Source: Spartobacteria bacterium (GTDB taxonomy: Bacteria; Verrucomicrobiota; Verrucomicrobiia; Chthoniobacterales; UBA10450). From it: a DNA stretch of 64,000 nt. The translations under genes and the position numbers were made by a program. Position 1 is the first letter of the stretch, and the number at the start of each line of letters is the position of its first letter. Under the pieces are notes generated by a model that was given only the letters and a program-made list of their open reading frames with translations, did no database searches and was not told where the DNA came from. This document shows, one piece after another, positions 1 to 64,000 of the stretch. Location of the stretch: the NCBI GenBank assembly GCA_003134765.1, contig PLCM01000031.1, positions 1 through 64,000 of the forward strand, given 5' to 3'.

Positions 1-1
1 C

Positions 2-1249
2 GGAGCAAACGGGACCTGGACCGCCACGCCCGATTTTCCCACGACGGTCGATGGCCACACGGCAACTTTACTTCCTAACGGCAAGGTTCTCGTTGCCTTT
101 GGAAGAGACAAAAATGGCTTTGCTTTGAGTAGCGCCCAACTTTTCGACCCGACCGGCGGGACGAACGGGAGCTGGGCTGCCACCGGCAGTCTTAGTCCCG
201 CACGCGAAGCCGCCAGGGCAACCTTGCTAACCAACGGCAGAGTTCTTGTCGAAGGGGGATCTTCCGATAGCGGAGCTGACGCGGCCGTGTACGATCCGAC
301 GCAAGGAACATGGGTGGTTACGGGCAGTCTCAAGACCGGACGTTTTCAGCACACCGCTACTTTGCTATCCGATGGCCGCGTTCTGGTCGCAGGGGGATAT
401 AACGGTGGCGAGTTAAACAGCGCGGAAATATATGACGGTGGGCTACCGCCGCCCGTCTTGCTGAACATTTCCACCCGCATGCGTGTCCTGACTAGCGACC
501 AGGTGCTGATCGGCGGGTTTATCATCACAGGATCCGATCCGAAGAAGGTCATCATTCGCGGGATGGGTCCTTCGCTCAGTGGCGTTGGCGTTACTTTGTC
601 TGACCCAACCTTAGAGCTCCATCAAGGTAACACCACGCTGGCGACGAATGACAACTGGAAGATCGATGATCAGACCGGCCAATCACAGGAAGCCACTATC
701 CGTGCCACGACGATTCCGCCAGGAAGCGATTTGGAATCAGCGCTGGTCGCTACGCTTGTTCCAGGGGCCTACACCGCGATCCTTGCGGGTAAGAATGGCG
801 GCACCGGCGTGGGGCTCGTCGAAGTTTACGATCTGGCCCAGGCCGCCAACTCGAAACTGGCCAACATCAGCACGCGCGGATTCGTCGACACAGATAATAA
901 TGTCATGATCGGAGGATTGATTGTGGGCGGTGGTGGCGGCGGCCCGAGCGCCAAAGTGATTGTGCGCGCGATTGGACCATCGCTTCCCGTCCCCGGCCCT
1001 TTAGCCGACCCGACCCTCGAACTACATGATGGAAACGGAGCTACGGTTGCGACCAACGACAATTGGAAGATCGATGATCAGACCGGTCAATCACAGGAAG
1101 CCACTATCCGCGCCACGACAATTCCACCGAACAATGACTTGGAATCGGCCCTGGTCGCAACTCTGGTTCCGGGCAACTACACCGTGGTCGTGCGCGGCAA
1201 GAACAACACGACAGGCGTCGGGCTCGTCGAAGTTTACAATCTGCAATAG
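2..1249 (+). CDS. Secreted kelch-repeat protein with two C-terminal beta modules (5' end outside window)
   Basis: The reading frame is open from base 2, so the gene begins upstream of the window. The N-terminal part carries kelch-type repeats of the form TATLLxNGRVLVxGG, seen three times with about 50-60 residues spacing, which normally build a beta-propeller. The second half is a tandem duplication of a module of about 120 residues that begins LxNISTR, contains IRGMGPSL or VRAIGPSL and NDNWKIDDQ, and ends GVGLVEVY. The same module pair closes the NHL protein at 3975-5606. The module looks like a secreted or surface domain, but its function is unknown to me. Propeller plus module suggests an extracellular binding protein. 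No signal peptide can be checked because the start is missing. Confidence 0.85.
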   Translation, partial: GANGTWTATPDFPTTVDGHTATLLPNGKVLVAFGRDKNGFALSSAQLFDPTGGTNGSWAATGSLSPAREAARATLLTNGRVLVEGGSSDSGADAAVYDPTQGTWVVTGSLKTGRFQHTATLLSDGRVLVAGGYNGGELNSAEIYDGGLPPPVLLNISTRMRVLTSDQVLIGGFIITGSDPKKVIIRGMGPSLSGVGVTLSDPTLELHQGNTTLATNDNWKIDDQTGQSQEATIRATTIPPGSDLESALVATLVPGAYTAILAGKNGGTGVGLVEVYDLAQAANSKLANISTRGFVDTDNNVMIGGLIVGGGGGGPSAKVIVRAIGPSLPVPGPLADPTLELHDGNGATVATNDNWKIDDQTGQSQEATIRATTIPPNNDLESALVATLVPGNYTVVVRGKNNTTGVGLVEVYNLQ

Positions 1250-1368
1250 CCCACGCGAAATTCGTGAACCCCCGCCCCCGGGGATCTCCCTCCGCCTTCC
1301 CCTTCTTCCATTCCCCATTCCGAATTCGTCATTGGTCATTTTTCTCCCCCCCTCCGTGCCCATCGTCG

Positions 1369-1869
1369 TCAGCGATACCTGAAAAGCTCGCGGGCAAGGA
1401 GCAGAGACACGTACAGGCCTGCGATGACGCACACAGCGAAGGTCGACAAAATGACCGCTATTATCGCAAATACAAAAACCGTATCGCTTTTTGTCGAAGG
1501 ACTTCCGCTCCCGGTCACCGCTGGCGTGTGCTTCTTAAGCAACTCGTAGTTGCGGTGGCTGGGTCGGAACCAGAAGGCGAACACCTCGCCGACGCCGGGA
1601 ATGATACCGATCAGGGCGTTGATCAAAATGTTGAGGCCCATTCGCGTGATCACGACCTTCGGCACACGATTACGCGCGGCGACAAATAGCGTGATTGCGG
1701 AGACGACAGCGGCGGAGGCATCGCCGATTGCAGGAATCAGATCGAGCACCGGATTGAGACCGAATCGCCTGCTCGTCCCCGGCACTGGAAACAAATCGTC
1801 CATAAACAGGGCGATGAGGCGAGCCACCGCTCGTGACTTTTTCTCGGCCTCCGTTTCCTTCGGAAGCAA
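1369..1869 (-). CDS. DUF4112-family membrane protein
   Basis: About 166 residues. The core matches the DUF4112 pattern: a short N-terminal segment, then PGTSRRFGLNPVLDLIPAIGD, then a second copy-like stretch NILINALIGIIPGVGE followed by FRPSHRNYELLKKH. These two half-repeats form membrane-associated hairpins in this family. A clear C-terminal transmembrane helix follows (residues about 133-158). The function of the family is not established. The apparent start is TTG at 1869 and is uncertain. It lies 91 bp downstream of the DUF1003 gene on the same strand, so the two may be co-transcribed. Confidence 0.8.
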   Translation of the reverse strand: MLPKETEAEKKSRAVARLIALFMDDLFPVPGTSRRFGLNPVLDLIPAIGDASAAVVSAITLFVAARNRVPKVVITRMGLNILINALIGIIPGVGEVFAFWFRPSHRNYELLKKHTPAVTGSGSPSTKSDTVFVFAIIAVILSTFAVCVIAGLYVSLLLARELFRYR

Positions 1870-1960
1870 CTCGAAATCGATTAGCTTTGGTTCGGGTTTC
1901 GTGGTCGTTACCGATCCTCCGAAAATCGAGATTGTGCAAAAAGGCTGGCGATTCGAGCCG

Positions 1961-2497
1961 TTATTTCGGGCTCTTGATCAACTGGCAATGGAGATCATTT
2001 GTCAGCGTCTCAATCCGCTGGCTCAACTCTTTCGTAAGGGCCGTTAACTCGGTATTTTGGTGCATCAGCTCAAGCAATTTGGCCGTCTGTTCTGCCGCGA
2101 CTAGTTCTCGCTCCTGGCTGGCAACGGCCAGCGCCTCCCGATGTTGGGCGTCGGCGTCCGAGTGGGCCTTGTCCCGGTCCGCTTGCCGGGTTTGCGCGAG
2201 AAGGATCAGGGGAGCGGCGTAAGCCGCCTGCAAGCTGAACGCGAGGTTTAGCAGGATGAATGGATAGACATCAAAATGCGTGATCTCGGCCACATTCAAA
2301 ATGATCCAAACAGCGACGATCAGTGTCTGCGCAACGAGGAAGACCGGCGTCCCAAAGAAGCGAGCAAAAGATTCGGCCTTGAGGGCGAACCAGTCGTTGC
2401 CAAATACGGAGGTGAGATGCCGGTGCGGAAGATGAAAGCGGAAATGATGGCGGTGGCCGCCACCTTCCACCTCCGGAGAGGTGATGCGTATATCCAT
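1961..2497 (-). CDS. DUF1003-family inner membrane protein
   Basis: 178 residues with the DUF1003 signature FGNDWFALKAESFARFFGTP followed by two hydrophobic helices (about residues 50-70 and 78-98), then a charged helical C-terminus rich in Ala, Glu and Gln that should be coiled coil (residues about 105-170). The N-terminus is His-rich (GGGHRHHFRFHLPHRH), which could bind metal, though this is only suggestive. Family members are small two-helix membrane proteins of unknown role. Same strand as the DUF4112 gene downstream, so a two-gene unit is plausible. Confidence 0.82.
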   Translation of the reverse strand: MDIRITSPEVEGGGHRHHFRFHLPHRHLTSVFGNDWFALKAESFARFFGTPVFLVAQTLIVAVWIILNVAEITHFDVYPFILLNLAFSLQAAYAAPLILLAQTRQADRDKAHSDADAQHREALAVASQERELVAAEQTAKLLELMHQNTELTALTKELSQRIETLTNDLHCQLIKSPK

Positions 2498-3161
2498 CCC
2501 GCGCTTTTAGCGATTCTGTGCCGATCCGTCGAGTTCGCCGTTTACTGCCTTCGCTGCCAAAAGCCACGCGTTTGCAGATGCTCGTTCCTGGCCTCCCACA
2601 AGCGCAGCGCAGCCCGGAGCAACGCGAGTGTCCGGCTGATCGGTTCTCGTCTCGGGGCCGCGGCAATCCCCGCCGTCGTCGCCATCCCGTTGTCACGGCG
2701 ACGCATCCGGCGCCCAGCCTCTTTTTTTCCGTTCTGTCCCATTTTTTTCCACCATTATTCGCGGCCCCAACCGCGACTCGTCGCCGATCACGCCCGCTTC
2801 ATATGATTAGACTGGAAAATTCCTCCCAAGTTGCATCATTTCTGATGGCCCAGTCTTCGCCAGGGCGACGGCTTGGCAGGCCGACTTCCCTTTCTTCATT
2901 CGACATTCAGCATTCGCCTCGGCTCCCCCCTTCTTCCATTCCGCATTCCGCATTCCACCTTCCGCCTTCATTCCCCATTCGACATTCCGCATTTCGCATT
3001 CAGCGTTCCGCGTTTGTTCCACCTTCTTTCATTCGGCGTCCGCCACGGCGGATTCGTCCGTTGGCGAATTGGGCGTTCGGCGTTAAACGTTTTGTTGCGC
3101 CTCTTGTCCGACCTCTGACCTCTGACCTCTGACCTCTGATCTCTGTCCTCCGACCTCTTCT
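2498..3161. repeat. Gene-free pyrimidine-rich tract with short degenerate direct repeats
   Basis: No convincing gene is seen in this 664-base stretch. From about 2880 to 3030 it is built of degenerate tandem units resembling TTCATTCCGCATTCC and GACATTCAGCATTCG. From about 3108 to 3160 it becomes a 7-base tandem, CTCTGAC repeated several times with drift. Open frames across it are low-complexity by-products. Similar TTCCATTCCCC and TTCTACTT runs occur at about 1305-1330 and 5620-5655, so this is a recurring intergenic style in this genome and not a single event. Confidence 0.7.
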
Positions 3162-3902
3162 ATGAAACTTCTTCTCGCCTTCCTCCTCGCTCCCACCCTC
3201 CTCCTCGCCGACGGCCTCACCGACGTGCGCGCCACCCTCCAGAAACTCCAGAGCGACCAGCCGCTCCGCGCCCGAGTGGAAATCAAGAGCCGCCATTCCG
3301 GAGGCGAGAGCAACAAGCAAAGACAATTCGGAGGTGACTCCCTGGTCACCGTCGAGAGCGGTGCTGACGGGTTAAAATTGAGCTGGTCCGCCGACGAGGT
3401 CCGCCAATCGCGCAAAGCCGCCTGGGCGGAGGTCGCCAATCCCGATGCGCCGAAATCCGATCTCGGCACCTTGAAAGCGCTCGACGCCGCCCAGGCGCTC
3501 AACCTCCTCGACGCCGCCGACTCCTTACGCCGCGGCCTGGAGCGCGCCGTCCTGCTCGAAGACAAATCAGATACTCACAAAGGAAAACCCGCCCGGCTCC
3601 TCGTTCTTCGCATCGATCTCGGCCTGGACGAAGAAGGCCGTAAAGCGCTGAAAAGTTCGGACGCGATCGAAAAACTCTGGCTCGATGCCGACGGCATTCC
3701 AATCGCCATGGACCGCAACGTCGAAGCGAGGTTCAGTAAATTCCTCATCGGCTACAAAATCCACGAACACGAGACCCGCGAGTTCCAGCGCGCCGCCGGC
3801 CGCCTGGTGGCGACTTCTGTTATGAAAGAAAACTCCGGCTCCGGCCTCGGCCACAGCGACGAAAGTCACACTACGATAACGGTAACATTGCTGTCGGATT
3901 AG
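3162..3902 (+). CDS. Secreted protein of unknown function
   Basis: 246 residues beginning MKLLLAFLLAPTLLLADG, a short classical signal peptide, so the product is probably periplasmic or exported. The mature part is charged, with no motif I recognise. It contains an Ala/Leu/Asp-rich helix (residues about 105-135) and a beta-rich C-terminal half ending with Ser/Thr/His-rich GHSDESHTTITVTLLSD. The last 60 bases recur almost unchanged at 5664-5723 and 6604-6663, each ending in a stop codon, and 3773-3806 recurs at 6504-6537. This locus therefore appears to be the intact member of a family whose 3' ends are scattered nearby. Confidence 0.7.
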   Translation: MKLLLAFLLAPTLLLADGLTDVRATLQKLQSDQPLRARVEIKSRHSGGESNKQRQFGGDSLVTVESGADGLKLSWSADEVRQSRKAAWAEVANPDAPKSDLGTLKALDAAQALNLLDAADSLRRGLERAVLLEDKSDTHKGKPARLLVLRIDLGLDEEGRKALKSSDAIEKLWLDADGIPIAMDRNVEARFSKFLIGYKIHEHETREFQRAAGRLVATSVMKENSGSGLGHSDESHTTITVTLLSD

Positions 3903-3974
3903 TCTGCCCGCGCTTTGATAAGTAAGGGAGCGCCATTGACGGGGCGCCCTATTCCCCGCTACAAACCGGCTACC

Positions 3975-5606
3975 ATGACACGCACTCGGAAGAACCAGCG
4001 GACCGAGTGCCGCCGCTCAAGACGATTTGGCGTGTCTCAGCTTCGGCGCACCCTGCTCGTGGCCGGGCTTCTCCTGCTTTCCGCCGCGATTCACACGGCG
4101 CGCGCCGCTGCGGGCGATCTTTACGTCTCGGAGTTCAGTTCGGGCTCGGTGCTGAAGTTCGACAGCGCCGGCAACCACACCACGTTCGCCTCGGGATTAA
4201 CGGGCACCTTCGGACTGGCCTTCGACCGCGCTGGAAACCTCTTCGTGGCCGACAAAGACGCCAACTCCATTTTCCGATACACCCCCTCCGGAACGAAAAG
4301 CACCTTCGCCTCAGCCCTCCATACGCCGACGGCTTTGCTTTTCGACGGCGCGGGGAATCTGTTCGTGGCCGATTTCGGCGGGAACGCCATCCTGAAAATC
4401 ACGCCCGAGGGTACCGTGACCACCTTCGCCTCTGGCCTTCATAATCCTTCAGGCCTGGCCTTCGATCGCGCGGGCATTCTCTACCAATCGGATTATGGAA
4501 CAGGGACATTGTTCAGTTACACGCCCGACGGCACCCAGAGCGTGTATCGCACGGGCTTCGCTAGACCGGAGGAGATCGTCTTTGATCTGGCTGGCAACCT
4601 CTTCGTCTCGGACTTTAACGCCGGCACCATTTCCAAGATCACGCCCCAAGGCACGAAAACAGTATTCGCTTCCGGCTTGAGCGGCCCCTGGGGCCTGGCT
4701 TTCGATCCCGCCGGCAATCTATTAGAAGCCGACAGCAACGGCGGGGCGGTTTTCGCCTTCGCGCCAAACGGGGCCAAAACCACCTGGGCCAGCGGAATCA
4801 ACACGCCCACCTTCGTCGCGCTCGAGCCTCCCACCGGATTGCCGCTGAATATCTCCACGCGCATGGATGTGCTCACTGCGGACAAAGTGATGATCGCCGG
4901 TTTCATCATCGTCGGGAGCGATCCCAAGAGAGTATTGATTCGCGGCATCGGACCAAGCCTCAGCGCTTTCGGGATAACCGGCGCACTGAGCGATCCCACC
5001 CTCCAATTGCAAGATCACAACCAGACCGTTTTGGCCACGAACGACGACTGGAAAGAGAACGAACAGGCGATTGCTGATACCGGCATTCCTCCCCACGACG
5101 ATCGGGAATCGGCCATCGTCATGACTCTGGCGCCGGGCGCCTACACGGCGATCGAAAGTGGCAAGGCCGGTGCGACTGGAGTGGGACTCATCGAAGTGTA
5201 CGATCTCGATCGCGCCGCGAACTCCTCCCTCGGCAACATCAGCACGCGCGGCTTCGTCGAGACCGGTAACAACGTGATGATCGGCGGGTTCATTATCGGG
5301 GCTGGTAATGGCGCGGGAAAAGTCCTGGTCCGCGCCATCGGCCCATCGCTCACTGCCTTTGGCATCACCGGCGCCCTGCCTGATCCCCAGCTCGAGCTGC
5401 ACGACGTCAATGGCACCCTTCTTTCGTTCAACGACGACTGGAAAACCGATGATCAGGATGCCATTCAAGCCACCACGATTCCGCCAGCAAACGATTTGGA
5501 ATCAGCCATCGTCAGGACCTTGCCGGCAGGCAATTACACCGCCATCGTCAGCGGCAAGAACGGCGCGGCTGGCGTTGGCCTGGTCGAGGTTTACAATCTG
5601 CGTTAG
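3975..5606 (+). CDS. Secreted NHL-repeat (SMP-30-like) beta-propeller protein with two C-terminal modules
   Basis: I place the start at ATG 3975, which gives a basic n-region (RTRKNQR, RRSRR) and a hydrophobic core LLVAGLLLLSAAIHTARA, a good signal peptide. An upstream TTG at 3915 would add 20 residues. The mature N-terminal half has six NHL-type repeats of about 42 residues, each with LAFDxAGNLFVAD and a TxFASGL linker, predicting a six-bladed propeller. The C-terminal half is the same duplicated module as in the kelch gene at 2-1249: LxNISTRxxV, IRGIGPSL, DPxLxLxD, NDDWK, then GVGLxEVYDL. It is likely an exported or surface binding protein. Ligand unknown. Confidence 0.86.
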   Translation: MTRTRKNQRTECRRSRRFGVSQLRRTLLVAGLLLLSAAIHTARAAAGDLYVSEFSSGSVLKFDSAGNHTTFASGLTGTFGLAFDRAGNLFVADKDANSIFRYTPSGTKSTFASALHTPTALLFDGAGNLFVADFGGNAILKITPEGTVTTFASGLHNPSGLAFDRAGILYQSDYGTGTLFSYTPDGTQSVYRTGFARPEEIVFDLAGNLFVSDFNAGTISKITPQGTKTVFASGLSGPWGLAFDPAGNLLEADSNGGAVFAFAPNGAKTTWASGINTPTFVALEPPTGLPLNISTRMDVLTADKVMIAGFIIVGSDPKRVLIRGIGPSLSAFGITGALSDPTLQLQDHNQTVLATNDDWKENEQAIADTGIPPHDDRESAIVMTLAPGAYTAIESGKAGATGVGLIEVYDLDRAANSSLGNISTRGFVETGNNVMIGGFIIGAGNGAGKVLVRAIGPSLTAFGITGALPDPQLELHDVNGTLLSFNDDWKTDDQDAIQATTIPPANDLESAIVRTLPAGNYTAIVSGKNGAAGVGLVEVYNLR

Positions 5607-5663
5607 CAGTTCCGCGCGTTCTACTTTCTACTTTCTACTTCCTAATTCCTACTTTCAGCCAAC

Positions 5664-5723
5664 GGCTTCGGCCACAGCGACGAAAGTCACACCACCATCA
5701 CGGTGACGCTGCTGTCGGACTAG
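5664..5723 (+). pseudogene. Detached copy of the 3' end of the 3162-3902 gene
   Basis: These 60 bases match 3843-3902 with only a few changes, including the final codons and an in-frame TAG. Nothing of the rest of that gene is present here. It follows the NHL gene after a TTCTACTT pyrimidine run and ends 4 bases before the stop of the convergent gene at 5727. It is a gene fragment and not an independent gene. Confidence 0.8.
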
Positions 5724-5726
5724 ACT

Positions 5727-6362
5727 TTACCGCCGTTGTCTCTCGGCGTGGATTCGTTCCAGCAATTGTTGATGCGCTGCCGCCAGACTGCGGAGAAATT
5801 CGGCCGCGAGCTGAAGGGCCTCAGGATAAGAAGCGAAACGCTTCCGCAAGCGCTTGGTGGCCGGGTCGTAGAAAAATGAAATGTCCTGATCCAGGTTCGG
5901 CGCGATCAGCTCATTACTCAGTGTCTGGATTTGCTGCATTTCGCTATTGCCCGTCCGGGCGACTGATTCGGCATTGCGCAACGCGGAGAGCGTAGACACA
6001 TCGAGCAATTCCAGGCCACCCGATTGCAGCAGGGTCGCGGCGTCAGTTGCGCTGTAGCCGCTGCTAAAGAAAAAAGGGCCCACAGGTGGCATCTCCCCGG
6101 CATCGAGTCTGCGCCGGAAATCAGCCGCGACACGTTCCTGCTGGTCAGCCGCTGCCTCGTATCCTTTGACGGATTTTTGCACCGATTCTTCCAAGGTGGC
6201 CAGAATTCTGTCGTGGCGCTGGGCCTGATGCTGCCTGTCCTGGTAGCTATTCAGCCAGAAAGCCCCGTAGACGGCGATAAACACGAGGAAAAGCTCCGCC
6301 ACCCAGTGCACAATGCGGGAGCGAGCACCACCTGCCGGGTGGCTTGGTGACGGGACGCTCAT
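5727..6362 (-). CDS. Single-pass membrane protein of unknown function
   Basis: 211 residues. After a short basic N-terminus there is one strong transmembrane helix, ELFLVFIAVYGAFWLNSY (residues about 23-41), followed by a charged, helical, probably coiled-coil region with many Gln, Glu and Arg. The organisation (N-terminal anchor ending in N followed by charged residues, then a helical soluble domain) resembles DUF6090-type proteins, but I cannot assign a family firmly. Convergent with the NHL gene and the detached 3' end fragment. Confidence 0.65.
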   Translation of the reverse strand: MSVPSPSHPAGGARSRIVHWVAELFLVFIAVYGAFWLNSYQDRQHQAQRHDRILATLEESVQKSVKGYEAAADQQERVAADFRRRLDAGEMPPVGPFFFSSGYSATDAATLLQSGGLELLDVSTLSALRNAESVARTGNSEMQQIQTLSNELIAPNLDQDISFFYDPATKRLRKRFASYPEALQLAAEFLRSLAAAHQQLLERIHAERQRR

Positions 6363-6503
6363 GGATTAACGAGACATAGCGATCCAATCAGCTGTTCTTT
6401 CCTAAAATTGTCCAAACTTTGTTTGTGGCCCGATCCGGGCAAATCATGAGCAACGCCCATTAAAGAACGCAATTCGGAAATCGGGCCACCACTTCATTTC
6501 TCG

Positions 6504-6663
6504 GACCCGCGAGTTCCAGCGCGCCGTCGGTCGCCTGCTCTGTCTCCCCTGTCCCGCTGACTTCCGACCTCTGTCATCTGACCTGCGCCTTGGCTCCGGC
6601 TCCGGCCTCGGCCACAGCGACGAGAGTCACACGACCATCACGGTGACCTTGCTGTCGGATTAA
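6504..6663 (+). pseudogene. Rearranged remnant of the 3162-3902 gene family
   Basis: Two separate pieces of the 3162-3902 gene are joined here: 6504-6537 matches 3773-3806, and 6604-6663 matches 3843-3902 with a TAA stop. Between them the original 36 bases are replaced by about 65 bases of CTCTGACC-like low-complexity sequence resembling the tract upstream of the intact gene (3108-3160). There is no start codon and no N-terminal part. Together with 5664-5723 this shows repeated copying or recombination of the 3' end. Confidence 0.78.
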
Positions 6664-6672
6664 TTCGTCGAA

Positions 6673-6999
6673 GTGCAGCAATTTCGTAGCATCGAAATCG
6701 TTCGCGTGATAAAAAGAGCCGTGCCCCCAAACCAATCCCCAATAAAGGAAGACGCTTCCGCTGCCGAATTGGCACTGAAAACTCACGTAATTGCGTTCGA
6801 CCCTGAGATGCTCGCTAACATGACCGATGGAGTCACGACGATGCAGGAAATAGCAGACGCGGTCGACCTGACCGAGGCACCAGAAGATGCAGTCTGCAGT
6901 CTTGTCATCGACCTGATGCAGTATTGCGAGCGCGAGAAAGTCGACTGGACTCAAGACGTGATGTTGCGGGCGCGGGAGCGGCTTTCGATCTCTGAATGA
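6673..6999 (+). CDS. Small protein of unknown function, possibly PqqD-like
   Basis: Up to 108 residues from a GTG at 6673. The start is uncertain and ATG 6808 is a shorter option. The segment ANMTDGVTTMQEIADAV followed by helices reading CSLVIDLMQYCEREKV has the look of a PqqD-type small winged domain (xxLxDGxxTxxEI then LxxLxxxG), but the match is weak. The product is acidic. It sits between the gene remnant at 6504-6663 and the restriction-modification island, on the same strand as the nuclease gene 93 bp downstream. A link to the island is possible but unproven. Confidence 0.4.
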   Translation: MQQFRSIEIVRVIKRAVPPNQSPIKEDASAAELALKTHVIAFDPEMLANMTDGVTTMQEIADAVDLTEAPEDAVCSLVIDLMQYCEREKVDWTQDVMLRARERLSISE

Positions 7000-7092
7000 A
7001 CCAGGATTGATTCTGGGACCGCCGTGCGAGATCTCCGCTGTGAGCAGAATTCGCTCCCGAACCGAGGGGGATCTGTAGTAGGCATTACTTAG

Positions 7093-8280
7093 GTGAACAT
7101 CACACTGCGTCCTAGCGGCGGGCGCGGCGAGTACGAACTCGCTGGCAGGCAGGGTGATTTACACGTCGCTGACCTATTCGGGTTACCGATGTTCATCGAG
7201 ATATTACCAGGCGTCACAATAAACGCACACAGCCGCTGCTTGTTGAAAGACGGCAAGCCGCGAATTCGTCTCACGCAGCACGCGGCTCGAAATGCGCACC
7301 CGTCATCGCTTATCGCGGCTGCCTTAATGCTTCCAGAGGCGAGAAGGGAGCGACATCAAACGCACGGCCCCGACCTGCTTCGATCGAAGAACTTCGTAAT
7401 TCAAACAATCCGGATCGATATCGTGCGGCACAAGACAGTAGTGATTGTACGTCCGGTGACCGTTCGGCTGGAGAATGCAGATAACGTACGTCTCGATATT
7501 AGCTTTGCTGAGAGGATGGAGCGAGTTGTCCGTGTTTGGACAGCCGCCGCAACTCGAGATGGAGCCGTAGCAGCGGCTGTTCGGGCTCACGCGAAGGCTT
7601 TCACGTCCGCGAACTCAAGTCAGGCGCAGTTGACTAAGGCTTTCATTTCATTGCACGCCACTCTTGGTCGACCTGACGGGGACATATTGCCGTTGATTGA
7701 AGGAAACTTCGGCCTCGCTGCATTCAACGCCCCCGCAATTGGTGACATGTCGGCTCAATTGGGTGACGAGGACTTCCTTGAAGAAATCTCCGTCGATCCC
7801 GCCGAGGCTCGCGTCGACCGAGCGCGCGAATGGCGACTTGCAGCCGTCCGTGGATCATCCGCCGGGACGTTTCGTCGGGAGGTTATTACGGCCTACAATT
7901 CTCGCTGCATGTTCTCCGGCGAGCGACTTCCGCGCACCGACGCTACCCGTACGGCTGGTGTGGATGCCGCGCACATTCTGCCTTGGAGTCGATTCGACTT
8001 GGACTCAACCGTTAACGGTCTGTGTCTAAGTAAGCAGTGCCACTGGGCCTTCGACGTGGGGTTGTTCCGGCTGCGCTTCGATTCAGCGGAAAGCATTTAC
8101 GTCGTTTCTATTCCCGATCCTGTTCGTTCGGCCGCAGCGCGAGCAACTTTCGACTTGGAAGGCTTCGAAGCGCTCGCCGGTCCGGTCTCACGAGACCGCT
8201 TGCCAAAGAATAAGGCGTTGTGGCCGTCCGCGAAGTATCTCGGCGAGCTAAATGGTTTTCTTGACGGAGTTGTTGACTGA
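7093..8280 (+). CDS. HNH endonuclease, likely the restriction enzyme of the adjacent C5 methyltransferase
   Basis: 395 residues from a GTG start. The C-terminal third is an HNH_2-type nuclease domain: FRREVITAYNSRCMFSG, then DAAHILPWS (His294), NGLCLSKQCHWAFD (Asn308, His317). These are the expected HNH metal and catalytic positions. The N-terminal 250 residues have no recognisable motif and probably contain DNA recognition. Its end overlaps the convergent cytosine methyltransferase gene by 33 bp, and a Vsr gene lies beyond, a grouping typical of type II restriction-modification systems. It would cut unmethylated target DNA in the cytoplasm. Target site unknown. Confidence 0.82.
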   Translation: MNITLRPSGGRGEYELAGRQGDLHVADLFGLPMFIEILPGVTINAHSRCLLKDGKPRIRLTQHAARNAHPSSLIAAALMLPEARRERHQTHGPDLLRSKNFVIQTIRIDIVRHKTVVIVRPVTVRLENADNVRLDISFAERMERVVRVWTAAATRDGAVAAAVRAHAKAFTSANSSQAQLTKAFISLHATLGRPDGDILPLIEGNFGLAAFNAPAIGDMSAQLGDEDFLEEISVDPAEARVDRAREWRLAAVRGSSAGTFRREVITAYNSRCMFSGERLPRTDATRTAGVDAAHILPWSRFDLDSTVNGLCLSKQCHWAFDVGLFRLRFDSAESIYVVSIPDPVRSAAARATFDLEGFEALAGPVSRDRLPKNKALWPSAKYLGELNGFLDGVVD

Positions 8281-9270
8281 CTGGTCTCTCGCTTCGGAAT
8301 TGGGCTCGACGAGATAATCCCAGACTCGCCGGGCGAGCCACTCTGCGACAGGCGGGGTAACGGCGTTGCCGAGTGCCTGATAGCGCAACGAATCCAAGTC
8401 GTCTTCGCGGCACTTGCCCGCCGGCGGGATAGTCCAACCGATGGGAAAGCGCATTACTCCTTCACATTCCTTTGGAGTCAGGCGGCGCACTTGCCCCCGC
8501 TTCGGATACTGGACGTACGTTCGACTCCAGTCGGTTCCGGTATGACGGGCGGAGCAGGCGTAGAGACAGTAGGCGATTGACTGGAAGACTGCTCCATCGC
8601 CGCCAACATCTCCAATGACTTTCTTAAAGGGGGAAATAGTGGTCTTCCCATTTGATTCGCCCTCCTGAGCATCCCTTTCGCAGCGTTCGGCTTCAAAAAG
8701 TATTTTTCCGGGACCGTGGATGTCTCGATGACACCCAACAATGTAGACTCGCTGACGTGATTGGGGGACTCCGAAGTTTTTGCTGTTAAGCACACGCCAG
8801 CCGACAGAATACCCGAGTTCGGCCAGCGTCCCGATGACGATGCCGAAATCTCTTCCGTGGTGTGAGCTGAGAAGGCCCGCAACGTTTTCGAGCAAGACAA
8901 CTCGGGGGCGTACTTCTCCAAGGAGGCGAGCAAAGTCATAAAACAATCCAGATCGTTTCCCTCTAAGCCCTGCTCTCGCCCCCATTCTTGCCAGTGAGAC
9001 GTCTTGGCAGGGGAACCCTCCGGCCCAAACATCGGCGGCAGGAATGTCAGCTGAGTGCAGTTCTTTGATATTCTCATGATGCGGAGTGTCGGGCCAATGG
9101 CGGCGCAGGATACTTCTGCAAAATTTATCTAATTCACATTGGAATACCACTTGAAATCCTGCCCGTTCGAGACCGAGATCGAAGCCTCCGATTCCTGTAA
9201 AAAGAGATACCGCGTTCAGCCGCGGCGAGCAGGATTGTGCCGTTACTTGGGCGGGCGAGGAATTAGTCAA
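8248..9270 (-). CDS. DNA (cytosine-5-)-methyltransferase
   Basis: 340 residues with the ordered motifs of m5C methyltransferases: motif I SLFTGIGGFDLGLERAGF (AdoMet binding), motif IV GGFPCQDVS with catalytic Cys88, motif VI ENV (residues 128-130), motif VIII QSRQRVY, and motif X ALGNAVTPPVAEWL. The target-recognition region between VIII and IX is short. It methylates cytosine in a specific sequence and so protects DNA from the HNH nuclease encoded convergently. The predicted start is TTG at 9270, 113 bp from the divergently transcribed vsr gene. The intergenic region between them is the likely control point. Specificity cannot be read from the sequence. Confidence 0.92.
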   Translation of the reverse strand: MTNSSPAQVTAQSCSPRLNAVSLFTGIGGFDLGLERAGFQVVFQCELDKFCRSILRRHWPDTPHHENIKELHSADIPAADVWAGGFPCQDVSLARMGARAGLRGKRSGLFYDFARLLGEVRPRVVLLENVAGLLSSHHGRDFGIVIGTLAELGYSVGWRVLNSKNFGVPQSRQRVYIVGCHRDIHGPGKILFEAERCERDAQEGESNGKTTISPFKKVIGDVGGDGAVFQSIAYCLYACSARHTGTDWSRTYVQYPKRGQVRRLTPKECEGVMRFPIGWTIPPAGKCREDDLDSLRYQALGNAVTPPVAEWLARRVWDYLVEPNSEARDQSVNNSVKKTI

Positions 9271-9383
9271 AGGCGGCTGCTCGTGTTCAACAAAGGTGAA
9301 CTGAAGAATATCAGCGGGCGCATCTCTTCACAAGATGTGATCGCGTTCTGTTGCGCATCGGCGCCTCCGCTGGAATGTCAATC

Positions 9384-9803
9384 ATGGCTGATACTTTCTC
9401 AGCTGAACAGCGATCCACGTGCATGGCCAAAATCCGTGGTCACGGAAACGCGACCACGGAAGCCAAGCTTATCCGATTGCTTCGGCATTCCAAGATCACA
9501 GGCTGGCGGCGGCACGTAAAGATGAGCGGCAAACCGGACCTTGTTTGGCGACGGCAAAGGATTGCTGTCTTTGTCGATGGATGTTTCTGGCACAGCTGCC
9601 CTCGACACGGCCGAGCTCCGTTGTCGCGTAAAGATTACTGGCTGCCGAAACTTGCGCGAAACGTCCTTCGAGACCGCACCGTTTCTCGACAATTACGCGC
9701 GGCCGGTTGGAAGGTTATACGCGTTTGGGAATGCGCGCTGACGCAAAGCCAGGCCCGACGAACACTTGCTCGCATTAGACAGGCGCTCGCTGGCCCAACT
9801 TGA
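9384..9803 (+). CDS. vsr: Very short patch repair endonuclease (Vsr)
   Basis: I start at ATG 9384, which gives the family-typical opening MADTFSAEQRSTCMAKIRG and 139 residues, the usual Vsr length. Key motifs are present: KPDLVW (Asp52), VFVDGCFWHSCPRHG (metal- and Zn-binding residues), and VIRVWECAL near the C-terminus. Vsr nicks 5' of the T in T:G mismatches made by deamination of 5-methylcytosine and so repairs the mutagenic side effect of the neighbouring methyltransferase. Divergent from that gene. Confidence 0.9.
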   Translation: MADTFSAEQRSTCMAKIRGHGNATTEAKLIRLLRHSKITGWRRHVKMSGKPDLVWRRQRIAVFVDGCFWHSCPRHGRAPLSRKDYWLPKLARNVLRDRTVSRQLRAAGWKVIRVWECALTQSQARRTLARIRQALAGPT

Positions 9804-10137
9804 TTGTATTGTTAGCCTGAGCTGATTGCGCGCCCGCTATCCCGCCGACCGTCACGCTCACCGGCTTGCTCCACTGCCCGACGCGGGAATCGCCGACGCG
9901 GTAAATGGCCCGGTAGGTCCATTTCGTGGGCGTGGACGGGAATGGGGTGGTGTCGAAGGTGAGCATGACGAAGCCTTTGCTGTCGCTGCGGTCCACTTCG
10001 ATCTCGCAGATGTCGAGAAAAGCGGCGTAGCCGCCCCAGCCCCATGGGATGTCCACATGGGTGCCGCTGATGATGGCGTCGATGTCCGGCTGAATGGTGG
10101 TGAGATCGGGGCCGGTCTGTGATTCTCGGCATTGTCG
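9775..10137 (-). pseudogene. C-terminal remnant of a secreted protein with a beta-sandwich tail
   Basis: In the minus strand, in the same frame as and immediately downstream of the relE stop codon, the sequence reads TGPDLTTIQPDIDAIISGT, then PWGWGGYAAFLDICEIEVDR, then KWTYRAIYRVGDSRVGQWSKPVSVTVGG-like text. This reads like the conserved C-terminal domain of a larger protein, but no start or N-terminal part exists. A second short copy of its 3' segment lies at 10899-10960. It looks like host debris truncated when the toxin-antitoxin and restriction island arrived. Confidence 0.6.
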
Positions 10138-10392
10138 CTAGCGATAGACTTCCCGCCGATGCCGGATGCGGTTAATTCGCACGACTTTGGCGCGGTCGTC
10201 GATCTCATAGAGGACGCGGTACGCGCCAACTCGGATACGCCAATCGTTGGTGCCTCCAATCAATTTCCGGCAACCGGACGGACGTGGATCGCTGGCAAGC
10301 TGCCGAATCGCGGCAATTATTCGGGAATGAAAAGCCGGAGGCAGTCGATCCAAATCCTTCTCAGCGTTTCGCTCGAGAAGAATCTTATGCAC
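10138..10392 (-). CDS. relE: RelE/ParE-type toxin
   Basis: 84 residues with the full family pattern: an N-terminal strand KILLERNAEKDLDRLP, helices, PSGCRKLIGGTNDWRIRVGAYRVLYEIDD, and a C-terminal RINRIRHRREVYR. RelE toxins are ribosome-dependent mRNA endonucleases. Conserved basic and aromatic residues (Arg in WRIRVG and YRV, Arg and Tyr at the end) are present, so the toxin looks intact. The gene overlaps the antitoxin gene by 8 bp, the usual coupled arrangement. The antitoxin is short (see next entry), so autoregulation and neutralisation may be altered. Confidence 0.9.
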   Translation of the reverse strand: MHKILLERNAEKDLDRLPPAFHSRIIAAIRQLASDPRPSGCRKLIGGTNDWRIRVGAYRVLYEIDDRAKVVRINRIRHRREVYR

Positions 10393-10594
10393 GCGCCTTT
10401 GTCTTGCGCTCGCTCATGTATTCTTCGAGCGGCCGATATCGAAGCTTGCCTGCCCGCGCGCGTTTGAGCCATTTCAGGTCGGTCGCGTCTTCGGCCCGTT
10501 CCAAGAGCTCCTCGTATTCCGCGATGGGCACGATGACGGAGACGGCTTTACCGTTTCGAGTTATGACCTCGGGTTCAGATCGGGTTGTTTTCAT
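10385..10594 (-). CDS. Phd/YefM-type antitoxin with shortened N-terminal DNA-binding part
   Basis: 69 residues: MKTTRSEPEVITRNGK, AVSVIVPIAEYEELLERAED, then a toxin-binding tail. The VITRNGKxVxVIVPxxEYEEL block is diagnostic of Phd/YefM antitoxins. In the family this block is preceded by about 25 residues (MKxxxxSEARxxLxxLLxxV) that form most of the DNA-binding N-terminal domain. Here only about 9 residues precede it, and an in-frame TGA lies just upstream of the ATG. The N-terminal part is therefore missing. The start codon overlaps the stop of a frameshifted hicB as ATGA. Toxin neutralisation may persist while operator binding is lost. Confidence 0.8.
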   Translation of the reverse strand: MKTTRSEPEVITRNGKAVSVIVPIAEYEELLERAEDATDLKWLKRARAGKLRYRPLEEYMSERKTKARA

Positions 10595-10753
10595 TGCTCA
10601 GCGCGGACTTCGAGACAAAGCGAGATCGCTTCCTTGATGTTTTCCATCGCTTCCTCACGTGTGCGTCCCTGGCTTATGCAACCGGGAATTGCCGGGGCAC
10701 TCTACGACCCACGTTCCGTCTTCATCGCGATCGATCACGGTAGGAAATTTCAT
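10591..10753 (-). pseudogene. HicB-like antitoxin gene with a one-base frameshift
   Basis: From ATG 10753 the product reads MKFPTVIDRDEDGTWVVECPG, a HicB N-terminus, then goes out of frame. Removing one A in the run GGCAATTCCC (near 10687-10690) restores IPGCISQGRTREEAMENIKE and AISLCLEVRAEQ up to a TGA at 10591-10593. That is a normal HicB partial RNase-H fold of 53 residues. The total span of 163 bases is 54 codons plus one base, which fits a single insertion. The stop overlaps the next antitoxin ATG. A sequencing error cannot be excluded. No HicA toxin gene is visible upstream. Confidence 0.75.
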
Positions 10754-10898
10754 GCACCGCAATGTATAACAAGGTAACGCGTTGTATACCATTCGAGAAT
10801 TCGGGTCGGCCTCCGTTTCAAGATGCGCCCGGACGGTTTCCACGTCCGGACTGCTTCGTCCGCTGCCTTGTGATCTCCGACCTCTGCCCTTCAGCGCT

Positions 10899-10960
10899 AC
10901 CCCCCACTGTCACACTGACCGGCTTGCTCCATTGGCCGACGCGGGAGTCGCCGACGCGGG
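10899..10960 (-). repeat. Second copy of the 9775-10137 remnant's 3' segment
   Basis: About 56 bases here match about 9848-9903 with a few substitutions. On the minus strand both encode VGDSRVGQWSKPVSVTVGG-like text. The rest of the 267-base interval between the hicB remnant and the terminator at 11021 holds nothing else I can support. Confidence 0.6.
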
Positions 10961-11020
10961 AGAAGCCGCTGGTGTTGGATATGCCGGTAATAGCACGCGC
11001 CAAGAGAACGGGCGTGTCGC

Positions 11021-11044
11021 AAAAAAAGCGGCCCACAGGGCCGC
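11021..11044 (-). terminator. Intrinsic terminator of the PRC-barrel gene
   Basis: Read on the minus strand: GCGGCCC-TGT-GGGCCGC followed by seven T. It lies 31 bp after the stop of the PRC-barrel gene. A nearly identical terminator, including flanking AGCAGC, occurs at 11915-11936. Confidence 0.85.
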
Positions 11045-11074
11045 TGCTACAGCTACGGCGGAGAGCAGATCGCC

Positions 11075-11755
11075 TTACGCGGGACTGGCGGGCGCGTGCT
11101 CCGAGGCCTCGGCAAACGCATGCTTCGTCGAATCCACATAGACCCGGGATTTATTGTGATCGAGGCCGGAAACGTTCTCCATATAGATGACCACTTTCTT
11201 GCCGGCGTACCAATGGCCGCACTGGACGACGAGGGCGCGAATCACCCAGGTCCTGGCGTCGATAAGGAAATCGATCACCTCCCCTACTACCCCATCGTTT
11301 GCTTCGACCTGGTAACCGGCCACGGCCCGCGTGCTTCGGAGATGTGAATCGACCGCATGTTGCTTTGCTTCGGACTCTTTGGGCGGAGGAACCAGCACGG
11401 GGTAACCACCCAAGCCCCACAAGGGCATCGATTCGGCGTAATACTCGTATCCGTAATGGCGGTGATAATCTTCCTCCTGCTGGCGGGACACCGGTTTGTG
11501 CTCTTCGATCGAGGGACTCTCCTCGATCTGTTGCCGCGTCAGGTTAACGAGAAGGACCTTCCCCTCGGGATAAAGGTGACCCAGGCCGTGCGGGGAAATG
11601 AGGACCATGCGCCCGGTGAGCCAGCCACCGGTGTCCGCCACCAAGTAGCGCACGGTCCAATTGCTGTCGTCGAAATAGAAATCCCGGACGTGTCCGATCT
11701 CGCCATCGGTTGCCCGCAGTTTTTCGCCGTAGCGTTGGTGGATGCTGTGTAACAT
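11075..11755 (-). CDS. PRC-barrel domain protein (two barrels)
   Basis: I start at ATG 11755 (226 residues). A TTG or GTG 60 bases upstream is possible but adds an unconvincing basic tail. Two PRC-barrel units are visible: residues about 8-70 (KLRATDGEIGHVRDFYFDD, WTVRYLVADTGGWLTGRMVLI) and about 140-205 (YQVEANDGVVGEVIDFLID, WVIRALVVQCGHWYAGKKVVIY). The linker is rich in His, Tyr and Gln. PRC barrels are small beta-barrels used for protein or RNA contacts, and this two-domain form is common in stress-related cytoplasmic proteins. No partner is evident. Followed by its own terminator at 11021-11044. Confidence 0.85.
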   Translation of the reverse strand: MLHSIHQRYGEKLRATDGEIGHVRDFYFDDSNWTVRYLVADTGGWLTGRMVLISPHGLGHLYPEGKVLLVNLTRQQIEESPSIEEHKPVSRQQEEDYHRHYGYEYYAESMPLWGLGGYPVLVPPPKESEAKQHAVDSHLRSTRAVAGYQVEANDGVVGEVIDFLIDARTWVIRALVVQCGHWYAGKKVVIYMENVSGLDHNKSRVYVDSTKHAFAEASEHAPASPA

Positions 11756-11914
11756 AAAGCGCTTTCTCTTTCGGTGACCAGGTGGTGTGCGGCGGTCTGG
11801 GCATGGACTGGCCATGGCGCGCCGGCAGGATATTCTACACTCGTTCTAAATCTACCCGCGGGGTTTGTTTTCGGCGGCTTCTTATCGCGCGAAAAGAAGA
11901 GTCGCATGTGGGGG

Positions 11915-11936
11915 AAAAAGCGGCCCACAGGGCCGC
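11915..11936 (-). terminator. Intrinsic terminator of the small basic ORF
   Basis: Minus strand: GCGGCCC-TGT-GGGCCGC followed by five T, 14 bp after the TAA of the ORF at 11951-12112. The stem, loop and flank match the terminator at 11021-11044. Confidence 0.8.
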
Positions 11937-11950
11937 TGCTACAGCTTCGA

Positions 11951-12112
11951 TTACTTGCCGCGACCCTTACTTGCAGCGCGGCGGACTGGGGCGTTGTGGG
12001 CGTGTTGTTTGCGGCCTTTGGCGGACATGTCGTCGGCGCGGAGCTGCGCGCGGTTCGTTTTTCCGTTCGGCGCCGTCTGGCCGGCGTCGCGGGTGCGGAT
12101 TTGTTTTGGCAT
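11951..12112 (-). CDS. Very small basic protein (53 residues), unknown function
   Basis: ATG at 12112 opens a 53-codon frame whose product is highly basic and hydrophilic: it begins MPKQIRTRDAGQTAPNGK and ends RRAASKGRGK, with 15 Lys plus Arg residues and no acidic residues except three Asp. No family is recognised. Support comes from context: it fills a gap of about 450 bp between two genes on the same strand and is followed after 14 bp by a strong intrinsic terminator that duplicates the terminator of the neighbouring PRC-barrel gene. Such composition fits a nucleic-acid- or ribosome-binding peptide, but that is inference. No strong ribosome-binding site is seen. Confidence 0.5.
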   Translation of the reverse strand: MPKQIRTRDAGQTAPNGKTNRAQLRADDMSAKGRKQHAHNAPVRRAASKGRGK

Positions 12113-12235
12113 GGAGGAATGTCGTCCAGTTGCGGCTCCTTGCCAATCTCGACACTACGCGCTGTACCCGCGGCGCTTCGGCGTGGCAGGCCGACCTCCA
12201 GCCTACGCCAAGGCTACGGCTTGGCAGGCTGACGT

Positions 12236-12781
12236 CTACACGCTGTGGTCCGGCGGACTGGAGGAATGCCGGTGGAACAGACGTTCGGCCAGGCGTTCGA
12301 GCGGGCGGCCCAAGAGCAAGGTGGCCGTAGTGAGAACAAAGGTGATTCCCAGGATGAGCCAGTAACCCAAGCCGCAGACGATCCCGAGCACGGCGCACAT
12401 CCAAATCGTCGCGGCGGTGGTGAGTCCGGTAACGTGGCCGGCGGGATCACGTAAGATCACGCCGGCGCCCAGGAAGCCGACGCCGGTCAGGATGCCCTGG
12501 ACGACTCGGCCGATGGCGTTTTGGTCGGCGACAGTCAAAGAGGCCGCCGGCGACCTGAGGACAACGATCGTGGCCACAGCCGCGCCGAGGGAGACAAGGG
12601 CGTGGGTCCGCAGGCCGGCTGGTTTCCCGTGCAATTCCCGGTTCAACCCGAAAAGGCTTCCGAGCAGGAGCGCGGCGCCGAGACGCAGGGCTGTTTCTTC
12701 ATTTCCGCTGAGCACCACGAGCGCTATTGAGCAGGCACGGCGGCACCGAAAGCAAGCCTTTTTGGATGGCGCGAGGGCCAT
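12236..12781 (-). CDS. MgtC/SapB-family membrane protein
   Basis: 181 residues. After a short Cys/Arg-containing N-terminus comes the family core: LGAALLLGSLFGLNRELHGK, PAGLRTHALVSLGAA, then IGRVVQGILTGVGFLGAG and LTTAATIWMCAVLGIVCGLG, with four to five predicted membrane helices. MgtC proteins are linked to survival at low Mg2+ and in some bacteria to control of ATP synthase or phosphate uptake. This one has the short form without the C-terminal ACT-like domain. The role here is not shown by context: the neighbours are a PRC-barrel/small basic gene group and a divergent phosphorelay cluster. Confidence 0.85.
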   Translation of the reverse strand: MALAPSKKACFRCRRACSIALVVLSGNEETALRLGAALLLGSLFGLNRELHGKPAGLRTHALVSLGAAVATIVVLRSPAASLTVADQNAIGRVVQGILTGVGFLGAGVILRDPAGHVTGLTTAATIWMCAVLGIVCGLGYWLILGITFVLTTATLLLGRPLERLAERLFHRHSSSPPDHSV

Positions 12782-12901
12782 TACATCGCATCGCGGCGAC
12801 TTACGAGAAAGGCGTCGAAAGGTCAGACGACGGCATGCTTAATGGTCCTAATACACGCGCTTCTCCTTAACCCCCAGGGAGTTTCTCCTCACTCCTTCTC
12901 A

Positions 12902-13645
12902 ATGAATGTTCTTGTAGCCGACGATGATGGCGTTACGCGCCTTTTACTCAGTTCTGCCCTGAGCAAGCTGGGACATCAGGTGCAGGAAGCCGAAAACGGC
13001 CGGGACGCGCTCGCCCTCTGGGAACGCGAACACCAGCGCCTTGTCATCTCCGACTGGGTGATGCCGGACATCGACGGCCTCGAGTTCTGCCGAAAGATCC
13101 GCGCCCACACAAGCTCCAACCTGACATACGTAATTCTACTGACGGCGCGTCTGGGCAAGGCCAGCTATCTCGAGGCGATGGAGGCCGGAGTGGACGACTT
13201 CATTCCCAAGCCGTTTGAAAAAGAGCAGCTCGCGGCCCGCGTCCGCGTAGCGGAGCGCATTCTTGGGCTGCACGAGAATCTACGCATCGCGAACGGCGAT
13301 CTGGAGAACCGAGTGCTGGAGCGGACGGCGGAACTGCAAAAGGCGCTCGCCGTAAAGGCGGAATTTCTTTCGCGCGCGAGCCATGAATTGCGCACGCCCA
13401 TGAATCACATGCTCGGCTTCGCGCAATTGCTGGAAATGGGAGACCTTTCCCGCAAGCAGGAGAAGAGCGTTCGGCAGATTCTCAGCAGCGGCAGCCACCT
13501 GCTTCATCTGATCGATCGCATCCTGGCCGTCTCAAAAACTGAGCCTGATGACTTGAGCTTTCTCAAGCAGGACCAGGTGACGGAGAGCGCCGAAAATTCC
13601 TGGGAAAAAGAGCCCTTGTTAGCGGGCTCCTGGAGTTCGTCATGA
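12902..13645 (+). CDS. Response-regulator receiver fused to a histidine-kinase dimerisation domain, no ATPase domain
   Basis: I start at ATG 12902 (247 residues), which places the receiver at the very N-terminus: ADDD acidic pocket, phospho-acceptor Asp51 in LVISDWVMPDIDG, and Lys in FIPKPF. A coiled linker (ENRVLERTAELQKALAVKAEFL) leads to a HisKA segment ASHELRTPMNHM with His161. The frame then ends after about 70 further residues without any N, G1 or G2 box, so there is no catalytic ATPase domain. It may be an abortive hybrid kinase or a genuine phosphotransfer protein serving the neighbouring kinase. Its stop overlaps the ATG of the hybrid kinase (ATGA), implying translational coupling. 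Confidence 0.82.
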   Translation: MNVLVADDDGVTRLLLSSALSKLGHQVQEAENGRDALALWEREHQRLVISDWVMPDIDGLEFCRKIRAHTSSNLTYVILLTARLGKASYLEAMEAGVDDFIPKPFEKEQLAARVRVAERILGLHENLRIANGDLENRVLERTAELQKALAVKAEFLSRASHELRTPMNHMLGFAQLLEMGDLSRKQEKSVRQILSSGSHLLHLIDRILAVSKTEPDDLSFLKQDQVTESAENSWEKEPLLAGSWSSS

Positions 13646-16600
13646 ACAAACGCATTCCACTTCTCGTCTCCGCCGGTTTCGGACTGCTCATCGTGCTCGG
13701 TCTCTGCACGAGCTTGTTTCTCAACTTCACTTTGCAGCGCCGAATCGAAGAATCGGAAGTGCTCAAAGAGATCACAACGAAAGTGCGCGGCAATGTCCGG
13801 GATTTGCGCGTGGACTATATGCGAATGGGCGAAGAAATAGCAGCTCTCCTCCTTGATGCGAAATCCGAAGCCGAGTTCGCGAAGCGATCTCGCGGGAGCG
13901 AGCAAGCCGATGTCAGTGGCGATGAGCACATGGCTGCGGCCCTCGCGGCAACGCGGAGCCCAGAAGTGAAAAAGGTTTTGCAGAAGGCAATCGCGCAAGA
14001 CAAAAACAGCGACGCAATGGCGGCCGAAATCATCCGGCTGGCCGTGACCGATGTAGAGAAAGCACGCGCGCTTTACCGCGAAAAGTACCTTCCGTCCGAG
14101 GAAGAGAAGCTGTCGACTCTCGACAGCGCCTTGCGCCTCGCATTTGCGGAAACGGATGCCCTGGATGCCGCGGCCAACGCCGATTCACGCCAGGCAACGT
14201 TCTTCGCGCGCATCGCCATCATTCTGTTCCTGGGCATCGGCGTGATCAGCGCGCTATATCTCCGTCACATTGTCGCAAAAGTCGTGCGCCGGTCCGAAAT
14301 CGCCGCAGAGGAAAACAAGGAGATGGTCGATCATTCCCTCGACGGTATCTGCTCGATGGATGGGGCGGGAAACTTCACGCGCGCGAACGCCGCCTTCGAG
14401 CGCATTTTAGGTTATTCCGCCGAAGAGCTGCGAGGCCGGCCTTTCATAACGCTGGTTCATCCCGACGATGTCGAGAAAACCGAACGCGGCGCGGTGGATT
14501 TGATGGCCGGCGTCGCCATAAAAGATTTCGAGAACCGCTACATCGGCAAAGACGGCGCGGCTGTGAACATGATGTGGTCGGCGCGGTGGTCTGAGGAACA
14601 GAAGCAAATCTTCTGCATGGTCCGCGACGTGACAAAGCAAAAGGCGGCCGAGAGGGCCCTCCACGCCGCCGAGGAGAAATACCGCACGATCTTCGAGCAT
14701 TCGAATGAGGGTATTTTCCAAAACACACCCGAAGGCGCCTTTATTTCGGCCAATCCGGCGATGGCCCGAATGCTCGGCTTCGATTCCCCGGAGGAGTTAA
14801 TCCGCGGGCGCGGCGATATCGAGCGCCAGGGTTATGTCGACCCGAGCCTGCGCGAAAAATTCAAACAAGCGCTGGAGGAAAGCGGCTCTGTCACCGATTT
14901 CGATTACGAGGTTTACCGGAAAGATGGCTCCAGGATCTGGGTGTCGGAGAATACGCGAATCGTTCGCGATGCAGAGGGGCGTGCTCTTTTTTACGAAGGC
15001 AGTGCCCAGGACATCACCGAGCGAAAGCGGGCGGAAGCGGAACGCCAGGTCATCTCGGAAATTGTTCGCGGCGTGATGACGACGACCAACCTCGATCAGT
15101 TGCTCGATCTCGCCTGCCGATCCATCGGCAAGTTCCTTTACGCGGAGAACTGCTTCGTCGCTCTCCGCGACCCGTCCACCGATCTGGTGCATTTCGAGTT
15201 TTGGGTCGACAAGTTTGATCCGGTCCCCCCGCCGCAACCCATCGGCAAAGGCCATACCAGAACCAGCTACGTGCTTCGGACGGGCCAACCCCTCCTGCTG
15301 ACCGACGAGACGAAAGCTCGGCTGTTCGAGCAAGGCGAGATCAAGAAAAGCGGGTCGGATTCGGCTTCGTGGCTAGGAGTGCCGTTGCGGACGCCGACGC
15401 GAACCCTCGGGGTATTGGCCGTGCAGCACTACGAGGAGAAAAACGCGTACAGCCAGCGCGACATGGAGTTCCTTTCCACGGTGGGAGATCAGATCGCTCT
15501 GGCCGTCGAGCGCAAGCGCGCCGAGGAAACACTCAAGCGCAGTGAAGCACGTTTGGCGGAAGCGCAGCAAGTGGCGCGCGTAGGCAGTTGGGAATGGGAT
15601 TTGGTTACCAAGAAACTCACCTGGTCGGATGAGGAATTTCGGCTTCTCGGATTTTCTCCAGGCGCATTCGAGCCTACCTACGAACATTATCTCGCCTCTG
15701 TTCATCCGGACGAACGGCATGAGATCGTCGATGGCGTCGACGCCGGTCTGAGCCCCAAGAAATCCATTGGCTCGGATACCCGCGTCGTCTGGCCGGATGG
15801 TCAGGTGCGCATCCTCCACAATTGCGAAAACACGCTCGCAGACGAAACGGGCAAGATCATCCGCCTTTTTGGCACCTCGCAGGATGTCACTGAGCTGCGG
15901 CAGAAAGAAACCGAGCTGCAACTGGCAAAAGCCGCGGCCGAAGCCGCCAGCCGGACGAAGAGCGAATTTCTCGCGAACATGAGCCACGAAATTCGCACGC
16001 CCATGAATGGGATCATCGGCATGACCGATCTCGCCCTGGAAACCAACCTCGACCGCCATCAGCGCGACTATCTCGGAATGGTGAAGAGCTCCGCGCACTC
16101 GCTCCTCAGCTTGATCAACGACATTCTCGATTTCTCCAAAATCGAAGCGGGCAAGCTGGAACTGGAGTCGATCGACTTCAGCCTGCGCAATTGCATTGGC
16201 GGCATGATCAAACCGCTCGGGATTCGCGCGGGCCAAAAAGGGCTGGAGCTCGTCGCGGATATTCCGGCCGATGTGCCCGATCACCTCGTGGGCGATCCGA
16301 TGCGGCTCCGGCAGATCCTGATCAACCTCACCGATAACGCGATCAAGTTCACCGAGCGGGGCGAAGTGATCGTCAAAGTGGTCAACCAAGCCGCGCCGAA
16401 CGGTGAGAGTCATCTGCATTTCTCGGTCTCGGACACGGGCATGGGCATTCCGGCAGAAAAACAAAGCGCGATTTTCGAAGCGTTCTCGCAGGCGGACGGA
16501 TCGACCACGCGCACGCATGGCGGCACCGGGCTCGGGCTTTCGATCGCCTCTCAGCTCATCCGCAAAATGCAGGGCCGGATCTGGATTGAAAGCCAGGTCG

Positions 16601-17901
16601 ACAAAGGCACCACTTTTCATTTCACGGCCCGCCTGGGCGTACGCTACACGCCATCACCGGCGATCAAACGGGCCGATCCAGCCGATCTCGATGGCTTGCG
16701 CGCCCTCGTGGTGGACGACAGCGCGGTGAACCGCCGCATCCTCGAGGAGATGCTGATCAATTGGCGGATGCGCCCGACCGTCGTGGAATCGGGGGCCCTC
16801 GCGATAAAGGAAATGGTGCGCGCGGCCCTTGCAGGCGCGCGCTACCAGCTCGTGCTGGTGGATGCGCTGATGCCGGAGATGGATGGATTCACTTTGGCGG
16901 AAAGAATTCAGCAAGAACCGGAACTCTCCGGCGCGACTGTGATGATGCTTTCCTCTGCGATGCCCGGCGGAACCACGGAGCGTGCCCGCGCCCTTGGCGT
17001 TGCGGGCTTGCTGACGAAGCCGGTCACGCAATCGGATTTGCTCGACGCCATTCTCCTGGCGATCAATGCCGGCGGCGAGATGACCCCGAGCGAGAGAGCG
17101 CCCATCGTTGCCGAAAGCGCGCCGACAACATCCCCTCTGCGCATCCTGGTCGCGGAAGACAATGTGATCAACCGCGCGGTCGCCACCGGCATCCTGGAAA
17201 AACAGGGGCATTCGCTGGTGCATGCCGGGAGCGGGCGCGAAGCGTTGCGCGTTCTGGAAGAAAAGATCTTCGATCTGATCTTGATGGATGTGCAAATGCC
17301 GGAGATGGACGGTTTCGAAGCGACCCGGAGAATTCGGGAAATGGAAGCGCGGACGAACCGACACACTCCTATCGTCGCGATGACCGCGCATGCCATGGCC
17401 GGCGATCGCGAACGCTGCCTGGCCGCGGGAATGAACGATTACATCGCAAAGGCGCTTCAAAAAGAGGACCTGCTTCAGGTGCTGGCAGACAATTGCCCGG
17501 CTGCGGTGCCGCGTGTTCCCAAATCGCCCGCAAAGCCAGTTCCCAACGTGAATATGCCGTCTCTTTTCACACGGGTAGAATTGCTCGAAATCTGCGATGG
17601 GGATGATGAATTGATGGGGAGACTGATCTCGCTGTTTAACGAAAACACGCCGCAAATACTGGATTCGATCCGTGAATCGATCGCCCAGCGGGATGGCAGT
17701 GGGCTCGACCGGGACGCCCATAAGTTGTTGAGTTCCATTGGAGCTTTTGGCGCGCGGCGCGCGCAGGACCTGACAGCGCGCCTTGAGAAACAAGGCCAAA
17801 GCGACGACTTTGCGGGAGCCCGGAAAGGCTTTGCCGATCTTGAACGAGAAATTAATAAAATTCACGCTACCCTCGCTGATTTCGTCGGCGTCGTCGTCTG
17901 A
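13642..17901 (+). CDS. Large hybrid sensor histidine kinase (PAS-PAS-GAF-PAS-HisKA-HATPase-REC-REC-HPt)
   Basis: 1419 residues. Order: TM helix (about 8-28), periplasmic four-helix-type sensor, second TM (about 190-212), PAS (about 230-340), PAS with PAC (about 350-465), GAF (about 480-620), PAS (about 640-755), HisKA with His782 in SHEIRTPMNG, HATPase with DNAIKF, DTGMGIP and GTGLGLS, receiver 1 (Asp1074), receiver 2 (Asp1216), and a C-terminal HPt domain with His1360 in DAHKLLSSIGAFGA. It is therefore a full intramolecular phosphorelay. In receiver 2 the usual Lys-Pro is Lys-Ala (YIAKALQ). The ATGA overlap upstream and the overlapping response regulator downstream indicate one operon. The signal is unknown. 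Confidence 0.93.
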   Translation: MNKRIPLLVSAGFGLLIVLGLCTSLFLNFTLQRRIEESEVLKEITTKVRGNVRDLRVDYMRMGEEIAALLLDAKSEAEFAKRSRGSEQADVSGDEHMAAALAATRSPEVKKVLQKAIAQDKNSDAMAAEIIRLAVTDVEKARALYREKYLPSEEEKLSTLDSALRLAFAETDALDAAANADSRQATFFARIAIILFLGIGVISALYLRHIVAKVVRRSEIAAEENKEMVDHSLDGICSMDGAGNFTRANAAFERILGYSAEELRGRPFITLVHPDDVEKTERGAVDLMAGVAIKDFENRYIGKDGAAVNMMWSARWSEEQKQIFCMVRDVTKQKAAERALHAAEEKYRTIFEHSNEGIFQNTPEGAFISANPAMARMLGFDSPEELIRGRGDIERQGYVDPSLREKFKQALEESGSVTDFDYEVYRKDGSRIWVSENTRIVRDAEGRALFYEGSAQDITERKRAEAERQVISEIVRGVMTTTNLDQLLDLACRSIGKFLYAENCFVALRDPSTDLVHFEFWVDKFDPVPPPQPIGKGHTRTSYVLRTGQPLLLTDETKARLFEQGEIKKSGSDSASWLGVPLRTPTRTLGVLAVQHYEEKNAYSQRDMEFLSTVGDQIALAVERKRAEETLKRSEARLAEAQQVARVGSWEWDLVTKKLTWSDEEFRLLGFSPGAFEPTYEHYLASVHPDERHEIVDGVDAGLSPKKSIGSDTRVVWPDGQVRILHNCENTLADETGKIIRLFGTSQDVTELRQKETELQLAKAAAEAASRTKSEFLANMSHEIRTPMNGIIGMTDLALETNLDRHQRDYLGMVKSSAHSLLSLINDILDFSKIEAGKLELESIDFSLRNCIGGMIKPLGIRAGQKGLELVADIPADVPDHLVGDPMRLRQILINLTDNAIKFTERGEVIVKVVNQAAPNGESHLHFSVSDTGMGIPAEKQSAIFEAFSQADGSTTRTHGGTGLGLSIASQLIRKMQGRIWIESQVDKGTTFHFTARLGVRYTPSPAIKRADPADLDGLRALVVDDSAVNRRILEEMLINWRMRPTVVESGALAIKEMVRAALAGARYQLVLVDALMPEMDGFTLAERIQQEPELSGATVMMLSSAMPGGTTERARALGVAGLLTKPVTQSDLLDAILLAINAGGEMTPSERAPIVAESAPTTSPLRILVAEDNVINRAVATGILEKQGHSLVHAGSGREALRVLEEKIFDLILMDVQMPEMDGFEATRRIREMEARTNRHTPIVAMTAHAMAGDRERCLAAGMNDYIAKALQKEDLLQVLADNCPAAVPRVPKSPAKPVPNVNMPSLFTRVELLEICDGDDELMGRLISLFNENTPQILDSIRESIAQRDGSGLDRDAHKLLSSIGAFGARRAQDLTARLEKQGQSDDFAGARKGFADLEREINKIHATLADFVGVVV

Positions 17902-18385
17902 CGCAATAAAATCACCCAACGCCGGTGATTCGAAGACGTCGATTTTGATTGCGGAGGACGATCCGGTTTCCACCGAGTTGATCTCGACTCGGCTGACAAA
18001 GTGGGGCTATGACGTCGTCGCCACTAAAGACGGGGCGGAAGCGATGACGATTTTGCGCGGCAAAGACGCTCCATCGCTGGCCATTCTCGATTGGATGATG
18101 CCCGGACTTGATGGGCTCGAAATCTGCCGGCGGGTCCGCGAAACGAAGAAGACGGTTTACATCATTCTTGTGACCGCGCGGGGCGAGAAGGAAAATGTCA
18201 TCGAAGGCTTGCGCGCCGGCGCCGACGATTACCTGATCAAACCATTTGATAAGGACGAATTGCGCGCCCGGATCCTGGTCGGTTTGCGAGTGATGGAATT
18301 GCAGGAAGCGCTCGTTCGACGCGTGGAGGAGCTGGAGTCCGCAGCTCTCGAAATCAGGTCGTTGAAATTGCAGCTTCCTCTCTAA
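17831..18385 (+). CDS. Response regulator with receiver domain only
   Basis: The receiver core starts at about base 17930: LIAEDDPVSTELISTRL, phospho-acceptor Asp in LAILDWMMPGLDG, Thr in VTARGE, Lys in LIKPFDKDEL. A helical tail (VEELESAALEIRSLKLQ) follows and there is no DNA-binding output domain. The start is uncertain. The frame overlaps the end of the kinase gene, and I choose TTG 17831 behind GGAAAGG. It is a likely terminal phospho-acceptor of the HPt relay encoded just upstream, acting by protein-protein contact like CheY-type regulators. Confidence 0.85.
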   Translation: MPILNEKLIKFTLPSLISSASSSDAIKSPNAGDSKTSILIAEDDPVSTELISTRLTKWGYDVVATKDGAEAMTILRGKDAPSLAILDWMMPGLDGLEICRRVRETKKTVYIILVTARGEKENVIEGLRAGADDYLIKPFDKDELRARILVGLRVMELQEALVRRVEELESAALEIRSLKLQLPL

Positions 18386-18394
18386 GCGGCGTCC

Positions 18395-19354
18395 CTAGTA
18401 AACGTCGAGGTCGTGCGCGGAAACGACCTTGCCGGGATAAAGCTCGCGGATCTCTTTCAGCAGTCCTTCTTCGGTATCTTTCTCGCGACCGAAAAACATC
18501 TGGTGATACAGAACGAGCAGCTTCGGTTTGGCTTTCGTGGCCAGCTCGGCCAGCTCTTTCGTGGAAGTGTGGAAACTGGTGATGTACTTCCGCCAGTCTT
18601 CCTTGCTCTCATTGTAGCCGAGCTGGGTGTAAACCTCGTGCAACAGCACGTCGCAACCGTTGCAATTCTCGACGACGCTTTGGCTCGGCGCGCAATCGCC
18701 TGAGAGGACAATGACTTTGCCGGGCGTCTCGAACCGGTAGCCGTAAGCTTCGCGCCACGAGCCGTGATGCACGAGAAACGCTTTCACGGTGACATTGTCG
18801 TCCTTGTAAACGACGCCCGGCTTGACCTCGTGCGCGTTCACCTTGTAACCGGTGCGGTTGCCATGCTCGAGGCCGTTGGTGCGAATATCGATGTCTTCGC
18901 TGTAAGCGGCGAGAAGGTGATCGGTCATGGCTTTGAGACCGGTGGGACCGAATACTTCCAGCGGTTCCTTTCGGCCCAGCACCCACGGACTAAAGATGAG
19001 GTCCGGGTAACCAAGGGTGTGATCGGAATGGAGATGAGTAATGAACGCGGTCTTGAGCTTTGGAACGGCCAGGCCGGTGACTCCTTTGCGGAGGGCGGCA
19101 CTCGCGCGGCGAACGATGCCCGGTCCGCAGTCGATAATATAAGGTGTGTCGTTGACGACGATGGCCACCGACGGACCCATTCGATCGGGATCGGCTGCGG
19201 GATTTCCGGTGCCGAGTAAAACGATCTGCGTCCGCGACTTGGGCGCGGCACTCGGAGTGGGACTTTGGGCGCGGCTCGTCGAGGCGAGCAGAGACGCTAG
19301 AAGTATCGCCAAGAACATGCACCCATATGGAAGAATCCAGTTTCGTGATTTCAT
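18395..19354 (-). CDS. Exported metallo-beta-lactamase-fold hydrolase
   Basis: I choose ATG 19354 because GAGG lies 5 bases upstream and the product then begins with a good signal peptide (MKSRNWILPYGCMFLAILLA to STSRAQS). ATG 19369 is the alternative. The mature protein has the MBL fold: ILLGTGNP at the first strand, the metal motif THLHSDH, then YRFETPGKVIVLSGDCAPS and a late LVLYHQMF His. It resembles the RNase Z/arylsulfatase-like branch, but the signal peptide argues for a periplasmic hydrolase. Substrate unknown. It lies 26 bp downstream of the NRAMP-like gene on the same strand. Confidence 0.88.
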   Translation of the reverse strand: MKSRNWILPYGCMFLAILLASLLASTSRAQSPTPSAAPKSRTQIVLLGTGNPAADPDRMGPSVAIVVNDTPYIIDCGPGIVRRASAALRKGVTGLAVPKLKTAFITHLHSDHTLGYPDLIFSPWVLGRKEPLEVFGPTGLKAMTDHLLAAYSEDIDIRTNGLEHGNRTGYKVNAHEVKPGVVYKDDNVTVKAFLVHHGSWREAYGYRFETPGKVIVLSGDCAPSQSVVENCNGCDVLLHEVYTQLGYNESKEDWRKYITSFHTSTKELAELATKAKPKLLVLYHQMFFGREKDTEEGLLKEIRELYPGKVVSAHDLDVY

Positions 19355-19380
19355 AGATGCCTCGTTCATCACCTGTGTGC

Positions 19381-20664
19381 CTAGAAAACAAACATCCCGA
19401 TAGCGGCCGCAAACATTAACAGGGTTGTCAGTCCCACTGACACGAGGCCCAGGCGGGAACTCGGCTGATTGCACATGATTTTGCGGTCGGCTGCGACGAG
19501 CCAAACGCCGACCAGGAGAAAGGGCGCGAGCAGGCCATTGATGATGGCGGTCCAATAGAGCGCCTTCACGGGGTTCACACCTGCAAAATCGAGTCCGATG
19601 CCCACCAGAGTCGACAGAATAACCACGGCATAGAAGGCACGGGCGGCTTTGAACTTGGAATCAAGGCCCTGTCGCCAGTGAAACGTCTCGGCAAAGGCAT
19701 AGGCAGCCGAACCGGAGAGGGTCGGGATGGCCAGAAAGCCGACCCCGATGATGCCAACGGTAAAAAGAAGATAGGCGAATTTTCCGGCCAGAGGCAGCAA
19801 CGCCTCGGCTGCCTGTTTCGTGGTCTCAATGTTCGTCGTGCCGTGCGCGTGCAAGGTCAGGGCCGTGCTCAAAATGATGAAATACATGACGAGGTTGGAA
19901 AAGAACGTGCCGATCCCAACGTCCATCTTCCGCAACCCGATTTCGCGCCGGGTGGCGCCTCGCCGCCAGGCCAGCATGCGCCGGCCGATCGCTTTTTCTT
20001 CCTCAACTTCCTGCGAGCTCTGCCAAAAGAAGAGATAAGGACTGATCGTCGTGCCAAGAATCGCCACGAGCATCGCCCAGCCATCATGGCTCTTGGGCAA
20101 AGACGGAACAAAAGTGTCGTGGGCGACCTTGCTCCAATCGGGCCCGATGACGAAACCGGTGATGACGTAGGCAAAGAGGGTGAGCGCCAGCCATTTCAAA
20201 ACGTTGGCGATCTGGTGGTACCGGAATTGGACTGTAGCCACAGCGATGGCAACGCCGAAAACGATCACGAAATAGCGTGAGTTAATGCCGGAGAGCATTT
20301 CGGCGGCGTCCGCCATCCCGGCGAGATCGGAGCCGATATTGATGGTGTTGGCCGCGAGCAAGGCTAACGCCGCGATGATGAGGAGAGGCTTGGGGAATTT
20401 CTGGCGGAGCGCGCCGCCAAGTCCCTGACCGGTAACCATCCCGATGCGCGCGCACATCATTTGCACGCTCGCCATGAGTGGCCAGGTGATGAGCGCCGTC
20501 CAAAGCTGGCCGGTTCCCAAGAGAGCGCCGGCCGTTGAATAGGTCGCGATCCCCGATGGATCGTCGTCCGCCGCGCCGGTGATCAAACCGGGTCCGAGAT
20601 TGGCGAAAAACCGGACAATCGGGTTGCGGCTCTCTTTGCGAGCGTTGCGGCGCGCTTCACTCAT
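19381..20664 (-). CDS. NRAMP-related divalent metal transporter with non-canonical metal motifs
   Basis: 427 residues, about 11 membrane helices. TM1 carries GAADDDPSGIATYS where classical NRAMP has DPGN, and the unwound TM6 carries TTISPYLFFWQ where classical NRAMP has MPH. The metal-ligating Met and the Asn are therefore replaced. Classical NRAMPs import Mn2+ or Fe2+ with protons. Members with altered ligands include Mg2+ transporters, so the substrate is open. A cytoplasmic loop rich in Arg (GRRMLAWRRGATRREIG) follows TM6. A 351-base copy of its 3' end is found at 28132-28482. The exported MBL gene lies downstream on the same strand. Confidence 0.85.
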   Translation of the reverse strand: MSEARRNARKESRNPIVRFFANLGPGLITGAADDDPSGIATYSTAGALLGTGQLWTALITWPLMASVQMMCARIGMVTGQGLGGALRQKFPKPLLIIAALALLAANTINIGSDLAGMADAAEMLSGINSRYFVIVFGVAIAVATVQFRYHQIANVLKWLALTLFAYVITGFVIGPDWSKVAHDTFVPSLPKSHDGWAMLVAILGTTISPYLFFWQSSQEVEEEKAIGRRMLAWRRGATRREIGLRKMDVGIGTFFSNLVMYFIILSTALTLHAHGTTNIETTKQAAEALLPLAGKFAYLLFTVGIIGVGFLAIPTLSGSAAYAFAETFHWRQGLDSKFKAARAFYAVVILSTLVGIGLDFAGVNPVKALYWTAIINGLLAPFLLVGVWLVAADRKIMCNQPSSRLGLVSVGLTTLLMFAAAIGMFVF

Positions 20665-20862
20665 GTAGCTTCACTTCGGTTGGCCGGTGTATGCCGGACC
20701 TGAATTTCACGTCGAGCCTACACGGACAAGCTTTTTTTTCGCGCGGATGGATTCGCGGGGCCAGAGCACCGCTGTCACTCCCCCGGCACGAGGGCGTGCC
20801 GGCTCCAATGCCCTTTTATTGGTTCGGCAAGCGGAACGCTTGCCCTACAATTACTTCCGGCG

Positions 20863-21723
20863 ATGAAACCGATTCCGCTCCTCGATTATGTCGGCAGTCC
20901 GATCTTATGGACGCTCTTCGCCCTTCTGCTTTTCCTGCAATGGAAATATCCGTTGCGGCGCCGGCATTTTTCCGTGCTCCCCCGGATGATGCGGAATTTC
21001 GTCATGTCGGTACCGGCGTTCGTGATTCTGCGCCTGGCGCTGGTGCCAATTCCGCTGGCGCACACGTTCTGGGCGCAGCGCAACGGACTTGGATTACTGA
21101 ACTGGATCAGGCTGCCGGGAATTGTCGCGGCGATCGTGGCGTTCCTTCTCATGGATTGGGCCTATTACTGGTGGCATTACGCGACGCACCGGGTGCCGCT
21201 GTTCTGGCGTTTCCATAATGTTCATCACACCGATCTCGACCTCGATGTCAGCACCGCGGCCCGGTTTCATTTCGGCGAAATTCTTTTTTCGATTCCGTTC
21301 CGGCTTCTCGTGGTCGTTCTCTTTGGAATTCCGCCCCTGGTTTATCTGATCTTCGAGATTGTGTTCGAATCGGCCAGCGTGTTCCATCATTCGAACTGGC
21401 GACTCTCGTTAGGTTTCGAGCGCGTGCTGAATCACGTCATCGTCACGCCGCGGATGCATGGGATCCATCATTCCATTGTGGAGCGCGAGACCGATTCGAA
21501 CTGGGGCACGATCTTTTGCTGGTGGGACAAGATTCACCGGAGTCTGCGTCGCGATATTCCGCAGGACGAGATCACGATCGGGGTGGCGGCTTTTCGTGAG
21601 GAGAAAGAGCTGACGGTAGGCAGGCTGCTCACGCTGCCCTTCCGGGGACAGCGGCCCTGGAAACTGCCGACCGGAGAGGTCCCGGAACGAGAACCGCGAC
21701 CAGCGACGGAATTGCAACCGTAG
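20863..21723 (+). CDS. Sterol desaturase/fatty acid hydroxylase superfamily membrane protein
   Basis: 286 residues with four hydrophobic stretches and the eight-histidine pattern of the superfamily: HYATH, FHNVHH, then VFHHSNW and MHGIHHSIVE. These ligate a di-iron centre for O2-dependent hydroxylation or desaturation of lipids at the inner membrane. Substrate cannot be told: fatty acid, hopanoid or carotenoid are possible. The C-terminal 30 residues are Pro/Glu/Arg-rich. No lipid gene lies beside it. The 198 bases upstream contain only a short hairpin-like GGCACG...GCCGGC region and no gene. Confidence 0.88.
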   Translation: MKPIPLLDYVGSPILWTLFALLLFLQWKYPLRRRHFSVLPRMMRNFVMSVPAFVILRLALVPIPLAHTFWAQRNGLGLLNWIRLPGIVAAIVAFLLMDWAYYWWHYATHRVPLFWRFHNVHHTDLDLDVSTAARFHFGEILFSIPFRLLVVVLFGIPPLVYLIFEIVFESASVFHHSNWRLSLGFERVLNHVIVTPRMHGIHHSIVERETDSNWGTIFCWWDKIHRSLRRDIPQDEITIGVAAFREEKELTVGRLLTLPFRGQRPWKLPTGEVPEREPRPATELQP

Positions 21724-21730
21724 TCATTCC

Positions 21731-21996
21731 TGGTAGGGCGAGACTCCGTCGAGCCGCATTCTGGGGTAGCGCACGCGTCTCTCGCGTGTCGGAGAAGGCG
21801 TCTCGCCATCGAGGACTTTCCTTACGGGCCCGACGGAGAAATCCGCTCAATCACTTGTCGCGCGCGGAATCAAAGATCGTTTCGGCGGGACGCCGCCGTA
21901 ACGCAGCGCGACAGCGCGAGGCCGGGCTTTCCAACCAACGCGCGAGACGCGCGCGCTCCCCCAGGCGCTTCGGCTCGACGGAGTCTCGCCCTACCA
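21731..21996. repeat. Nested inverted-repeat element, perfect 26-bp outer arms
   Basis: Bases 21731-21756 are the exact reverse complement of 21971-21996. Inside lies a second element bounded by GGGTAGCGCACGCGTC near 21762 and GCGCGAGACGCGCGCGCTCCC near 21940-21960, which is the same family as 22888-23046. It looks like one palindromic element inserted into another. The element fills most of the gap between the hydroxylase and the secreted hydrolase. It contains no transposase. Confidence 0.85.
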
Positions 21997-22048
21997 AGGC
22001 TGAATCCGAGAATTGCGCGACGGGACGGAATCGGATTGAATTATCTCC

Positions 22049-22864
22049 GTGCAAAACATTCCGCGTCTCAGATCGCTGTCCTTCGTTCTTTGCTTTTCGC
22101 TGCTAATCGCAAATTCCAGGGCGGCCACCATCGCCGGCAAGGAGGCGAAGCCGGGACCGATGATCGAGATTCAGTTTCCGGTTTCGCCCTATTTCCAAAA
22201 CATCGCCGCGGAGGGGGGGAATCCGCGGCCGGCCATGGGACGCGCGGTCCTGAGTTTTCCGCCGGGATTCGATCCGGCCCGGCGCTGGCCGATCCTGATC
22301 GTCACTTCGACGACGGATTTTAATACGACCAGTCCGATGGATGCCCCCGCCTATAAAGGTCCCGCCGATGCCGAGGGCTGGGTGGTCCTGGCGTCGGACG
22401 CGGCAATCAAGCCACACCGTGATTCCACGCCATGGCGACTCTCGATGTTGGGTGCAGCCCTGGATGCGCTGCGAAAGGATTTGCCGCAAAGCCGGAACTG
22501 GCCGGTCGCGTTCGCCGGATTCTCGGGCGGCTCGAAACGAAGTTGTTTGCTCGGGGCGATGCTGGCGAAGGGGCGCGCCGTTAATATCTGCGGTTTTTTT
22601 CTCAGCGGAATGAACGAGGACAAACTGAGCGAGGCCTACAAGACCTATCAGCCCGGCAGCAATTTCCTGAATATTCCCGTCTGGGTCAGCGGTGGCATGG
22701 ATGACGTCATCGCCACGCCTTCATTGGAGAGCCAGGCGGTGGCAAACATGCGTCGCACTGGTTTCAAGCAGGTGCGGCTGGAACATTTCATCGGCGTGCA
22801 TCAGCTGAAAAGATCCGAAGTGAAGCTGGCGCTGCGCTGGTTCCGGCAGCTCGGCGGATTCTAG
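22049..22864 (+). CDS. Secreted alpha/beta-hydrolase-like protein
   Basis: 271 residues from a GTG start, with the signal peptide LRSLSFVLCFSLLIANSRA. Hallmarks of an alpha/beta hydrolase: RRWPILIVTSTTDFN (oxyanion strand), the nucleophile elbow GFSGGSK, VWVSGGMDD containing the acid residue, and a late His in FIGVHQ. It is similar in layout to PHB-depolymerase/esterase-like exported proteins. Substrate is not predictable. It is placed between two inverted-repeat elements (21731-21996 and 22888-23046). Confidence 0.75.
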   Translation: MQNIPRLRSLSFVLCFSLLIANSRAATIAGKEAKPGPMIEIQFPVSPYFQNIAAEGGNPRPAMGRAVLSFPPGFDPARRWPILIVTSTTDFNTTSPMDAPAYKGPADAEGWVVLASDAAIKPHRDSTPWRLSMLGAALDALRKDLPQSRNWPVAFAGFSGGSKRSCLLGAMLAKGRAVNICGFFLSGMNEDKLSEAYKTYQPGSNFLNIPVWVSGGMDDVIATPSLESQAVANMRRTGFKQVRLEHFIGVHQLKRSEVKLALRWFRQLGGF

Positions 22865-22887
22865 GCCGGGCTTTGAAATTGAATCCT

Positions 22888-23046
22888 GGGTAGCGCACAC
22901 GTCTCGCGTGTTGGCGAAGGCGTCTCGCGTTCGCGGACTTTTCAATCCGATAATCGAGATGTCGGCCCCGAACCAGGTAGCGCCGCCCAAAGAAAGATTG
23001 TTTTGGCGAGACGCCAAAACCAACGCGCGAGACGCGCGCGCTACCC
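22888..23046. repeat. Inverted-repeat element
   Basis: The ends GGGTAGCGCACACGTCTCG and CGAGACGCGCGCGCTACCC are nearly complementary. An inner hairpin TTTTGGCGAGACGCCAAAA is also present. Same family as the inner part of 21731-21996. No coding content. Confidence 0.82.
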
Positions 23047-23094
23047 GGCCTGAAGGCGTGACAGCGCCACGCTGAGACTGATAGCGTGCGCGCA

Positions 23095-24111
23095 ATGGAT
23101 GCAGTGGATTGGGCATCGTTAGGCGATCAGGAATTGCTCGAACGGCGGATCTCGAAGTTGGGCTTGCGGCTCGAAGGCTCGGAACTCGAACCGCTCATCA
23201 AACAACTTTACGAAGAGCTTTCGGCAAAGGGATTAACATTTCATCCGCCGTGTCACATCGGCGACGAATGGTTTGTGCCGGTGGGAATTCCGGCGATTTT
23301 CGTTCCCTTTTTTCTTGTGCACGACCGGCTTCGCGCCCTGGAAAAGACAATGATGCTCGAAGTGGAAGGCGGGACGCGCGAGTGGTTCATGAGATTGATC
23401 CGGCACGAGGCGGCCCACGCCTACAGCTACGCCTATTACCTTCCCCGAAAAAAGAAATGGCAGGAAGCTTTTGGGCGCACCTCGCGCGATCAAACGCCGG
23501 ACGTTTATCATCCGCAGCCGTTCAGCCGCAGCTATGTCGTCAATCTCGACGACTGGTACGCGCAGAGCCATCCGGATGAAGATTTCGCCGAGACGTTCGC
23601 GGTCTGGCTGACGCCGGATGCCGACTGGCGGAAGCGTTACACCGGCTGGAAAGCGCTGCAGAAACTGGAATACGCCGATGAACTGATGCGGTCGCTCGCG
23701 GGGAAACCGCCGCTCCACGCACCGGAGTATCGCGCCAGCGACTACGATTGCCTGAATCAGAAACTCAAGACCTATTACGCGCGAAAACGAAAGCTCTACG
23801 AAGATACTTACCCGGATTTTTACGACGCCGACTTGCGACAGCTCTTCTCCGCGACGCCCGGGCCGGGCCGAATCACGGCGGCGGTTTATTTGCGGCGACG
23901 CCGGCGCCGGCTCTTGAATTCGGTCTGCCAGTGGACGAACGAGAAAAAGTTCCGGGTGAACAAGCTGCTCTCGCGTCTTATCGATCGTTGCGATCAACTC
24001 GACCTCCTGGTTTTGAACGACGATCCGCAGCAGGATTTCCGCATCACTTCATTTATCACGACGCTGGTGATGAATTATCTTTTCACCGGCAAATTTAAAC
24101 GCACCAAATAA
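23095..24111 (+). CDS. Putative zinc-binding metallopeptidase paired with an ATP-grasp ligase
   Basis: 338 residues from ATG 23095 (GTG 23086 possible). Zinc motif HEAAH (His104, Glu105, His108) sits in LIRHEAAHAYSYAYYLP, and the third ligand is probably Glu166 in DEDFAETFAVWL. This is the gluzincin arrangement, and the DEDFAETF signature is seen in putative zinc-binding metallopeptidases that travel with ATP-grasp genes. The C-terminus is very basic (YLRRRRRRLL). There is no signal peptide, so it is cytoplasmic. The stop is 2 bases from the GTG of the ATP-grasp gene, so the pair is surely co-transcribed and probably functionally linked, for instance one making and one trimming a peptide. Confidence 0.82.
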   Translation: MDAVDWASLGDQELLERRISKLGLRLEGSELEPLIKQLYEELSAKGLTFHPPCHIGDEWFVPVGIPAIFVPFFLVHDRLRALEKTMMLEVEGGTREWFMRLIRHEAAHAYSYAYYLPRKKKWQEAFGRTSRDQTPDVYHPQPFSRSYVVNLDDWYAQSHPDEDFAETFAVWLTPDADWRKRYTGWKALQKLEYADELMRSLAGKPPLHAPEYRASDYDCLNQKLKTYYARKRKLYEDTYPDFYDADLRQLFSATPGPGRITAAVYLRRRRRRLLNSVCQWTNEKKFRVNKLLSRLIDRCDQLDLLVLNDDPQQDFRITSFITTLVMNYLFTGKFKRTK

Positions 24112-24113
24112 AC

Positions 24114-25133
24114 GTGAAGAAAAAACTGAAAGTCCTCGCCCTCTTCGACGCGATCCGTCCCACGACGATCGACCAGGACCTGAGCAAGGAGATGAAGACG
24201 GAGGATTGGAAGACCGAGGCCAACGTCCTGGCCGCCCTCGGCGAGCTCGGTTACACAACCGAACATCTCGCCATCTTCGACAACCTCGACCTGCTCCGGC
24301 AAAAACTGGAGACCTTCGCGCCCGACGTGATTTTCAATCTCGCCGACCAGTTCAAGAACAACCGCGGATTCGACCAGAACATCGCTTCGCTTCTCGAAAT
24401 GCAAGGCGTGCCCTTTACCGGTTGTGGCGCGACCGGGCTTGTCCTTTGCAAGCACAAGGGGACATCAAAAAAGATCCTCGGTTACCACCACATCCACGTG
24501 CCGAACTTCGTGGTTATCCCGCGCGGCCAGCGGATCGCGCGCCTCAAGCGGCCGAAGTTTCCGCTTCTCGTGAAGCCGGTGAAAGAGGAAGCATCATACG
24601 GAATTTCGCAGGCCTCATTCGTCACCAGCGACGAACAGTTCCGCGAGCGCGTTGCTTTCATTCACGAGAAACACGACGCCGACGTGATCGCGGAGGAATA
24701 CATTGAGGGCCGTGAGTTCTACGTCAGCGTGATGGGCAATTTGAAGCTGACGGTTTTCCCGATTCGCGAGTTGGTTTTCGGCGAGGTGCCGCCGAACGAA
24801 CCGAAGATCGCGACCTACAAAGCGAAATGGGACGAGGAATATCGCAAACGCTGGGGATTGCAAAACCAGTTCCCGGAGGGGCTCGAGCCGGCGCTGGTCG
24901 CGCAGATCGAGGAGACCTGCAAACGCATTTACCGTTTGCTCACCATCGAAGGCTACGCGCGCATTGACCTGCGGCTGACGGCGGCGAACGAGATCTACTT
25001 CATCGAGGCGAATCCGAACCCGATTCTCGCGGCGGACGAGGATTTCGCGCAGGCGGCTGGTAAGGCAGGTCTATCCTATCCGCAATTGATCGACCGGATC
25101 ATTCGGCAGGCAATGAAGATGGTGCGGGGCTAA
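24114..25133 (+). CDS. ATP-grasp ligase related to D-alanine-D-alanine ligase
   Basis: 339 residues, GTG start. The three Ddl-like parts are visible: N-terminal Rossmann-like domain with DVIFNLADQ and GVPFTGCG, central ATP-grasp with FPLLVKPVKEEASYGIS (nucleotide-binding Lys) and IAEEYIEGREFYVSVMG, and the C-terminal metal-binding ARIDLRLTAANEIYFIEANPNP. It should join an amino group to an acyl phosphate using ATP. The conserved Ddl substrate residues are not all present and it is not beside cell-wall genes, so a D-Ala-D-Ala role is unlikely. The coupled metallopeptidase gene suggests a dedicated peptide product or peptide tagging reaction. Confidence 0.87.
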   Translation: MKKKLKVLALFDAIRPTTIDQDLSKEMKTEDWKTEANVLAALGELGYTTEHLAIFDNLDLLRQKLETFAPDVIFNLADQFKNNRGFDQNIASLLEMQGVPFTGCGATGLVLCKHKGTSKKILGYHHIHVPNFVVIPRGQRIARLKRPKFPLLVKPVKEEASYGISQASFVTSDEQFRERVAFIHEKHDADVIAEEYIEGREFYVSVMGNLKLTVFPIRELVFGEVPPNEPKIATYKAKWDEEYRKRWGLQNQFPEGLEPALVAQIEETCKRIYRLLTIEGYARIDLRLTAANEIYFIEANPNPILAADEDFAQAAGKAGLSYPQLIDRIIRQAMKMVRG

Positions 25134-25381
25134 GGCAGGCAGCAAACGCCGAACGCCGAATTTAGAAACATCAGGATGGGCGCTACTTCAAAGAATTGAG
25201 AAACGCGATGAGCGTCTGGACGTCGGATAACCGGAGAAAGGGCTCAGCGCGGTTACAACATATTTGGTTGGCACGCGGCTGGAATGAACTACGCGGCGGT
25301 TTCGGAGGTCGCAGAAGATGATCTGCAAAAATTTGCGGCCGCGTTCTCCGATGCGGCCGCTTCACCGCGCTGAGGTTCAGC
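25134..25381 (-). other. Gap with a possible cytochrome-type C-terminal scrap
   Basis: No intact gene. On the minus strand, bases about 25183-25245 encode RAEPFLRLSDVQTLIAFLNS, which resembles the last helix of di-haem or mono-haem cytochrome proteins, but no haem CxxCH precedes it. The rest appears non-coding. Low certainty. Confidence 0.25.
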
Positions 25382-27205
25382 TCACGCATACACGAGCAGG
25401 TCGATTTCTTCGGGCAGGAGGTCAGAGACTTCGCGAACCAGGTTTCCGCGCAGAATGTTGACGAGCGCGTTGCGTCTTGGGGCGCCAAGGATGAGTCGCG
25501 AGGTGCCGAGCGTGGCGGCTATGTCGACGATGGTTTCGGAGGCAGACTCGCTGACGGCATAACAGAAAAGGGGCGAATGATCGCCGGCTTTTTGCTTGGC
25601 CGTCGCGAAGATTTCGGCGGCTTCCGGATCCTCCTGCCATCTGCGTTTGCTGTCCTGCTCGGTCATGAAACGCTGCTCGCGCACAAAGAGAAGATAAAGC
25701 CGGCGGCCGGTTTCACGTGATTCACGCAAGGCGAAGTCCAGGGTGCGACCGGTGCCGCGAATGGCGCAAAGAATGGATTCTGAGCTCGTGAATTCTGACC
25801 CCGGTTCCGGACTGGCAGGCGCGACCTGGATAGGGAACGCGATAGGTTTGGCGGGAGGGCCGGCGTCTTTTTTCATCCGGCGTTCCTGGACGAGGCCGCG
25901 CAGGATTAATCCGACGGCGAGAATCGTGACGGCGAAATAGCGTGCGTTTGGTTTGTCGATAAGCAACGACATCTCGATCGCGGCCATCACGATGAAGGTT
26001 CCAAACATCAGCGTGCGCTCCCATTTTTTGATCGAGAGTTTCCAGTCGGTCGCGGTCGCGCCAAGATTTGTCGCGATCGCGCCGACGACTCCAACCGCAT
26101 AAAGATCGGCGAGGCCGGCCATGTCTTTGACGAGAACCACGAGCGCCATCGGGACGATGGTGGCGAGTAACATGCCGATGCCCGGGACCCCCCACTTGTT
26201 AAGACGTTGAAAGATCGCCGGCAGCTCGCGATCCCGCGCCATGAGGAACTGGATCGTGATGAGATCGACGATGGCCGTGTTGACGGCGGAGAGAAGGAGC
26301 AGGCCAAAAGTGATGCTGATCGCGAAGCCAAAGGCATGGCCGAGGGCCGGACCCAGCGCCCCGCCGACGAACGTTTCGCCCATGTAACGCAGCATGTAGT
26401 CACGCACGCCTTCCGCGCCGGGCGCGTTTACATCGCCGTTCGCGACCTGCAATCCGCCGAGCGCGTGCATGGCGAGTCCGAGCAGCGCGGTAAAAATGCA
26501 AACCTCCACCATCACCCAGAGAAGCGCGGGAGTGGAAGTCTTGCGGACGGAGGGATGCGCGTCGGTGCTGCCAGGATCGAGCCGCATGACGCCGGTAGCG
26601 TTGGCAATCGCTTCGACGCCGGAGAGTGCGAGGACGATTCCAACGAAGCCGCCCCAATTTCCCCAAAAGCCGCCATGGAGTGGCTGGAGATGTCCGATCG
26701 CTGCGCCGAGATGCGGCAGGCTGAACAATCCGAGGGTGACGACGACGATCGCTGTTGGGACCGAGATGAGAAAGGCGAGGCCGCCGGTGTGCTTCGGACC
26801 GAGGAGATTCAACAGGCCGATGATAAGGATCGCGGCGGCGGCGAATTTTTCCGGATGCGGAACGCCGAGATATTGGAAAGCGGAAAGGGCGCTGATGGCG
26901 GCCGTGACCAGATAATCGGCAATCAACAAGAACGCGCCGACGATTGAGATGATCTCGGAGCGATGGCGGACACTCGCGTAAACGCCGCCGCCGTCCGGAT
27001 AAAGCCGGCAGATGATGATGTAATTGATCCCGACGAGCGCGGTGAGAACGCACATCGCGGCGATGAGCCAGAACGACGCATAGCCCGCTACGGCAAACGC
27101 CAGGCCGATGACATACGCTTTGCTCGTGCCCCAGTCCCCGTACAGGATCGCAGCCGCGCGCGGGACGTTGACGTTGCGCGGTCGCTTAACGTTGGTTGCT
27201 ATCAA
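25382..27205 (-). CDS. APC-superfamily permease with C-terminal USP-like domain, KimA-like
   Basis: 607 residues (TTG start), the same length as Bacillus KimA. Twelve membrane helices occupy residues about 20-440: LYGDWGTSKAYVIG, PDGGGVYASV, GPKHTGGLAF, LSGVEAIANATG, then SAVNTAIVDL. The soluble C-terminus (about 460-607) has a universal-stress-like fold with LGTSRLILGAPRRN. This plan matches KimA-type high-affinity K+ importers of the KUP/APC group, and a paralogue (40987-42903) lies directly beside the kdp genes, supporting K+ as substrate. An amino acid substrate cannot be excluded. No c-di-AMP riboswitch was recognised upstream. Confidence 0.8.
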   Translation of the reverse strand: MIATNVKRPRNVNVPRAAAILYGDWGTSKAYVIGLAFAVAGYASFWLIAAMCVLTALVGINYIIICRLYPDGGGVYASVRHRSEIISIVGAFLLIADYLVTAAISALSAFQYLGVPHPEKFAAAAILIIGLLNLLGPKHTGGLAFLISVPTAIVVVTLGLFSLPHLGAAIGHLQPLHGGFWGNWGGFVGIVLALSGVEAIANATGVMRLDPGSTDAHPSVRKTSTPALLWVMVEVCIFTALLGLAMHALGGLQVANGDVNAPGAEGVRDYMLRYMGETFVGGALGPALGHAFGFAISITFGLLLLSAVNTAIVDLITIQFLMARDRELPAIFQRLNKWGVPGIGMLLATIVPMALVVLVKDMAGLADLYAVGVVGAIATNLGATATDWKLSIKKWERTLMFGTFIVMAAIEMSLLIDKPNARYFAVTILAVGLILRGLVQERRMKKDAGPPAKPIAFPIQVAPASPEPGSEFTSSESILCAIRGTGRTLDFALRESRETGRRLYLLFVREQRFMTEQDSKRRWQEDPEAAEIFATAKQKAGDHSPLFCYAVSESASETIVDIAATLGTSRLILGAPRRNALVNILRGNLVREVSDLLPEEIDLLVYA

Positions 27206-27541
27206 TTAATTCGACTCGGAACCGGGGCGTCGTCGTGCGGCGACGTGGCCCCACTTCAGCAAGAGCGGGGATAGGACCTGAACCTTGCACTTTAATGACG
27301 CTGACGAGGTTAGCTGTCGGACTAGAGCCATCAAATGCTCTCGACGCCGCGGCATCGTTCGCCCCGATCCATTCCGGCAGTTGCCGGATCAGAAGTTGGG
27401 TCCCCCGCTGGACTCGCACCCGCGAGCCCATTAAGCAGAACAAAGAACTGGCGGGATATTCCGCCCCGCCGCCTGACAGGTCAAGAAGTCTTGATTGTGA
27501 TGCCGATCAAACCCACAAACCGGAAGTGGTACAGTTTCCGA
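27206..27541. other. Gene-free interval
   Basis: 336 bases upstream of the permease start, presumably with its promoter. A stretch at about 27400-27435 read on the minus strand has GGGTGCGAGTCCAGC, which resembles a T-arm, but no tRNA cloverleaf can be completed around it. I see no gene or clear regulatory motif. Confidence 0.4.
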
Positions 27542-27802
27542 TTAGAGCTCCGCGAAACTGACGCAGCCGTCAGGGCAATAGGTGAAACTCCAATTTTCGC
27601 TTTTAGCTATCCTTGCGATTGCGTTCCATTGCGTGCTTGCTGGAACCTCATCCGGGCAGAGCACCCGTAATTCCTCGCAGCCGACAATGCTTACGCCGTG
27701 CTCCTGAATCTCCTGTCGTACGATTTCGACTTGAGATTTCAGCGTCGGGCGGTCGTTCCGCACATCTTTGATGAGCGCGTCCAGACGCTCAAGATAATCC
27801 AT
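27542..27802 (-). CDS. Small hypothetical protein
   Basis: 86 residues from ATG 27802. Mixed composition with an amphipathic helical N-terminal half (DYLERLDALIKDVRND, QVEIVRQEIQEHG) and a C-terminal half with three Cys (VGCEELRVLC, TYCPDGC). No family recognised. The helical start plus Cys-bearing tail could be a small regulatory or metal-binding protein, but this is only description. Isolated between two short gaps. The base composition is closer to the R-M island than to the neighbouring transporters. Confidence 0.45.
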   Translation of the reverse strand: MDYLERLDALIKDVRNDRPTLKSQVEIVRQEIQEHGVSIVGCEELRVLCPDEVPASTQWNAIARIAKSENWSFTYCPDGCVSFAEL

Positions 27803-27943
27803 TCCGGCAATAAAGCGATAATTTCCTCAAGCGAAATTTATCTCCGCAGGAAAGCGAACCGGAAGTTTGAGGCGGCTTTCGGGCAATTGAATTTCTAACT
27901 TCGGGACTTGTGAAAGTGCGAGGGGAAAAGTAGAAATCATCGC

Positions 27944-28090
27944 ATGGGTTTAATTATTCTTATCCTTGTAATTCTGTTGTTAGTAGGGGCTTTCCCGACA
28001 CGCGGCTATGGATTCGGCTACCGGTCGCACGGCCTAATCGGAATCATTCTCCTAATCGTTGTGATTCTGTTTTTGCTCGGTCGCCTGTAA
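27944..28090 (+). CDS. DUF3309-family small membrane protein (48 residues)
   Basis: ATG 27944 opens a 48-residue frame: MGLIILILVILLLVGAF, then PTRGYGFGYRSHGL, then IGIILLIVVILFLLGRL and TAA. Two hydrophobic helices joined by a Tyr/Gly/Arg-rich loop and ending GRL is exactly the DUF3309 pattern. A ribosome-binding GAGGGGAAAAG lies 13 bases upstream. Family members are abundant tiny inner-membrane proteins of unknown role, often stress-linked. Confidence 0.8.
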   Translation: MGLIILILVILLLVGAFPTRGYGFGYRSHGLIGIILLIVVILFLLGRL

Positions 28091-28131
28091 GGGATTATCT
28101 GAAGAGGCAGGATGCGCCTCACCTATTACCG

Positions 28132-28482
28132 TTAGAAAACAAACCTGCCGATGGCGGCGGCAAACATCAGGAGAGTGGTCAGCCCGACGGAAACCAAGCT
28201 CAAGTGAGAGCTGGGCTGGTTCTGCATGATCTTCCGGTCGGAGGCGACGAGCCAAACGCCCACCAGCAGAAAAGGCGCGAGCAGGCCGTTGATAATCGCA
28301 GTCCAATAAAGCGCCTTGACCGGGTTCACACCCGCAAAATCAAGCCCGACACCCACAAGAGTCGAGAGAATGACCACGCCATAGAAAGCACGGGCGGCCA
28401 TGAATTTGGAATCAAGTCCCTGTCGCCAGTGGAACGTCTCAGCGAAAGCGTACTTAGCCGAACCGGAAAGAGTGGGGATGGC
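28132..28482 (-). pseudogene. C-terminal fragment of an NRAMP-like transporter
   Basis: This block matches the 3' end of the NRAMP-like gene (19381-19732) at both DNA and protein level, encoding ARAFYGVVILSTLVGVGLDF and the last helices ending AAAIGRFVF. Homology stops sharply at 28482 within GGGGATGGC, after which the sequence is unrelated. It cannot make a transporter. The substitutions are spread and mostly conservative, so the duplication is not very recent. Confidence 0.88.
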
Positions 28483-28735
28483 GTAGCCCGAGCTCTATTT
28501 CCTGGACGAGATCGTGTCGCGACGTGCCATGCCGGAAGAAATCGCTCTCGGACAAAGTCCCGACAAAAACCTCGTAAGGCACCGCACCGAAACGCCGGCG
28601 CAATTCCTCGCGCAGGCTTTCCCGGAATTGTTGCCTCAACCGTTTCACATCGCTGCGCAGGGTAACCGGATCGCGCCGGAGCCGTCGCGCGAGCTTGAGT
28701 CTGCGTTCTTGACGTTTTCGCCCTAACGAGCCAAT
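28483..28735 (-). other. Orphan basic open frame joined to the NRAMP fragment
   Basis: The minus strand has one open frame through this block, reading GRKRQERRLKLARRLRRDP, then VKRLRQQFRESLREELRRRFG, then VPYEVFVGTLSESDFF, and continuing out of frame into the NRAMP debris. The regular Arg/Leu/Glu pattern suggests real coding ancestry, perhaps the N-terminus of a helical DNA- or RNA-binding protein. No family can be named. It is probably a remnant. Confidence 0.35.
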
Positions 28736-28738
28736 ACT
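28709..28738 (+). promoter_or_regulatory. Candidate sigma-70 promoter for amt
   Basis: TTGACG at 28709-28714, an 18-base spacer, then AATACT at 28733-28738. The ammonium transporter ATG follows at 28762 with AGAAGGA 7 bases before it. No sigma-54 motif was seen here. Confidence 0.4.
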
Positions 28739-28761
28739 CGCCGCCTAACAGAAGGATACCT

Positions 28762-30039
<1,278 letters not shown>

Positions 30040-30060
30040 TTGTGACGTTCGATGCAGCGC

Positions 30061-30143
30061 TGTCATCCCGAGCGAAGTCGAGGGATCCCATGACCTAACG
30101 TGAAGGTTCCACGACGGGATCCCTCGACTTCGCTCGGAATGAC
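30061..30143. repeat. Inverted-repeat element overlapping the porin start
   Basis: Left arm TGTCATCCCGAGCGAAGTCG... from 30061 pairs with right arm ...CGACTTCGCTCGGAATGAC ending 30143. The arms are about 30 bp and the loop about 25 bases. The GTG start of the downstream porin (30100) is in the loop and the right arm is translated. Ends resemble those of 57955-58113 and 59665-59819. Confidence 0.88.
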
Positions 30144-31371
30144 GGCGGTATTGGCTGCGGCCTCTTTCATCGCGCTCGCGGCCGGCCAGGCGAAGGCTCA
30201 AACCCTCACTCCGGCGGAGGAAGACGCCCAGAAAAATTTCGTCGAACAACAAGAGGCGAAATCGCGCCTGGCCATTTACGGCTGGATCGAGGCGGGCTTT
30301 ACCGGCAACGTCAATGCTCCGAAAGACAATCAGAATTTCGGCCGCCTTTTTGACGACCGAAGCAACGAATTCGTGATGAACCAGGCGGTGATCACGGCGG
30401 AACGCGTCCTCGATCCGAAGGTTGGCTTCGATTGGGGTTTCAAATTCCAATTCATGTTCGGCACGGATGCGCGTTTCATCCACTCGCTCGGGTTACTCGA
30501 CCACACGATGAGGAGCAGCCTTTATCAGCCGGACATTCCCGAAGCCTATCTGAGCCTGCACCTTCCCATCTTCACCGCGGGCGGAGTTGATTTGAAACTC
30601 GGCAAGTTCGTGACCCTGGAAGGAGCGGAAACGATCGATCCCCGCACCAACCCCTTTTACTCGCACACTTATATTTTCAACTTCGCCATTCCGTTCAACC
30701 ATACGGGCGCGCTGTTTACTCTTTACGCAACCAAGTGGCTGAACCTGCTCGCCGGCGTGACCCGCGGGGTCAACACCAGTATCGATGACAATAACGACTC
30801 GGCGGCCTTCCATGGCGGGATCGGGCTGCATCTCAATGAAGGAAAGTTTGTCGTCTCCGCGGCGACGCACATCGGCCCGGAAACGCCCCACAACAATCAC
30901 GATCTTCGGTATCTGAACACGATCACCACGACGTGGAAGATCACCGACAAACTGACCTCCATCACCGACCTCAACTACACCCATGATGACGGCGCCGACG
31001 CCAGTGCCTACGGCGTGGCACAATACTTAACCTACGCGATTAGCGACAAGATCACGGCCAAGATCCGCGGCGAAATCTGGCGCGATGCGCAGGGCTTCTT
31101 TGCCGCGCAGTTTGCCGACCCCCAGGATCCGATCCGGGCGCTTGAGGGTGCGCCAGCCATCGATCCGCGCACCGTCGGCGGCGGCCGAACAACTTATGGC
31201 GCTCTCACGATCGGGCTCGACATAAAACCGCCGGTGCCGAAACCGCTCACCGGCTTGACCATTCGCCCCGAGCTGCGCATCGATCATTCCTTCAGCGACA
31301 CGCAGCCGTTTAACGATTCCAGCGACGACACCATGTTTACGGCCGCGATCGACGTCATCATTGGCTTTTAG
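30100..31371 (+). CDS. Outer-membrane beta-barrel porin (BBP2/OmpL-like) paired with Amt
   Basis: 423 residues. From GTG 30100 the first 15 residues (MKVPRRDPSTSLGMT) are the translated arm of the inverted repeat 30061-30143, and they supply the positive n-region for the hydrophobic core AVLAAASFIALAAGQAKAQ. From ATG 30139 the signal would have no positive charge. The mature part shows alternating beta strands (LAIYGWIEAGFTGN, FGFKFQFMFG-like), ends in an aromatic residue (DVIIGF), and its last 40 residues match the porin at 34731-36239 (IRPELRIDHSF). I assign BBP2-type porin. It directly follows amt. Confidence 0.83.
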   Translation: MKVPRRDPSTSLGMTAVLAAASFIALAAGQAKAQTLTPAEEDAQKNFVEQQEAKSRLAIYGWIEAGFTGNVNAPKDNQNFGRLFDDRSNEFVMNQAVITAERVLDPKVGFDWGFKFQFMFGTDARFIHSLGLLDHTMRSSLYQPDIPEAYLSLHLPIFTAGGVDLKLGKFVTLEGAETIDPRTNPFYSHTYIFNFAIPFNHTGALFTLYATKWLNLLAGVTRGVNTSIDDNNDSAAFHGGIGLHLNEGKFVVSAATHIGPETPHNNHDLRYLNTITTTWKITDKLTSITDLNYTHDDGADASAYGVAQYLTYAISDKITAKIRGEIWRDAQGFFAAQFADPQDPIRALEGAPAIDPRTVGGGRTTYGALTIGLDIKPPVPKPLTGLTIRPELRIDHSFSDTQPFNDSSDDTMFTAAIDVIIGF

Positions 31372-31388
31372 CGAAGTCGCCAATGGAT

Positions 31389-32075
31389 TCAGTCCTCGCT
31401 GGATTCGAAACGATAACCGATGCCGGGTTCGGTCTTGATATGGCGCGGTCTGGTCGGGTCGGCTTCGATTTTTTGCCGGAGATGGGTCACATAAACGCGG
31501 AGATACTGGCGATGCTCCTCGGATTTCGGTCCCCAGATTTCGCGGAGGATGTAGCGATGAGTGAGAACGCGCCCGGCATGCCGGACGAACAGCCGCAAGA
31601 GGGCGTACTCCGTGGCGGTGACCTTCACCTCGTGTCCGCCGCGAGTGATGACACGCGCCGTAAGATCGATGACCAAATCGCCGCTCTTGAAAACGGAGAC
31701 TTCCTCCTCCGGCCGGGTTTTGCGTTGCGCGGCGCGCACGCGGGCGAGGAGCTCGGGCGTGCCGAATGGCTTGGTGACGTAATCTTCGGCGCCGGCATCG
31801 AGCGCGGCGACTTTGCCCGCTTCGTCGTCGCGCACAGAAAGGACCAAGACCGGCGCTTCGCTCCACTCGCGCAACCGTTTCAAGACCTCGAGCCCCTCCA
31901 TGTCGGGCAAACCGAGATCGAGCAGAATAATGGCCGGGCGACGATTGGCGATTTCGATCAGGCCTGCCTGGCCGGTTTCGGCTTCTTGGACTTGATAGTT
32001 CTCCGCTTCGAGCGCGACTCGTAGAAGCCGACGAATCTGGACTTCATCGTCGATGATGAGCGCAACCGGTTTCAT
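31389..32075 (-). CDS. kdpE: KdpE response regulator
   Basis: 228 residues. Receiver with DD at 9-10, Asp53 in LLDLGLPDMEGL, and Lys in VTKPFGTPEL, followed by an OmpR-type winged-helix domain (VKVTATEYALLRLFVRHAG, THRYILREIWG, YLRVYVTHLRQKIE). KdpE activates kdp transcription when KdpD senses K+ limitation or osmotic stress. Its ATG overlaps the kdpD stop by 4 bp. It is the last gene of the minus-strand kdp run. Its predicted binding partner site lies upstream of kdpA (40899-40916). Confidence 0.94.
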   Translation of the reverse strand: MKPVALIIDDEVQIRRLLRVALEAENYQVQEAETGQAGLIEIANRRPAIILLDLGLPDMEGLEVLKRLREWSEAPVLVLSVRDDEAGKVAALDAGAEDYVTKPFGTPELLARVRAAQRKTRPEEEVSVFKSGDLVIDLTARVITRGGHEVKVTATEYALLRLFVRHAGRVLTHRYILREIWGPKSEEHRQYLRVYVTHLRQKIEADPTRPRHIKTEPGIGYRFESSED

Positions 32076-34699
32076 GCGGTCGCTTCCGAGGGAAGCTGCA
32101 TCGGCTCGCCGATCGGAAGACGAATGGAAAAACGCGCGCCGCCGGTTAGTCGGTTTTGCGCGACGATCTCGCCGCCATGGGCTTCGACGAGCTGGCGCGC
32201 GATGGACAGACCCAGTCCGAGGCCACCGGGCCGACTGCCAGGCCCGCGATAGAATTTTTCGAAGACTTTGTTCTCTTCACCGGGCGCCAGACCCGGTCCG
32301 TGATCGGCCACGGAAAGGACGAGAACGGAATCGTCTCGGGCCACGCTCACTTCAATCGGCTCCTCGGATTTCGCGTGCGCGGCGGCGTTCGAGAGTAACG
32401 CGACGAGCGCCTGTTGCATAAGCGGCGCGTCCACAAAAACCGTCGGCAAATCTTTGGCGATACTGATTCTCATGGAACCCTCCTTTAATCCGGAGAGCGC
32501 GATCGCTTCGTGCACGAGATCGCCCGGATCGCACCATTCCCGTACGGGCTGGAGAAGCCCCGATTCCAAACGCGTGGCGTCCAGGAGATGATCGACCGAG
32601 CGGGTGAGACGCTTGACGGCTTGTTGGAGTTCCGAGCAATCGGGCTGCGGCTGTTGCAGCGCGGCGCTCATGGCGGCGAGAGGAGTCTTCAGCTCGTGCG
32701 AGACGGAATCGAAAAGCGTCTTCTGGAGTTTCTGCGACTGGCTCGCAAGATGAGCGGCGCGGCTTTCCTCCAGGGCACGCTCTTTGTTAACGAAGAGAGC
32801 GAGCTGCGCGGCAAAGGTGTCGAGCAACTCTCGCTGCTCGATGGTCGGCGGCGCGGGAATGCGGACCGTCAGCACTCCTTCAGCGCGGTCGCCGGTCACG
32901 AGCGGAAGGTGCAATGCGTCCGCATCGGGGAGCGTGTCGGTCGATTTTCCGGCGGCCTGTTTCTTTTGAAAGGCCCAGGTAGCGACGCTTTCGTCTTTGG
33001 TGGAGGGCGAAAACGTGCTGGCTGGATGCTGGGAGAGACCGCCCTCGTCCCGAAGCCAAAGGGCAGCATCAGCTTGAAAGAAGTTCTTGATCAGCGCCAG
33101 GGCTTTCGGAAGCGCTTCATCAAGATCGCGACTGGCAGCGAGCGAGCGCGTCAGCCGATAGAGCGCGGTAGAACGCTCTTCGCGGCGGCGTTCCGACTGT
33201 TCGCGTTCGCGCAGTTGCGAAGCGAGATGGCCGATGACGAGCGCGATCACGAAATACGCCCCGAACATCATGAAGTCGTGAAGGTGCGAGATGTAAAAGC
33301 TGAAGCGCGGCGGGATGAACAGGAAATCCCAGAGCAATGCGCTGAGCGCGGCAAGAAAGAGTGTGGGCCATCGACGGAGCCGAGTCGCGGTGAGAACGAC
33401 CGCCAGGAGATAGAAAAGGGCAACGGCCCAGTAGCCGGTGTAACCGAATATTCCCAGACACACCGCGGTGACGCCTGTGGCGATCGCCAGCGCGATTCCG
33501 AATTCTCCCCACCGGGCCCGGGCCAGACGTTCCTCCAGCGGTTCCGGACGTGGTCTGGAGGTTTCATCTGACGGAATCATGTGGATGTCGATGTTCCCGC
33601 TATGGCGCATGAGCCAGCGCAACGGATCACGCTCCCAGAAACTCACCCAACGTGCGCGCAACGGTTTCCCGATGACGATCTGGGTGATGTTGTGCTGGCG
33701 GCCGATGCGGAGAAGCGTCTCGCCGACATCCCGCCCGGGAGTTGAAACTACTTCGGCGCCGAGCTGGCGAGCGAGCGCGAGATAGCGAGTCAACCGGCTT
33801 TGCTCCTCTTGCGAAAGGGGGCGTGGCCTTTCGATGTTCGCAACGATCCAGGAAGCCTCCATCGAGGCCGCGAGCCGGCGCGTGTATCGAATCAATCTCT
33901 CCGAATACGGACTGGCGCTCACCGCCACGAGCAACCGGTCGCCACTTTTCCAGGGGCCCGCGATATTTTGCTCCGACATGATGTCGCGCAGATCGCGATC
34001 GACATGCTCGGCCACGAGGCGCAGCGCCATTTCGCGGAGCGCGGTCAGATTGCTTTGGCGGAAAAAATTCTGCGCGGCCCACTCCGCGCGTTCCCCAAGA
34101 TAAACTTTGCCCTCGGCCAGACGGGATTGCAATTGTTCAGGCGTCAAATCGATCAGCACCATTTCATCGGCCAGATCGAGAACCGAATCGGGAACCGTTT
34201 CACTGACGGTAACGCCGCTGATTTGCCGAACCGTGTCGCTCCGGCTGGCGACGTGTTGCACGTTCAGGGTCGTGTAAACGTCAATGCCGGCATCGAGCAG
34301 CTCGAGCACATCCTGATAACGCTTTGGATGACGCGATCCGGGCGCATTCGTGTGCGCAAGCTCATCCACCACCGCGAGACCCGGATGCCAGGTCAGAATC
34401 GCGTCGAGATCCATCTCCTCCAGCTTCGTTCCGCGATATTCAAGCTGCGTCCGCGGCATGATCGGCATCCCTTCGAGCAGCGCTTCCGTTTCCTTGCGAC
34501 CGTGGGTTTCGACAATCCCGACCACGACCTCGCAGCCTTGTTGCAGCTTCTGCTGCGCCGCCTGCAACATCGCGTAAGTCTTGCCGACGCCGGGAGACAT
34601 CCCGAAGAAAATCTTGAGCTTGCCGCGCGCCGCCGCGGTCTCGTCGCGCTTCATGCGCGCAAGAAGCTCATCCGGATCAGGCCGTTCGGCCTCGCTCAT
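32072..34699 (-). CDS. kdpD: KdpD osmosensitive K+ channel histidine kinase
   Basis: 875 residues, normal KdpD length. N-terminal KdpD domain with Walker A GMSPGVGKT (33-41) and VVDELAHTNAPGSRHPKRYQ, USP-like domain (about 245-370), four closely spaced TM helices (about 400-490), GAF (about 510-640), HisKA with His668 in SVSHELKTPLAAM, and HATPase with DHGPGLAPG and GLGLGLSIA. It senses K+ status and turgor and phosphorylates KdpE. It is separated from the porin gene by 31 bp, supporting one kdpABC-porin-DE transcript. Confidence 0.95.
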   Translation of the reverse strand: MSEAERPDPDELLARMKRDETAAARGKLKIFFGMSPGVGKTYAMLQAAQQKLQQGCEVVVGIVETHGRKETEALLEGMPIMPRTQLEYRGTKLEEMDLDAILTWHPGLAVVDELAHTNAPGSRHPKRYQDVLELLDAGIDVYTTLNVQHVASRSDTVRQISGVTVSETVPDSVLDLADEMVLIDLTPEQLQSRLAEGKVYLGERAEWAAQNFFRQSNLTALREMALRLVAEHVDRDLRDIMSEQNIAGPWKSGDRLLVAVSASPYSERLIRYTRRLAASMEASWIVANIERPRPLSQEEQSRLTRYLALARQLGAEVVSTPGRDVGETLLRIGRQHNITQIVIGKPLRARWVSFWERDPLRWLMRHSGNIDIHMIPSDETSRPRPEPLEERLARARWGEFGIALAIATGVTAVCLGIFGYTGYWAVALFYLLAVVLTATRLRRWPTLFLAALSALLWDFLFIPPRFSFYISHLHDFMMFGAYFVIALVIGHLASQLREREQSERRREERSTALYRLTRSLAASRDLDEALPKALALIKNFFQADAALWLRDEGGLSQHPASTFSPSTKDESVATWAFQKKQAAGKSTDTLPDADALHLPLVTGDRAEGVLTVRIPAPPTIEQRELLDTFAAQLALFVNKERALEESRAAHLASQSQKLQKTLFDSVSHELKTPLAAMSAALQQPQPDCSELQQAVKRLTRSVDHLLDATRLESGLLQPVREWCDPGDLVHEAIALSGLKEGSMRISIAKDLPTVFVDAPLMQQALVALLSNAAAHAKSEEPIEVSVARDDSVLVLSVADHGPGLAPGEENKVFEKFYRGPGSRPGGLGLGLSIARQLVEAHGGEIVAQNRLTGGARFSIRLPIGEPMQLPSEATA

Positions 34700-34730
34700 G
34701 GGGTCAAACTAACCTGCCACAGCAGTATGA

Positions 34731-36239
34731 TCAAAAGTGGAAGATCACGTCGGTAACGAAGGCGAGCTGATTCTTACGCGTTCCGTTGTTGTAAGCGGGG
34801 ACGTCATAAGAGTGATCGAATCGCAGTTCGGGCCGAATGGTAATGAGCTTGTCCGGCCACCACGTAAGGCCGATGGCGTGCTCGGTGTATTGGGTCGCAA
34901 AGCCTGTGCGGCTGCCGACCTTGTCATTCATATATTCGTTACGCACGCTGATGAACGTGTTCGGTGCGATCCGAAACATGGTGTAATTCAAGATCGCCCA
35001 TTCGGGCGCGTACCCATCGCGCACGGGAAATGAACCGCCCTGAAATGGAACTTCCGCCGTGGGATGCGACTTCGCGTCGTTCATGTACATGTACCAGGCC
35101 TCGGTCGCGGTGTAGATCCTGTCGTTGAACTTGTGCGTCCAGGTCGCAACGATCTGTTGCATATTGTTGTAGCCGAATTTGCCGTTGTTGAAATTGTTGT
35201 CTCCAAAGTAGACGGAGTCCTTCTGGTTCGGTGCGGTCCACTGCAGCATGACTGTCCCGGTGACCTGGCGTCCCGGATCCTTTTGCCAAAGAGCGACGTC
35301 GGTGCCATCGGAAATGCCGGCCTGAACCGTCCACTGATCGTTGATCTTGGTGGTCGTAAAAATTCCCTCCTGGCAATAGTTATCGAAGCCGTAAAGGAGC
35401 GAATGGCTGGCCATGAGATTGTTCGGAGCCAGTTGCGCCTCGATGTCCGGTTCGGAAATGATGCGGCCGATCCGGATATTCATTCCCTGAAAAATGTTCG
35501 GGACGTAGAGATCGAGATAGATCATCGGCATGTCGAAACCGGAGTAGCTGTTGTGCTTCAATAGTTGATCGCTGAGAAATCCGTAGGTGGTGGTGAACCG
35601 GTAATCGAGCCCGTAGAGCGTTGAAATCCTGAAGCCCCAATCGACGTGGTCCGTCTGATTTTCGTCTGGCAGCCGTTCGAGGTAGAGGACGAACTGGTTG
35701 AACTCCATTCGGTTCGGACGCAGATCGTAAATCAGCGGGAAGTTGCCGTTCTGGCTGGTGCTCGACGAATGCGAAGTGCTGATGTTTCCGGAGAAATTAA
35801 TCCAACCGTAGAGTTGCACTTTGCTTCGCTTCCAAGCGTCGCCGTTCGGTCCCTCATAAATTGCCTGCATCAACGGATACGGTGCCAACTCGCCCGGATC
35901 GCCGATGATCGTGCTTCCGCCGATCTGCCAATCACCCGCGGGATAGGGCGGCGAATCGAACGGTGCCGGCGGAATGCGACGAGGGTTGGGAGCATCGGGC
36001 GCAGGCGGGACATAGGCGGGAGTGCCTAATTGTTCCAGGAACGCTTCGTTCAAGCATCGCAGGAAGGGCTCACGCACTTTCTTCGCGGCAGCCTCAGCTT
36101 TCGCCTGTTCTTCTTTGATCTCAGCTTTCGTTTTCGCGTTCGGCTTGAGACTTGGATTGGGTGCATCCTGCGCCGAGAGGATGGGATTCACGATCAACGC
36201 GCAAAGTGCGGCGAGCAGGTATCGATTTCTGATCTTCAA
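34731..36239 (-). CDS. Outer-membrane beta-barrel porin (BBP2/OmpL-like) inside the kdp gene run
   Basis: 502 residues with signal peptide MKIRNRYLLAALCALIVNPILSAQ. Residues about 30-65 are Lys/Glu/Ala-rich and helical, possibly a coiled coil. Then a Pro-rich linker, then a barrel rich in alternating Tyr/Trp strands (VQLYGWINFSGN, VDWGFRISTLYGLDYR, WYMYMN). The last residues VIFHF end in Phe, as outer-membrane proteins do. Same family as 30100-31371. Located between kdpC (32 bp) and kdpD (31 bp), so it is co-expressed with K+ uptake and probably admits K+ to the periplasm. Confidence 0.85.
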   Translation of the reverse strand: MKIRNRYLLAALCALIVNPILSAQDAPNPSLKPNAKTKAEIKEEQAKAEAAAKKVREPFLRCLNEAFLEQLGTPAYVPPAPDAPNPRRIPPAPFDSPPYPAGDWQIGGSTIIGDPGELAPYPLMQAIYEGPNGDAWKRSKVQLYGWINFSGNISTSHSSSTSQNGNFPLIYDLRPNRMEFNQFVLYLERLPDENQTDHVDWGFRISTLYGLDYRFTTTYGFLSDQLLKHNSYSGFDMPMIYLDLYVPNIFQGMNIRIGRIISEPDIEAQLAPNNLMASHSLLYGFDNYCQEGIFTTTKINDQWTVQAGISDGTDVALWQKDPGRQVTGTVMLQWTAPNQKDSVYFGDNNFNNGKFGYNNMQQIVATWTHKFNDRIYTATEAWYMYMNDAKSHPTAEVPFQGGSFPVRDGYAPEWAILNYTMFRIAPNTFISVRNEYMNDKVGSRTGFATQYTEHAIGLTWWPDKLITIRPELRFDHSYDVPAYNNGTRKNQLAFVTDVIFHF

Positions 36240-36271
36240 GTTTCCTCTATTCTAATTTTTGGGTTTTTGGT

Positions 36272-36811
36272 TCAGCGAAGCTGATCCAGGGCGCGGTTAA
36301 GTCGGAGGACATTGACGCGCGGCTCGCCGAGAAAACCGAGTTGCGGCGCCTCAGTCATTTCGTCGACCAGCGCGGAAACTTTTTCCGGCGCCAGGTTTCG
36401 CGCATTAGCAACGCGCGGAATCTGCGAATGCCCTGCTTCCGGAGAAATATGCGGATCGAGTCCGCTGCCGCTGGCGGTGAGCAGATCGATCGGCGCGTTC
36501 GGGCCAAATTTTTCACGACGTTCGTCGATTGATTTTTTGAGATCGGCGGCGGTCGGACCCTTGTTGCTCGCGCCGGACGGAACAGTGGCGTAATCGGCGG
36601 CGGATGGCCGCGGCCAGAAATATTTCGGATTCTCGAACTTCTGCGCGATCAAATCCGAGCCGATTAATTTGCTGCTCTCCATGATGCGCGAGCCGTTGGA
36701 TTGTCTTGGAAAAAGGAGTTGCGCGACCCCAGTCATGGCGAGCGGATAGAGGATCCCCGTCAGGAGAGTGAGGACGAGATAAACGCGGAGTGATTGGAAA
36801 ATAATTTTCAT
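36272..36811 (-). CDS. kdpC: KdpC subunit of the K+-transporting P-type ATPase
   Basis: 179 residues from ATG 36811. One N-terminal TM helix (VYLVLTLLTGILYPLAMTGVA), then the periplasmic domain with KdpC marks: GSRIMESSKLIGSDLI, FWPRPSA, SGASNKGPT, and DLLTASGSGLDPHISPEAG. KdpC stabilises the KdpAB complex. It is separated from kdpB by 259 bp containing a palindromic element, which is unusual for a kdpBC junction that is normally tight. Confidence 0.95.
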   Translation of the reverse strand: MKIIFQSLRVYLVLTLLTGILYPLAMTGVAQLLFPRQSNGSRIMESSKLIGSDLIAQKFENPKYFWPRPSAADYATVPSGASNKGPTAADLKKSIDERREKFGPNAPIDLLTASGSGLDPHISPEAGHSQIPRVANARNLAPEKVSALVDEMTEAPQLGFLGEPRVNVLRLNRALDQLR

Positions 36812-36866
36812 TGTCGTGATGCGAGAGAGGGCCGCGGATTTTCGATAAACCAAGTCCACAGGGGCT

Positions 36867-37002
36867 GGGGAGCGCAGGCTGCCAGCCTGTCCTGTCGGGC
36901 AGCTTGCTCGACAGCGATTCTTTCGTCGTGAGTTTCTCCAGCGGCTGAGAAGAAGTGTTCGGCAAGCTGCCGAACACTGCAGGCTGGCAGCCTGCGCTCC
37001 CC
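36867..37002. repeat. Perfect 23-bp inverted repeat between kdpB and kdpC
   Basis: 36867-36889 is the exact reverse complement of 36980-37002. A second, inner pair GTTCGGCAAGCTGCC / GGCAGCTTGC... allows nested pairing. It is placed between kdpB and kdpC, so a strong RNA structure would form in the kdp transcript. Confidence 0.88.
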
Positions 37003-37070
37003 TGAATTATTCGAATCCGCTCCCCAATTCTCTGGAATCGCTACAAAAGTGAAGACGATCGTTTTCATTT

Positions 37071-39146
37071 TCAGGCCAGGTGCAGAGCGACGAGGGCTAC
37101 ATCGATAAGCTTGATGCCGATAAAGGGCGCGATGAGGCCGCCGACGCCGTAGATGAGAAGATTTCGAACCAGGATCTGGGCAGCGCCAACGGCGCGATAT
37201 TTCACCCCGGCGAGCGCGAGCGGAATTAACGCGACAATGATCAAGGCGTTGAAAATTACGGCGCTGAGAATGGCGCTCTCGGGTGAATTGAGCCGCATGA
37301 TGTTGAGGGCGGCCAGCGGGCCTGCCTTTGATCCCGCGGCGAAATAAAGCGCGCCGAACATCGCCGGCAGAATCGCGAAGTACTTCGCCACATCGTTGGC
37401 GATGCTGAAGGTCGTCAGCGCGCCGCGGGTCATCAGCAATTGTTTCCCGATCTCGACGATCTGGATCAGCTTCGTTGGGTTGCTATCCAGATCGACCATG
37501 TTGCCGGCTTCGCGCGCGGCCTGGGTGCCGGTGTTCATGGCCACACCTACGTCAGCTTGCGCGAGAGCGGGTGCGTCGTTGGTGCCGTCGCCCGTCATGG
37601 CAACAAGCCGGCCCTGGGCTTGTTCGTCGCGAATGCGGAGCAGCTTGTCTTCCGGCGTCGCTTGCGCCATGAAATCGTCCACGCCCGCCTCGGCCGCGAT
37701 CGCACCGGCCGTAAGCGGATTATCGCCTGTGATCATGACGGTGCGGATTCCCATCTTGCGCAGTTGGGCGAAGCGCTCTTTGATTCCGCCTTTAACGACA
37801 TCTTTGAGCTCGATGACGCCGAGCGTGGAAAGGTCTACCGAGACGACAAGCGGAGTCGCCCCGCGACGCGAAATCTCATCGACGGTCTTTTTCACTGCCT
37901 GGGGAAAAATACCACCCGCTGATTCCACAAAAGCACGCACGGACTCGGCGGCCCCTTTGCGGACTCGGCTGGTTGCCTGCGTGTCGGTTGCGTGAAGATC
38001 GATTCCGCTCATCCGGGTTTGGGCGGTGAACGGAACAAATGTCGCGTGGAGCTCGTGCATTTCTCTCGCCCGCAAACCAAACCGCTCCTTGGCGAGCACG
38101 ACGATGGAGCGGCCTTCGGGCGTCTCGTCCGCAAGCGAGCTCAGTTGCGCGGATTCAGCCAGGTCTTTTTCAGCCACGCCAGGGGCGGAATGAAACGCAA
38201 CCGCCATCCGATTGCCGAGCGTGATGGTGCCGGTTTTATCGAGCAAGAGCACATCGATGTCACCCGCTGCCTCAACCGCGCGGCCGCTGGTGGCCAGCAC
38301 GTTTTGCCTAACGAGGCGATCGATCCCGCTGATCCCGATGGCGCTGAGTAATCCACCAATCGTGGTCGGTATCAGGCAAACCAGGAGTGAAACCAAAACG
38401 GGAATGCTGACGTTGACGGCGTTCCTCTGGCCGGCGGCGTTTTCGCTGTAATGGGCAAAGGCTGGCAGCGTGAAGACAGCGAGAATGAAGAGCGCCGTCA
38501 AGCTGATGAGCAGAATGCTGAGCGCGATTTCGTTCGGCGTTTTTTGCCGGCGCGCGCCTTCGACCAGCGAAATCATCCGGTCGATGAACGTGTTTCCTTG
38601 CTCGCTGGTGATGCGAATGACGACCCGATCGCTTAGCACGCGCGTGCCGCCGGTGACGGCGCTGCGATCGCCGCCGCTCTCGCGAATGACGGGGGCAGAT
38701 TCACCGGTGATGGCCGATTCATCCACGCTCGCAATTCCTTCGATCACTTCGCCGTCGCCCGGAATGACATCGCCGGATTCGCAAACGACGACGTCGCCTT
38801 TTTTCAAAACGCTGGCGGGCACTTTTTCCTCGCGGCCGTTCACCTGTCGGCGCGCCATCGTCGTTGTGCGCATGCGGCGCAAGGTTTCCGCCTGCGCTTT
38901 GCCGCGACCCTCGGCCATCGCTTCGGCGAAATTGGCGAAGAGGAGCGTGAACCAGAGCCAGAGCGTGATTTGCAGATTGAAGCCGTTGAAATGGAACGCG
39001 GTGATCAGGGAAGTCCAGGCGGCGCCAATCAGCACAACGAACATAACTGGGCTCCGCCATTGCACTCGGGGATCGAGCTTCTTAAACGAATCCCAGATAG
39101 CGGGCCGAATCAGCGCCGGGTCGAAGATGGAAGACGTCGTTCTCAT
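37071..39146 (-). CDS. kdpB: KdpB catalytic subunit of the K+-transporting P-type ATPase
   Basis: 691 residues. P-type ATPase marks in order: [14 protein letters not shown] (actuator), [11 protein letters not shown] in TM4, phosphorylation site [10 protein letters not shown] with Asp303, [10 protein letters not shown] (nucleotide domain), and [20 protein letters not shown] (hinge). It uses ATP to drive K+ through KdpA with KdpC. Starts 1 bp after the kdpA stop, so translation is coupled. Full length, no defect seen. Confidence 0.97.
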
Positions 39147-39147
39147 T

Positions 39148-40860
39148 TCAAAAAGTCCGGCCGGCTTGCATGAGGAAGTGCTCGACGATGGGACCGAGCG
39201 AGAGGACCGGGAAAAAAGTGAGCGCGCCGACGATGAGCACGACGGAGATCAGGAGGATGGTAAAGACAGCGCCGTTAGTCGGGAACGTTCCGCTCGAAGG
39301 TGGCGACGCTTTTTTTTGCGCGAGACTGCCCGCGATAGCCAGCACTGGGATGATGATGGCAAAACGCCCGACGAACATGTTGAGCGCCAGCATGTAATTG
39401 TACCAACCGGTATTGGCGTTGAGGCCGGCAAAGGCGCTGCCGTTGTTCGCGGCGGCGGAAGTGAAGGCGTAAATCACTTCGCTCAGACCATGTGGTCCGG
39501 CGTTGTTCAGGCTGTTAAGCGCAGCCGGGTACATCATGGTGAGCGCGCTCCCGCAAAGAATCATCACGGCCGGCGCCAACACCGCGATCACCGCCCAGGT
39601 CACCTCGCGGGCTTCGATTTTTTTTCCGAGATATTCCGGGGTCCGCCCGACCATCAACCCGGCAATGAAAACGGTGAGCAAGACGAACATGAGCATCCCG
39701 TAGAACCCTGCGCCCACGCCGCCGAAGATGACTTCGCCCAGCATCATGTTGATGAGTGGAACGAGACCGCCCAGCGGCGAGAGCGAATCGTGCGTCATGT
39801 TGACTGCGCCGCAGGAGGCGTCGGTCGTGACGGTGGCGAAGAGCGCGGAATTGAATTGGCCGAAGCGGACTTCCTTGCCCTCCAGGGAAGCGCTCGTTAG
39901 GCCAAGCGCCGGGTTTGGCTGGAGCTCGGCCCACCACAAGACCGCGAGTCCGGCCAGGAAGAGCACGAACATCGCCGTCCAGATCGCCCAGCCCTGGCGG
40001 CGGTCGCCCGCCTTCAGGCCAAACATGTAAACGAGCGCCGAGCCAAGCCAGAAGATGACGCAAACTTCGATAAAGTTGGTCAGCGGCGTGGGATTCTCGA
40101 AGGGGTGGGCGCTGTTTTGTCCAAGAAATCCGCCGCCGTTGGTACCGAGTTGTTTGATCGCCATCTGCGACGCAATCGGCCCCAGCGGAATCTGTTGGGA
40201 CGCGCCTTCGAGAGTAGTGGCGGTCGGGTAATCGGCGAAGGTTTGGACGACGCCCTGTTGGGCGAGAACGATCGTGATGATGATGGAGAGCGGCAGCAAA
40301 ATGTAGAGGATGCCGCGGGTGAGATCGGCCCAGAAGTTGCCAATGGTGCTCATTTGTTTGCGCACGAGTCCGCGCGCCAGGGCCACGGCGATGGCGATGC
40401 CGGTCGCAGCGCTGACGAAATTATGGACGGCGAGGCCCGCCATCTGGGTGAAGCAACTCATGGTCGCTTCGCCGGAATAAGCCTGCCAGTTAGTGTTGGT
40501 CACGAAACTGACCGCGGTATTGAAAGCGAGGGGGAATGGAACGTTGGGCAGATGCTGCGGATTGAGCGGCAACCAGGCCTGGGTCATTTCCATGACGAGC
40601 AGAACGGCTCCGCCCAGAATGTTGAAAGCAAGCATCGCGACCGCATACGCTTTCCACGACATCTCGTGGACGGGATGGACGCCGGAAAGTCTGTAGATTC
40701 CGCGCTCGACCGGGGTGAGGACGCGGGAAAGAAAATGCGGTTCGCCCGAGAACACGCGCGCCATGAAACGCCCTAGGGGTGGAGTGACGGCGATGAGGCC
40801 GGCGACAAACAGGGCCAGTTGCAGAAAATCGCGCAGGTTCACGTCACCAGCCTGAGTCAT
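39148..40860 (-). CDS. kdpA: KdpA K+-binding and translocating subunit
   Basis: 570 residues with about ten helices and the four pore-loop regions of the Trk/Ktr/KdpA fold: [40 protein letters not shown], and [17 protein letters not shown] are recognisable selectivity-filter segments. First gene of the kdpA-kdpB-kdpC-porin-kdpD-kdpE run on the minus strand. No KdpF peptide was found upstream. The divergent KimA-like permease begins 126 bp away, and the gap has a candidate regulator site. Confidence 0.97.
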
Positions 40861-40898
40861 CCCGACGGTGGGCGTTAATTAAACGGACAGCCGGGTAC

Positions 40899-40916
40899 GT
40901 TAAAATTTCGTTAAAA
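40899..40916 (-). promoter_or_regulatory. Candidate KdpE box (direct repeat, 11-base period)
   Basis: GTTAAAA at 40899-40905 and again at 40910-40916, an 11-base period as expected for a tandem OmpR/PhoB-type regulator. It lies 39-56 bases upstream of kdpA and about 70 bases from the divergent permease start, so it could serve either gene. Confidence 0.4.
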
Positions 40917-40986
40917 CCGGCGCGCTCTCGCGGCGGACGATGGCTGCGGCGCTTCCAGAAAGAGCTTGCCCATGGCGGAGGCCACG

Positions 40987-42903
40987 ATGAAAAGTCCCCC
41001 ACGTGCGATGGCTGACCTAATCCTGACTGAGACCGCAGCCGCGCACCGTCCGCGTAACGTCGATTGGAAACGTGCTGCCGCGCTGCTCTATGGCGATTGG
41101 GGGACGAGTAAGGCCTATGTCATCGGGCTGGCCTTCGTCGCAGCAGGTTTTGCGTCGCTCCCGATCATCCTCGCGGTCTGCGCGTTGACGGGTTTGGTCG
41201 GGATCAACTATGCGGTGATCTGTCGGTATTTCCCGGATGGTGGCGGGGTTTACTCGGCCGCGAAATCGCAGGGGCGATTGCTCGCCGTGGTGGGCGCGTT
41301 ACTTCTCGTGGCTGATCTCACGGTGACCGCGGCGCTGAGCGGTTGGTCGGCGATCACCTACGTGATCTCCGGCGCGGAGCACGTCGTGTGGCTCAAGTTC
41401 CTCAAGGACCACATCGCTTTCACGACCATCGGGGTGCTGCTTTTTCTGGCGTTCATCAATTGGTTTGGGCCGAAGCATTCCGGCACGCTCGCGGTCGCGT
41501 TGGCGCTGCCAACCGTCGTCGTGGTGATTGTATTGGTCGGCCTTTCGGCGCCTCACCTGACCACGCATTTCCTGGAGCCACGTCACGAGAGTTTCGGAAA
41601 GCTGTGGGTGCAGTTTGTCGGTGTGATTCTCGCGCTCTCGGGAGTGGAGGCCATCGCCAACCTGACAGGGGTAATGAAGCTCGATCCCGGTGCGACTCCC
41701 GGCAATCCGAGCGTTCGCAGGGAATCGATCAAGGCGATTACGCCGGTGGCGATAGAAGTGGTGTTGGGCACAGCCTTGCTCGGCTGGGCGATGCTTTCCT
41801 TGCCGGCCGTATTGCAAAAGAGCATGGGGCCTATGCACCATGATCAAATCACCGCGGTCCTAGAGCACCGGAACGAGGACATGTTGCGGTTCATGGGTGA
41901 GCAATTTGGGGCCGCCACTTTCGGTCCGGGCTTCGGAATAGTTTTCGGGTGGGTCGTCGGCATTGTCTTCCTTCTGCTCCTGCTGAGTGCGGCTAATACC
42001 GCGATCGTCGCGATGGTCGGCCTGCTTTACATGACCGCGCGCGATGGGGAAATGCCGCGGCAGTTCAAGCGGTTGAACAAGCATGGCGTGCCGCTATTCC
42101 CGCTCGCGATCGCGGTGGGGCTGCCCTGCGTTGTCTTGCTTACGGCAACGAGCTTCGAATCGCTGGCGGGCCTGTATGCTATCGGCGTCGTCGGTGCGAT
42201 CACCGTCAATTTGGGCTCGTGCACGCTGAATCGCGCGATCGGTTTCACCTGGTACGATCGCGCGCTTTTCGGATTCACCTTTGCGGTCCTCCTGTTGGTC
42301 GAGCTGACACTGGCGCGTACAAAACCGGACGCGCTCTTCTTTGTGATGTGCGTGCTCGGAGGGGGTCTCGCGGTCCGCGCTTATACCCAGAAGCGCCAGG
42401 GCCTCACGACAATGACCGTGACGCACCGGGTTGCGGCGATGGTGTCTCCCGATCTGGTGGCCACGATGCAGCCGCGGTTGGAAGAAGGCCAGAAGATCAT
42501 GGTGGCGGCCCGCGGCATCACTTCGGTCTTGAGCTTTGCTCTCGATGAAGCGCAGCTGCGCAAAGCGACCCTCTGCGTTCTCTACGTAAAGGAAATTTCG
42601 GTCTTTTACGGAGGCGGCGGTGCGCTCGGGCGGGCGAAATGGCAGGATGATCCGGAGGCGAGCGCGATCATGTCCCTGATGATGAAAATCGGAGAAGAAC
42701 GCGGCATTTGCGTGCTGCCGGTCTACGCCGCCAGTGAAGATGCCGCCGCGACCATCCTCGACCTGTCGGCCACCATGGGAGTGGATTACCTGATCATCGG
42801 AGCATCCCAGAGGAACACCCTCGCGAAATTGCTCGGCGGCAGTGTGGTCACCAGCGTGGCCCAACAATTACCGGACTCGATTCGGCTCGTGATCTTTGGT
42901 TAA
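40987..42903 (+). CDS. KimA-like APC permease with C-terminal USP-like domain
   Basis: I choose ATG 40987 because GGAGG lies 5 bases before it (638 residues). ATG 40972 is possible. Membrane part: LYGDWGTSKAYVIGLAF, PDGGGVYSAA, GPKHSGTLAV, LSGVEAIANLTG, LSAANTAIVAMVG. The C-terminus after about residue 465 has a universal-stress-like fold (LCVLYVKEISVFYGGG, ATMGVDYLIIGASQRN). Clear paralogue of 25382-27205. Divergent from kdpA, which strengthens a K+ uptake role. Kdp and KimA-type systems together would cover different K+ ranges. Confidence 0.83.
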   Translation: MKSPPRAMADLILTETAAAHRPRNVDWKRAAALLYGDWGTSKAYVIGLAFVAAGFASLPIILAVCALTGLVGINYAVICRYFPDGGGVYSAAKSQGRLLAVVGALLLVADLTVTAALSGWSAITYVISGAEHVVWLKFLKDHIAFTTIGVLLFLAFINWFGPKHSGTLAVALALPTVVVVIVLVGLSAPHLTTHFLEPRHESFGKLWVQFVGVILALSGVEAIANLTGVMKLDPGATPGNPSVRRESIKAITPVAIEVVLGTALLGWAMLSLPAVLQKSMGPMHHDQITAVLEHRNEDMLRFMGEQFGAATFGPGFGIVFGWVVGIVFLLLLLSAANTAIVAMVGLLYMTARDGEMPRQFKRLNKHGVPLFPLAIAVGLPCVVLLTATSFESLAGLYAIGVVGAITVNLGSCTLNRAIGFTWYDRALFGFTFAVLLLVELTLARTKPDALFFVMCVLGGGLAVRAYTQKRQGLTTMTVTHRVAAMVSPDLVATMQPRLEEGQKIMVAARGITSVLSFALDEAQLRKATLCVLYVKEISVFYGGGGALGRAKWQDDPEASAIMSLMMKIGEERGICVLPVYAASEDAAATILDLSATMGVDYLIIGASQRNTLAKLLGGSVVTSVAQQLPDSIRLVIFG

Positions 42904-42913
42904 ATCACGGGGC

Positions 42914-43576
42914 GTGAATTCGCCCGAACAGGTCGCGGGGTGTTTCGAGCTGATGCAACGGCTCATCGAGTACCGCTACGACAAGCCATTGCATCACCAG
43001 CTCATGAAGGCGGCCGAGTACTCGATGCTCGATATCGATGTCCTGATCCTGATCTATCACATGGCGAAAATCTGCCAGGGCGGCGTGCTTGAGATCGGTT
43101 CATTTCTCGGGGCGTCGACCGTTGCGGCGGGTTTGGGCATACGCGCTTCCGGGCAGGAAAAGAAGTTCGTTAGCATTGAGCTCGGCGGACAGCTGAAAGA
43201 TCATCGGCTCGCCAGCAAAGACATTTGCAAGGACCTCAGAAAGAACGTCAGCCGCGCCGGCTTGCTCGACGGGGTCAATCTGATTCAGGGATCTTCCTTC
43301 GACGGGAAGATTATTGCGGCCGTCAAAGACCGATTTGGTCCACGCGAGATCGGCCTCTTTATTTTCGACGCTGACGCCAATGTCCGACGCGACATCGATT
43401 GTTACGCCGATCGCCTGGCTGAGGGATGCTGGATGGTAATCGACGATTACATCAGCGCGACCCACAAAGCCGGGCCCATTCGCGCGCAGGTGGACGAACT
43501 AACGGGCCAAAGCAAGTTGATGCAGCTGGGCCTTTATGGCTGGGGGAGCTGGGTGGGCCGGTGGCTCGTTCGATAG
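42914..43576 (+). CDS. Class I SAM-dependent methyltransferase-like protein
   Basis: 220 residues from GTG 42914 (TTG 42896 possible). Glycine-rich motif I VLEIGSFLGASTVAAGL, acidic motif II FVSIELGG, and a motif IV-like LFIFDADANVRRDI, followed by WMVIDDY. This is the Methyltransf_24/CmcI-like pattern, which needs a divalent metal (the Asp pair). Substrate unknown. It starts 11 bp after the permease stop and may be co-transcribed by read-through only. Confidence 0.75.
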   Translation: MNSPEQVAGCFELMQRLIEYRYDKPLHHQLMKAAEYSMLDIDVLILIYHMAKICQGGVLEIGSFLGASTVAAGLGIRASGQEKKFVSIELGGQLKDHRLASKDICKDLRKNVSRAGLLDGVNLIQGSSFDGKIIAAVKDRFGPREIGLFIFDADANVRRDIDCYADRLAEGCWMVIDDYISATHKAGPIRAQVDELTGQSKLMQLGLYGWGSWVGRWLVR

Positions 43577-43820
43577 GAAAGATTATTTTTTGCAGCACAA
43601 CATGCCAGGACAGAGGAAGTTACGTCAGGTCAGCGCCTGGCGTTTTTTGACATCGAGCGGGATAATGGAATGCTTAAGGGCGTTAAGTATGTTTAGTCCA
43701 GCTTCGACCAAAGGCGTCTGACACTCTTCCGCAATAAAAGCCTATCGTTTAGTAAGACAGTCTCCGGCAATCACCGAAAAAAAGCTCTTCGAGGAGCTTC
43801 TCCAGGAATAACCCGCTGCC
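43577..43820. other. Gene-free interval before a sigma-54-type promoter
   Basis: No gene. Two hairpins are visible, one around 43787-43802 (AGCTCTTCGAGGAGCT). The interval is AT-richer than its surroundings and probably holds activator sites for the promoter at 43821-43836. Confidence 0.4.
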
Positions 43821-43836
43821 TGGCACGCGTGCTGCA
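43821..43836 (+). promoter_or_regulatory. Sigma-54-type (-24/-12) promoter
   Basis: TGGCACGCGTGCTGCA: GG at 43822-43823 and GC at 43834-43835, with exactly 10 bases between, matching TGGCAC-N5-TTGCA except C for the first T. The small membrane protein gene starts 46 bases downstream. Confidence 0.6.
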
Positions 43837-43881
43837 GCATATTGATTTTTCGCGGTGCTCGAACACCGCTCCACCCACCCT

Positions 43882-44196
43882 ATGAAACCTCACTCTCAAT
43901 TCTCAAAAGCAGTCCGATCCCATCGTGGCGAAGAAATGCCGCTCGGCTTTTCTCTCAATCATCCAGTTACCGATTGCCCTTACCAGCCGGTGAGCGGCGA
44001 TCCTCGAACCGCGAGCAGTCACCTCAACCTCTCCGCGCCCTCAGCGGGGCGATCGTTCCGTGACCTCAGTAACGATTTTCTCCGCGAGGAGATGAAACGC
44101 GACTACGTGAGCGAAGCACTTTGCTTCCTCATCATCGTCAGCGTCTCGGCCTGGCCCATCGCCATCATGATGCGAGCGCTCTCGCTGTTGAAGTAA
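43882..44196 (+). CDS. Small protein with one C-terminal transmembrane helix
   Basis: 104 residues from ATG 43882. The N-terminal 60 residues are polar, with no motif. The end is NDFLREEMKRDYVSEALCF, then LIIVSVSAWPIAIMMRALSL, a single membrane helix close to the C-terminus. I do not know the family, although the DYVxEALxF-helix pattern feels like a lineage-specific tail. It is preceded by a sigma-54-type promoter, so it should be induced by an enhancer-binding activator under some stress or nutrient signal. Confidence 0.6.
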   Translation: MKPHSQFSKAVRSHRGEEMPLGFSLNHPVTDCPYQPVSGDPRTASSHLNLSAPSAGRSFRDLSNDFLREEMKRDYVSEALCFLIIVSVSAWPIAIMMRALSLLK

Positions 44197-44259
44197 ATCT
44201 TCGCGGCGCGAACCAAAACGAACGCTTCACATTGTGATGCGCGCAAATTACTTTGCGCC

Positions 44260-46056
44260 ATGCATCACCCTTTGCTGTCGTTAAAAAAGACGATTCCGCT
44301 CCTGGCCGCAGGCGTTGTGCTGACCGCGATGGCAGCACCATCGCCGGTCCAGGAGCGGGCCGATCGTTTCCTCGCGCTCGCGAATGCGGGATACCAGGGA
44401 CTCTATCGGGTAAACAACGAGGCCCAATGGCTCGCCGTGACGGATGTGACGCCCGTTCATGACGCCGCCGCCGAAACCGCGGCGAAGGCCGCGGCGGCGT
44501 TCAATGGCAATCCCGCGCTGATCAGTGAAGCGCGCGAGTTGCTCACCCATCGCGCCGAATTGAGTGAGCTGACCGTGCGCCAGCTCAACCAGCTGCTTTT
44601 GAACGCGGCGGAAGGCCCGATGACCAACCCGTCGCTCGTCGCCGCGCGCGTCGAGGCGGAGACCAAACAGGCGTCGATCCTCAACAGCTTTGAGTTCAAA
44701 CTCGACGGAAAGCCGATCACCGCAAACGACATCGATAACAAGCTCGATAGTAGCACCAACCTCGATGAGCGCCGCAAAGTCTGGGAAGCATCAAAAGAAT
44801 CCGGTCCCGCTCTGAAGCCCGGCCTGGTGAAGCTGCGCGATCTTCGCAACAAGTGCGCGAGTGAGCTCGGACACCACGATTACTTTGCACTTCAGGTAGC
44901 GGCCTACGGAATGAAGACCGAGGAGCTGGTAAAGCTGCACGACGACTTCCTCACCCAACTGCGTCCTCTTTATCTCCAGCTTCATACCTGGACGAAATAC
45001 AAACTGGCTGAAAAATACCATCAGCCGGTTCCGAAACGGATCCCCGCGCATTGGATCAACAATCGTTGGAGCCAGGAATGGGGCGGGCTCGTCGACGCGG
45101 CGAACATCGACGACCGCTTCAAAGGGAAAACCGCGGAATGGATCATCAAGACCGCCGAACAGTTTTATACCGGACTCGGCTTCGGCCCCCTGCCGGCCAG
45201 CTTTTGGACAAAGTCTGATCTTTACCCGGTAAAACCCGGCGATCCCCGCAAGAAGAACACTCATGCTTCCTGCTGGCACATCGATCTGGAGAACGACATC
45301 CGCTCGCTTCAAAGTATCGAACCGAACTCTCGCTGGTTCTACACCGCGCACCACGAGCTGGGTCACGGCTACTACTTCATGGCTTACACCCGGCCGGAAG
45401 TTCCTCCACTGCTGCGAACCGGCGCCAATCCCGGCTATCATGAAGGCATGGGCGAATTGATCTCCCTCGCCTCCAGCCAGGTGCCTTATCTCCAATCGCG
45501 TGGAGTTTTGCCGGCTGATTTCAAAGCTGATTCGACTGCGTTCCTGCTCAACGATGCCCTCGCTCAGTCGCTACCCTTCATGTTCTGGGCGTCAGGAACC
45601 ATGACCCATTGGGAAGCAGATGTGTATGCCAAGGACCTTCCGCCCGACCAATGGAACGCTCGCTGGTGGCAATACGTCCGTGACCTGCAGGGAGTTGAAC
45701 CGCCCGCACCGCGGAGCGAGGAATGGTGTGACGCCGCGACCAAGACCCACATTAACGATAATCCGTGTTACTACCATAGTTATGCCTTCGCGACGGTGCT
45801 GAAGTTCCAGCTTCACGATTACATCGCGCGCAACATCCTGCACCAGCCGCCGCAGACCTGTAATTACGCCGATAACAAGGAGGTGGGAGCGTTCCTCAAA
45901 AAGATCATGGAGAAGGGTGGCACTCAAGATTGGCGAAAGGTCTTGAAGGATGCCACGGGCGAAGACCTGTCCACCCGCGCGATGGTCGAATACTTCAAGC
46001 CCCTGCAGTCATGGCTCGAGGCCCAGAACAAAGGCCGCCAGATTGGGTGGGACTAA
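44260..46056 (+). CDS. M2-family peptidyl-dipeptidase (ACE-like), exported
   Basis: 598 residues with signal peptide KKTIPLLAAGVVLTAMAA. Zinc site HELGH (His365, Glu366, His369) in YTAHHELGHGYYFM and third ligand Glu395 in NPGYHEGMGEL, as in angiotensin-converting enzyme. Length and helical layout fit a single ACE domain. Bacterial M2 enzymes release C-terminal dipeptides from peptides in the periplasm. The gene stands alone, with a repeat element downstream. Confidence 0.92.
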   Translation: MHHPLLSLKKTIPLLAAGVVLTAMAAPSPVQERADRFLALANAGYQGLYRVNNEAQWLAVTDVTPVHDAAAETAAKAAAAFNGNPALISEARELLTHRAELSELTVRQLNQLLLNAAEGPMTNPSLVAARVEAETKQASILNSFEFKLDGKPITANDIDNKLDSSTNLDERRKVWEASKESGPALKPGLVKLRDLRNKCASELGHHDYFALQVAAYGMKTEELVKLHDDFLTQLRPLYLQLHTWTKYKLAEKYHQPVPKRIPAHWINNRWSQEWGGLVDAANIDDRFKGKTAEWIIKTAEQFYTGLGFGPLPASFWTKSDLYPVKPGDPRKKNTHASCWHIDLENDIRSLQSIEPNSRWFYTAHHELGHGYYFMAYTRPEVPPLLRTGANPGYHEGMGELISLASSQVPYLQSRGVLPADFKADSTAFLLNDALAQSLPFMFWASGTMTHWEADVYAKDLPPDQWNARWWQYVRDLQGVEPPAPRSEEWCDAATKTHINDNPCYYHSYAFATVLKFQLHDYIARNILHQPPQTCNYADNKEVGAFLKKIMEKGGTQDWRKVLKDATGEDLSTRAMVEYFKPLQSWLEAQNKGRQIGWD

Positions 46057-46107
46057 CATCAGGGCAGGTACGACCAGCACGCTACGAGTAACTCCGTGTT
46101 AAAAGGC

Positions 46108-46239
46108 ACCCTCATCCTAACCTTCTCCCACGGGGAGAAGGAACCATTTGCTGGTAGCCACGCGACCGATGGCATGTTGAAGAGCGTCGCTTTTTGGCAA
46201 CACCTCCCTCTCCATCAGGGAGAGGGCTGGGGTGAGGGT
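46108..46239. repeat. Palindromic element with two inner hairpins
   Basis: Outer ends ACCCTCATCCTAACC and GGCTGGGGTGAGGGT pair. Inner hairpins CCTTCTCCC-AC-GGGGAGAAGG and CCCTCTCC-ATCA-GGGAGAGGG. This resembles a widespread bacterial intergenic CCCTCTCC repeat. It ends 42 bp before the MetRS start. Confidence 0.82.
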
Positions 46240-46280
46240 CCCCGCGTAACGCGTAATTGCACGGAACGCTCCAACATCCG

Positions 46281-47981
46281 ATGAGCCGTTACCTGATCAC
46301 TTCGGCGCTGCCTTACATCAATGGGGTAAAGCATCTTGGCAACCTGGTTGGGTCCATGTTGCCGGCGGATGCGTTCGCGCGTTTTCAGCGCGCTCGCGGC
46401 CATGAAATCTTGTTTGTCTGCGCCACGGACGAGCACGGCACGCCCGCGGAGCTGGCCGCGCACGAAGCCGGGCTCCCGGTTGACGAGTATTGCGCAAAAA
46501 TGCACCTCCTTCAGAAAGATCTGGGGGACCGGTTCGCTCTTTCCTTCGACCATTTTGGCCGCTCCCACTCCGCGCAGAACCATGAGATCACGCAGCACTT
46601 CTATCACCAGCTTGATCAGCACGGCCTCCTCGAAGAGCGAACGACCAGACAAGTCTATTCGATCGATGACAAGCGCTTTCTCCCCGACCGTTATGTCGTC
46701 GGCACCTGCCCGCATTGCGGCTATGAGCGAGCACGCGGCGACCAATGCGAGAATTGCACCCGCGTCCTTGATCCAGCAGATCTCATCAAGCCGCGGTCGG
46801 CTGTTTCCGGCTCGACGAACCTCGAGCTGCGCGATTCAAAGCATCTCTTTCTCAGGCAATCTCAAATGGTAAGCCGATTGCGGGAATGGATCGATTCCAA
46901 GAAAGATTGGCCGGTGCTGGTTACTTCAATCGCGCGGAAGTGGCTGGATGAAGGGTTGAAGGACCGCAGCATCACTCGCGACCTTACCTGGGGCATCCCG
47001 GTAGCTTATCAAGGTAACGTTCGGCCAGGGTTCGAAGGTAAGGTGTTTTATGTCTGGTTCGATGCTCCCATCGAATATGTCGGCGCGACGATGGAATGGG
47101 CGGAGGCCAGCAACGGCAATTGGAAACGCTGGTGGCGCCAGGACGCCGGCGGCGCGGATGTCCGTTACGTGCAATTCATGGGCAAGGACAACGTGCCTTT
47201 TCATACGGTCGGCTTTCCGGTCACTTTGTTTGGATCGCAGGAGCCGTGGAAGGTCGTCGATTACATTAAGGGTCTTAACTGGATGAACTACTACGGCGGC
47301 AAGTTCTCCACCTCCGGGAGTCGCGGCATCTTCATGGACCAGGCCCTTGAGTTATTGCCGGCTGACTACTGGCGTTGGTACCTCCTGGCCAACGCTCCGG
47401 AGTCGGACGATTCTAATTTCACCTGGGAACATTTTCAGGCGACGATCAACCACGAGCTCGCCGACGTTTTCGGCAACTTTGTCAACCGGATCGCGAAGTT
47501 CTGCGGCGCGCGAATGGGTGGAGTTATCCCTGAGGGAGGCAGCTACGGCGCTCTCGAGGCGGAAACGACGAGTGCGCTCGAGCGGCGCCTCGCGGAATTG
47601 ACACGCCTGATGGAGGCAATGGAATTCCGTAAATCGGCCATCGAACTGCGATCGATGTGGGTGATCGGGAATGAGTACCTCCAAAAGGCGGAGCCCTGGA
47701 TGAAAATAAAGACTGACGCCGTCTCGGCCGGAGTTGCGATTCGTTACTCTCTTAACCTTGCGATGGTCTTTGCTGCCCTCGCTCAACCTTTCATACCCCA
47801 TGCCTCAGCGCGCATCGCTCAGGCAATTGGCGGCAAGGATGGTTCGCTTGCGTGGCCGGCCCAGATTGCGGACTCACTCTCGCCGGGAGCGCGAATTGCC
47901 GTGCCGGACGTCCTCTTCGCCAAAATAGAGCCGGAACAGTTGACCGCCTGGACGCAGCGCTTCGGTGGAGCGGCAAGCTAG
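46281..47981 (+). CDS. metG: Methionyl-tRNA synthetase
   Basis: I start at ATG 46281 (566 residues). TTG 46257 lies near the repeat and is less likely. Class I marks: [16 protein letters not shown] with the HIGH-like KHLGN, a zinc knuckle CPHCG-x7-CENC (about residues 138-153), and a KMSKS region [11 protein letters not shown]. Catalytic and anticodon-binding domains are complete. The optional C-terminal tRNA-binding domain of some MetRS is absent, as in the shorter type. Charges tRNA-Met in the cytoplasm. Confidence 0.94.
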
Positions 47982-47987
47982 CGGAAG

Positions 47988-49052
47988 CTATTTCACGATC
48001 GTTACTGTTACGGTCTCTTCCAACTCGTCGTTCACGTAGAACTCGACGCGATACTTGCCTTCGGCCCATCCATCTGGCGGGCGAGCGAGGGTGAAGCGAG
48101 CGCTCGAGTCCGGGGCAGGAGCGACGCTTTCCGTTTCATCAATGATGAAATTCGGCTCCACGAGGTCGCCGACATCTTCGGCGATCCAAACGACCCGCAC
48201 CTTGGCGCGTTCGGGCAGGCCGTGGCCGTGCCACCGGACGTATATATTGGGTACGTCCGACTTGAATTCGGACTTCGATCCGCCATCGGGGTCGGTCGAA
48301 ACTTCGACGACAAGTTTTTTCCCGGCCTGAGAGGGCTCTGTCTGGACCTCGGGACCACGGATTGGGGGTGTCGGCGTGGCCGTGGGCGGAGCGGCGGAGG
48401 GAGACGGGAGTGGTTGAGGCTTTGCGATAATCTCCGGCCGTTTCTGCAACTCCAATGTCGTCCGCTGCAACAAACCGCCCGTCGGGCCCCGAACCACAGT
48501 CGTCTCCCTAATAAATCCGACACCGGGAACGAACCATCGATCGAGCGCGACCGACATCACGGACGCGTCTTCACAATGGATATGGAACGCGCGGAAGGGA
48601 CCGGCCTCCACCCTGATCGGATCCTCCGACACAACGCTGAAATGCTGGTGCATTTCCATGCCCGCCACTTCCCCGTCGGATTCCCAGGAATCACCCACCT
48701 TGATGGTGCCGGGAACAACTGTTTGCGGCGGATCGAGCTTTGCCATTCGCCCATCCTTGCCGCCGCGGACATGACAGACCAGTCCGTGATCATCCAGCGT
48801 CATCAGCTCGGTCTTCGACAGAACGTCGTCCGTTAGCGTTTCAAATTTGAGGAACTCTTTGCCCTCAGCGGACTGGCGGCCAACCCGCAAGGTCACAGAG
48901 GTCGTTACGGGAGCGGGCGCGGCTGCCGGACCGCCCACTTCCTCCCTTGATTCGTACAGCCAGGTGGTGCCGTCCGCTGTGGGGACAAGGGGCTCGGCGC
49001 GAGCAGTCACCGCTGCAAACAAAACTAATCCAGCCAGGCCGACTTTCCTCAT
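47988..49052 (-). CDS. Secreted protein of unknown function
   Basis: 354 residues with signal peptide RKVGLAGLVLFAAVTARA. The N-terminal domain (about 20-190) is beta-rich with WLYESRE, VGDSWESDGEVAGMEM, RAFHIHCED, and resembles DUF3108-like periplasmic domains. A Pro/Thr-rich linker (about 205-240) leads to a C-terminal Ig-like sandwich (about 250-354) ending EGKYRVEFYVNDELEETVTV. No enzymatic motif. Convergent with metG (6 bp between stops). Confidence 0.6.
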   Translation of the reverse strand: MRKVGLAGLVLFAAVTARAEPLVPTADGTTWLYESREEVGGPAAAPAPVTTSVTLRVGRQSAEGKEFLKFETLTDDVLSKTELMTLDDHGLVCHVRGGKDGRMAKLDPPQTVVPGTIKVGDSWESDGEVAGMEMHQHFSVVSEDPIRVEAGPFRAFHIHCEDASVMSVALDRWFVPGVGFIRETTVVRGPTGGLLQRTTLELQKRPEIIAKPQPLPSPSAAPPTATPTPPIRGPEVQTEPSQAGKKLVVEVSTDPDGGSKSEFKSDVPNIYVRWHGHGLPERAKVRVVWIAEDVGDLVEPNFIIDETESVAPAPDSSARFTLARPPDGWAEGKYRVEFYVNDELEETVTVTIVK

Positions 49053-49153
49053 GAGCCGCCACTCTTCACCAGCTGATTTCGCTTGGCGAATGCGGAGATG
49101 GAAGTTGAGTTAAGTTTTTCCTCGCCACCTCTTCTGAAGACATATACATCTTT

Positions 49154-49167
49154 GTTATATATATAAC
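49154..49167. promoter_or_regulatory. Perfect 14-bp AT palindrome upstream of pepE
   Basis: GTTATATATATAAC, identical on both strands, ending 3 bases before the pepE ATG, in a GC-rich genome. It may be a -10 region overlapped by an operator, since pepE and the secreted protein gene at 47988-49052 are divergent. Confidence 0.4.
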
Positions 49168-49170
49168 GCA

Positions 49171-49896
49171 ATGAACCAACCCTCGCATATCCTTCTGGTC
49201 AGCAACTCCACTGTTCACGATCGCGGCTACCTCGATCACGTTGAGGATGAGATCAGAGATCTGCTCGGTCACGCGCGAACCGTCCTGTTCTTTCCTTATG
49301 CCCTGCAGGACCGCGACGGCTACGCCGCCAAAGCCCGGTCACGGTTTGAGGCAATGGGCTACAAGATGGATTCGGCCCACGCCACCAGCGATCCGCGGCA
49401 GGCAATCGCCGCGACGGACGCCATTTTCATCGGGGGCGGTAATACGTTCCGCCTGCTGAAGGCCATTCAGGATCTCGAGCTGATCGAGCCGATTCGCCGC
49501 CGCATTCGGGAAGGCGCGGCTTACATCGGCAGCAGCGCCGGCTCGAACGTCGCCGGCCCAACCATCAGGACAACGAAAGACATGCCGATCGTGCAGCCCC
49601 GTTCCTTCGATGCCCTCGGGCTGGTGCCATTTCAGATCAGCCCGCATTACCTCGATCCAGATCCGGCTTCGACCCACATGGGCGAAACCCAGGAAGAACG
49701 GATTGTCCAATTTCTGGAGGAAAACGAAACGCCAGTGCTCGGTATGCGCGAAGGGGCGTGGGTGCGCGTTCGGAACCAATCAGTCATCCTGGGTGGATCA
49801 AACGGCGCCAGAATTTTTCGTCGCGGAGAAACTCCGGTTGAAGCGGTAACGGGCGATGAAATCTCCGAGTTGGTGGGAGCGCCGGATGGCCCCTGA
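49171..49896 (+). CDS. pepE: Dipeptidase E (peptidase family S51)
   Basis: 241 residues. Family marks: LLVSNSTVHDRGYLDH, IFIGGGNTFRLL, the nucleophile motif YIGSSAGSNVAGPT, FQISPHYLDPDP with the catalytic His, and GMREGAWV. PepE cleaves Asp-X dipeptides in the cytoplasm. Its last 11 bases overlap the start of the truncated cyclodeaminase-like gene. An AT palindrome (49154-49167) sits just upstream of the ATG. Confidence 0.93.
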   Translation: MNQPSHILLVSNSTVHDRGYLDHVEDEIRDLLGHARTVLFFPYALQDRDGYAAKARSRFEAMGYKMDSAHATSDPRQAIAATDAIFIGGGNTFRLLKAIQDLELIEPIRRRIREGAAYIGSSAGSNVAGPTIRTTKDMPIVQPRSFDALGLVPFQISPHYLDPDPASTHMGETQEERIVQFLEENETPVLGMREGAWVRVRNQSVILGGSNGARIFRRGETPVEAVTGDEISELVGAPDGP

Positions 49897-50329
49897 AGGA
49901 ACATTGCTTCTCCGCCGCGGTGATGTGGAAGAGAGGCTGGGCATTCCCGCCTGCATCGAAGCGATCGAAAACATCTTTCGCTTGCAGGGAGAGGGCAGAG
50001 TCCCGGCACCAGGTATTCTTGCGGTAAAGACGGCGCAAGGCGGTCCCGCGCGCATGGCCTCCGCCAAAGTCGTGGCGGACAGCCTGGAACAATCCTGCAC
50101 GATCGGCGACACGCACCACGCGATCGCCCAGGGATTGATGCGAAGGGAGGATGTCTACGCGGAGTTGTCAGAAATCGTCGCCGGCCGCAAGCCGGGCCGC
50201 ACCGGCGACGACGAAATTATCGTCTTCGACAGCACCGGCGTCGCGATCGAGGACGCCGTAGCTGCGGTGGCGGTTTATGAAGCGGCGCGAGACGACCAAT
50301 CCGCCCGGAGTTTCGATTTCGCGGCCTGA
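49886..50329 (+). pseudogene. Ornithine cyclodeaminase/mu-crystallin-like gene with an internal deletion
   Basis: 147 residues in an intact frame from ATG 49886. Residues 1-50 match the family N-terminus (LLLRRGDVEERLGIPACIEA, GEGRVPAPGIL). Residues about 62-140 match the far C-terminus (SAKVVADSLEQS, ELSEIVAGRKPGRTGDDEI, DSTGVAIEDAVAA). The central Rossmann NAD-binding domain (roughly 170 residues) is missing, cut in frame near AVKTAQGGPARMA. Normal members are about 315 residues. It cannot bind NAD, so the original reaction is unlikely. Overlap with pepE shows coupling. Confidence 0.8.
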
Positions 50330-50419
50330 GGACGGCATAACTCTCCCCTTGACAGTCTAGGCTAGGAATCGCATTCCGCTTCTCATTAAGACTGTCTAGG
50401 TAACGCACAATTTGCCACT

Positions 50420-51691
50420 TCACGCGTCGGTGGCAGCCGAGACGTGTCGAGGGGTGCCTAGGTTTGGGAGCAACGCGGTGAGGAGCCCGATCAGAGGCAG
50501 ATAGGAGCAGACTTGGAAGACGAACGGAATGCCGTGGCGATCGGCGATGGCGCCGAGGACGGCGGAGCCGATGCCGCCCAAGCCGAAGGCGAGGCCGAAG
50601 AAGAGGCCAGACATTGTGCCGACTTTGCCGGGGACCAGCTCCTGCGAGTAAACCAGGATGGCGGAGAAGGCCGAGGCGAGGATCACACCAATGATCGCGC
50701 TTAGCACGGCGCACCAGAAAAGATTTGCGTAGGGGAGCGCGAGGGCGAACGGCGCCACGCCGAGGATGGATACCCAGATGACAGCTTTGCGCCCAATGCG
50801 GTCCCCGACTGGTCCGCCGAGGAATGTGCCGGTAGCAATCGCGGCGAGGAAAATGAAGAGATGCAGCTGTGCGTCCCGAACGGAGAGGCTGAATTTCTGG
50901 ATGAGGAAAAACGTGTAGTAGCTGCTCATGCTCGCGAGATAGAAATACTTCGAGAAAACCAGCACGATCAGGATGCCTAACGAGAAGACGACGCGTCGGC
51001 GGGTTAGTCCTGTCTCGCGGTGCAAGACAGGGGGCCGTTTCGCGGCGTGATGATGCGCAAGGTAAGCGCGATACCAAATTCCGATCCGCGTAAGGACGAT
51101 AATCCCGACGAGCGCGAGCAAGGAAAACCAGATGACCGATTTTTGCCCGCGATAGACAACGATCGCCGCTGCGAGCAACGGCCCGAGTGAGCTGCCCGCA
51201 TTGCCACCGACTTGGAAGACCGATTGGGCAAAACCGAATCTCCCGCCTGAGCTCAGGTGTGCGACCCGCGATGCTTCCGGATGAAAAACAGAGGAGCCGA
51301 TCCCGACGAACGCGACCGCCGCGAGGACGAGCGCGAGATTGGGCGCGATCGAAAGCAGGACCAGGCCGACCAGCGTCGAAGCCATGCCGAGCGCGAGCGA
51401 GAACGGCTGCGGATGTTTGTCGGTGAACGCGCCGACGAACGGTTGAAGTAATGACGCGGTGAGCTGGTTCGTCAGGGTGATCAGGCCGATGTGGCTGTAA
51501 TCGAGCCGCAGCTCCGTTTTCAGGATCGGGTAAATCGCGGGGATCAAGGATTGGAGCGTGTCGTTTACGAGATGGGCGAAGCTGAGCGCGAAGAGAATGC
51601 CGAGCACCGGTGCGGCTGCGACCGCGCCCGGCTCGACGTCGTCGACGCAGGCGGGCGGGCTGTTCGCTGGCGCTTCACTCGTGGGCCGCAT
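50420..51691 (-). CDS. fsr: Major facilitator efflux pump, fosmidomycin-resistance (Fsr) type
   Basis: 423 residues, twelve predicted helices. Marks of the Fsr group: FAHLVNDTLQSLIPAIYPIL at TM1 and GIGSSVFHPEASRVAHLSSGG after TM4, with GGPVGDRIGRKAVIW between the halves. It exports small drug-like compounds with protons. The Cys/Pro-rich N-terminus before TM1 is longer than usual. The 90 bases between its stop and the cyclodeaminase-like gene hold an inverted repeat ACAGTCT...AGACTGT. Confidence 0.9.
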   Translation of the reverse strand: MRPTSEAPANSPPACVDDVEPGAVAAAPVLGILFALSFAHLVNDTLQSLIPAIYPILKTELRLDYSHIGLITLTNQLTASLLQPFVGAFTDKHPQPFSLALGMASTLVGLVLLSIAPNLALVLAAVAFVGIGSSVFHPEASRVAHLSSGGRFGFAQSVFQVGGNAGSSLGPLLAAAIVVYRGQKSVIWFSLLALVGIIVLTRIGIWYRAYLAHHHAAKRPPVLHRETGLTRRRVVFSLGILIVLVFSKYFYLASMSSYYTFFLIQKFSLSVRDAQLHLFIFLAAIATGTFLGGPVGDRIGRKAVIWVSILGVAPFALALPYANLFWCAVLSAIIGVILASAFSAILVYSQELVPGKVGTMSGLFFGLAFGLGGIGSAVLGAIADRHGIPFVFQVCSYLPLIGLLTALLPNLGTPRHVSAATDA

Positions 51692-51895
51692 CGCGATACT
51701 CTGAACGCACTCTGGCCTGGCGTCGCGCGGATTCCGTGAATCGTGAACAGTGAAAGCGCACTAGCCGCGGCGCTCAGTCGCCGCGTCATTGTAATTAATC
51801 TCCGACCTTTAACCGCCGGGGTCGAAGGCCGAGCAGACGCCGGGGAATTCGATCAGGAGAACGATCATGACCAGGAGCATGATGCCAAAAAAAAC

Positions 51896-51969
51896 CGGAG
51901 TCTACGGGGCTCGAACCCGCAACCTCCGCCGTGACAGGGCGGCGCTCTAACCAATTGAGCTAAGACTCC
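51896..51969 (-). tRNA. tRNA-Asp (anticodon GTC)
   Basis: 74 bases on the minus strand. The acceptor stem GGAGTCT pairs with AGACTCC, discriminator G73. D arm AGCTCAATTGGTTAGAGC, anticodon stem CCGCC/GGCGG around loop CTGTCAC with anticodon GTC, T arm GCGGGTTCGAGCCCCGT. No CCA is encoded. A run of eight T (51894-51887 on the minus strand) follows directly and is a likely termination point. Confidence 0.97.
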
Positions 51970-52081
51970 TCGCGAAGGAGAAGATTGTAGAGGCGGCTTT
52001 CCCCAGCCGCAACTGCGCGCGCCAAAAAAGGTGTCGGTCCCGCGTCGTTGGGACACTGAGGACCCTCCCACATTGGCAGGT

Positions 52082-52109
52082 TTGCGGCCAGGCACGCGCG
52101 GATTATAAT
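52082..52109 (+). promoter_or_regulatory. Sigma-70-type promoter of the Mpa/ARC gene
   Basis: TTGCGG at 52082-52087, a 16-base spacer, perfect TATAAT at 52104-52109. The ATG is at 52127, leaving a leader of only about 10 bases with no Shine-Dalgarno, so the transcript may be nearly leaderless. Confidence 0.55.
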
Positions 52110-52126
52110 CGCCTAGCCTTTAAACC

Positions 52127-53845
52127 ATGGAAGACGAGCGCAGCAAAGAATTCGCAGGTCCCGAGGAAGACTCGGGCCCGCGCGAGCTGAATTTACTCGA
52201 AGCTTTCGATCTCCTCGTCGCCTCGATCCCGCCAGAGAACCGCCATCGGCGTGAGCTCTACGTCATGCGCTCTCAGATTGAAGCGCAGGAAGAAACGATT
52301 GGCGAGGCTCGCCACATGATCGAAAAGCTGGAGGAAGTTATCAAGAAAGTGACTTCGCCGGCGAACCGCATCGGCACCTACCTGAGCAATCCGGCGAAGA
52401 ACACGGCCCACATCGTGGTGGGTGGCGCAGATTACTATTGCAACGTCGATCCGAGGATCAGTCTCGCGAAATTGAAAAAAGGTACGCGGGTTCTGGTGAA
52501 TGAGGCCTACGTCATCGTGGGGGATCTTGGTTTCGAAACGGCCGGGCCGGTGACGAAAATTACCGAGGTCATCGGAGACGATCGCCTCCGGGTCGGTTCG
52601 GAGCATGGACTCCAGTCATTGATTCTGCAGCGCTCGGCGGAGTTGATGAAGCTCTCGCTCAAATCCGGCGACGAAGTGCGGGTCGACCCGAATTATCGGG
52701 TCGCGCTCGAGGTTCTTTCCCAGCCGGAATCGCGCGAACATTACCTCGATGAAGTTCCCGAGCTGCCCTGGAGCAAGGTCGGCGGCCAGGACAAGGCATT
52801 ACAGGCGATCAAGGACGCGATCGAGCTGCCGCTGATTCACGCCGAGCTCTTCGAAAAGTTTCAGCACGCGACTCCAAAAGGCTTCTTGCTTTACGGCCCG
52901 CCCGGCTGCGGCAAAACGCTCATCGGGAAGGCGACGGCCTACAACCTGACGAAAAAGCTCCGCGAAAAATGCGGAGAGGAGATGAAGGAATACTTCATGC
53001 ACGTCAAAGGCCCCGAGATCCTGAACATGTGGGTCGGCGAATCGGAGCGGATCGTGCGCGAAATTTTCGCGACGGCCCGCGAGAAACGCCGCGAAGGATT
53101 CCTGCCTTTTCTCTTCATCGACGAAGCCGAAAGCATTCTGGGAACGCGGCGGGCCTCGCGTTACTCGAACATTCTCTCGACCCTGGTCCCGATGTTTTGC
53201 TCGGAGATGGACGGGATCGATTCGCTCCACGACGTCGTTATCATTCTGGCCTCCAACCGCGCGGACCTGATCGACCCCGCGATTCTGCGTCCGGGCCGGA
53301 TCGACCGTAAAATCAAAGTGAACCGGCCGAACCGGGAGGGCGCGCGTGAGATCTACCGAATTTATCTCACCAACGATCTTCCTTACGACGGCGCCCTGGC
53401 CAAGGAGGCGGGTAACCTCGGCGCCGCCATCGATCAATTGATCGAACGCGTCCTGGAAGGCCAGTTCGCCCGCCGGGAGGAAAACAAGTTTCTCGAGATC
53501 ACGCTGCGGAGCGGGCGAAAGGAAATCCTTTACCGGAGCGATCTGCTCAGCGGCGCCATCATCGCGTCGATCGTCGAGCGGGCGAAAGCGATGGCGATCA
53601 AGCGGACGATCGCGAATTCCGGAGCTGGAGTCGCCGATGCCGTCCAAAACATCGCGGGCATCAGCGAAAGCGATCTGCAACAGGCGTTCGTCGCCGAGTT
53701 CAATGAGAACGACATCTTCCCACCGACGGACATTACGGAAGATTGGTTCAAACTGATCGATTTCGATCCGGAAAACGTCGTGAAGATTTCGCCCGTGCGG
53801 CGCGACGGGCAGACGAAGCTGCCGGTTCGCGGGGTGGTGATCTAG
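52127..53845 (+). CDS. Proteasome-associated AAA ATPase (Mpa/ARC)
   Basis: 572 residues. N-terminal acidic tail, coiled coil (about 40-80: LYVMRSQIEAQEETIG, MIEKLEEVIKKV), double OB-type region (about 85-200: NPAKNTAHIVVGG, KLKKGTRVLVNEAYVIVGDLG), then one AAA domain with Walker A GPPGCGKT (257-264), pore segment MWVGESE, Walker B LFIDEAES (Asp332, Glu333), and arginine fingers in RPGRIDRKI. In actinobacteria Mpa unfolds pupylated proteins for the 20S proteasome, docking by a C-terminal QYL. Here the end is LPVRGVVI, so that tail is absent. No 20S, Pup or PafA gene is near. A dop gene follows 4.3 kb downstream. Confidence 0.92.
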   Translation: MEDERSKEFAGPEEDSGPRELNLLEAFDLLVASIPPENRHRRELYVMRSQIEAQEETIGEARHMIEKLEEVIKKVTSPANRIGTYLSNPAKNTAHIVVGGADYYCNVDPRISLAKLKKGTRVLVNEAYVIVGDLGFETAGPVTKITEVIGDDRLRVGSEHGLQSLILQRSAELMKLSLKSGDEVRVDPNYRVALEVLSQPESREHYLDEVPELPWSKVGGQDKALQAIKDAIELPLIHAELFEKFQHATPKGFLLYGPPGCGKTLIGKATAYNLTKKLREKCGEEMKEYFMHVKGPEILNMWVGESERIVREIFATAREKRREGFLPFLFIDEAESILGTRRASRYSNILSTLVPMFCSEMDGIDSLHDVVIILASNRADLIDPAILRPGRIDRKIKVNRPNREGAREIYRIYLTNDLPYDGALAKEAGNLGAAIDQLIERVLEGQFARREENKFLEITLRSGRKEILYRSDLLSGAIIASIVERAKAMAIKRTIANSGAGVADAVQNIAGISESDLQQAFVAEFNENDIFPPTDITEDWFKLIDFDPENVVKISPVRRDGQTKLPVRGVVI

Positions 53846-53863
53846 GTGGGCGATTCGGCAATC

Positions 53864-53927
53864 AAGGAGCGGCGATTTCCAAATCGCCGAACCGAATAAA
53901 ACGGCGGTTTGTAAACCGCAGCTCCTT
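53864..53927. repeat. Compact cloverleaf-like palindromic element
   Basis: Outer arms AAGGAGC (53864-53870) and GCTCCTT (53921-53927). Inside are two perfect hairpins, GGCGATTT-CC-AAATCGCC and GCGGTTT-GT-AAACCGC. It can fold as a three-way junction. Sits between the Mpa gene and the DUF885 gene. Confidence 0.85.
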
Positions 53928-53945
53928 ATGCTTAGCATCGCCACC

Positions 53946-55712
53946 ATGAGATTGATCACCGCGCTAGGTGTATTCACCGCCGTAACCTTGCTTGCCCAGC
54001 CGACGCCGGAGCCGAAGACCGACGTTTCCAACAAGGCGTTGATTACCAAATCGACCCCGGCAGCTCCGAAAGCTGGCAACGACATCGCCGCCCTCCGGAA
54101 AATTGCCGACGACTACTACGCCTGGCGGAATGAAAATTTTCCAGTCGGGAGCAGCGACGCCGGTCTCCACACCTGGGACAATCGGCTGACCGACTATTCG
54201 GCACCGAAGATCGCCGAGCGCGATCAGCATGTCCGCAAGCTACTCGACCAGGTCCGCGCGGTGCCCGCAACCAACTGGCCCAAGGACGACCGGATCGATT
54301 GGCTTCTTTTTCGCTCGCAGCTCGAGAATTCCGATTTCGGCAGTCGCGTCCTGCAATCCGAGAAGACCGATCCGCAGCTCTACATCGGCGAGTGCTCGAA
54401 CGGAATTTTTTCGCTGCTAAAAAAAGAATACGACGCACCTCGCAAACGCGCGCTCGCCGCGACCGAGCGCCTCAGGCAAATGCCGGCCATGCTAATCCAG
54501 GGCGAACGGAATCTGCAAAAACCGGTGAAGCTTTTCGCGCAGCTCGCGATCGCTTCCGCGCGCGCCATCGATCCCCTCTTTAACGACAGCCTCATGACCC
54601 TGGCGCGCGACCTCGCGCCGGATGAACACGACGCGCTCGTGAAAGCACGCGACGCCGCACTGGCGGCGATTCACAGCTTTGCCGATCGGCTCGAGAAACG
54701 CCTGCCCTCGATGGTGGATTTCGCGCCGATGGGCACCGCGAACTACAACTATTATCTCAAACACGTCCTCCTGCTTCCCCTCGACGCCGAGCAGGTCGCG
54801 ATGCTCGGCCGGGCCGAGCTGGCCCGTTACCGCGCCCTCGAGTCGCTCCTCCCAGATCCCGCGCTGGCCGATCCCGATCCGGCCCGGAGCAAGAGTATTC
54901 CGCCGGACCAGGCCTCGTTTCTCGCCGCCTACGAAAGTCGCGAGCAGGAAATGATCAGTTTCCTGAAAGAACACAAACTGGTCACAATTCCGGATTATCT
55001 CGGCCGCTTCGAGATTCGGCAATTGCCGGAAGCGTTCAAGCCAACGAGTCCCGGAGGCTTCATGAATCCGCCCGGGGTTTACGACAAAGACCCTTCGGGT
55101 TTCTTTTTCATCCCGACCTACAATCCTCAGTCGAAGAATTTTTATATCCGCGCGGCGATTGAAGACCCGCGGCCGATTCTCGGGCACGAAGGCATTCCCG
55201 GCCATTTCATGCAGCTGTCGATCGCGAACCATCTGACGAACGAAATCCGGCGTCAGCACGCCGACGGTGTTTTTGTGGAAGGCTGGGCGCTTTACGGCGA
55301 GGAGATGCTGATGCGCACCGGTCTTTACCCGGAGAACTCCGCAGCCCAGGGACAAATCCTGCGGCTTTCGCGGTATCGCTCGGCACGGATCGGGGTGGAT
55401 GTGAATCTGCACACAGGCAAATGGAGTTTCGCGCAAGCGGTCCAATACTTCATGGAGGCCGGCGGACTCGATCGCGAGGCAGCCGAGGGTGAAGCGGCTG
55501 GTGCGGCCTCGAGCCCGACCCAGAAGATCAGCTATATCGTGGGAAAATGGCAGATCATGAACCTGCTTGGCCGCTATCGAGACAAAGCCGGCGCAGACTT
55601 TCGGCTCGGGCAATTCCACGACGATTTGATCAAGAATGGCAGCCTGCCGCTTTCGATCGTCGAGTGGCTTCTCCTGGATGATCCGGCCTCGATCGAGAGC
55701 GTGATGCGGTGA
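53946..55712 (+). CDS. Exported DUF885-family putative metallopeptidase
   Basis: 588 residues from ATG 53946, with signal peptide RLITALGVFTAVTLLAQ. DUF885 marks: YYAWRNENFPVGSS near the N-terminus, zinc motif GHEGIPGHFMQL (HExxxH type), and FVEGWALYGEEM, then the C-terminal KISYIVGKWQI. Members are related to carboxypeptidase Taq/M3-like helical zinc peptidases, usually exported or lipoproteins. Substrate unknown. Between Mpa and Dop on the same strand, but the signal peptide argues against a cytosolic proteasome role. Confidence 0.85.
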   Translation: MRLITALGVFTAVTLLAQPTPEPKTDVSNKALITKSTPAAPKAGNDIAALRKIADDYYAWRNENFPVGSSDAGLHTWDNRLTDYSAPKIAERDQHVRKLLDQVRAVPATNWPKDDRIDWLLFRSQLENSDFGSRVLQSEKTDPQLYIGECSNGIFSLLKKEYDAPRKRALAATERLRQMPAMLIQGERNLQKPVKLFAQLAIASARAIDPLFNDSLMTLARDLAPDEHDALVKARDAALAAIHSFADRLEKRLPSMVDFAPMGTANYNYYLKHVLLLPLDAEQVAMLGRAELARYRALESLLPDPALADPDPARSKSIPPDQASFLAAYESREQEMISFLKEHKLVTIPDYLGRFEIRQLPEAFKPTSPGGFMNPPGVYDKDPSGFFFIPTYNPQSKNFYIRAAIEDPRPILGHEGIPGHFMQLSIANHLTNEIRRQHADGVFVEGWALYGEEMLMRTGLYPENSAAQGQILRLSRYRSARIGVDVNLHTGKWSFAQAVQYFMEAGGLDREAAEGEAAGAASSPTQKISYIVGKWQIMNLLGRYRDKAGADFRLGQFHDDLIKNGSLPLSIVEWLLLDDPASIESVMR

Positions 55713-55713
55713 A

Positions 55714-55800
55714 GGTAGGGACGGCGCGCTGCGCCGTCCGCGCGAGGAGTTAACGGCGTGATGGTGACCCACGCGGACGCCGCAGCGCGGCGTCCCTACC
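55714..55800. repeat. Inverted-repeat element (GGTAGGGAC family)
   Basis: Left arm starts GGTAGGGACGGCGCGC, right arm ends GCGCGGCGTCCCTACC. Each arm also folds on itself (GGACGGCGC-GCT-GCGCCGTCC). Same family as 62468-62521. No coding content. Sits in the gap between the DUF885 and flavoprotein genes. Confidence 0.88.
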
Positions 55801-55831
55801 AGTTTGAGCAGAGGCGCGTTAAGCTTGGCGC

Positions 55832-57031
55832 ATGGCTCCTGAAGCGAACTCCGTCCTCGTAATTGGCGGCGGGCCCGCGGGGCTGCATGCGGCGGACGTA
55901 GCGAGTGCGGCAGGCGCGCGCGTCGTCGTCTGCGACGCCCAGCACTCAATCGGGCGGAAGTTTCTCGTGGCCGGCCGGGGCGGACTAAACCTCACGCACG
56001 GCGAGCCGGTGGAACATTTCCCGGCACGTTACGTCGACGAGCCAGAACGGTGGCGTGATTTGCTGCGGGATTTCGGACCGGCGGAGTTGCGGGCGTGGGC
56101 GGCCGATCTCGGCGTGGAAACTTATGTCGGCACGAGCGGACGGGTATTTCCGCGCGGACAAAAAGCGGCCGGTCTCTTGCGCGCGTGGGTCAGACGTTCG
56201 CGCGAAAAAGGCGTCGAATTCAGAACCGGTTCCCGGTTGCTGAATTTTGCGCGCCAGGAAAACAAATGGAGCGTCGAGTTCAAAACGGCGAGCGACGGGT
56301 TCTCCGTTCCAGCCGACTCTGTCGTGCTTGCGCTGGGTGGAGCTTCCTGGCCGGAGACGGGCTCTGATGGCGCATGGCCCGAAATCCTGGCAGCGCACGG
56401 AGTCGACATCACGCCATGGCGACCGGCGAATTGCGGCTGGGAAGTCGACTGGCCCGAAGAGCTCCTCGCCCGCGCTGAAGGATTGCCGCTGAAGAATCTT
56501 ACCGTGCGCGCAGGCGAGGAATCCGTTTCCGGCGAATTGCTCGTCACCCGCCATGGGCTTGAGGGAGGCGCCATCTACCGCCTCGGTCGCACGCTTCGCT
56601 CCCTGGGCAAGCCATGCCTGGCCGTCGATTTCAAACCGCAACTCACCGTGGAGGCAATGCGCGAGCGCATCGTCAATCTGTCCACTGCCGATGAATGGTT
56701 TCGGGCCTGGAAACTAAGCATCGCCGCCATCGCGTTGCTTGAAACCATGGCACCGAATGATTCGCACGATCGCGAGCTGGCGATCGCTCGTGTGAAAAAT
56801 TTCACGGTCGCGTTGCGCGGTCCCCGTCCCATTGCCGAAGCGATTTCGTCGGCCGGGGGCGTCTCATGGAGCGAACTGGATGAAACCCTGATGCTTCGCA
56901 AGCTGCCGGGCATTTTCGTCGCGGGTGAAATGATCGATTGGGAAGCCCCGACCGGCGGCTATCTGCTCCAGGGCTGCTTCGCTACTGCGACCCGCGCGGG
57001 CCGCGCGGCGGCTTTGCATCGGCCCGGGTAA
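55832..57031 (+). CDS. FAD-dependent flavoprotein of the HI0933/BaiN-like family
   Basis: 399 residues. N-terminal dinucleotide fold VIGGGPAGLHAADVASAAG with acidic end of strand 2 (VVVCDAQ), family motif GRKFLVAGRGGLNLTHGEP, and the C-terminal FAD segment GYLLQGCFATATRAGRAAA. The inserted domain begins near residue 190. Matches the flavo_PP4765-type subgroup in length and motifs. Biochemical role unsettled: family members are linked to bile-acid or unsaturated substrate reduction or to RNA-related uses. On the same strand as Mpa and Dop without obvious functional link. Confidence 0.88.
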   Translation: MAPEANSVLVIGGGPAGLHAADVASAAGARVVVCDAQHSIGRKFLVAGRGGLNLTHGEPVEHFPARYVDEPERWRDLLRDFGPAELRAWAADLGVETYVGTSGRVFPRGQKAAGLLRAWVRRSREKGVEFRTGSRLLNFARQENKWSVEFKTASDGFSVPADSVVLALGGASWPETGSDGAWPEILAAHGVDITPWRPANCGWEVDWPEELLARAEGLPLKNLTVRAGEESVSGELLVTRHGLEGGAIYRLGRTLRSLGKPCLAVDFKPQLTVEAMRERIVNLSTADEWFRAWKLSIAAIALLETMAPNDSHDRELAIARVKNFTVALRGPRPIAEAISSAGGVSWSELDETLMLRKLPGIFVAGEMIDWEAPTGGYLLQGCFATATRAGRAAALHRPG

Positions 57032-57037
57032 GTCGCG

Positions 57038-57562
57038 CTAGATCGTGTAGTTATTACCAAGAACGAAACTCGCGGCGGCAGTGCGGTTCTCGACCCCGAG
57101 CTTGGGGAAAATCCGCTCGAGATATTTCCCGATCGTTCCAGTTTTCAGGCTCAGAATTTTGGCGATCTCGGCGTTCGTCTTGCCGCGTGCCACCCACGAA
57201 AGCACCTCGATCTGCCGTTCGGTCAGCCGGTCCCACATGCCATTCGAGCGTGCGCCCACTGTTTTACGCTCGAGCAGGACACAAATTGAGCCTGGTTCCC
57301 GGCAAACAATCTGGAAACAAAGCTGGGTTCCGGCTCGATCCAAAATAAACCGGGCAGGCCGGCTCGAGGAGACAACTTCGTCGAGCCAGCCCGCTAACGC
57401 CTCCGGCAGGCGGTCCAAGGGGGAAAACAAAAAATCCTTGAGCCAGCGTTCCGCCCGCGGAGTCATCAATTGGATCCGCCCGTCGGGAGAAACGACGAGC
57501 ATCCCCCGCTCGCTGCCGAGATCCTCAACCCCGGGCGGACACGTAGAGGGATGCAGGCTCAT
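57038..57562 (-). CDS. LuxR-type transcription factor with PAS-like sensor
   Basis: 174 residues. The N-terminal 100 residues look PAS-like (GMLVVSPDGRIQLMTPRAE, ICVLLERK). The C-terminus is a complete LuxR helix-turn-helix: LTERQIEVLSWVARGKTNAE, IAKILSLKTGTIGKYLERIF, and PKLGVENRTAAA. No receiver domain, so it is not a classical response regulator. It is divergent from the small Zn-ribbon gene, and a 16-bp inverted repeat (57656-57671) lies between them as its likely operator. Convergent with the flavoprotein gene. Confidence 0.9.
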   Translation of the reverse strand: MSLHPSTCPPGVEDLGSERGMLVVSPDGRIQLMTPRAERWLKDFLFSPLDRLPEALAGWLDEVVSSSRPARFILDRAGTQLCFQIVCREPGSICVLLERKTVGARSNGMWDRLTERQIEVLSWVARGKTNAEIAKILSLKTGTIGKYLERIFPKLGVENRTAAASFVLGNNYTI

Positions 57563-57655
57563 GTCTCTCCTAACTACGGAATTGCGGAGACGAAGTTCGG
57601 CGATTTCTCCATGAATTTCCGCTGTTCTCGGGACCAGCTGGTTTGCGGTCGTGGT

Positions 57656-57671
57656 GTAGGAATTTTCCTAC
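57656..57671. promoter_or_regulatory. Inverted repeat, candidate operator for the LuxR-type regulator
   Basis: GTAGGAA-TT-TTCCTAC, perfect 7-bp arms with a 2-base spacer, the size and symmetry expected for a LuxR dimer. It is 52 bases upstream of the gene at 57723 and 94 bases from the regulator start. Confidence 0.5.
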
Positions 57672-57722
57672 TTTACGAAATCATGCGCTCGTTTAGAGAA
57701 TATTCGGACCCCCGGGGACGCG

Positions 57723-57950
57723 ATGGCGCAATACAAGTATTCGCATTATCTAAATAGCTTTTCCGACCCGAAATTCGACCCGGCCCACCCCCCAGGGACG
57801 GTCACGCCACACACCGGCATCTACAAATGTCAGGGTTGCGGGAATGAGGTGGTCTCCATAGCCGGCGATCCACTCCCGCCCCCAAGTCACCATCAACATT
57901 CCCTCACCCAGGGCGACAGGGCGTGGCGATTGATCGTGGCAACGACGTGA
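57723..57950 (+). CDS. Small Zn-ribbon-like protein
   Basis: 75 residues. The product reads PPGTVTPHTGIYKCQGCGNE, VVSIAGDPLPPPSHHQHS, then RAWRLIV. A CxxC knuckle plus a later HHQH cluster could bind one zinc as in short rubredoxin-like folds. A central Pro-rich loop separates them. No enzyme or known DNA-binding motif. Family not known to me, though the layout recalls small phage- or stress-encoded zinc-ribbon proteins. Divergent from the LuxR-type regulator with a palindrome between, so probably its target. Not a Pup: it lacks a C-terminal GGE or GGQ. Confidence 0.65.
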   Translation: MAQYKYSHYLNSFSDPKFDPAHPPGTVTPHTGIYKCQGCGNEVVSIAGDPLPPPSHHQHSLTQGDRAWRLIVATT

Positions 57951-57954
57951 GGCG

Positions 57955-58113
57955 TGTCATCCCGAGGCTGGCGAAGCGCGCCGAGGGGACCCCCGGGCGG
58001 TCTGACGCTACCGCGATATTCGCGCCTCTTCGGAACGCAGGGCCTATTCTTCGCTTGCGTGATTGAACTTGCAGCTGCGAGGTCCCTCGCCGTCTGCGCG
58101 GCTCGGGATGACA
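57955..58113. repeat. Inverted-repeat element upstream of dop
   Basis: Ends TGTCATCCCGAG (57955) and CTCGGGATGACA (58113) are complementary. The right arm GAGGTCCCTCGCCGTCTGCG is almost identical to the right arm of 59665-59819. The element ends 33 bases before the dop ATG. Confidence 0.85.
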
Positions 58114-58146
58114 CCGTTGCATTCCCGGGGTTATCTTGGGTTCACA

Positions 58147-59661
58147 ATGAAACGGGTGTTCGGCCTTGAAACAGAATACGGCATCACGATTCAAGGCGCC
58201 GCTTCCGTTGACGTCGTGGCCGAATCGATCGAGCTGGTGCGCTCCTATACCGAGCATGGCGCCCACATGAAATGGGATTACCGACTCGAAGATCCGCATC
58301 GCGATGCGCGGGGCTTTCGCGCCCCATCCCTGCTCCAGGACACGGACGAATCGGCCTATTATGAAATCGACCACAATCGGCCGCTCAGTTTCGAAGAGAT
58401 CAAGAGCGACCTCGTGCTGTCGAACGGCGCCCGTTTTTACAACGACCACGCCCACCCGGAATATTCCACGCCGGAATGCACCACCCTGCGGCAGATCGTG
58501 GCGCACGAAAAAGCAGGCGAGCGCATCATGGCGGAGTGCGCACGGCGCAGAAATCTGAAACTGACGGACGGCACGGAGGTCCGCCTCTTCAAGAACAACA
58601 CTGACTTCGCCGGGCATAGTTACGGTTGCCACGACAATTATCTGATTCGACGGGATCTCCCCTGGGACGAACTGGTCGCGGGCGTGCTCCCGTTTCTGAT
58701 TACCCGCCAGATCTTCGCCGGCGCGGGCAAGCTCGGCATCGAGGCAGAAATTACGGGAACCCAGCCGTGCGTCTTTCAAATTTCGCAGCGGGCCGATTTT
58801 TTCACCACGCTCGTCAGCATTGACACGATGAACAAGCGCCCGCTGGTCAACACGCGGGATGAGCCGCACGCCGACGCCAGCCGCTATCGGCGGTTCCATG
58901 TCATCATCGGCGATTCAAACATGAGCGAATGGGCCACGGCGCTGAAGATCGGAACGACGGCGCTGGTGCTCGACCTGATCGAGCGGGGAAAAGCGCCCCA
59001 GCTCGAAATCGCGCAACCGGTTAACGCCACGAAATCGATCAGCCGCGACCAGGATTACGATTGGATCATCGAACTCAGTGATGGACGAAAGATATCCGCA
59101 ATCGATATCCAGCGGCTCTACCTTCAAGCCGCGGAGCGCGAGAATCGCGACGACTCGGAGACTTCATGGCTGCTGCGCGAGTGGGAAAACGTCTTGAACG
59201 ATCTGGAACGGGATGTGACTACGACCGCGGACCGCGTGGACTGGGCCGCGAAGAAGTTCATGCTTTCGTCATTTCGTGAGGAGGAGAAGCTGGCGTGGAG
59301 CGACCCATGGTTACAGGCGATCGACCTCGAATATCACAACATTCAGCCGGACCAGGGATTGTTTTACGAACTCCAACGCCAGGGATCGATACGCAGCCTG
59401 ATCAGCGACAAGGAAATCAAGGACGCCATCTTTACCCCGCCGGAAACGACCCGGGCCTATTTCCGCGGCCGGGCCGTGGCGCGATTCAATCACGCCATCA
59501 GCTCGATCCAGTGGGATGAGATTGGGTTCTCGGACGGAAAGAGATCCCGTGTCGTGAAGCTCCCGGAACCAGCGGGCGATGAGCGACTCGGTGCATTGAA
59601 TGAACTGGTCAATGCTGAGATGGAGTTCGACGATTTTTTTCACGGCCTCGCCCGTTATTAA
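58147..59661 (+). CDS. dop: Pup deamidase/depupylase-like protein (Dop)
   Basis: 504 residues from ATG 58147. GTG/ATG options upstream only extend into the repeat. Carboxylate-amine ligase (glutamine-synthetase-like) fold: VFGLETEYGIT with Glu8 and Glu10, MKWDYRLEDPHRDARGF, NGARFYNDHAHPEYSTPE with Asp100 at the position of the catalytic Dop Asp, LFKNNTDFAGHSYGCHDNY, NTRDEPHADASRYRR, and YFRGRAVARF. These point to Dop and not the PafA ligase. Dop activates Pup-Gln and removes Pup from proteins. Flanked by related inverted repeats on both sides. No pup gene found in the window. Confidence 0.93.
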   Translation: MKRVFGLETEYGITIQGAASVDVVAESIELVRSYTEHGAHMKWDYRLEDPHRDARGFRAPSLLQDTDESAYYEIDHNRPLSFEEIKSDLVLSNGARFYNDHAHPEYSTPECTTLRQIVAHEKAGERIMAECARRRNLKLTDGTEVRLFKNNTDFAGHSYGCHDNYLIRRDLPWDELVAGVLPFLITRQIFAGAGKLGIEAEITGTQPCVFQISQRADFFTTLVSIDTMNKRPLVNTRDEPHADASRYRRFHVIIGDSNMSEWATALKIGTTALVLDLIERGKAPQLEIAQPVNATKSISRDQDYDWIIELSDGRKISAIDIQRLYLQAAERENRDDSETSWLLREWENVLNDLERDVTTTADRVDWAAKKFMLSSFREEEKLAWSDPWLQAIDLEYHNIQPDQGLFYELQRQGSIRSLISDKEIKDAIFTPPETTRAYFRGRAVARFNHAISSIQWDEIGFSDGKRSRVVKLPEPAGDERLGALNELVNAEMEFDDFFHGLARY

Positions 59662-59664
59662 GTA

Positions 59665-59819
59665 GTCATCCCGGGTCGCGTAGACGGCGAGGGACCTCCC
59701 AACTGCAAATCGTGTCACTCAATAGATGGCAACGCGCCACCCAACGAAAACGCATGACATATCGCGGAAGCGTCAGATCGCCTGAGAGGTCCCTCGCCGT
59801 CTACGCGACTCGGGATGAC
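59665..59819. repeat. Inverted-repeat element downstream of dop
   Basis: Left arm GTCATCCCGGGTCGCGTAGA...GAGGGACCTC pairs with right arm GAGGTCCCTCGCCGTCTACG...GGGATGAC ending 59819. Starts 4 bases after the dop stop. It fills nearly all the gap to the phosphorylase gene, leaving no room for pup here. Confidence 0.88.
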
Positions 59820-59853
59820 AATTATTGGCTCCGCGAAACAAACGGCGCGAAAA

Positions 59854-62403
59854 CTACGACCAGGTAATCAAGCGCAGCTCGTGCGTTTGCATCAGATGCG
59901 GATGGGTCGGTACGACACGGACACTAAAACCATAGGTGCCGCTGTCGGAAGCGGGCACCAGGCCCTGGTAGGTGTAATTCCCCTCGCCTTCCGCGGGCGT
60001 ACTTCCGTCGAGAACCGTCACCGTCGGGTTCTTGATCCCGCCATTATCCTTTTCGCCGTGATAAGCCTCGACGCGGACATGATCCGGGCTGACGGCGCCG
60101 AGATGCACTCGCGCGGAAATCTGGAGCGCCTCGCCAACCTGAATATTTTGGCGATCGGCGTTGCCGACCTCCACCTCAACAATGCTGACCTGCGGCCAAT
60201 CCTTCCGCATTTTCGCTTTCCACTGGCTCAAGCCGGTCGCAGCCGCACAACCATCACGGCCAAACTCCTGGTGCGCCCTGGCCGCCGGCGTATAAAGACG
60301 CTCCGTGTATTCCTTCACCATTCGGTGGGTGTTGAAGACTGGTGTAACGGTCCGGATCGATTCCCGCATTAATTGCAGCCAGGCGAGCGGCAGCTTCCCA
60401 TCGGGCTTGGCGTAATAGAGCGGAATGATCTGGTTCTCGAGGAGTTGATACAGGCTGCTTGCGTCCACTTCGCTTTGGAAATAGACGGTGCCGCCTTTTA
60501 TTTCGCCGCCGATCGCCCAGCCGTTGTTCCCATTGTAGCTCTCGCACCACCACCCATCGAGAACGCTCAAGTTCAATCCACCGTTCGGCGGCAATTTCAT
60601 TCCACTGGTCCCGCTGGCCTCGAGCGGGCGGAGCGGATTGTTCAGCCAAAGATCGACGCCCTGCACCAGCCGGCGCGCAATATAAGTGTCGTAGTCCTCC
60701 ACGAAGACCATGCGGTTTTCAAAGCCGTGTTGGCGGCTGAATTTGTAAACCTGCTGGATCAGCGCCTTGCCACCCTCATCCTGCGGATGAGCTTTACCGG
60801 CGAAAATGAATTGCACCGGCCGCGTCTCATCGTTCAACAAACGCTTGAGCCGCTCCTGGTCGCTGAACAGGAGTGCGCCTCGTTTGTAGGTGGCGAAACG
60901 ACGCGCAAATCCGATGGTGAGAATCTCCGGATCAAGAATACGATTCACGCTCCGGATCGATTCCGGCGACTCGCCCGAGCGCTCCCTCGCCACCCGCACG
61001 CGGTCCCGCACGAACTCAATCAGGCGCAGCTTTAATTTCTGGTGGGTTTCCCAAAGCTGCGTGCCGGGGATGTCGGTCACTCGCCGCCAAAAATCCGGAT
61101 CGGTCAGATGTTCCTCCCAATCGCCGAGGTACTTTTCGTAAAGGACCGAGAATTCCGGCGCCATCCAGGTCTTGGTGTGAACGCCGTTGGTGATGCTGGT
61201 GATTGGGACTTCGTGGCCGGGGACGCCGGCCCAGACGTCCTTCCAGAGCGACCGGCTCACGTCGCCGTGCAGTTTGCTGACGCCGTTGGAGTGGCGGCTG
61301 ACCCGCAAGGCCAGAACCGTCATGCTGAACGCATCGAGCGGATTCACACTCGTCTGGCCGAACCGGAGGAATTCGTCGAAAGAAAGGCCGAGCTGGGCGG
61401 CGAAATCACCGAAATAACGCTTCATCATCTCGCGCGGAAAGGCGTCGTTGCCCGCGGGCACGGGGGTATGCGTCGTGAAAACATTCGCCGAGGCGACGAG
61501 CTGCAAGGCCGAGTAGAAGTCGAGGCCCATCTCCGCGACATGCAGCCGAATGCGTTCGAGGGCGAGGAAAGCCGAGTGGCCTTCGTTCATGTGAAAGACT
61601 TCCGCGTCGATGCCGAGGGCGGTGAGAGCTTTCACGCCGCCGATCCCGAGCACGATCTCCTGCCGCATCCGCATTTCGAGATCGCCGCCGTAAAGCTCCG
61701 CCGTGATCCGGCGATCTTCGGCGTTGTTCTCGGCGATGTCGGTATCGAGGAGATAAAGATTCACCCGCCCAACGTGCAGCTGCCAGACCTTGGCGCGCAC
61801 TTCGCGATCGAGGAGCCGGACGGCGATCAACAGGTTGTTGTCGCCCTGGCGCACCTCGCGAATCGGCAGATGATGAAAATTCTGGTTCAGGCTGACGGCA
61901 TGCTGGACGCCGTCCTTGTCGATCTCCTGCTTGAAATAGCCGTGGCGATAGAGCAGGCCGATCGCAACAAAATTCAGATCGAGATCGCTGGCCGACTTGC
62001 AATGGTCGCCGGCGAGGATCCCGAGGCCGCCGGAGTAATTTGGGATCGATTCGTGGAAACCGAATTCAGCGGAGAAATAGGCGATCGGTTTTTCAAACCG
62101 ATTGCCGGTTTTTCCATAGGTATCCTTGCGCGCCAGATACTTCCGATAGGCATCGTGCACCTCTTTCAACTCCCGGAGAAAATTCTTGTCCTGTGCCACC
62201 TCGAGCAGCCGGGCCTGGCGCGAAAGCTGGAGCATCCGGACCGGGTTATGGTTCGTCCGGTTCCAGAGTTCCGGATCGAGATGGCGGAAAAGGCGGCGCG
62301 CGGAGGGTTCCCAGGTCCACCAGAGATTAAAGACCATTTCCCGGAGCGGCTCGAGCGCGGCCGGCAACATCGGGATCACATTATAAGTGTGGTAGGTCGG
62401 CAT
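59854..62403 (-). CDS. glgP: Alpha-glucan (glycogen/starch) phosphorylase, GT35
   Basis: 849 residues. An N-terminal DUF3417 segment (NLWWTWEPSARRLFRHLDPE) precedes the phosphorylase body, as in the bacterial/archaeal long type: FSAEFGFHESIPNYSGGLG, FHMNEGHSAF, THTPVPAGND, ATYKRGALL, and the PLP-lysine motif EASGTSGMK. The C-terminus adds a beta domain. It releases glucose-1-phosphate from glycogen with phosphate in the cytoplasm. Divergent or unlinked to the genes around it. Start ATG 62403. Confidence 0.94.
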   Translation of the reverse strand: MPTYHTYNVIPMLPAALEPLREMVFNLWWTWEPSARRLFRHLDPELWNRTNHNPVRMLQLSRQARLLEVAQDKNFLRELKEVHDAYRKYLARKDTYGKTGNRFEKPIAYFSAEFGFHESIPNYSGGLGILAGDHCKSASDLDLNFVAIGLLYRHGYFKQEIDKDGVQHAVSLNQNFHHLPIREVRQGDNNLLIAVRLLDREVRAKVWQLHVGRVNLYLLDTDIAENNAEDRRITAELYGGDLEMRMRQEIVLGIGGVKALTALGIDAEVFHMNEGHSAFLALERIRLHVAEMGLDFYSALQLVASANVFTTHTPVPAGNDAFPREMMKRYFGDFAAQLGLSFDEFLRFGQTSVNPLDAFSMTVLALRVSRHSNGVSKLHGDVSRSLWKDVWAGVPGHEVPITSITNGVHTKTWMAPEFSVLYEKYLGDWEEHLTDPDFWRRVTDIPGTQLWETHQKLKLRLIEFVRDRVRVARERSGESPESIRSVNRILDPEILTIGFARRFATYKRGALLFSDQERLKRLLNDETRPVQFIFAGKAHPQDEGGKALIQQVYKFSRQHGFENRMVFVEDYDTYIARRLVQGVDLWLNNPLRPLEASGTSGMKLPPNGGLNLSVLDGWWCESYNGNNGWAIGGEIKGGTVYFQSEVDASSLYQLLENQIIPLYYAKPDGKLPLAWLQLMRESIRTVTPVFNTHRMVKEYTERLYTPAARAHQEFGRDGCAAATGLSQWKAKMRKDWPQVSIVEVEVGNADRQNIQVGEALQISARVHLGAVSPDHVRVEAYHGEKDNGGIKNPTVTVLDGSTPAEGEGNYTYQGLVPASDSGTYGFSVRVVPTHPHLMQTHELRLITWS

Positions 62404-62467
62404 GGCGCGGCGCTGATGGAAGGCGTGAATCTGACAGCAAAAAATTTAGCATCAAGCATTCCATCAC

Positions 62468-62521
62468 GGTAGGGACGCCGCGCTGCGGCGTCCGCGGAGA
62501 GCGCGGCGCGCTGTCCCTACC
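62468..62521. repeat. Inverted-repeat element overlapping the rhomboid stop codon
   Basis: GGTAGGGACGCCGCGC... and ...GCGCGCTGTCCCTACC pair. Same family as 55714-55800. The TAG stop of the rhomboid gene (62517-62519) lies within the right arm. Confidence 0.88.
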
Positions 62522-64000
62522 TTCCTGGCCGGCGCGGACTGATCAGCAAACCGAGGAGGAGGCCGCTTACCAGCCCGCTCAAATGCGCCGCCATGCTGAT
62601 CTGCGGCGTCGACAAGTCAAAGGCAGTCTGGATCGCGACGATGAGGACGATATTTCTCAGGCGCCGTCCGGCGAATGGTTCGTGGCGATGACGCAGAAGA
62701 TAGCCCGCCCACACTCCGACCACTCCCATCACACAACCCGACGCACCGACGAGCTGTTCCGGACGGGACAAATCGGAAAGGCGCAACAGCAAAACGCCCG
62801 CGCTCGATCCCAGACCGGCGAGAAGATAGTAGAGGGCAAAACGAATCGAACCGATGATGCGCTCAAGCCCGGGGCCGATGACAAAGAGCGCGTAAAGATT
62901 GAAGAGGAGATGGAGCGGACCGTAATGAAGAAAGAGCGCGGTGAGCATTCGCCAGTATTCGCCGCCGAAGCGAACCGCCCACGGCTCGAGCGCGCCGAGC
63001 CGATGCAGGGTAATCGGGTTGGTCGAACCGCCGAGCCAGACTTCAACGACAAACATCGCGATGTTCAGAGCGATGAAGAGGAGCACGGCCGTGGTCGGCC
63101 GGACGGTTTCCGAACCGAATGCGCTCGGCGCAGGGCGATCGCTTTGTTCGATCCGATGGAGCAAAGCAAAACTGGGCGCCGAGAGGGGTGCCCTCGCGAT
63201 GAGGCCGGCGCCATGAAGGCGTTGGGCCATTTCCGACAAGAGCAGTTGGTCCTTTGTGGTGGCCTGTAATTTTTCGAGCAGGGCTCGGCCAACGGAGAGA
63301 TTCCCGGCAGCCAATTCGTTCGTGGCCATCCAAAAGTCCCGCACTTCCTCCGGAAACCCTCGAAGCGTTGCCTTTTTCTCGCAGCTTTCCAGCCGTCCGC
63401 AAAATGCGAGAACGGTTACGAGGCTCGATTGATAACTCCACGCGGGCAGTGAAATCGGGCCGCCGACCGTGACCATCGTGGCGAACTCGAGCACCATTTC
63501 GTCACGCACGCCGGTTTCGCCGAGCGCCCGGAGATAAAGCGGCATCAGGGCAAAATCCGCGCGTCTTGCCACAGGCGGCACTTCGCTCCGCACCCAGCCA
63601 ACGAGATTCATCCATTCGCCCCGCAAACGAAACGATTGGGCGATCGCCTGGCGGCCAACATTCGTGTGGTTGTTCCGTAACGGAGCGAGAACGGCCAGCG
63701 CCTCGGAGAAATTTCCACGCTGCGCGAGCTCGAGGGCACGCAAGACCTCGGCCTGAGCGCGCAACGCTCCATCGGGATGAAGAAACCGCAACGGTCCGGC
63801 CAAATGCAACGCCCGGGCGTATCGTTGCTGACTGGCCAACTCCGAGACTTTTCGGATTCCGACCGCCGGGACAAGGAGGAGCGCGAGCCAGGCGCCGCCG
63901 CCAACAAATCCGGCCATCTTCGCATCGATGAGCCAGGCTGTGCCGGTCACGAAGAGCACAGCCAGCGAAGCGATCCGCCACGCCCGGAACAGACCGCCGC
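62517..64000 (-). CDS. Rhomboid intramembrane serine protease with N-terminal helical repeat region (5' end outside window)
   Basis: The frame is open to the window edge. The first visible residues GLFRAWRIASLAVLFVTGTA form a membrane helix. Residues about 55-260 are a soluble, Ala/Leu/Arg-rich helical region that resembles TPR-like repeats. The rhomboid domain follows: LFLHYGPLHLLFNLYAL (His and Asn of the oxyanion site), nucleophile Ser in LVGASGCVMGVVG, and the catalytic His in MAAHLSGLVSG. It cleaves membrane proteins within the bilayer. Substrate unknown. Confidence 0.9.
   Translation of the reverse strand, partial: GGLFRAWRIASLAVLFVTGTAWLIDAKMAGFVGGGAWLALLLVPAVGIRKVSELASQQRYARALHLAGPLRFLHPDGALRAQAEVLRALELAQRGNFSEALAVLAPLRNNHTNVGRQAIAQSFRLRGEWMNLVGWVRSEVPPVARRADFALMPLYLRALGETGVRDEMVLEFATMVTVGGPISLPAWSYQSSLVTVLAFCGRLESCEKKATLRGFPEEVRDFWMATNELAAGNLSVGRALLEKLQATTKDQLLLSEMAQRLHGAGLIARAPLSAPSFALLHRIEQSDRPAPSAFGSETVRPTTAVLLFIALNIAMFVVEVWLGGSTNPITLHRLGALEPWAVRFGGEYWRMLTALFLHYGPLHLLFNLYALFVIGPGLERIIGSIRFALYYLLAGLGSSAGVLLLRLSDLSRPEQLVGASGCVMGVVGVWAGYLLRHRHEPFAGRRLRNIVLIVAIQTAFDLSTPQISMAAHLSGLVSGLLLGLLISPRRPGR

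Follow-up and report, generated by a model that had tools for sequence, protein, structure and literature searches.

A conserved Mpa tail ending in Val-Ile in a dispersed UBact proteasome system of verrucomicrobia

Introduction

The actinobacterial Pup-proteasome system is built from Mpa/ARC, Dop, Pup, PrcB, PrcA and PafA, and homologues of the same six parts are found in the genome of the soil bacterium described here. Both systems have a tag whose last residue is Gln or Glu, an Mpa with OB and AAA domains and a lysine in the pocket of the alpha subunit. As far as the accessible text of PMC11953334 and PMC9599533 goes, K52 of the mycobacterial alpha subunit holds the carboxylate of the Mpa tail, R26 contacts the tail tyrosine and the β-grasp hairpin meets the alpha ring. 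The HbYX tails of PAN and of the Rpt ATPases of eukaryotes likewise have a hydrophobic C-terminal end, and their carboxylate pairs with an alpha-subunit lysine (archaeal K66, described in part of PMC10349882). The likeness to the tail reported here lies in the hydrophobic end and the pocket lysine, whereas the penultimate tyrosine is absent here. An aliphatic, tyrosine-free C-terminus serves as docking element in HslU on HslV, i.e. on a different protease, and HslV was not found in the present genome. For Mpa of actinobacteria without 20S genes a role as a stand-alone unfoldase has been proposed.

UBact-type proteasomes have been reported in verrucomicrobia since 2008. According to excerpts of PMC2588565 and PMC5666114, Methylacidiphilum has orthologues of Pup and there is a Gram-negative subcluster of 20S proteasomes. 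Features that the present genome shares with the UBact (Gram-negative) proteasome known from verrucomicrobia, nitrospirae and armatimonadetes are the UBact tag (NF033388, PF20513) and a 20S core of divergent sequence; tails were compared within the verrucomicrobia. The dispersed UBact system itself is thus of an already known kind, and the new point is a different and conserved Mpa tail. Compared with the actinobacterial system, the tag is UBact, the genes stand in separate blocks in the order to which our genome belongs, the Mpa tail ends in Val-Ile/Val instead of GQYL, the R26-equivalent is not arginine and the hairpin reads RSGRK instead of ANGDK.

Results and discussion

The window, i.e. 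the whole stretch of 64,000 nucleotides that was analysed, carries on its forward strand an mpa/arc gene for a proteasomal AAA ATPase of 572 amino acids (52127..53845, +). TIGR03689 is the best model for the protein (457.8 bits, E 4.5e-137); the score lies below the curated cut-off of 504.75, as it does, in contrast to the actinobacterial system, in every genome that yielded an Mpa. The proteasomal-ATPase OB domains and the AAA domain are found (PF17758, PF16450, PF00004), and the solved mycobacterial Mpa aligns to residues 54-555 with E 1e-101. The Walker A motif GPPGCGKT (residues 257-264, 52895..52918, +) and the Walker B Asp-Glu pair (DE, residues 332-333, 53120..53125, +) are identical in 13 of 13 aligned sequences, the one from the window included, so that the intact Mpa-like AAA protein of the original prediction is confirmed by profile match and motifs alike. 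In the alignment with the solved Mpa, a β-grasp hairpin RSGRK (residues 461-465, 53507..53521, +) occupies the place of mycobacterial 501-ANGDK-505; its first four residues are identical across the 13 Mpa sequences. A second, PAN- or Cdc48-like activator was considered and rejected, the sole other TIGR03689 match in the genome resembling FtsH by eye. Searches for Mpa gave only two distant AAA matches in viral contigs and only two partial matches in phages.

The dop gene on the same strand encodes a depupylase/deamidase of 504 amino acids (58147..59661, +) and matches TIGR03688 with 493.6 bits, barely over the cut-off of 492.3. Its reading frame is open from TTG 58063, but the likely start is ATG 58147 (MKRVFGLETEYG), because the alignment with solved Dop begins at that methionine. 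Counted from this ATG, the predicted Dop-like enzyme does have its aspartate at position 100. In a tree that took in five of the ten second Pup_ligase copies (L106-L109 and L111 were left out by a motif filter) and contained no actinobacterial PafA, the ten Mpa-adjacent Dop copies cluster with actinobacterial Dop, separate from the second copies, with support of 100/100. The Mpa and Dop matches are strong homologies and not chance.

Four ORFs separate mpa and dop (53928..57950), and the ORF list and Pfam agree with the earlier view that they are unrelated to the pathway: a DUF885 protein, an HI0933-like flavoprotein, a minus-strand regulator of LuxR type and a 75-aa ORF that matches no Pfam family. 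The absence of a tag, ligase or 20S gene from the window also holds, since the UBact model gave nothing significant there (top score 14.9 bits against a cut-off of 35) and PF00227 and PF03136 matched nothing apart from Dop.

Profile searches of the whole genome located the remaining parts on other contigs: a tag, both 20S subunits and a second enzyme of the Pup_ligase family. On contig C27 ubact, prcB and prcA are contiguous. UBact has 56 amino acids and scores 79 bits against the cut-off of 35; with its C-terminus RQRTGQ, a tag ending in G-Q/G-E is present. PrcB scores 171.9 and PrcA 88.7 bits. These are exactly the two PF00227 proteins of the genome, both above the Pfam cut-off; TIGR03690 and TIGR03691 are the best models for the 20S subunits, yet both stay below the cut-offs of these models. 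Thr1, Asp17 and Lys33 of PrcB are retained, as read in this genome. As there are only these two PF00227 proteins, HslV or Anbu, considered as an alternative partner of Mpa, was rejected, neither being found in the genome. Because the genome is 94% complete, another protease or another activator of the 20S core may have gone unnoticed.

The second Pup_ligase protein (PF03136, 416 bits) lies on contig C40. It scores 314.4 bits with the PafA model, below the cut-off of 551.3, and 303.9 bits with the Dop model, a margin of 10.5; among solved structures Dop comes first (249.8 bits) and PafA next (223.5). The protein is without the Dop-loop. This feature, the position in the gene cluster of a sister family and the tree point to a putative PafA-type ligase, which is the weakest assignment of the set.

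The pathway genes are thus spread over three contigs rather than sharing one neighbourhood, and no pup-prcBA-pafA cluster stands immediately outside the window. Related genomes share the split arrangement, mpa not adjoining prcB and prcA in this order. In six genomes of the sister family f8, on the other hand, a single cluster mpa-dop-ubact-prcB-prcA-pafA is present, which matches the actinobacterial gene order as given in part of PMC3511204. The statement in the accessible portion of PMC2588565 that pup always adjoins pafA fails in three of our genomes (G000, G013 and G166). Among 288 genomes sampled across the phylum UBact is found in ten, Mpa in the same ten, and each of these has two Pup_ligase genes. 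Among 117 genomes of the order PrcA is found in 48 and Mpa in 44, all of them within the 48, so that an Mpa match is absent from 4 of the 48. Close relatives that keep mpa and frequently have neither PrcA nor UBact were not seen in the genomes sampled. The 1.5 kb examined beside prcA is free of both prcB and ubact at L154 and L160, two of the 30 loci from the order. The genes therefore make up a UBact proteasome system, the Gram-negative Pup type, which is dispersed but neither reduced nor 20S-less, because ubact-prcB-prcA and the putative PafA-type ligase lie in the same genome, the split is common to relatives and the f8 genes are clustered. The original prediction of a dispersed or reduced tagging system was right in its first half; the second fails, and a reduced or 20S-less system is rejected, since every core part has a homologue on C27, C40 or in the window. 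The parts of this pathway can also be seen to stay together in genomes after their gene cluster has broken up.

The Mpa of the window ends in LPVRGVVI, and its C-terminal tail VRRDGQTKLPVRGVVI (53795..53842, +) consists of a variable linker and a conserved end. Of 98 loci searched for a tail, 86 gave one that fitted the search pattern, and 67 of these tails are distinct. All 67 have Val or Ile as both final residues and none has an aromatic residue, tyrosine included, at the penultimate position (-2). The last two codons, Val-Ile in the window (53837..53842, +), show a pN/pS of 0.17 compared with 0.93 for the linker at similar pS; the linker drifts freely. The Val/Ile tail is clearly under selection and not decayed. 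Four loci one residue off the tail pattern (L040, L065, L186, L188) also end in VI. Left out of the count were L049, L057, L063, L068, L069, L070 and L073, which are cut at contig ends, and L059, whose frame continues into dop. The f8 tails, from genomes with a single cluster, are of the same type as that of the window. In Nonomuraea and Tsukamurella, used as controls, Mpa terminates in GQYL. No QYL-ending Mpa occurs among the relatives' tails read, and a truncation by assembly artefact is rejected as the relatives' tails end alike. The earlier description of an Mpa without its docking tail thus applies to the QYL, which is indeed absent, but not to the tail as such. The Val-Ile end could also have a ligand other than the 20S core.

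To compare the alpha subunits, loci were taken for 30 of the 48 order matches; 28 of the 30 passed the ORF filter and, with ten others, gave 38 PrcA rows, 35 of them distinct. The K52-equivalent, PrcA Lys49, is lysine in 35 of these 35 sequences, while the R26-equivalent is arginine in none. Two further subunits read separately, L136 and L150, have Ala and Ser, respectively, at the place of R26 and Lys at that of K52; the residues at these two places are Arg and Lys in M. tuberculosis and Nonomuraea. Docking by another route, as originally suggested, therefore looks half right: the lysine for the carboxylate is retained, the tyrosine-contacting arginine is missing, and most likely an altered plug enters the same pocket. 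The change of tyrosine and arginine is one contrast, between actinobacteria and this class, and hence does not amount to independent statistical co-variation. A tyrosine-free tail that would dock in a matching alpha pocket is the best reading of these comparisons.

We propose, with a probability of roughly 0.68, that Mpa and Dop of the window serve as unfoldase and depupylase in a complete, dispersed UBact proteasome pathway with a Val-Ile docking tail. Judging from its family, Dop would convert the C-terminal Gln of UBact to Glu and also remove the tag, and the C40 protein, judged likewise, would join UBact to substrate lysines. The Mpa hexamer would catch the tag by its N-terminal coiled coil, unfold the substrate and pass it into the 20S core of PrcA and PrcB, whose genes lie on C27. 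It would dock on the alpha ring by a tail ending in Val-Ile/Val in place of Gly-Gln-Tyr-Leu, the terminal carboxylate pairing with the alpha lysine (mycobacterial K52). Neither partner would have its half of the contact between tyrosine and arginine (R26), which an aliphatic plug would replace, and the basic β-grasp hairpin RSGRK, which would lie on the alpha ring, probably assists. Both the insertion of the tail in the alpha pocket and the opening of the gate are predicted from sequence.

Whether the tail enters the pocket is where the strongest rival departs. The Val-Ile end may be selected for a role outside the pocket, such as packing into the Mpa ring, binding of an adaptor or protection of the C-terminus, with the 20S core held mainly by the β-grasp hairpin. 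This would fit the altered hairpin (ANGDK to RSGRK) and the mycobacterial case, where, in the portions of PMC9599533 and PMC8142254 at hand, the hairpin contacts the alpha ring and the tail of the free ring is tucked in the channel. Docking tails, however, usually look just like this one, with a fixed end behind a rapidly drifting linker, and the pocket position that would receive the carboxylate is lysine in every PrcA read. We consider a role outside the pocket unlikely, if the most credible of the alternatives.

It also seems rather improbable that nothing here goes beyond the known UBact system and that the tail is a trivial variant of the usual motif, peculiar to this clade and already familiar to specialists. 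Publications on verrucomicrobial Pup, on the proteasome of Methylacidiphilum and on the Gram-negative 20S subcluster do exist, as accessible parts of PMC2588565, PMC2474590 and PMC5666114 attest. Against this, no account of a tyrosine-free Mpa tail was found in the open-licence literature, and the penultimate tyrosine is described, in the literature excerpts consulted, as the main or a shared determinant of docking by proteasomal ATPases.

An Mpa uncoupled from the 20S core, acting as a stand-alone unfoldase for UBact-tagged proteins while PrcA and PrcB work alone, would agree with the separation of mpa from prcB and prcA in this order and with the missing canonical tail, but is very improbable given that PrcA is present in 44 of 44 Mpa-positive genomes of the order, that the tail is constrained and not decayed and that six relatives combine one cluster with the same tail type.

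Verrucomicrobial proteasomes may use a second docking code, for which we see the odds as even: a tyrosine-free Val-Ile/Val end would enter the alpha pocket with the carboxylate and an aliphatic side chain, the Tyr-Arg26 contact being absent from both partners. If so, gate opening may not need the tyrosine bridge that underlies the HbYX and GQYL models. A selected tail without tyrosine, facing an alpha subunit with the lysine but without the arginine, offers a natural experiment on the requirements of docking and of gate opening.

Repeat analysis of the window also revealed a REP-like palindromic repeat upstream of dop (57957..58113) and a second copy downstream of it (59665..59819), the latter with 37-nt arms that are 95% complementary.

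Gene content of the host genome

On one strand of the window we find a complete Mpa-like proteasomal ATPase (mpa, 52127-53845, +, 572 amino acids) and a complete Dop (depupylase/deamidase, 58147-59661, +), in line with the original prediction, and its further claims that the partner genes are absent nearby and that the Mpa C-terminus (LPVRGVVI) is unlike QYL are also borne out by the sequence. Mpa comprises the proteasomal OB and AAA domains, and the solved mycobacterial Mpa can be aligned over residues 54-555. For Dop we prefer the ATG at 58147 over the TTG at 58063 as start, because the alignment of the solved Dop begins at that methionine. A tRNA-Asp gene on the opposite strand (51896-51969, -) immediately precedes mpa.

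The genome is a 4.05-Mb draft of 41 contigs (93.93% complete) with the window on contig C21. Two of its proteins match PF03136 (Pup_ligase), the window Dop and one encoded on contig C40, and two match PF00227, encoded by neighbouring genes on contig C27. The single match above cut-off to the model of UBact, the Gram-negative Pup-type tag, lies directly upstream of the latter pair, giving a ubact-prcB-prcA block on the minus strand (8018-9761 of the extracted locus L011) with a 4-base overlap at each junction. The PrcB (20S β) propeptide is followed by TTILAFKFQGG...AGDRRAT...DRADK, which puts Thr1, Asp17 and Lys33 in place. As the nearest contig ends are ~52 kb from mpa on C21 and ~67 kb from the C40 gene, the blocks are far apart. 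The UBact protein has 56 amino acids and ends in TGQ. Among 26 UBact C-termini read in loci of the order 22 are TGQ and 4 TGE, and both types occur among ten UBact-bearing genomes of the phylum (L132-L161 and L076-L084 for the two sets together); the requirement for deamidation by Dop thus seems to switch often.

Assignment of the C40 enzyme

The C40 enzyme scores 314.4 bits with the PafA (ligase) model vs 303.9 with the Dop model, and among solved structures Dop is best (249.8 bits; PafA 223.5). Taken alone, these scores do not make it PafA. Three points speak for a probable PafA. The shared NG(A/G/S)R motif is at residue 63; the solved PafA has it at 57 and the solved Dop at 87, which indicates that the Dop-loop, a criterion described in PMC7947786, is missing. 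The equivalents in the sister family f8 are placed after prcA, the position of actinobacterial pafA according to PMC3511204. Finally, in a tree of 17 rows ten Mpa-adjacent Dop copies cluster with two actinobacterial Dop and five second Pup_ligase copies fall across a 100/100 branch; as this tree took in five of the ten second copies, the other five being unread, and no actinobacterial PafA, the name PafA is given by exclusion.

Dispersal in the order

Of 288 genomes sampled from the phylum, 10 have UBact and these same 10 have Mpa, all ten with two Pup_ligase genes. PrcA (20S α) is present in 48 of 117 genomes sampled from the order and Mpa in 44, every one of them PrcA-positive (44/44); the four PrcA-positive genomes with Mpa unmatched are all drafts, 74-96% complete. 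All six f8 genomes carry a single cluster (mpa, dop, ubact, prcB, prcA, pafA), and four genomes of the window's order have separate blocks, mpa+dop, ubact+prcB+prcA and pafA. In one of these, G257, pafA and prcA are ~4 kb apart on opposite strands, and the remaining three have pafA on a contig distinct from those of both other blocks. Dispersal of the genes is thus a trait of the order, at odds both with PMC2588565, where pup is said always to have a pafA neighbour, and with the rigidly conserved gene order stated in PMC3511204.

In 41 of 61 related Mpa-bearing loci dop was found downstream of mpa in the same orientation, with gaps of ≤700 bases in 30, 700-2500 in 4 and >2500 in 7. No dop was seen in 8, each with >3 kb of downstream DNA, and 12 were counted as having too little downstream DNA to judge; in one of these (L026) the first 31 dop residues are visible. 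Given this spread, the 4.3-kb gap of the window represents a single point along a continuum of cluster break-up. In 2 of 30 loci of the order (L154, L160) prcB was not found within 1.5 kb adjoining prcA. At L059 (2000-5104) the mpa open frame continues into dop (1034 amino acids), through either a genuine gene fusion or a frameshift error in sequencing.

REP-like palindromic repeats (57957-58113 and 59665-59819; 37-nt arms, 95% complementary) flank dop on each side. Their core motif occurs 5 times in the window, where 20 mononucleotide shuffles average 0.75, and has two more matches just 3' of pafA on C40 (8055 and 8126 of locus L003). Such repeats might have helped the cluster to break up. 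One related Mpa (L044, 10001-11746) has an in-frame insertion, HPERSASEVEGSRDETLRE..., after IKRAIA, past the AAA domain and ahead of the last helix; by eye this insertion looks like a translated copy of such a repeat.

The Mpa tail and the α-subunit pocket

Mpa ends were sought in 98 loci, and the 86 tails obtained comprise 67 distinct sequences. These terminate in Ile (59) or Val (8), and position -2 is Val in 61 and Ile in 6, with no Tyr, Phe or Trp (0/67). At -3, Gly (38), Ala (8) and Ser (5) account for most tails, and residues further back are scattered. Across 73 distinct DNA versions, pN is 0.11 and pS 0.64 for the two terminal codons, against pN 0.66 and pS 0.72 for the linker (-12 to -5); for the 19 codons preceding the tail, pN/pS is 0.11 (pooled, uncorrected pairwise values). 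Since pS is similar in end and linker, recent ancestry by itself does not explain why the end is conserved. The combination of a constant end and a freely varying linker is characteristic of a short docking motif. The actinobacterial controls Nonomuraea and Tsukamurella (public records) end in GQYL.

In the mycobacterial complex with Bpa described in PMC11953334, the GQYL tyrosine touches α-subunit R26 and the leucine K52, with the caution in PMC9599533 that Mpa places GQYL somewhat differently from PafE/Bpa. The salt bridge to this lysine is treated as a general feature in the review PMC12288473; the archaeal equivalent is K66 (PMC10349882). All 35 distinct PrcA of the present class have Lys at the K52 position, which is secure despite a two-residue gap ahead of it, owing to the conserved K..E.YD just after. 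Near R26 the alignment is gap-free, and none of the 35 has Arg there (Ala 9, Thr 8, Pro 8, Ser 5, Gly 3, Gln 1, Val 1); the α subunits of M. tuberculosis and Nonomuraea have both Arg and Lys.

The simplest account of the gene content, co-occurrence, selection and residue identities established here is an ordinary UBact proteasome cycle, running from tag maturation through ligation, capture and unfolding to degradation, with a changed plug. The tail carboxylate would still reach the lysine, with an aliphatic Val-Ile/Val replacing Tyr-Leu and the tyrosine's partner missing. We infer activity, docking and gate opening from what is known of the family. In the main rival reading, the tail end has another purpose and the hairpin handles docking. 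The mycobacterial hairpin loop, 501-ANGDK-505, touches the α ring (PMC9599533); here it is RSGRK, of which the first four positions do not vary among 13 sequences, so that this second contact is also altered. The tail and pocket change is one contrast between two lineages, and a single contrast does not tell cause from descent.

A verrucomicrobial Pup and the Methylacidiphilum proteasome have been in print since 2008 (PMC2588565 and PMC2474590), and PMC5666114 describes a Gram-negative 20S subcluster; in the accessible text of the open-licence literature we found no description of the Val-Ile tail, nor of the change at R26. AAA ATPases 34-38% identical to part of Mpa are encoded on very large phage-type contigs, L128 (482-kb, IMG/VR) and the 462-kb phage record LR756500.1.
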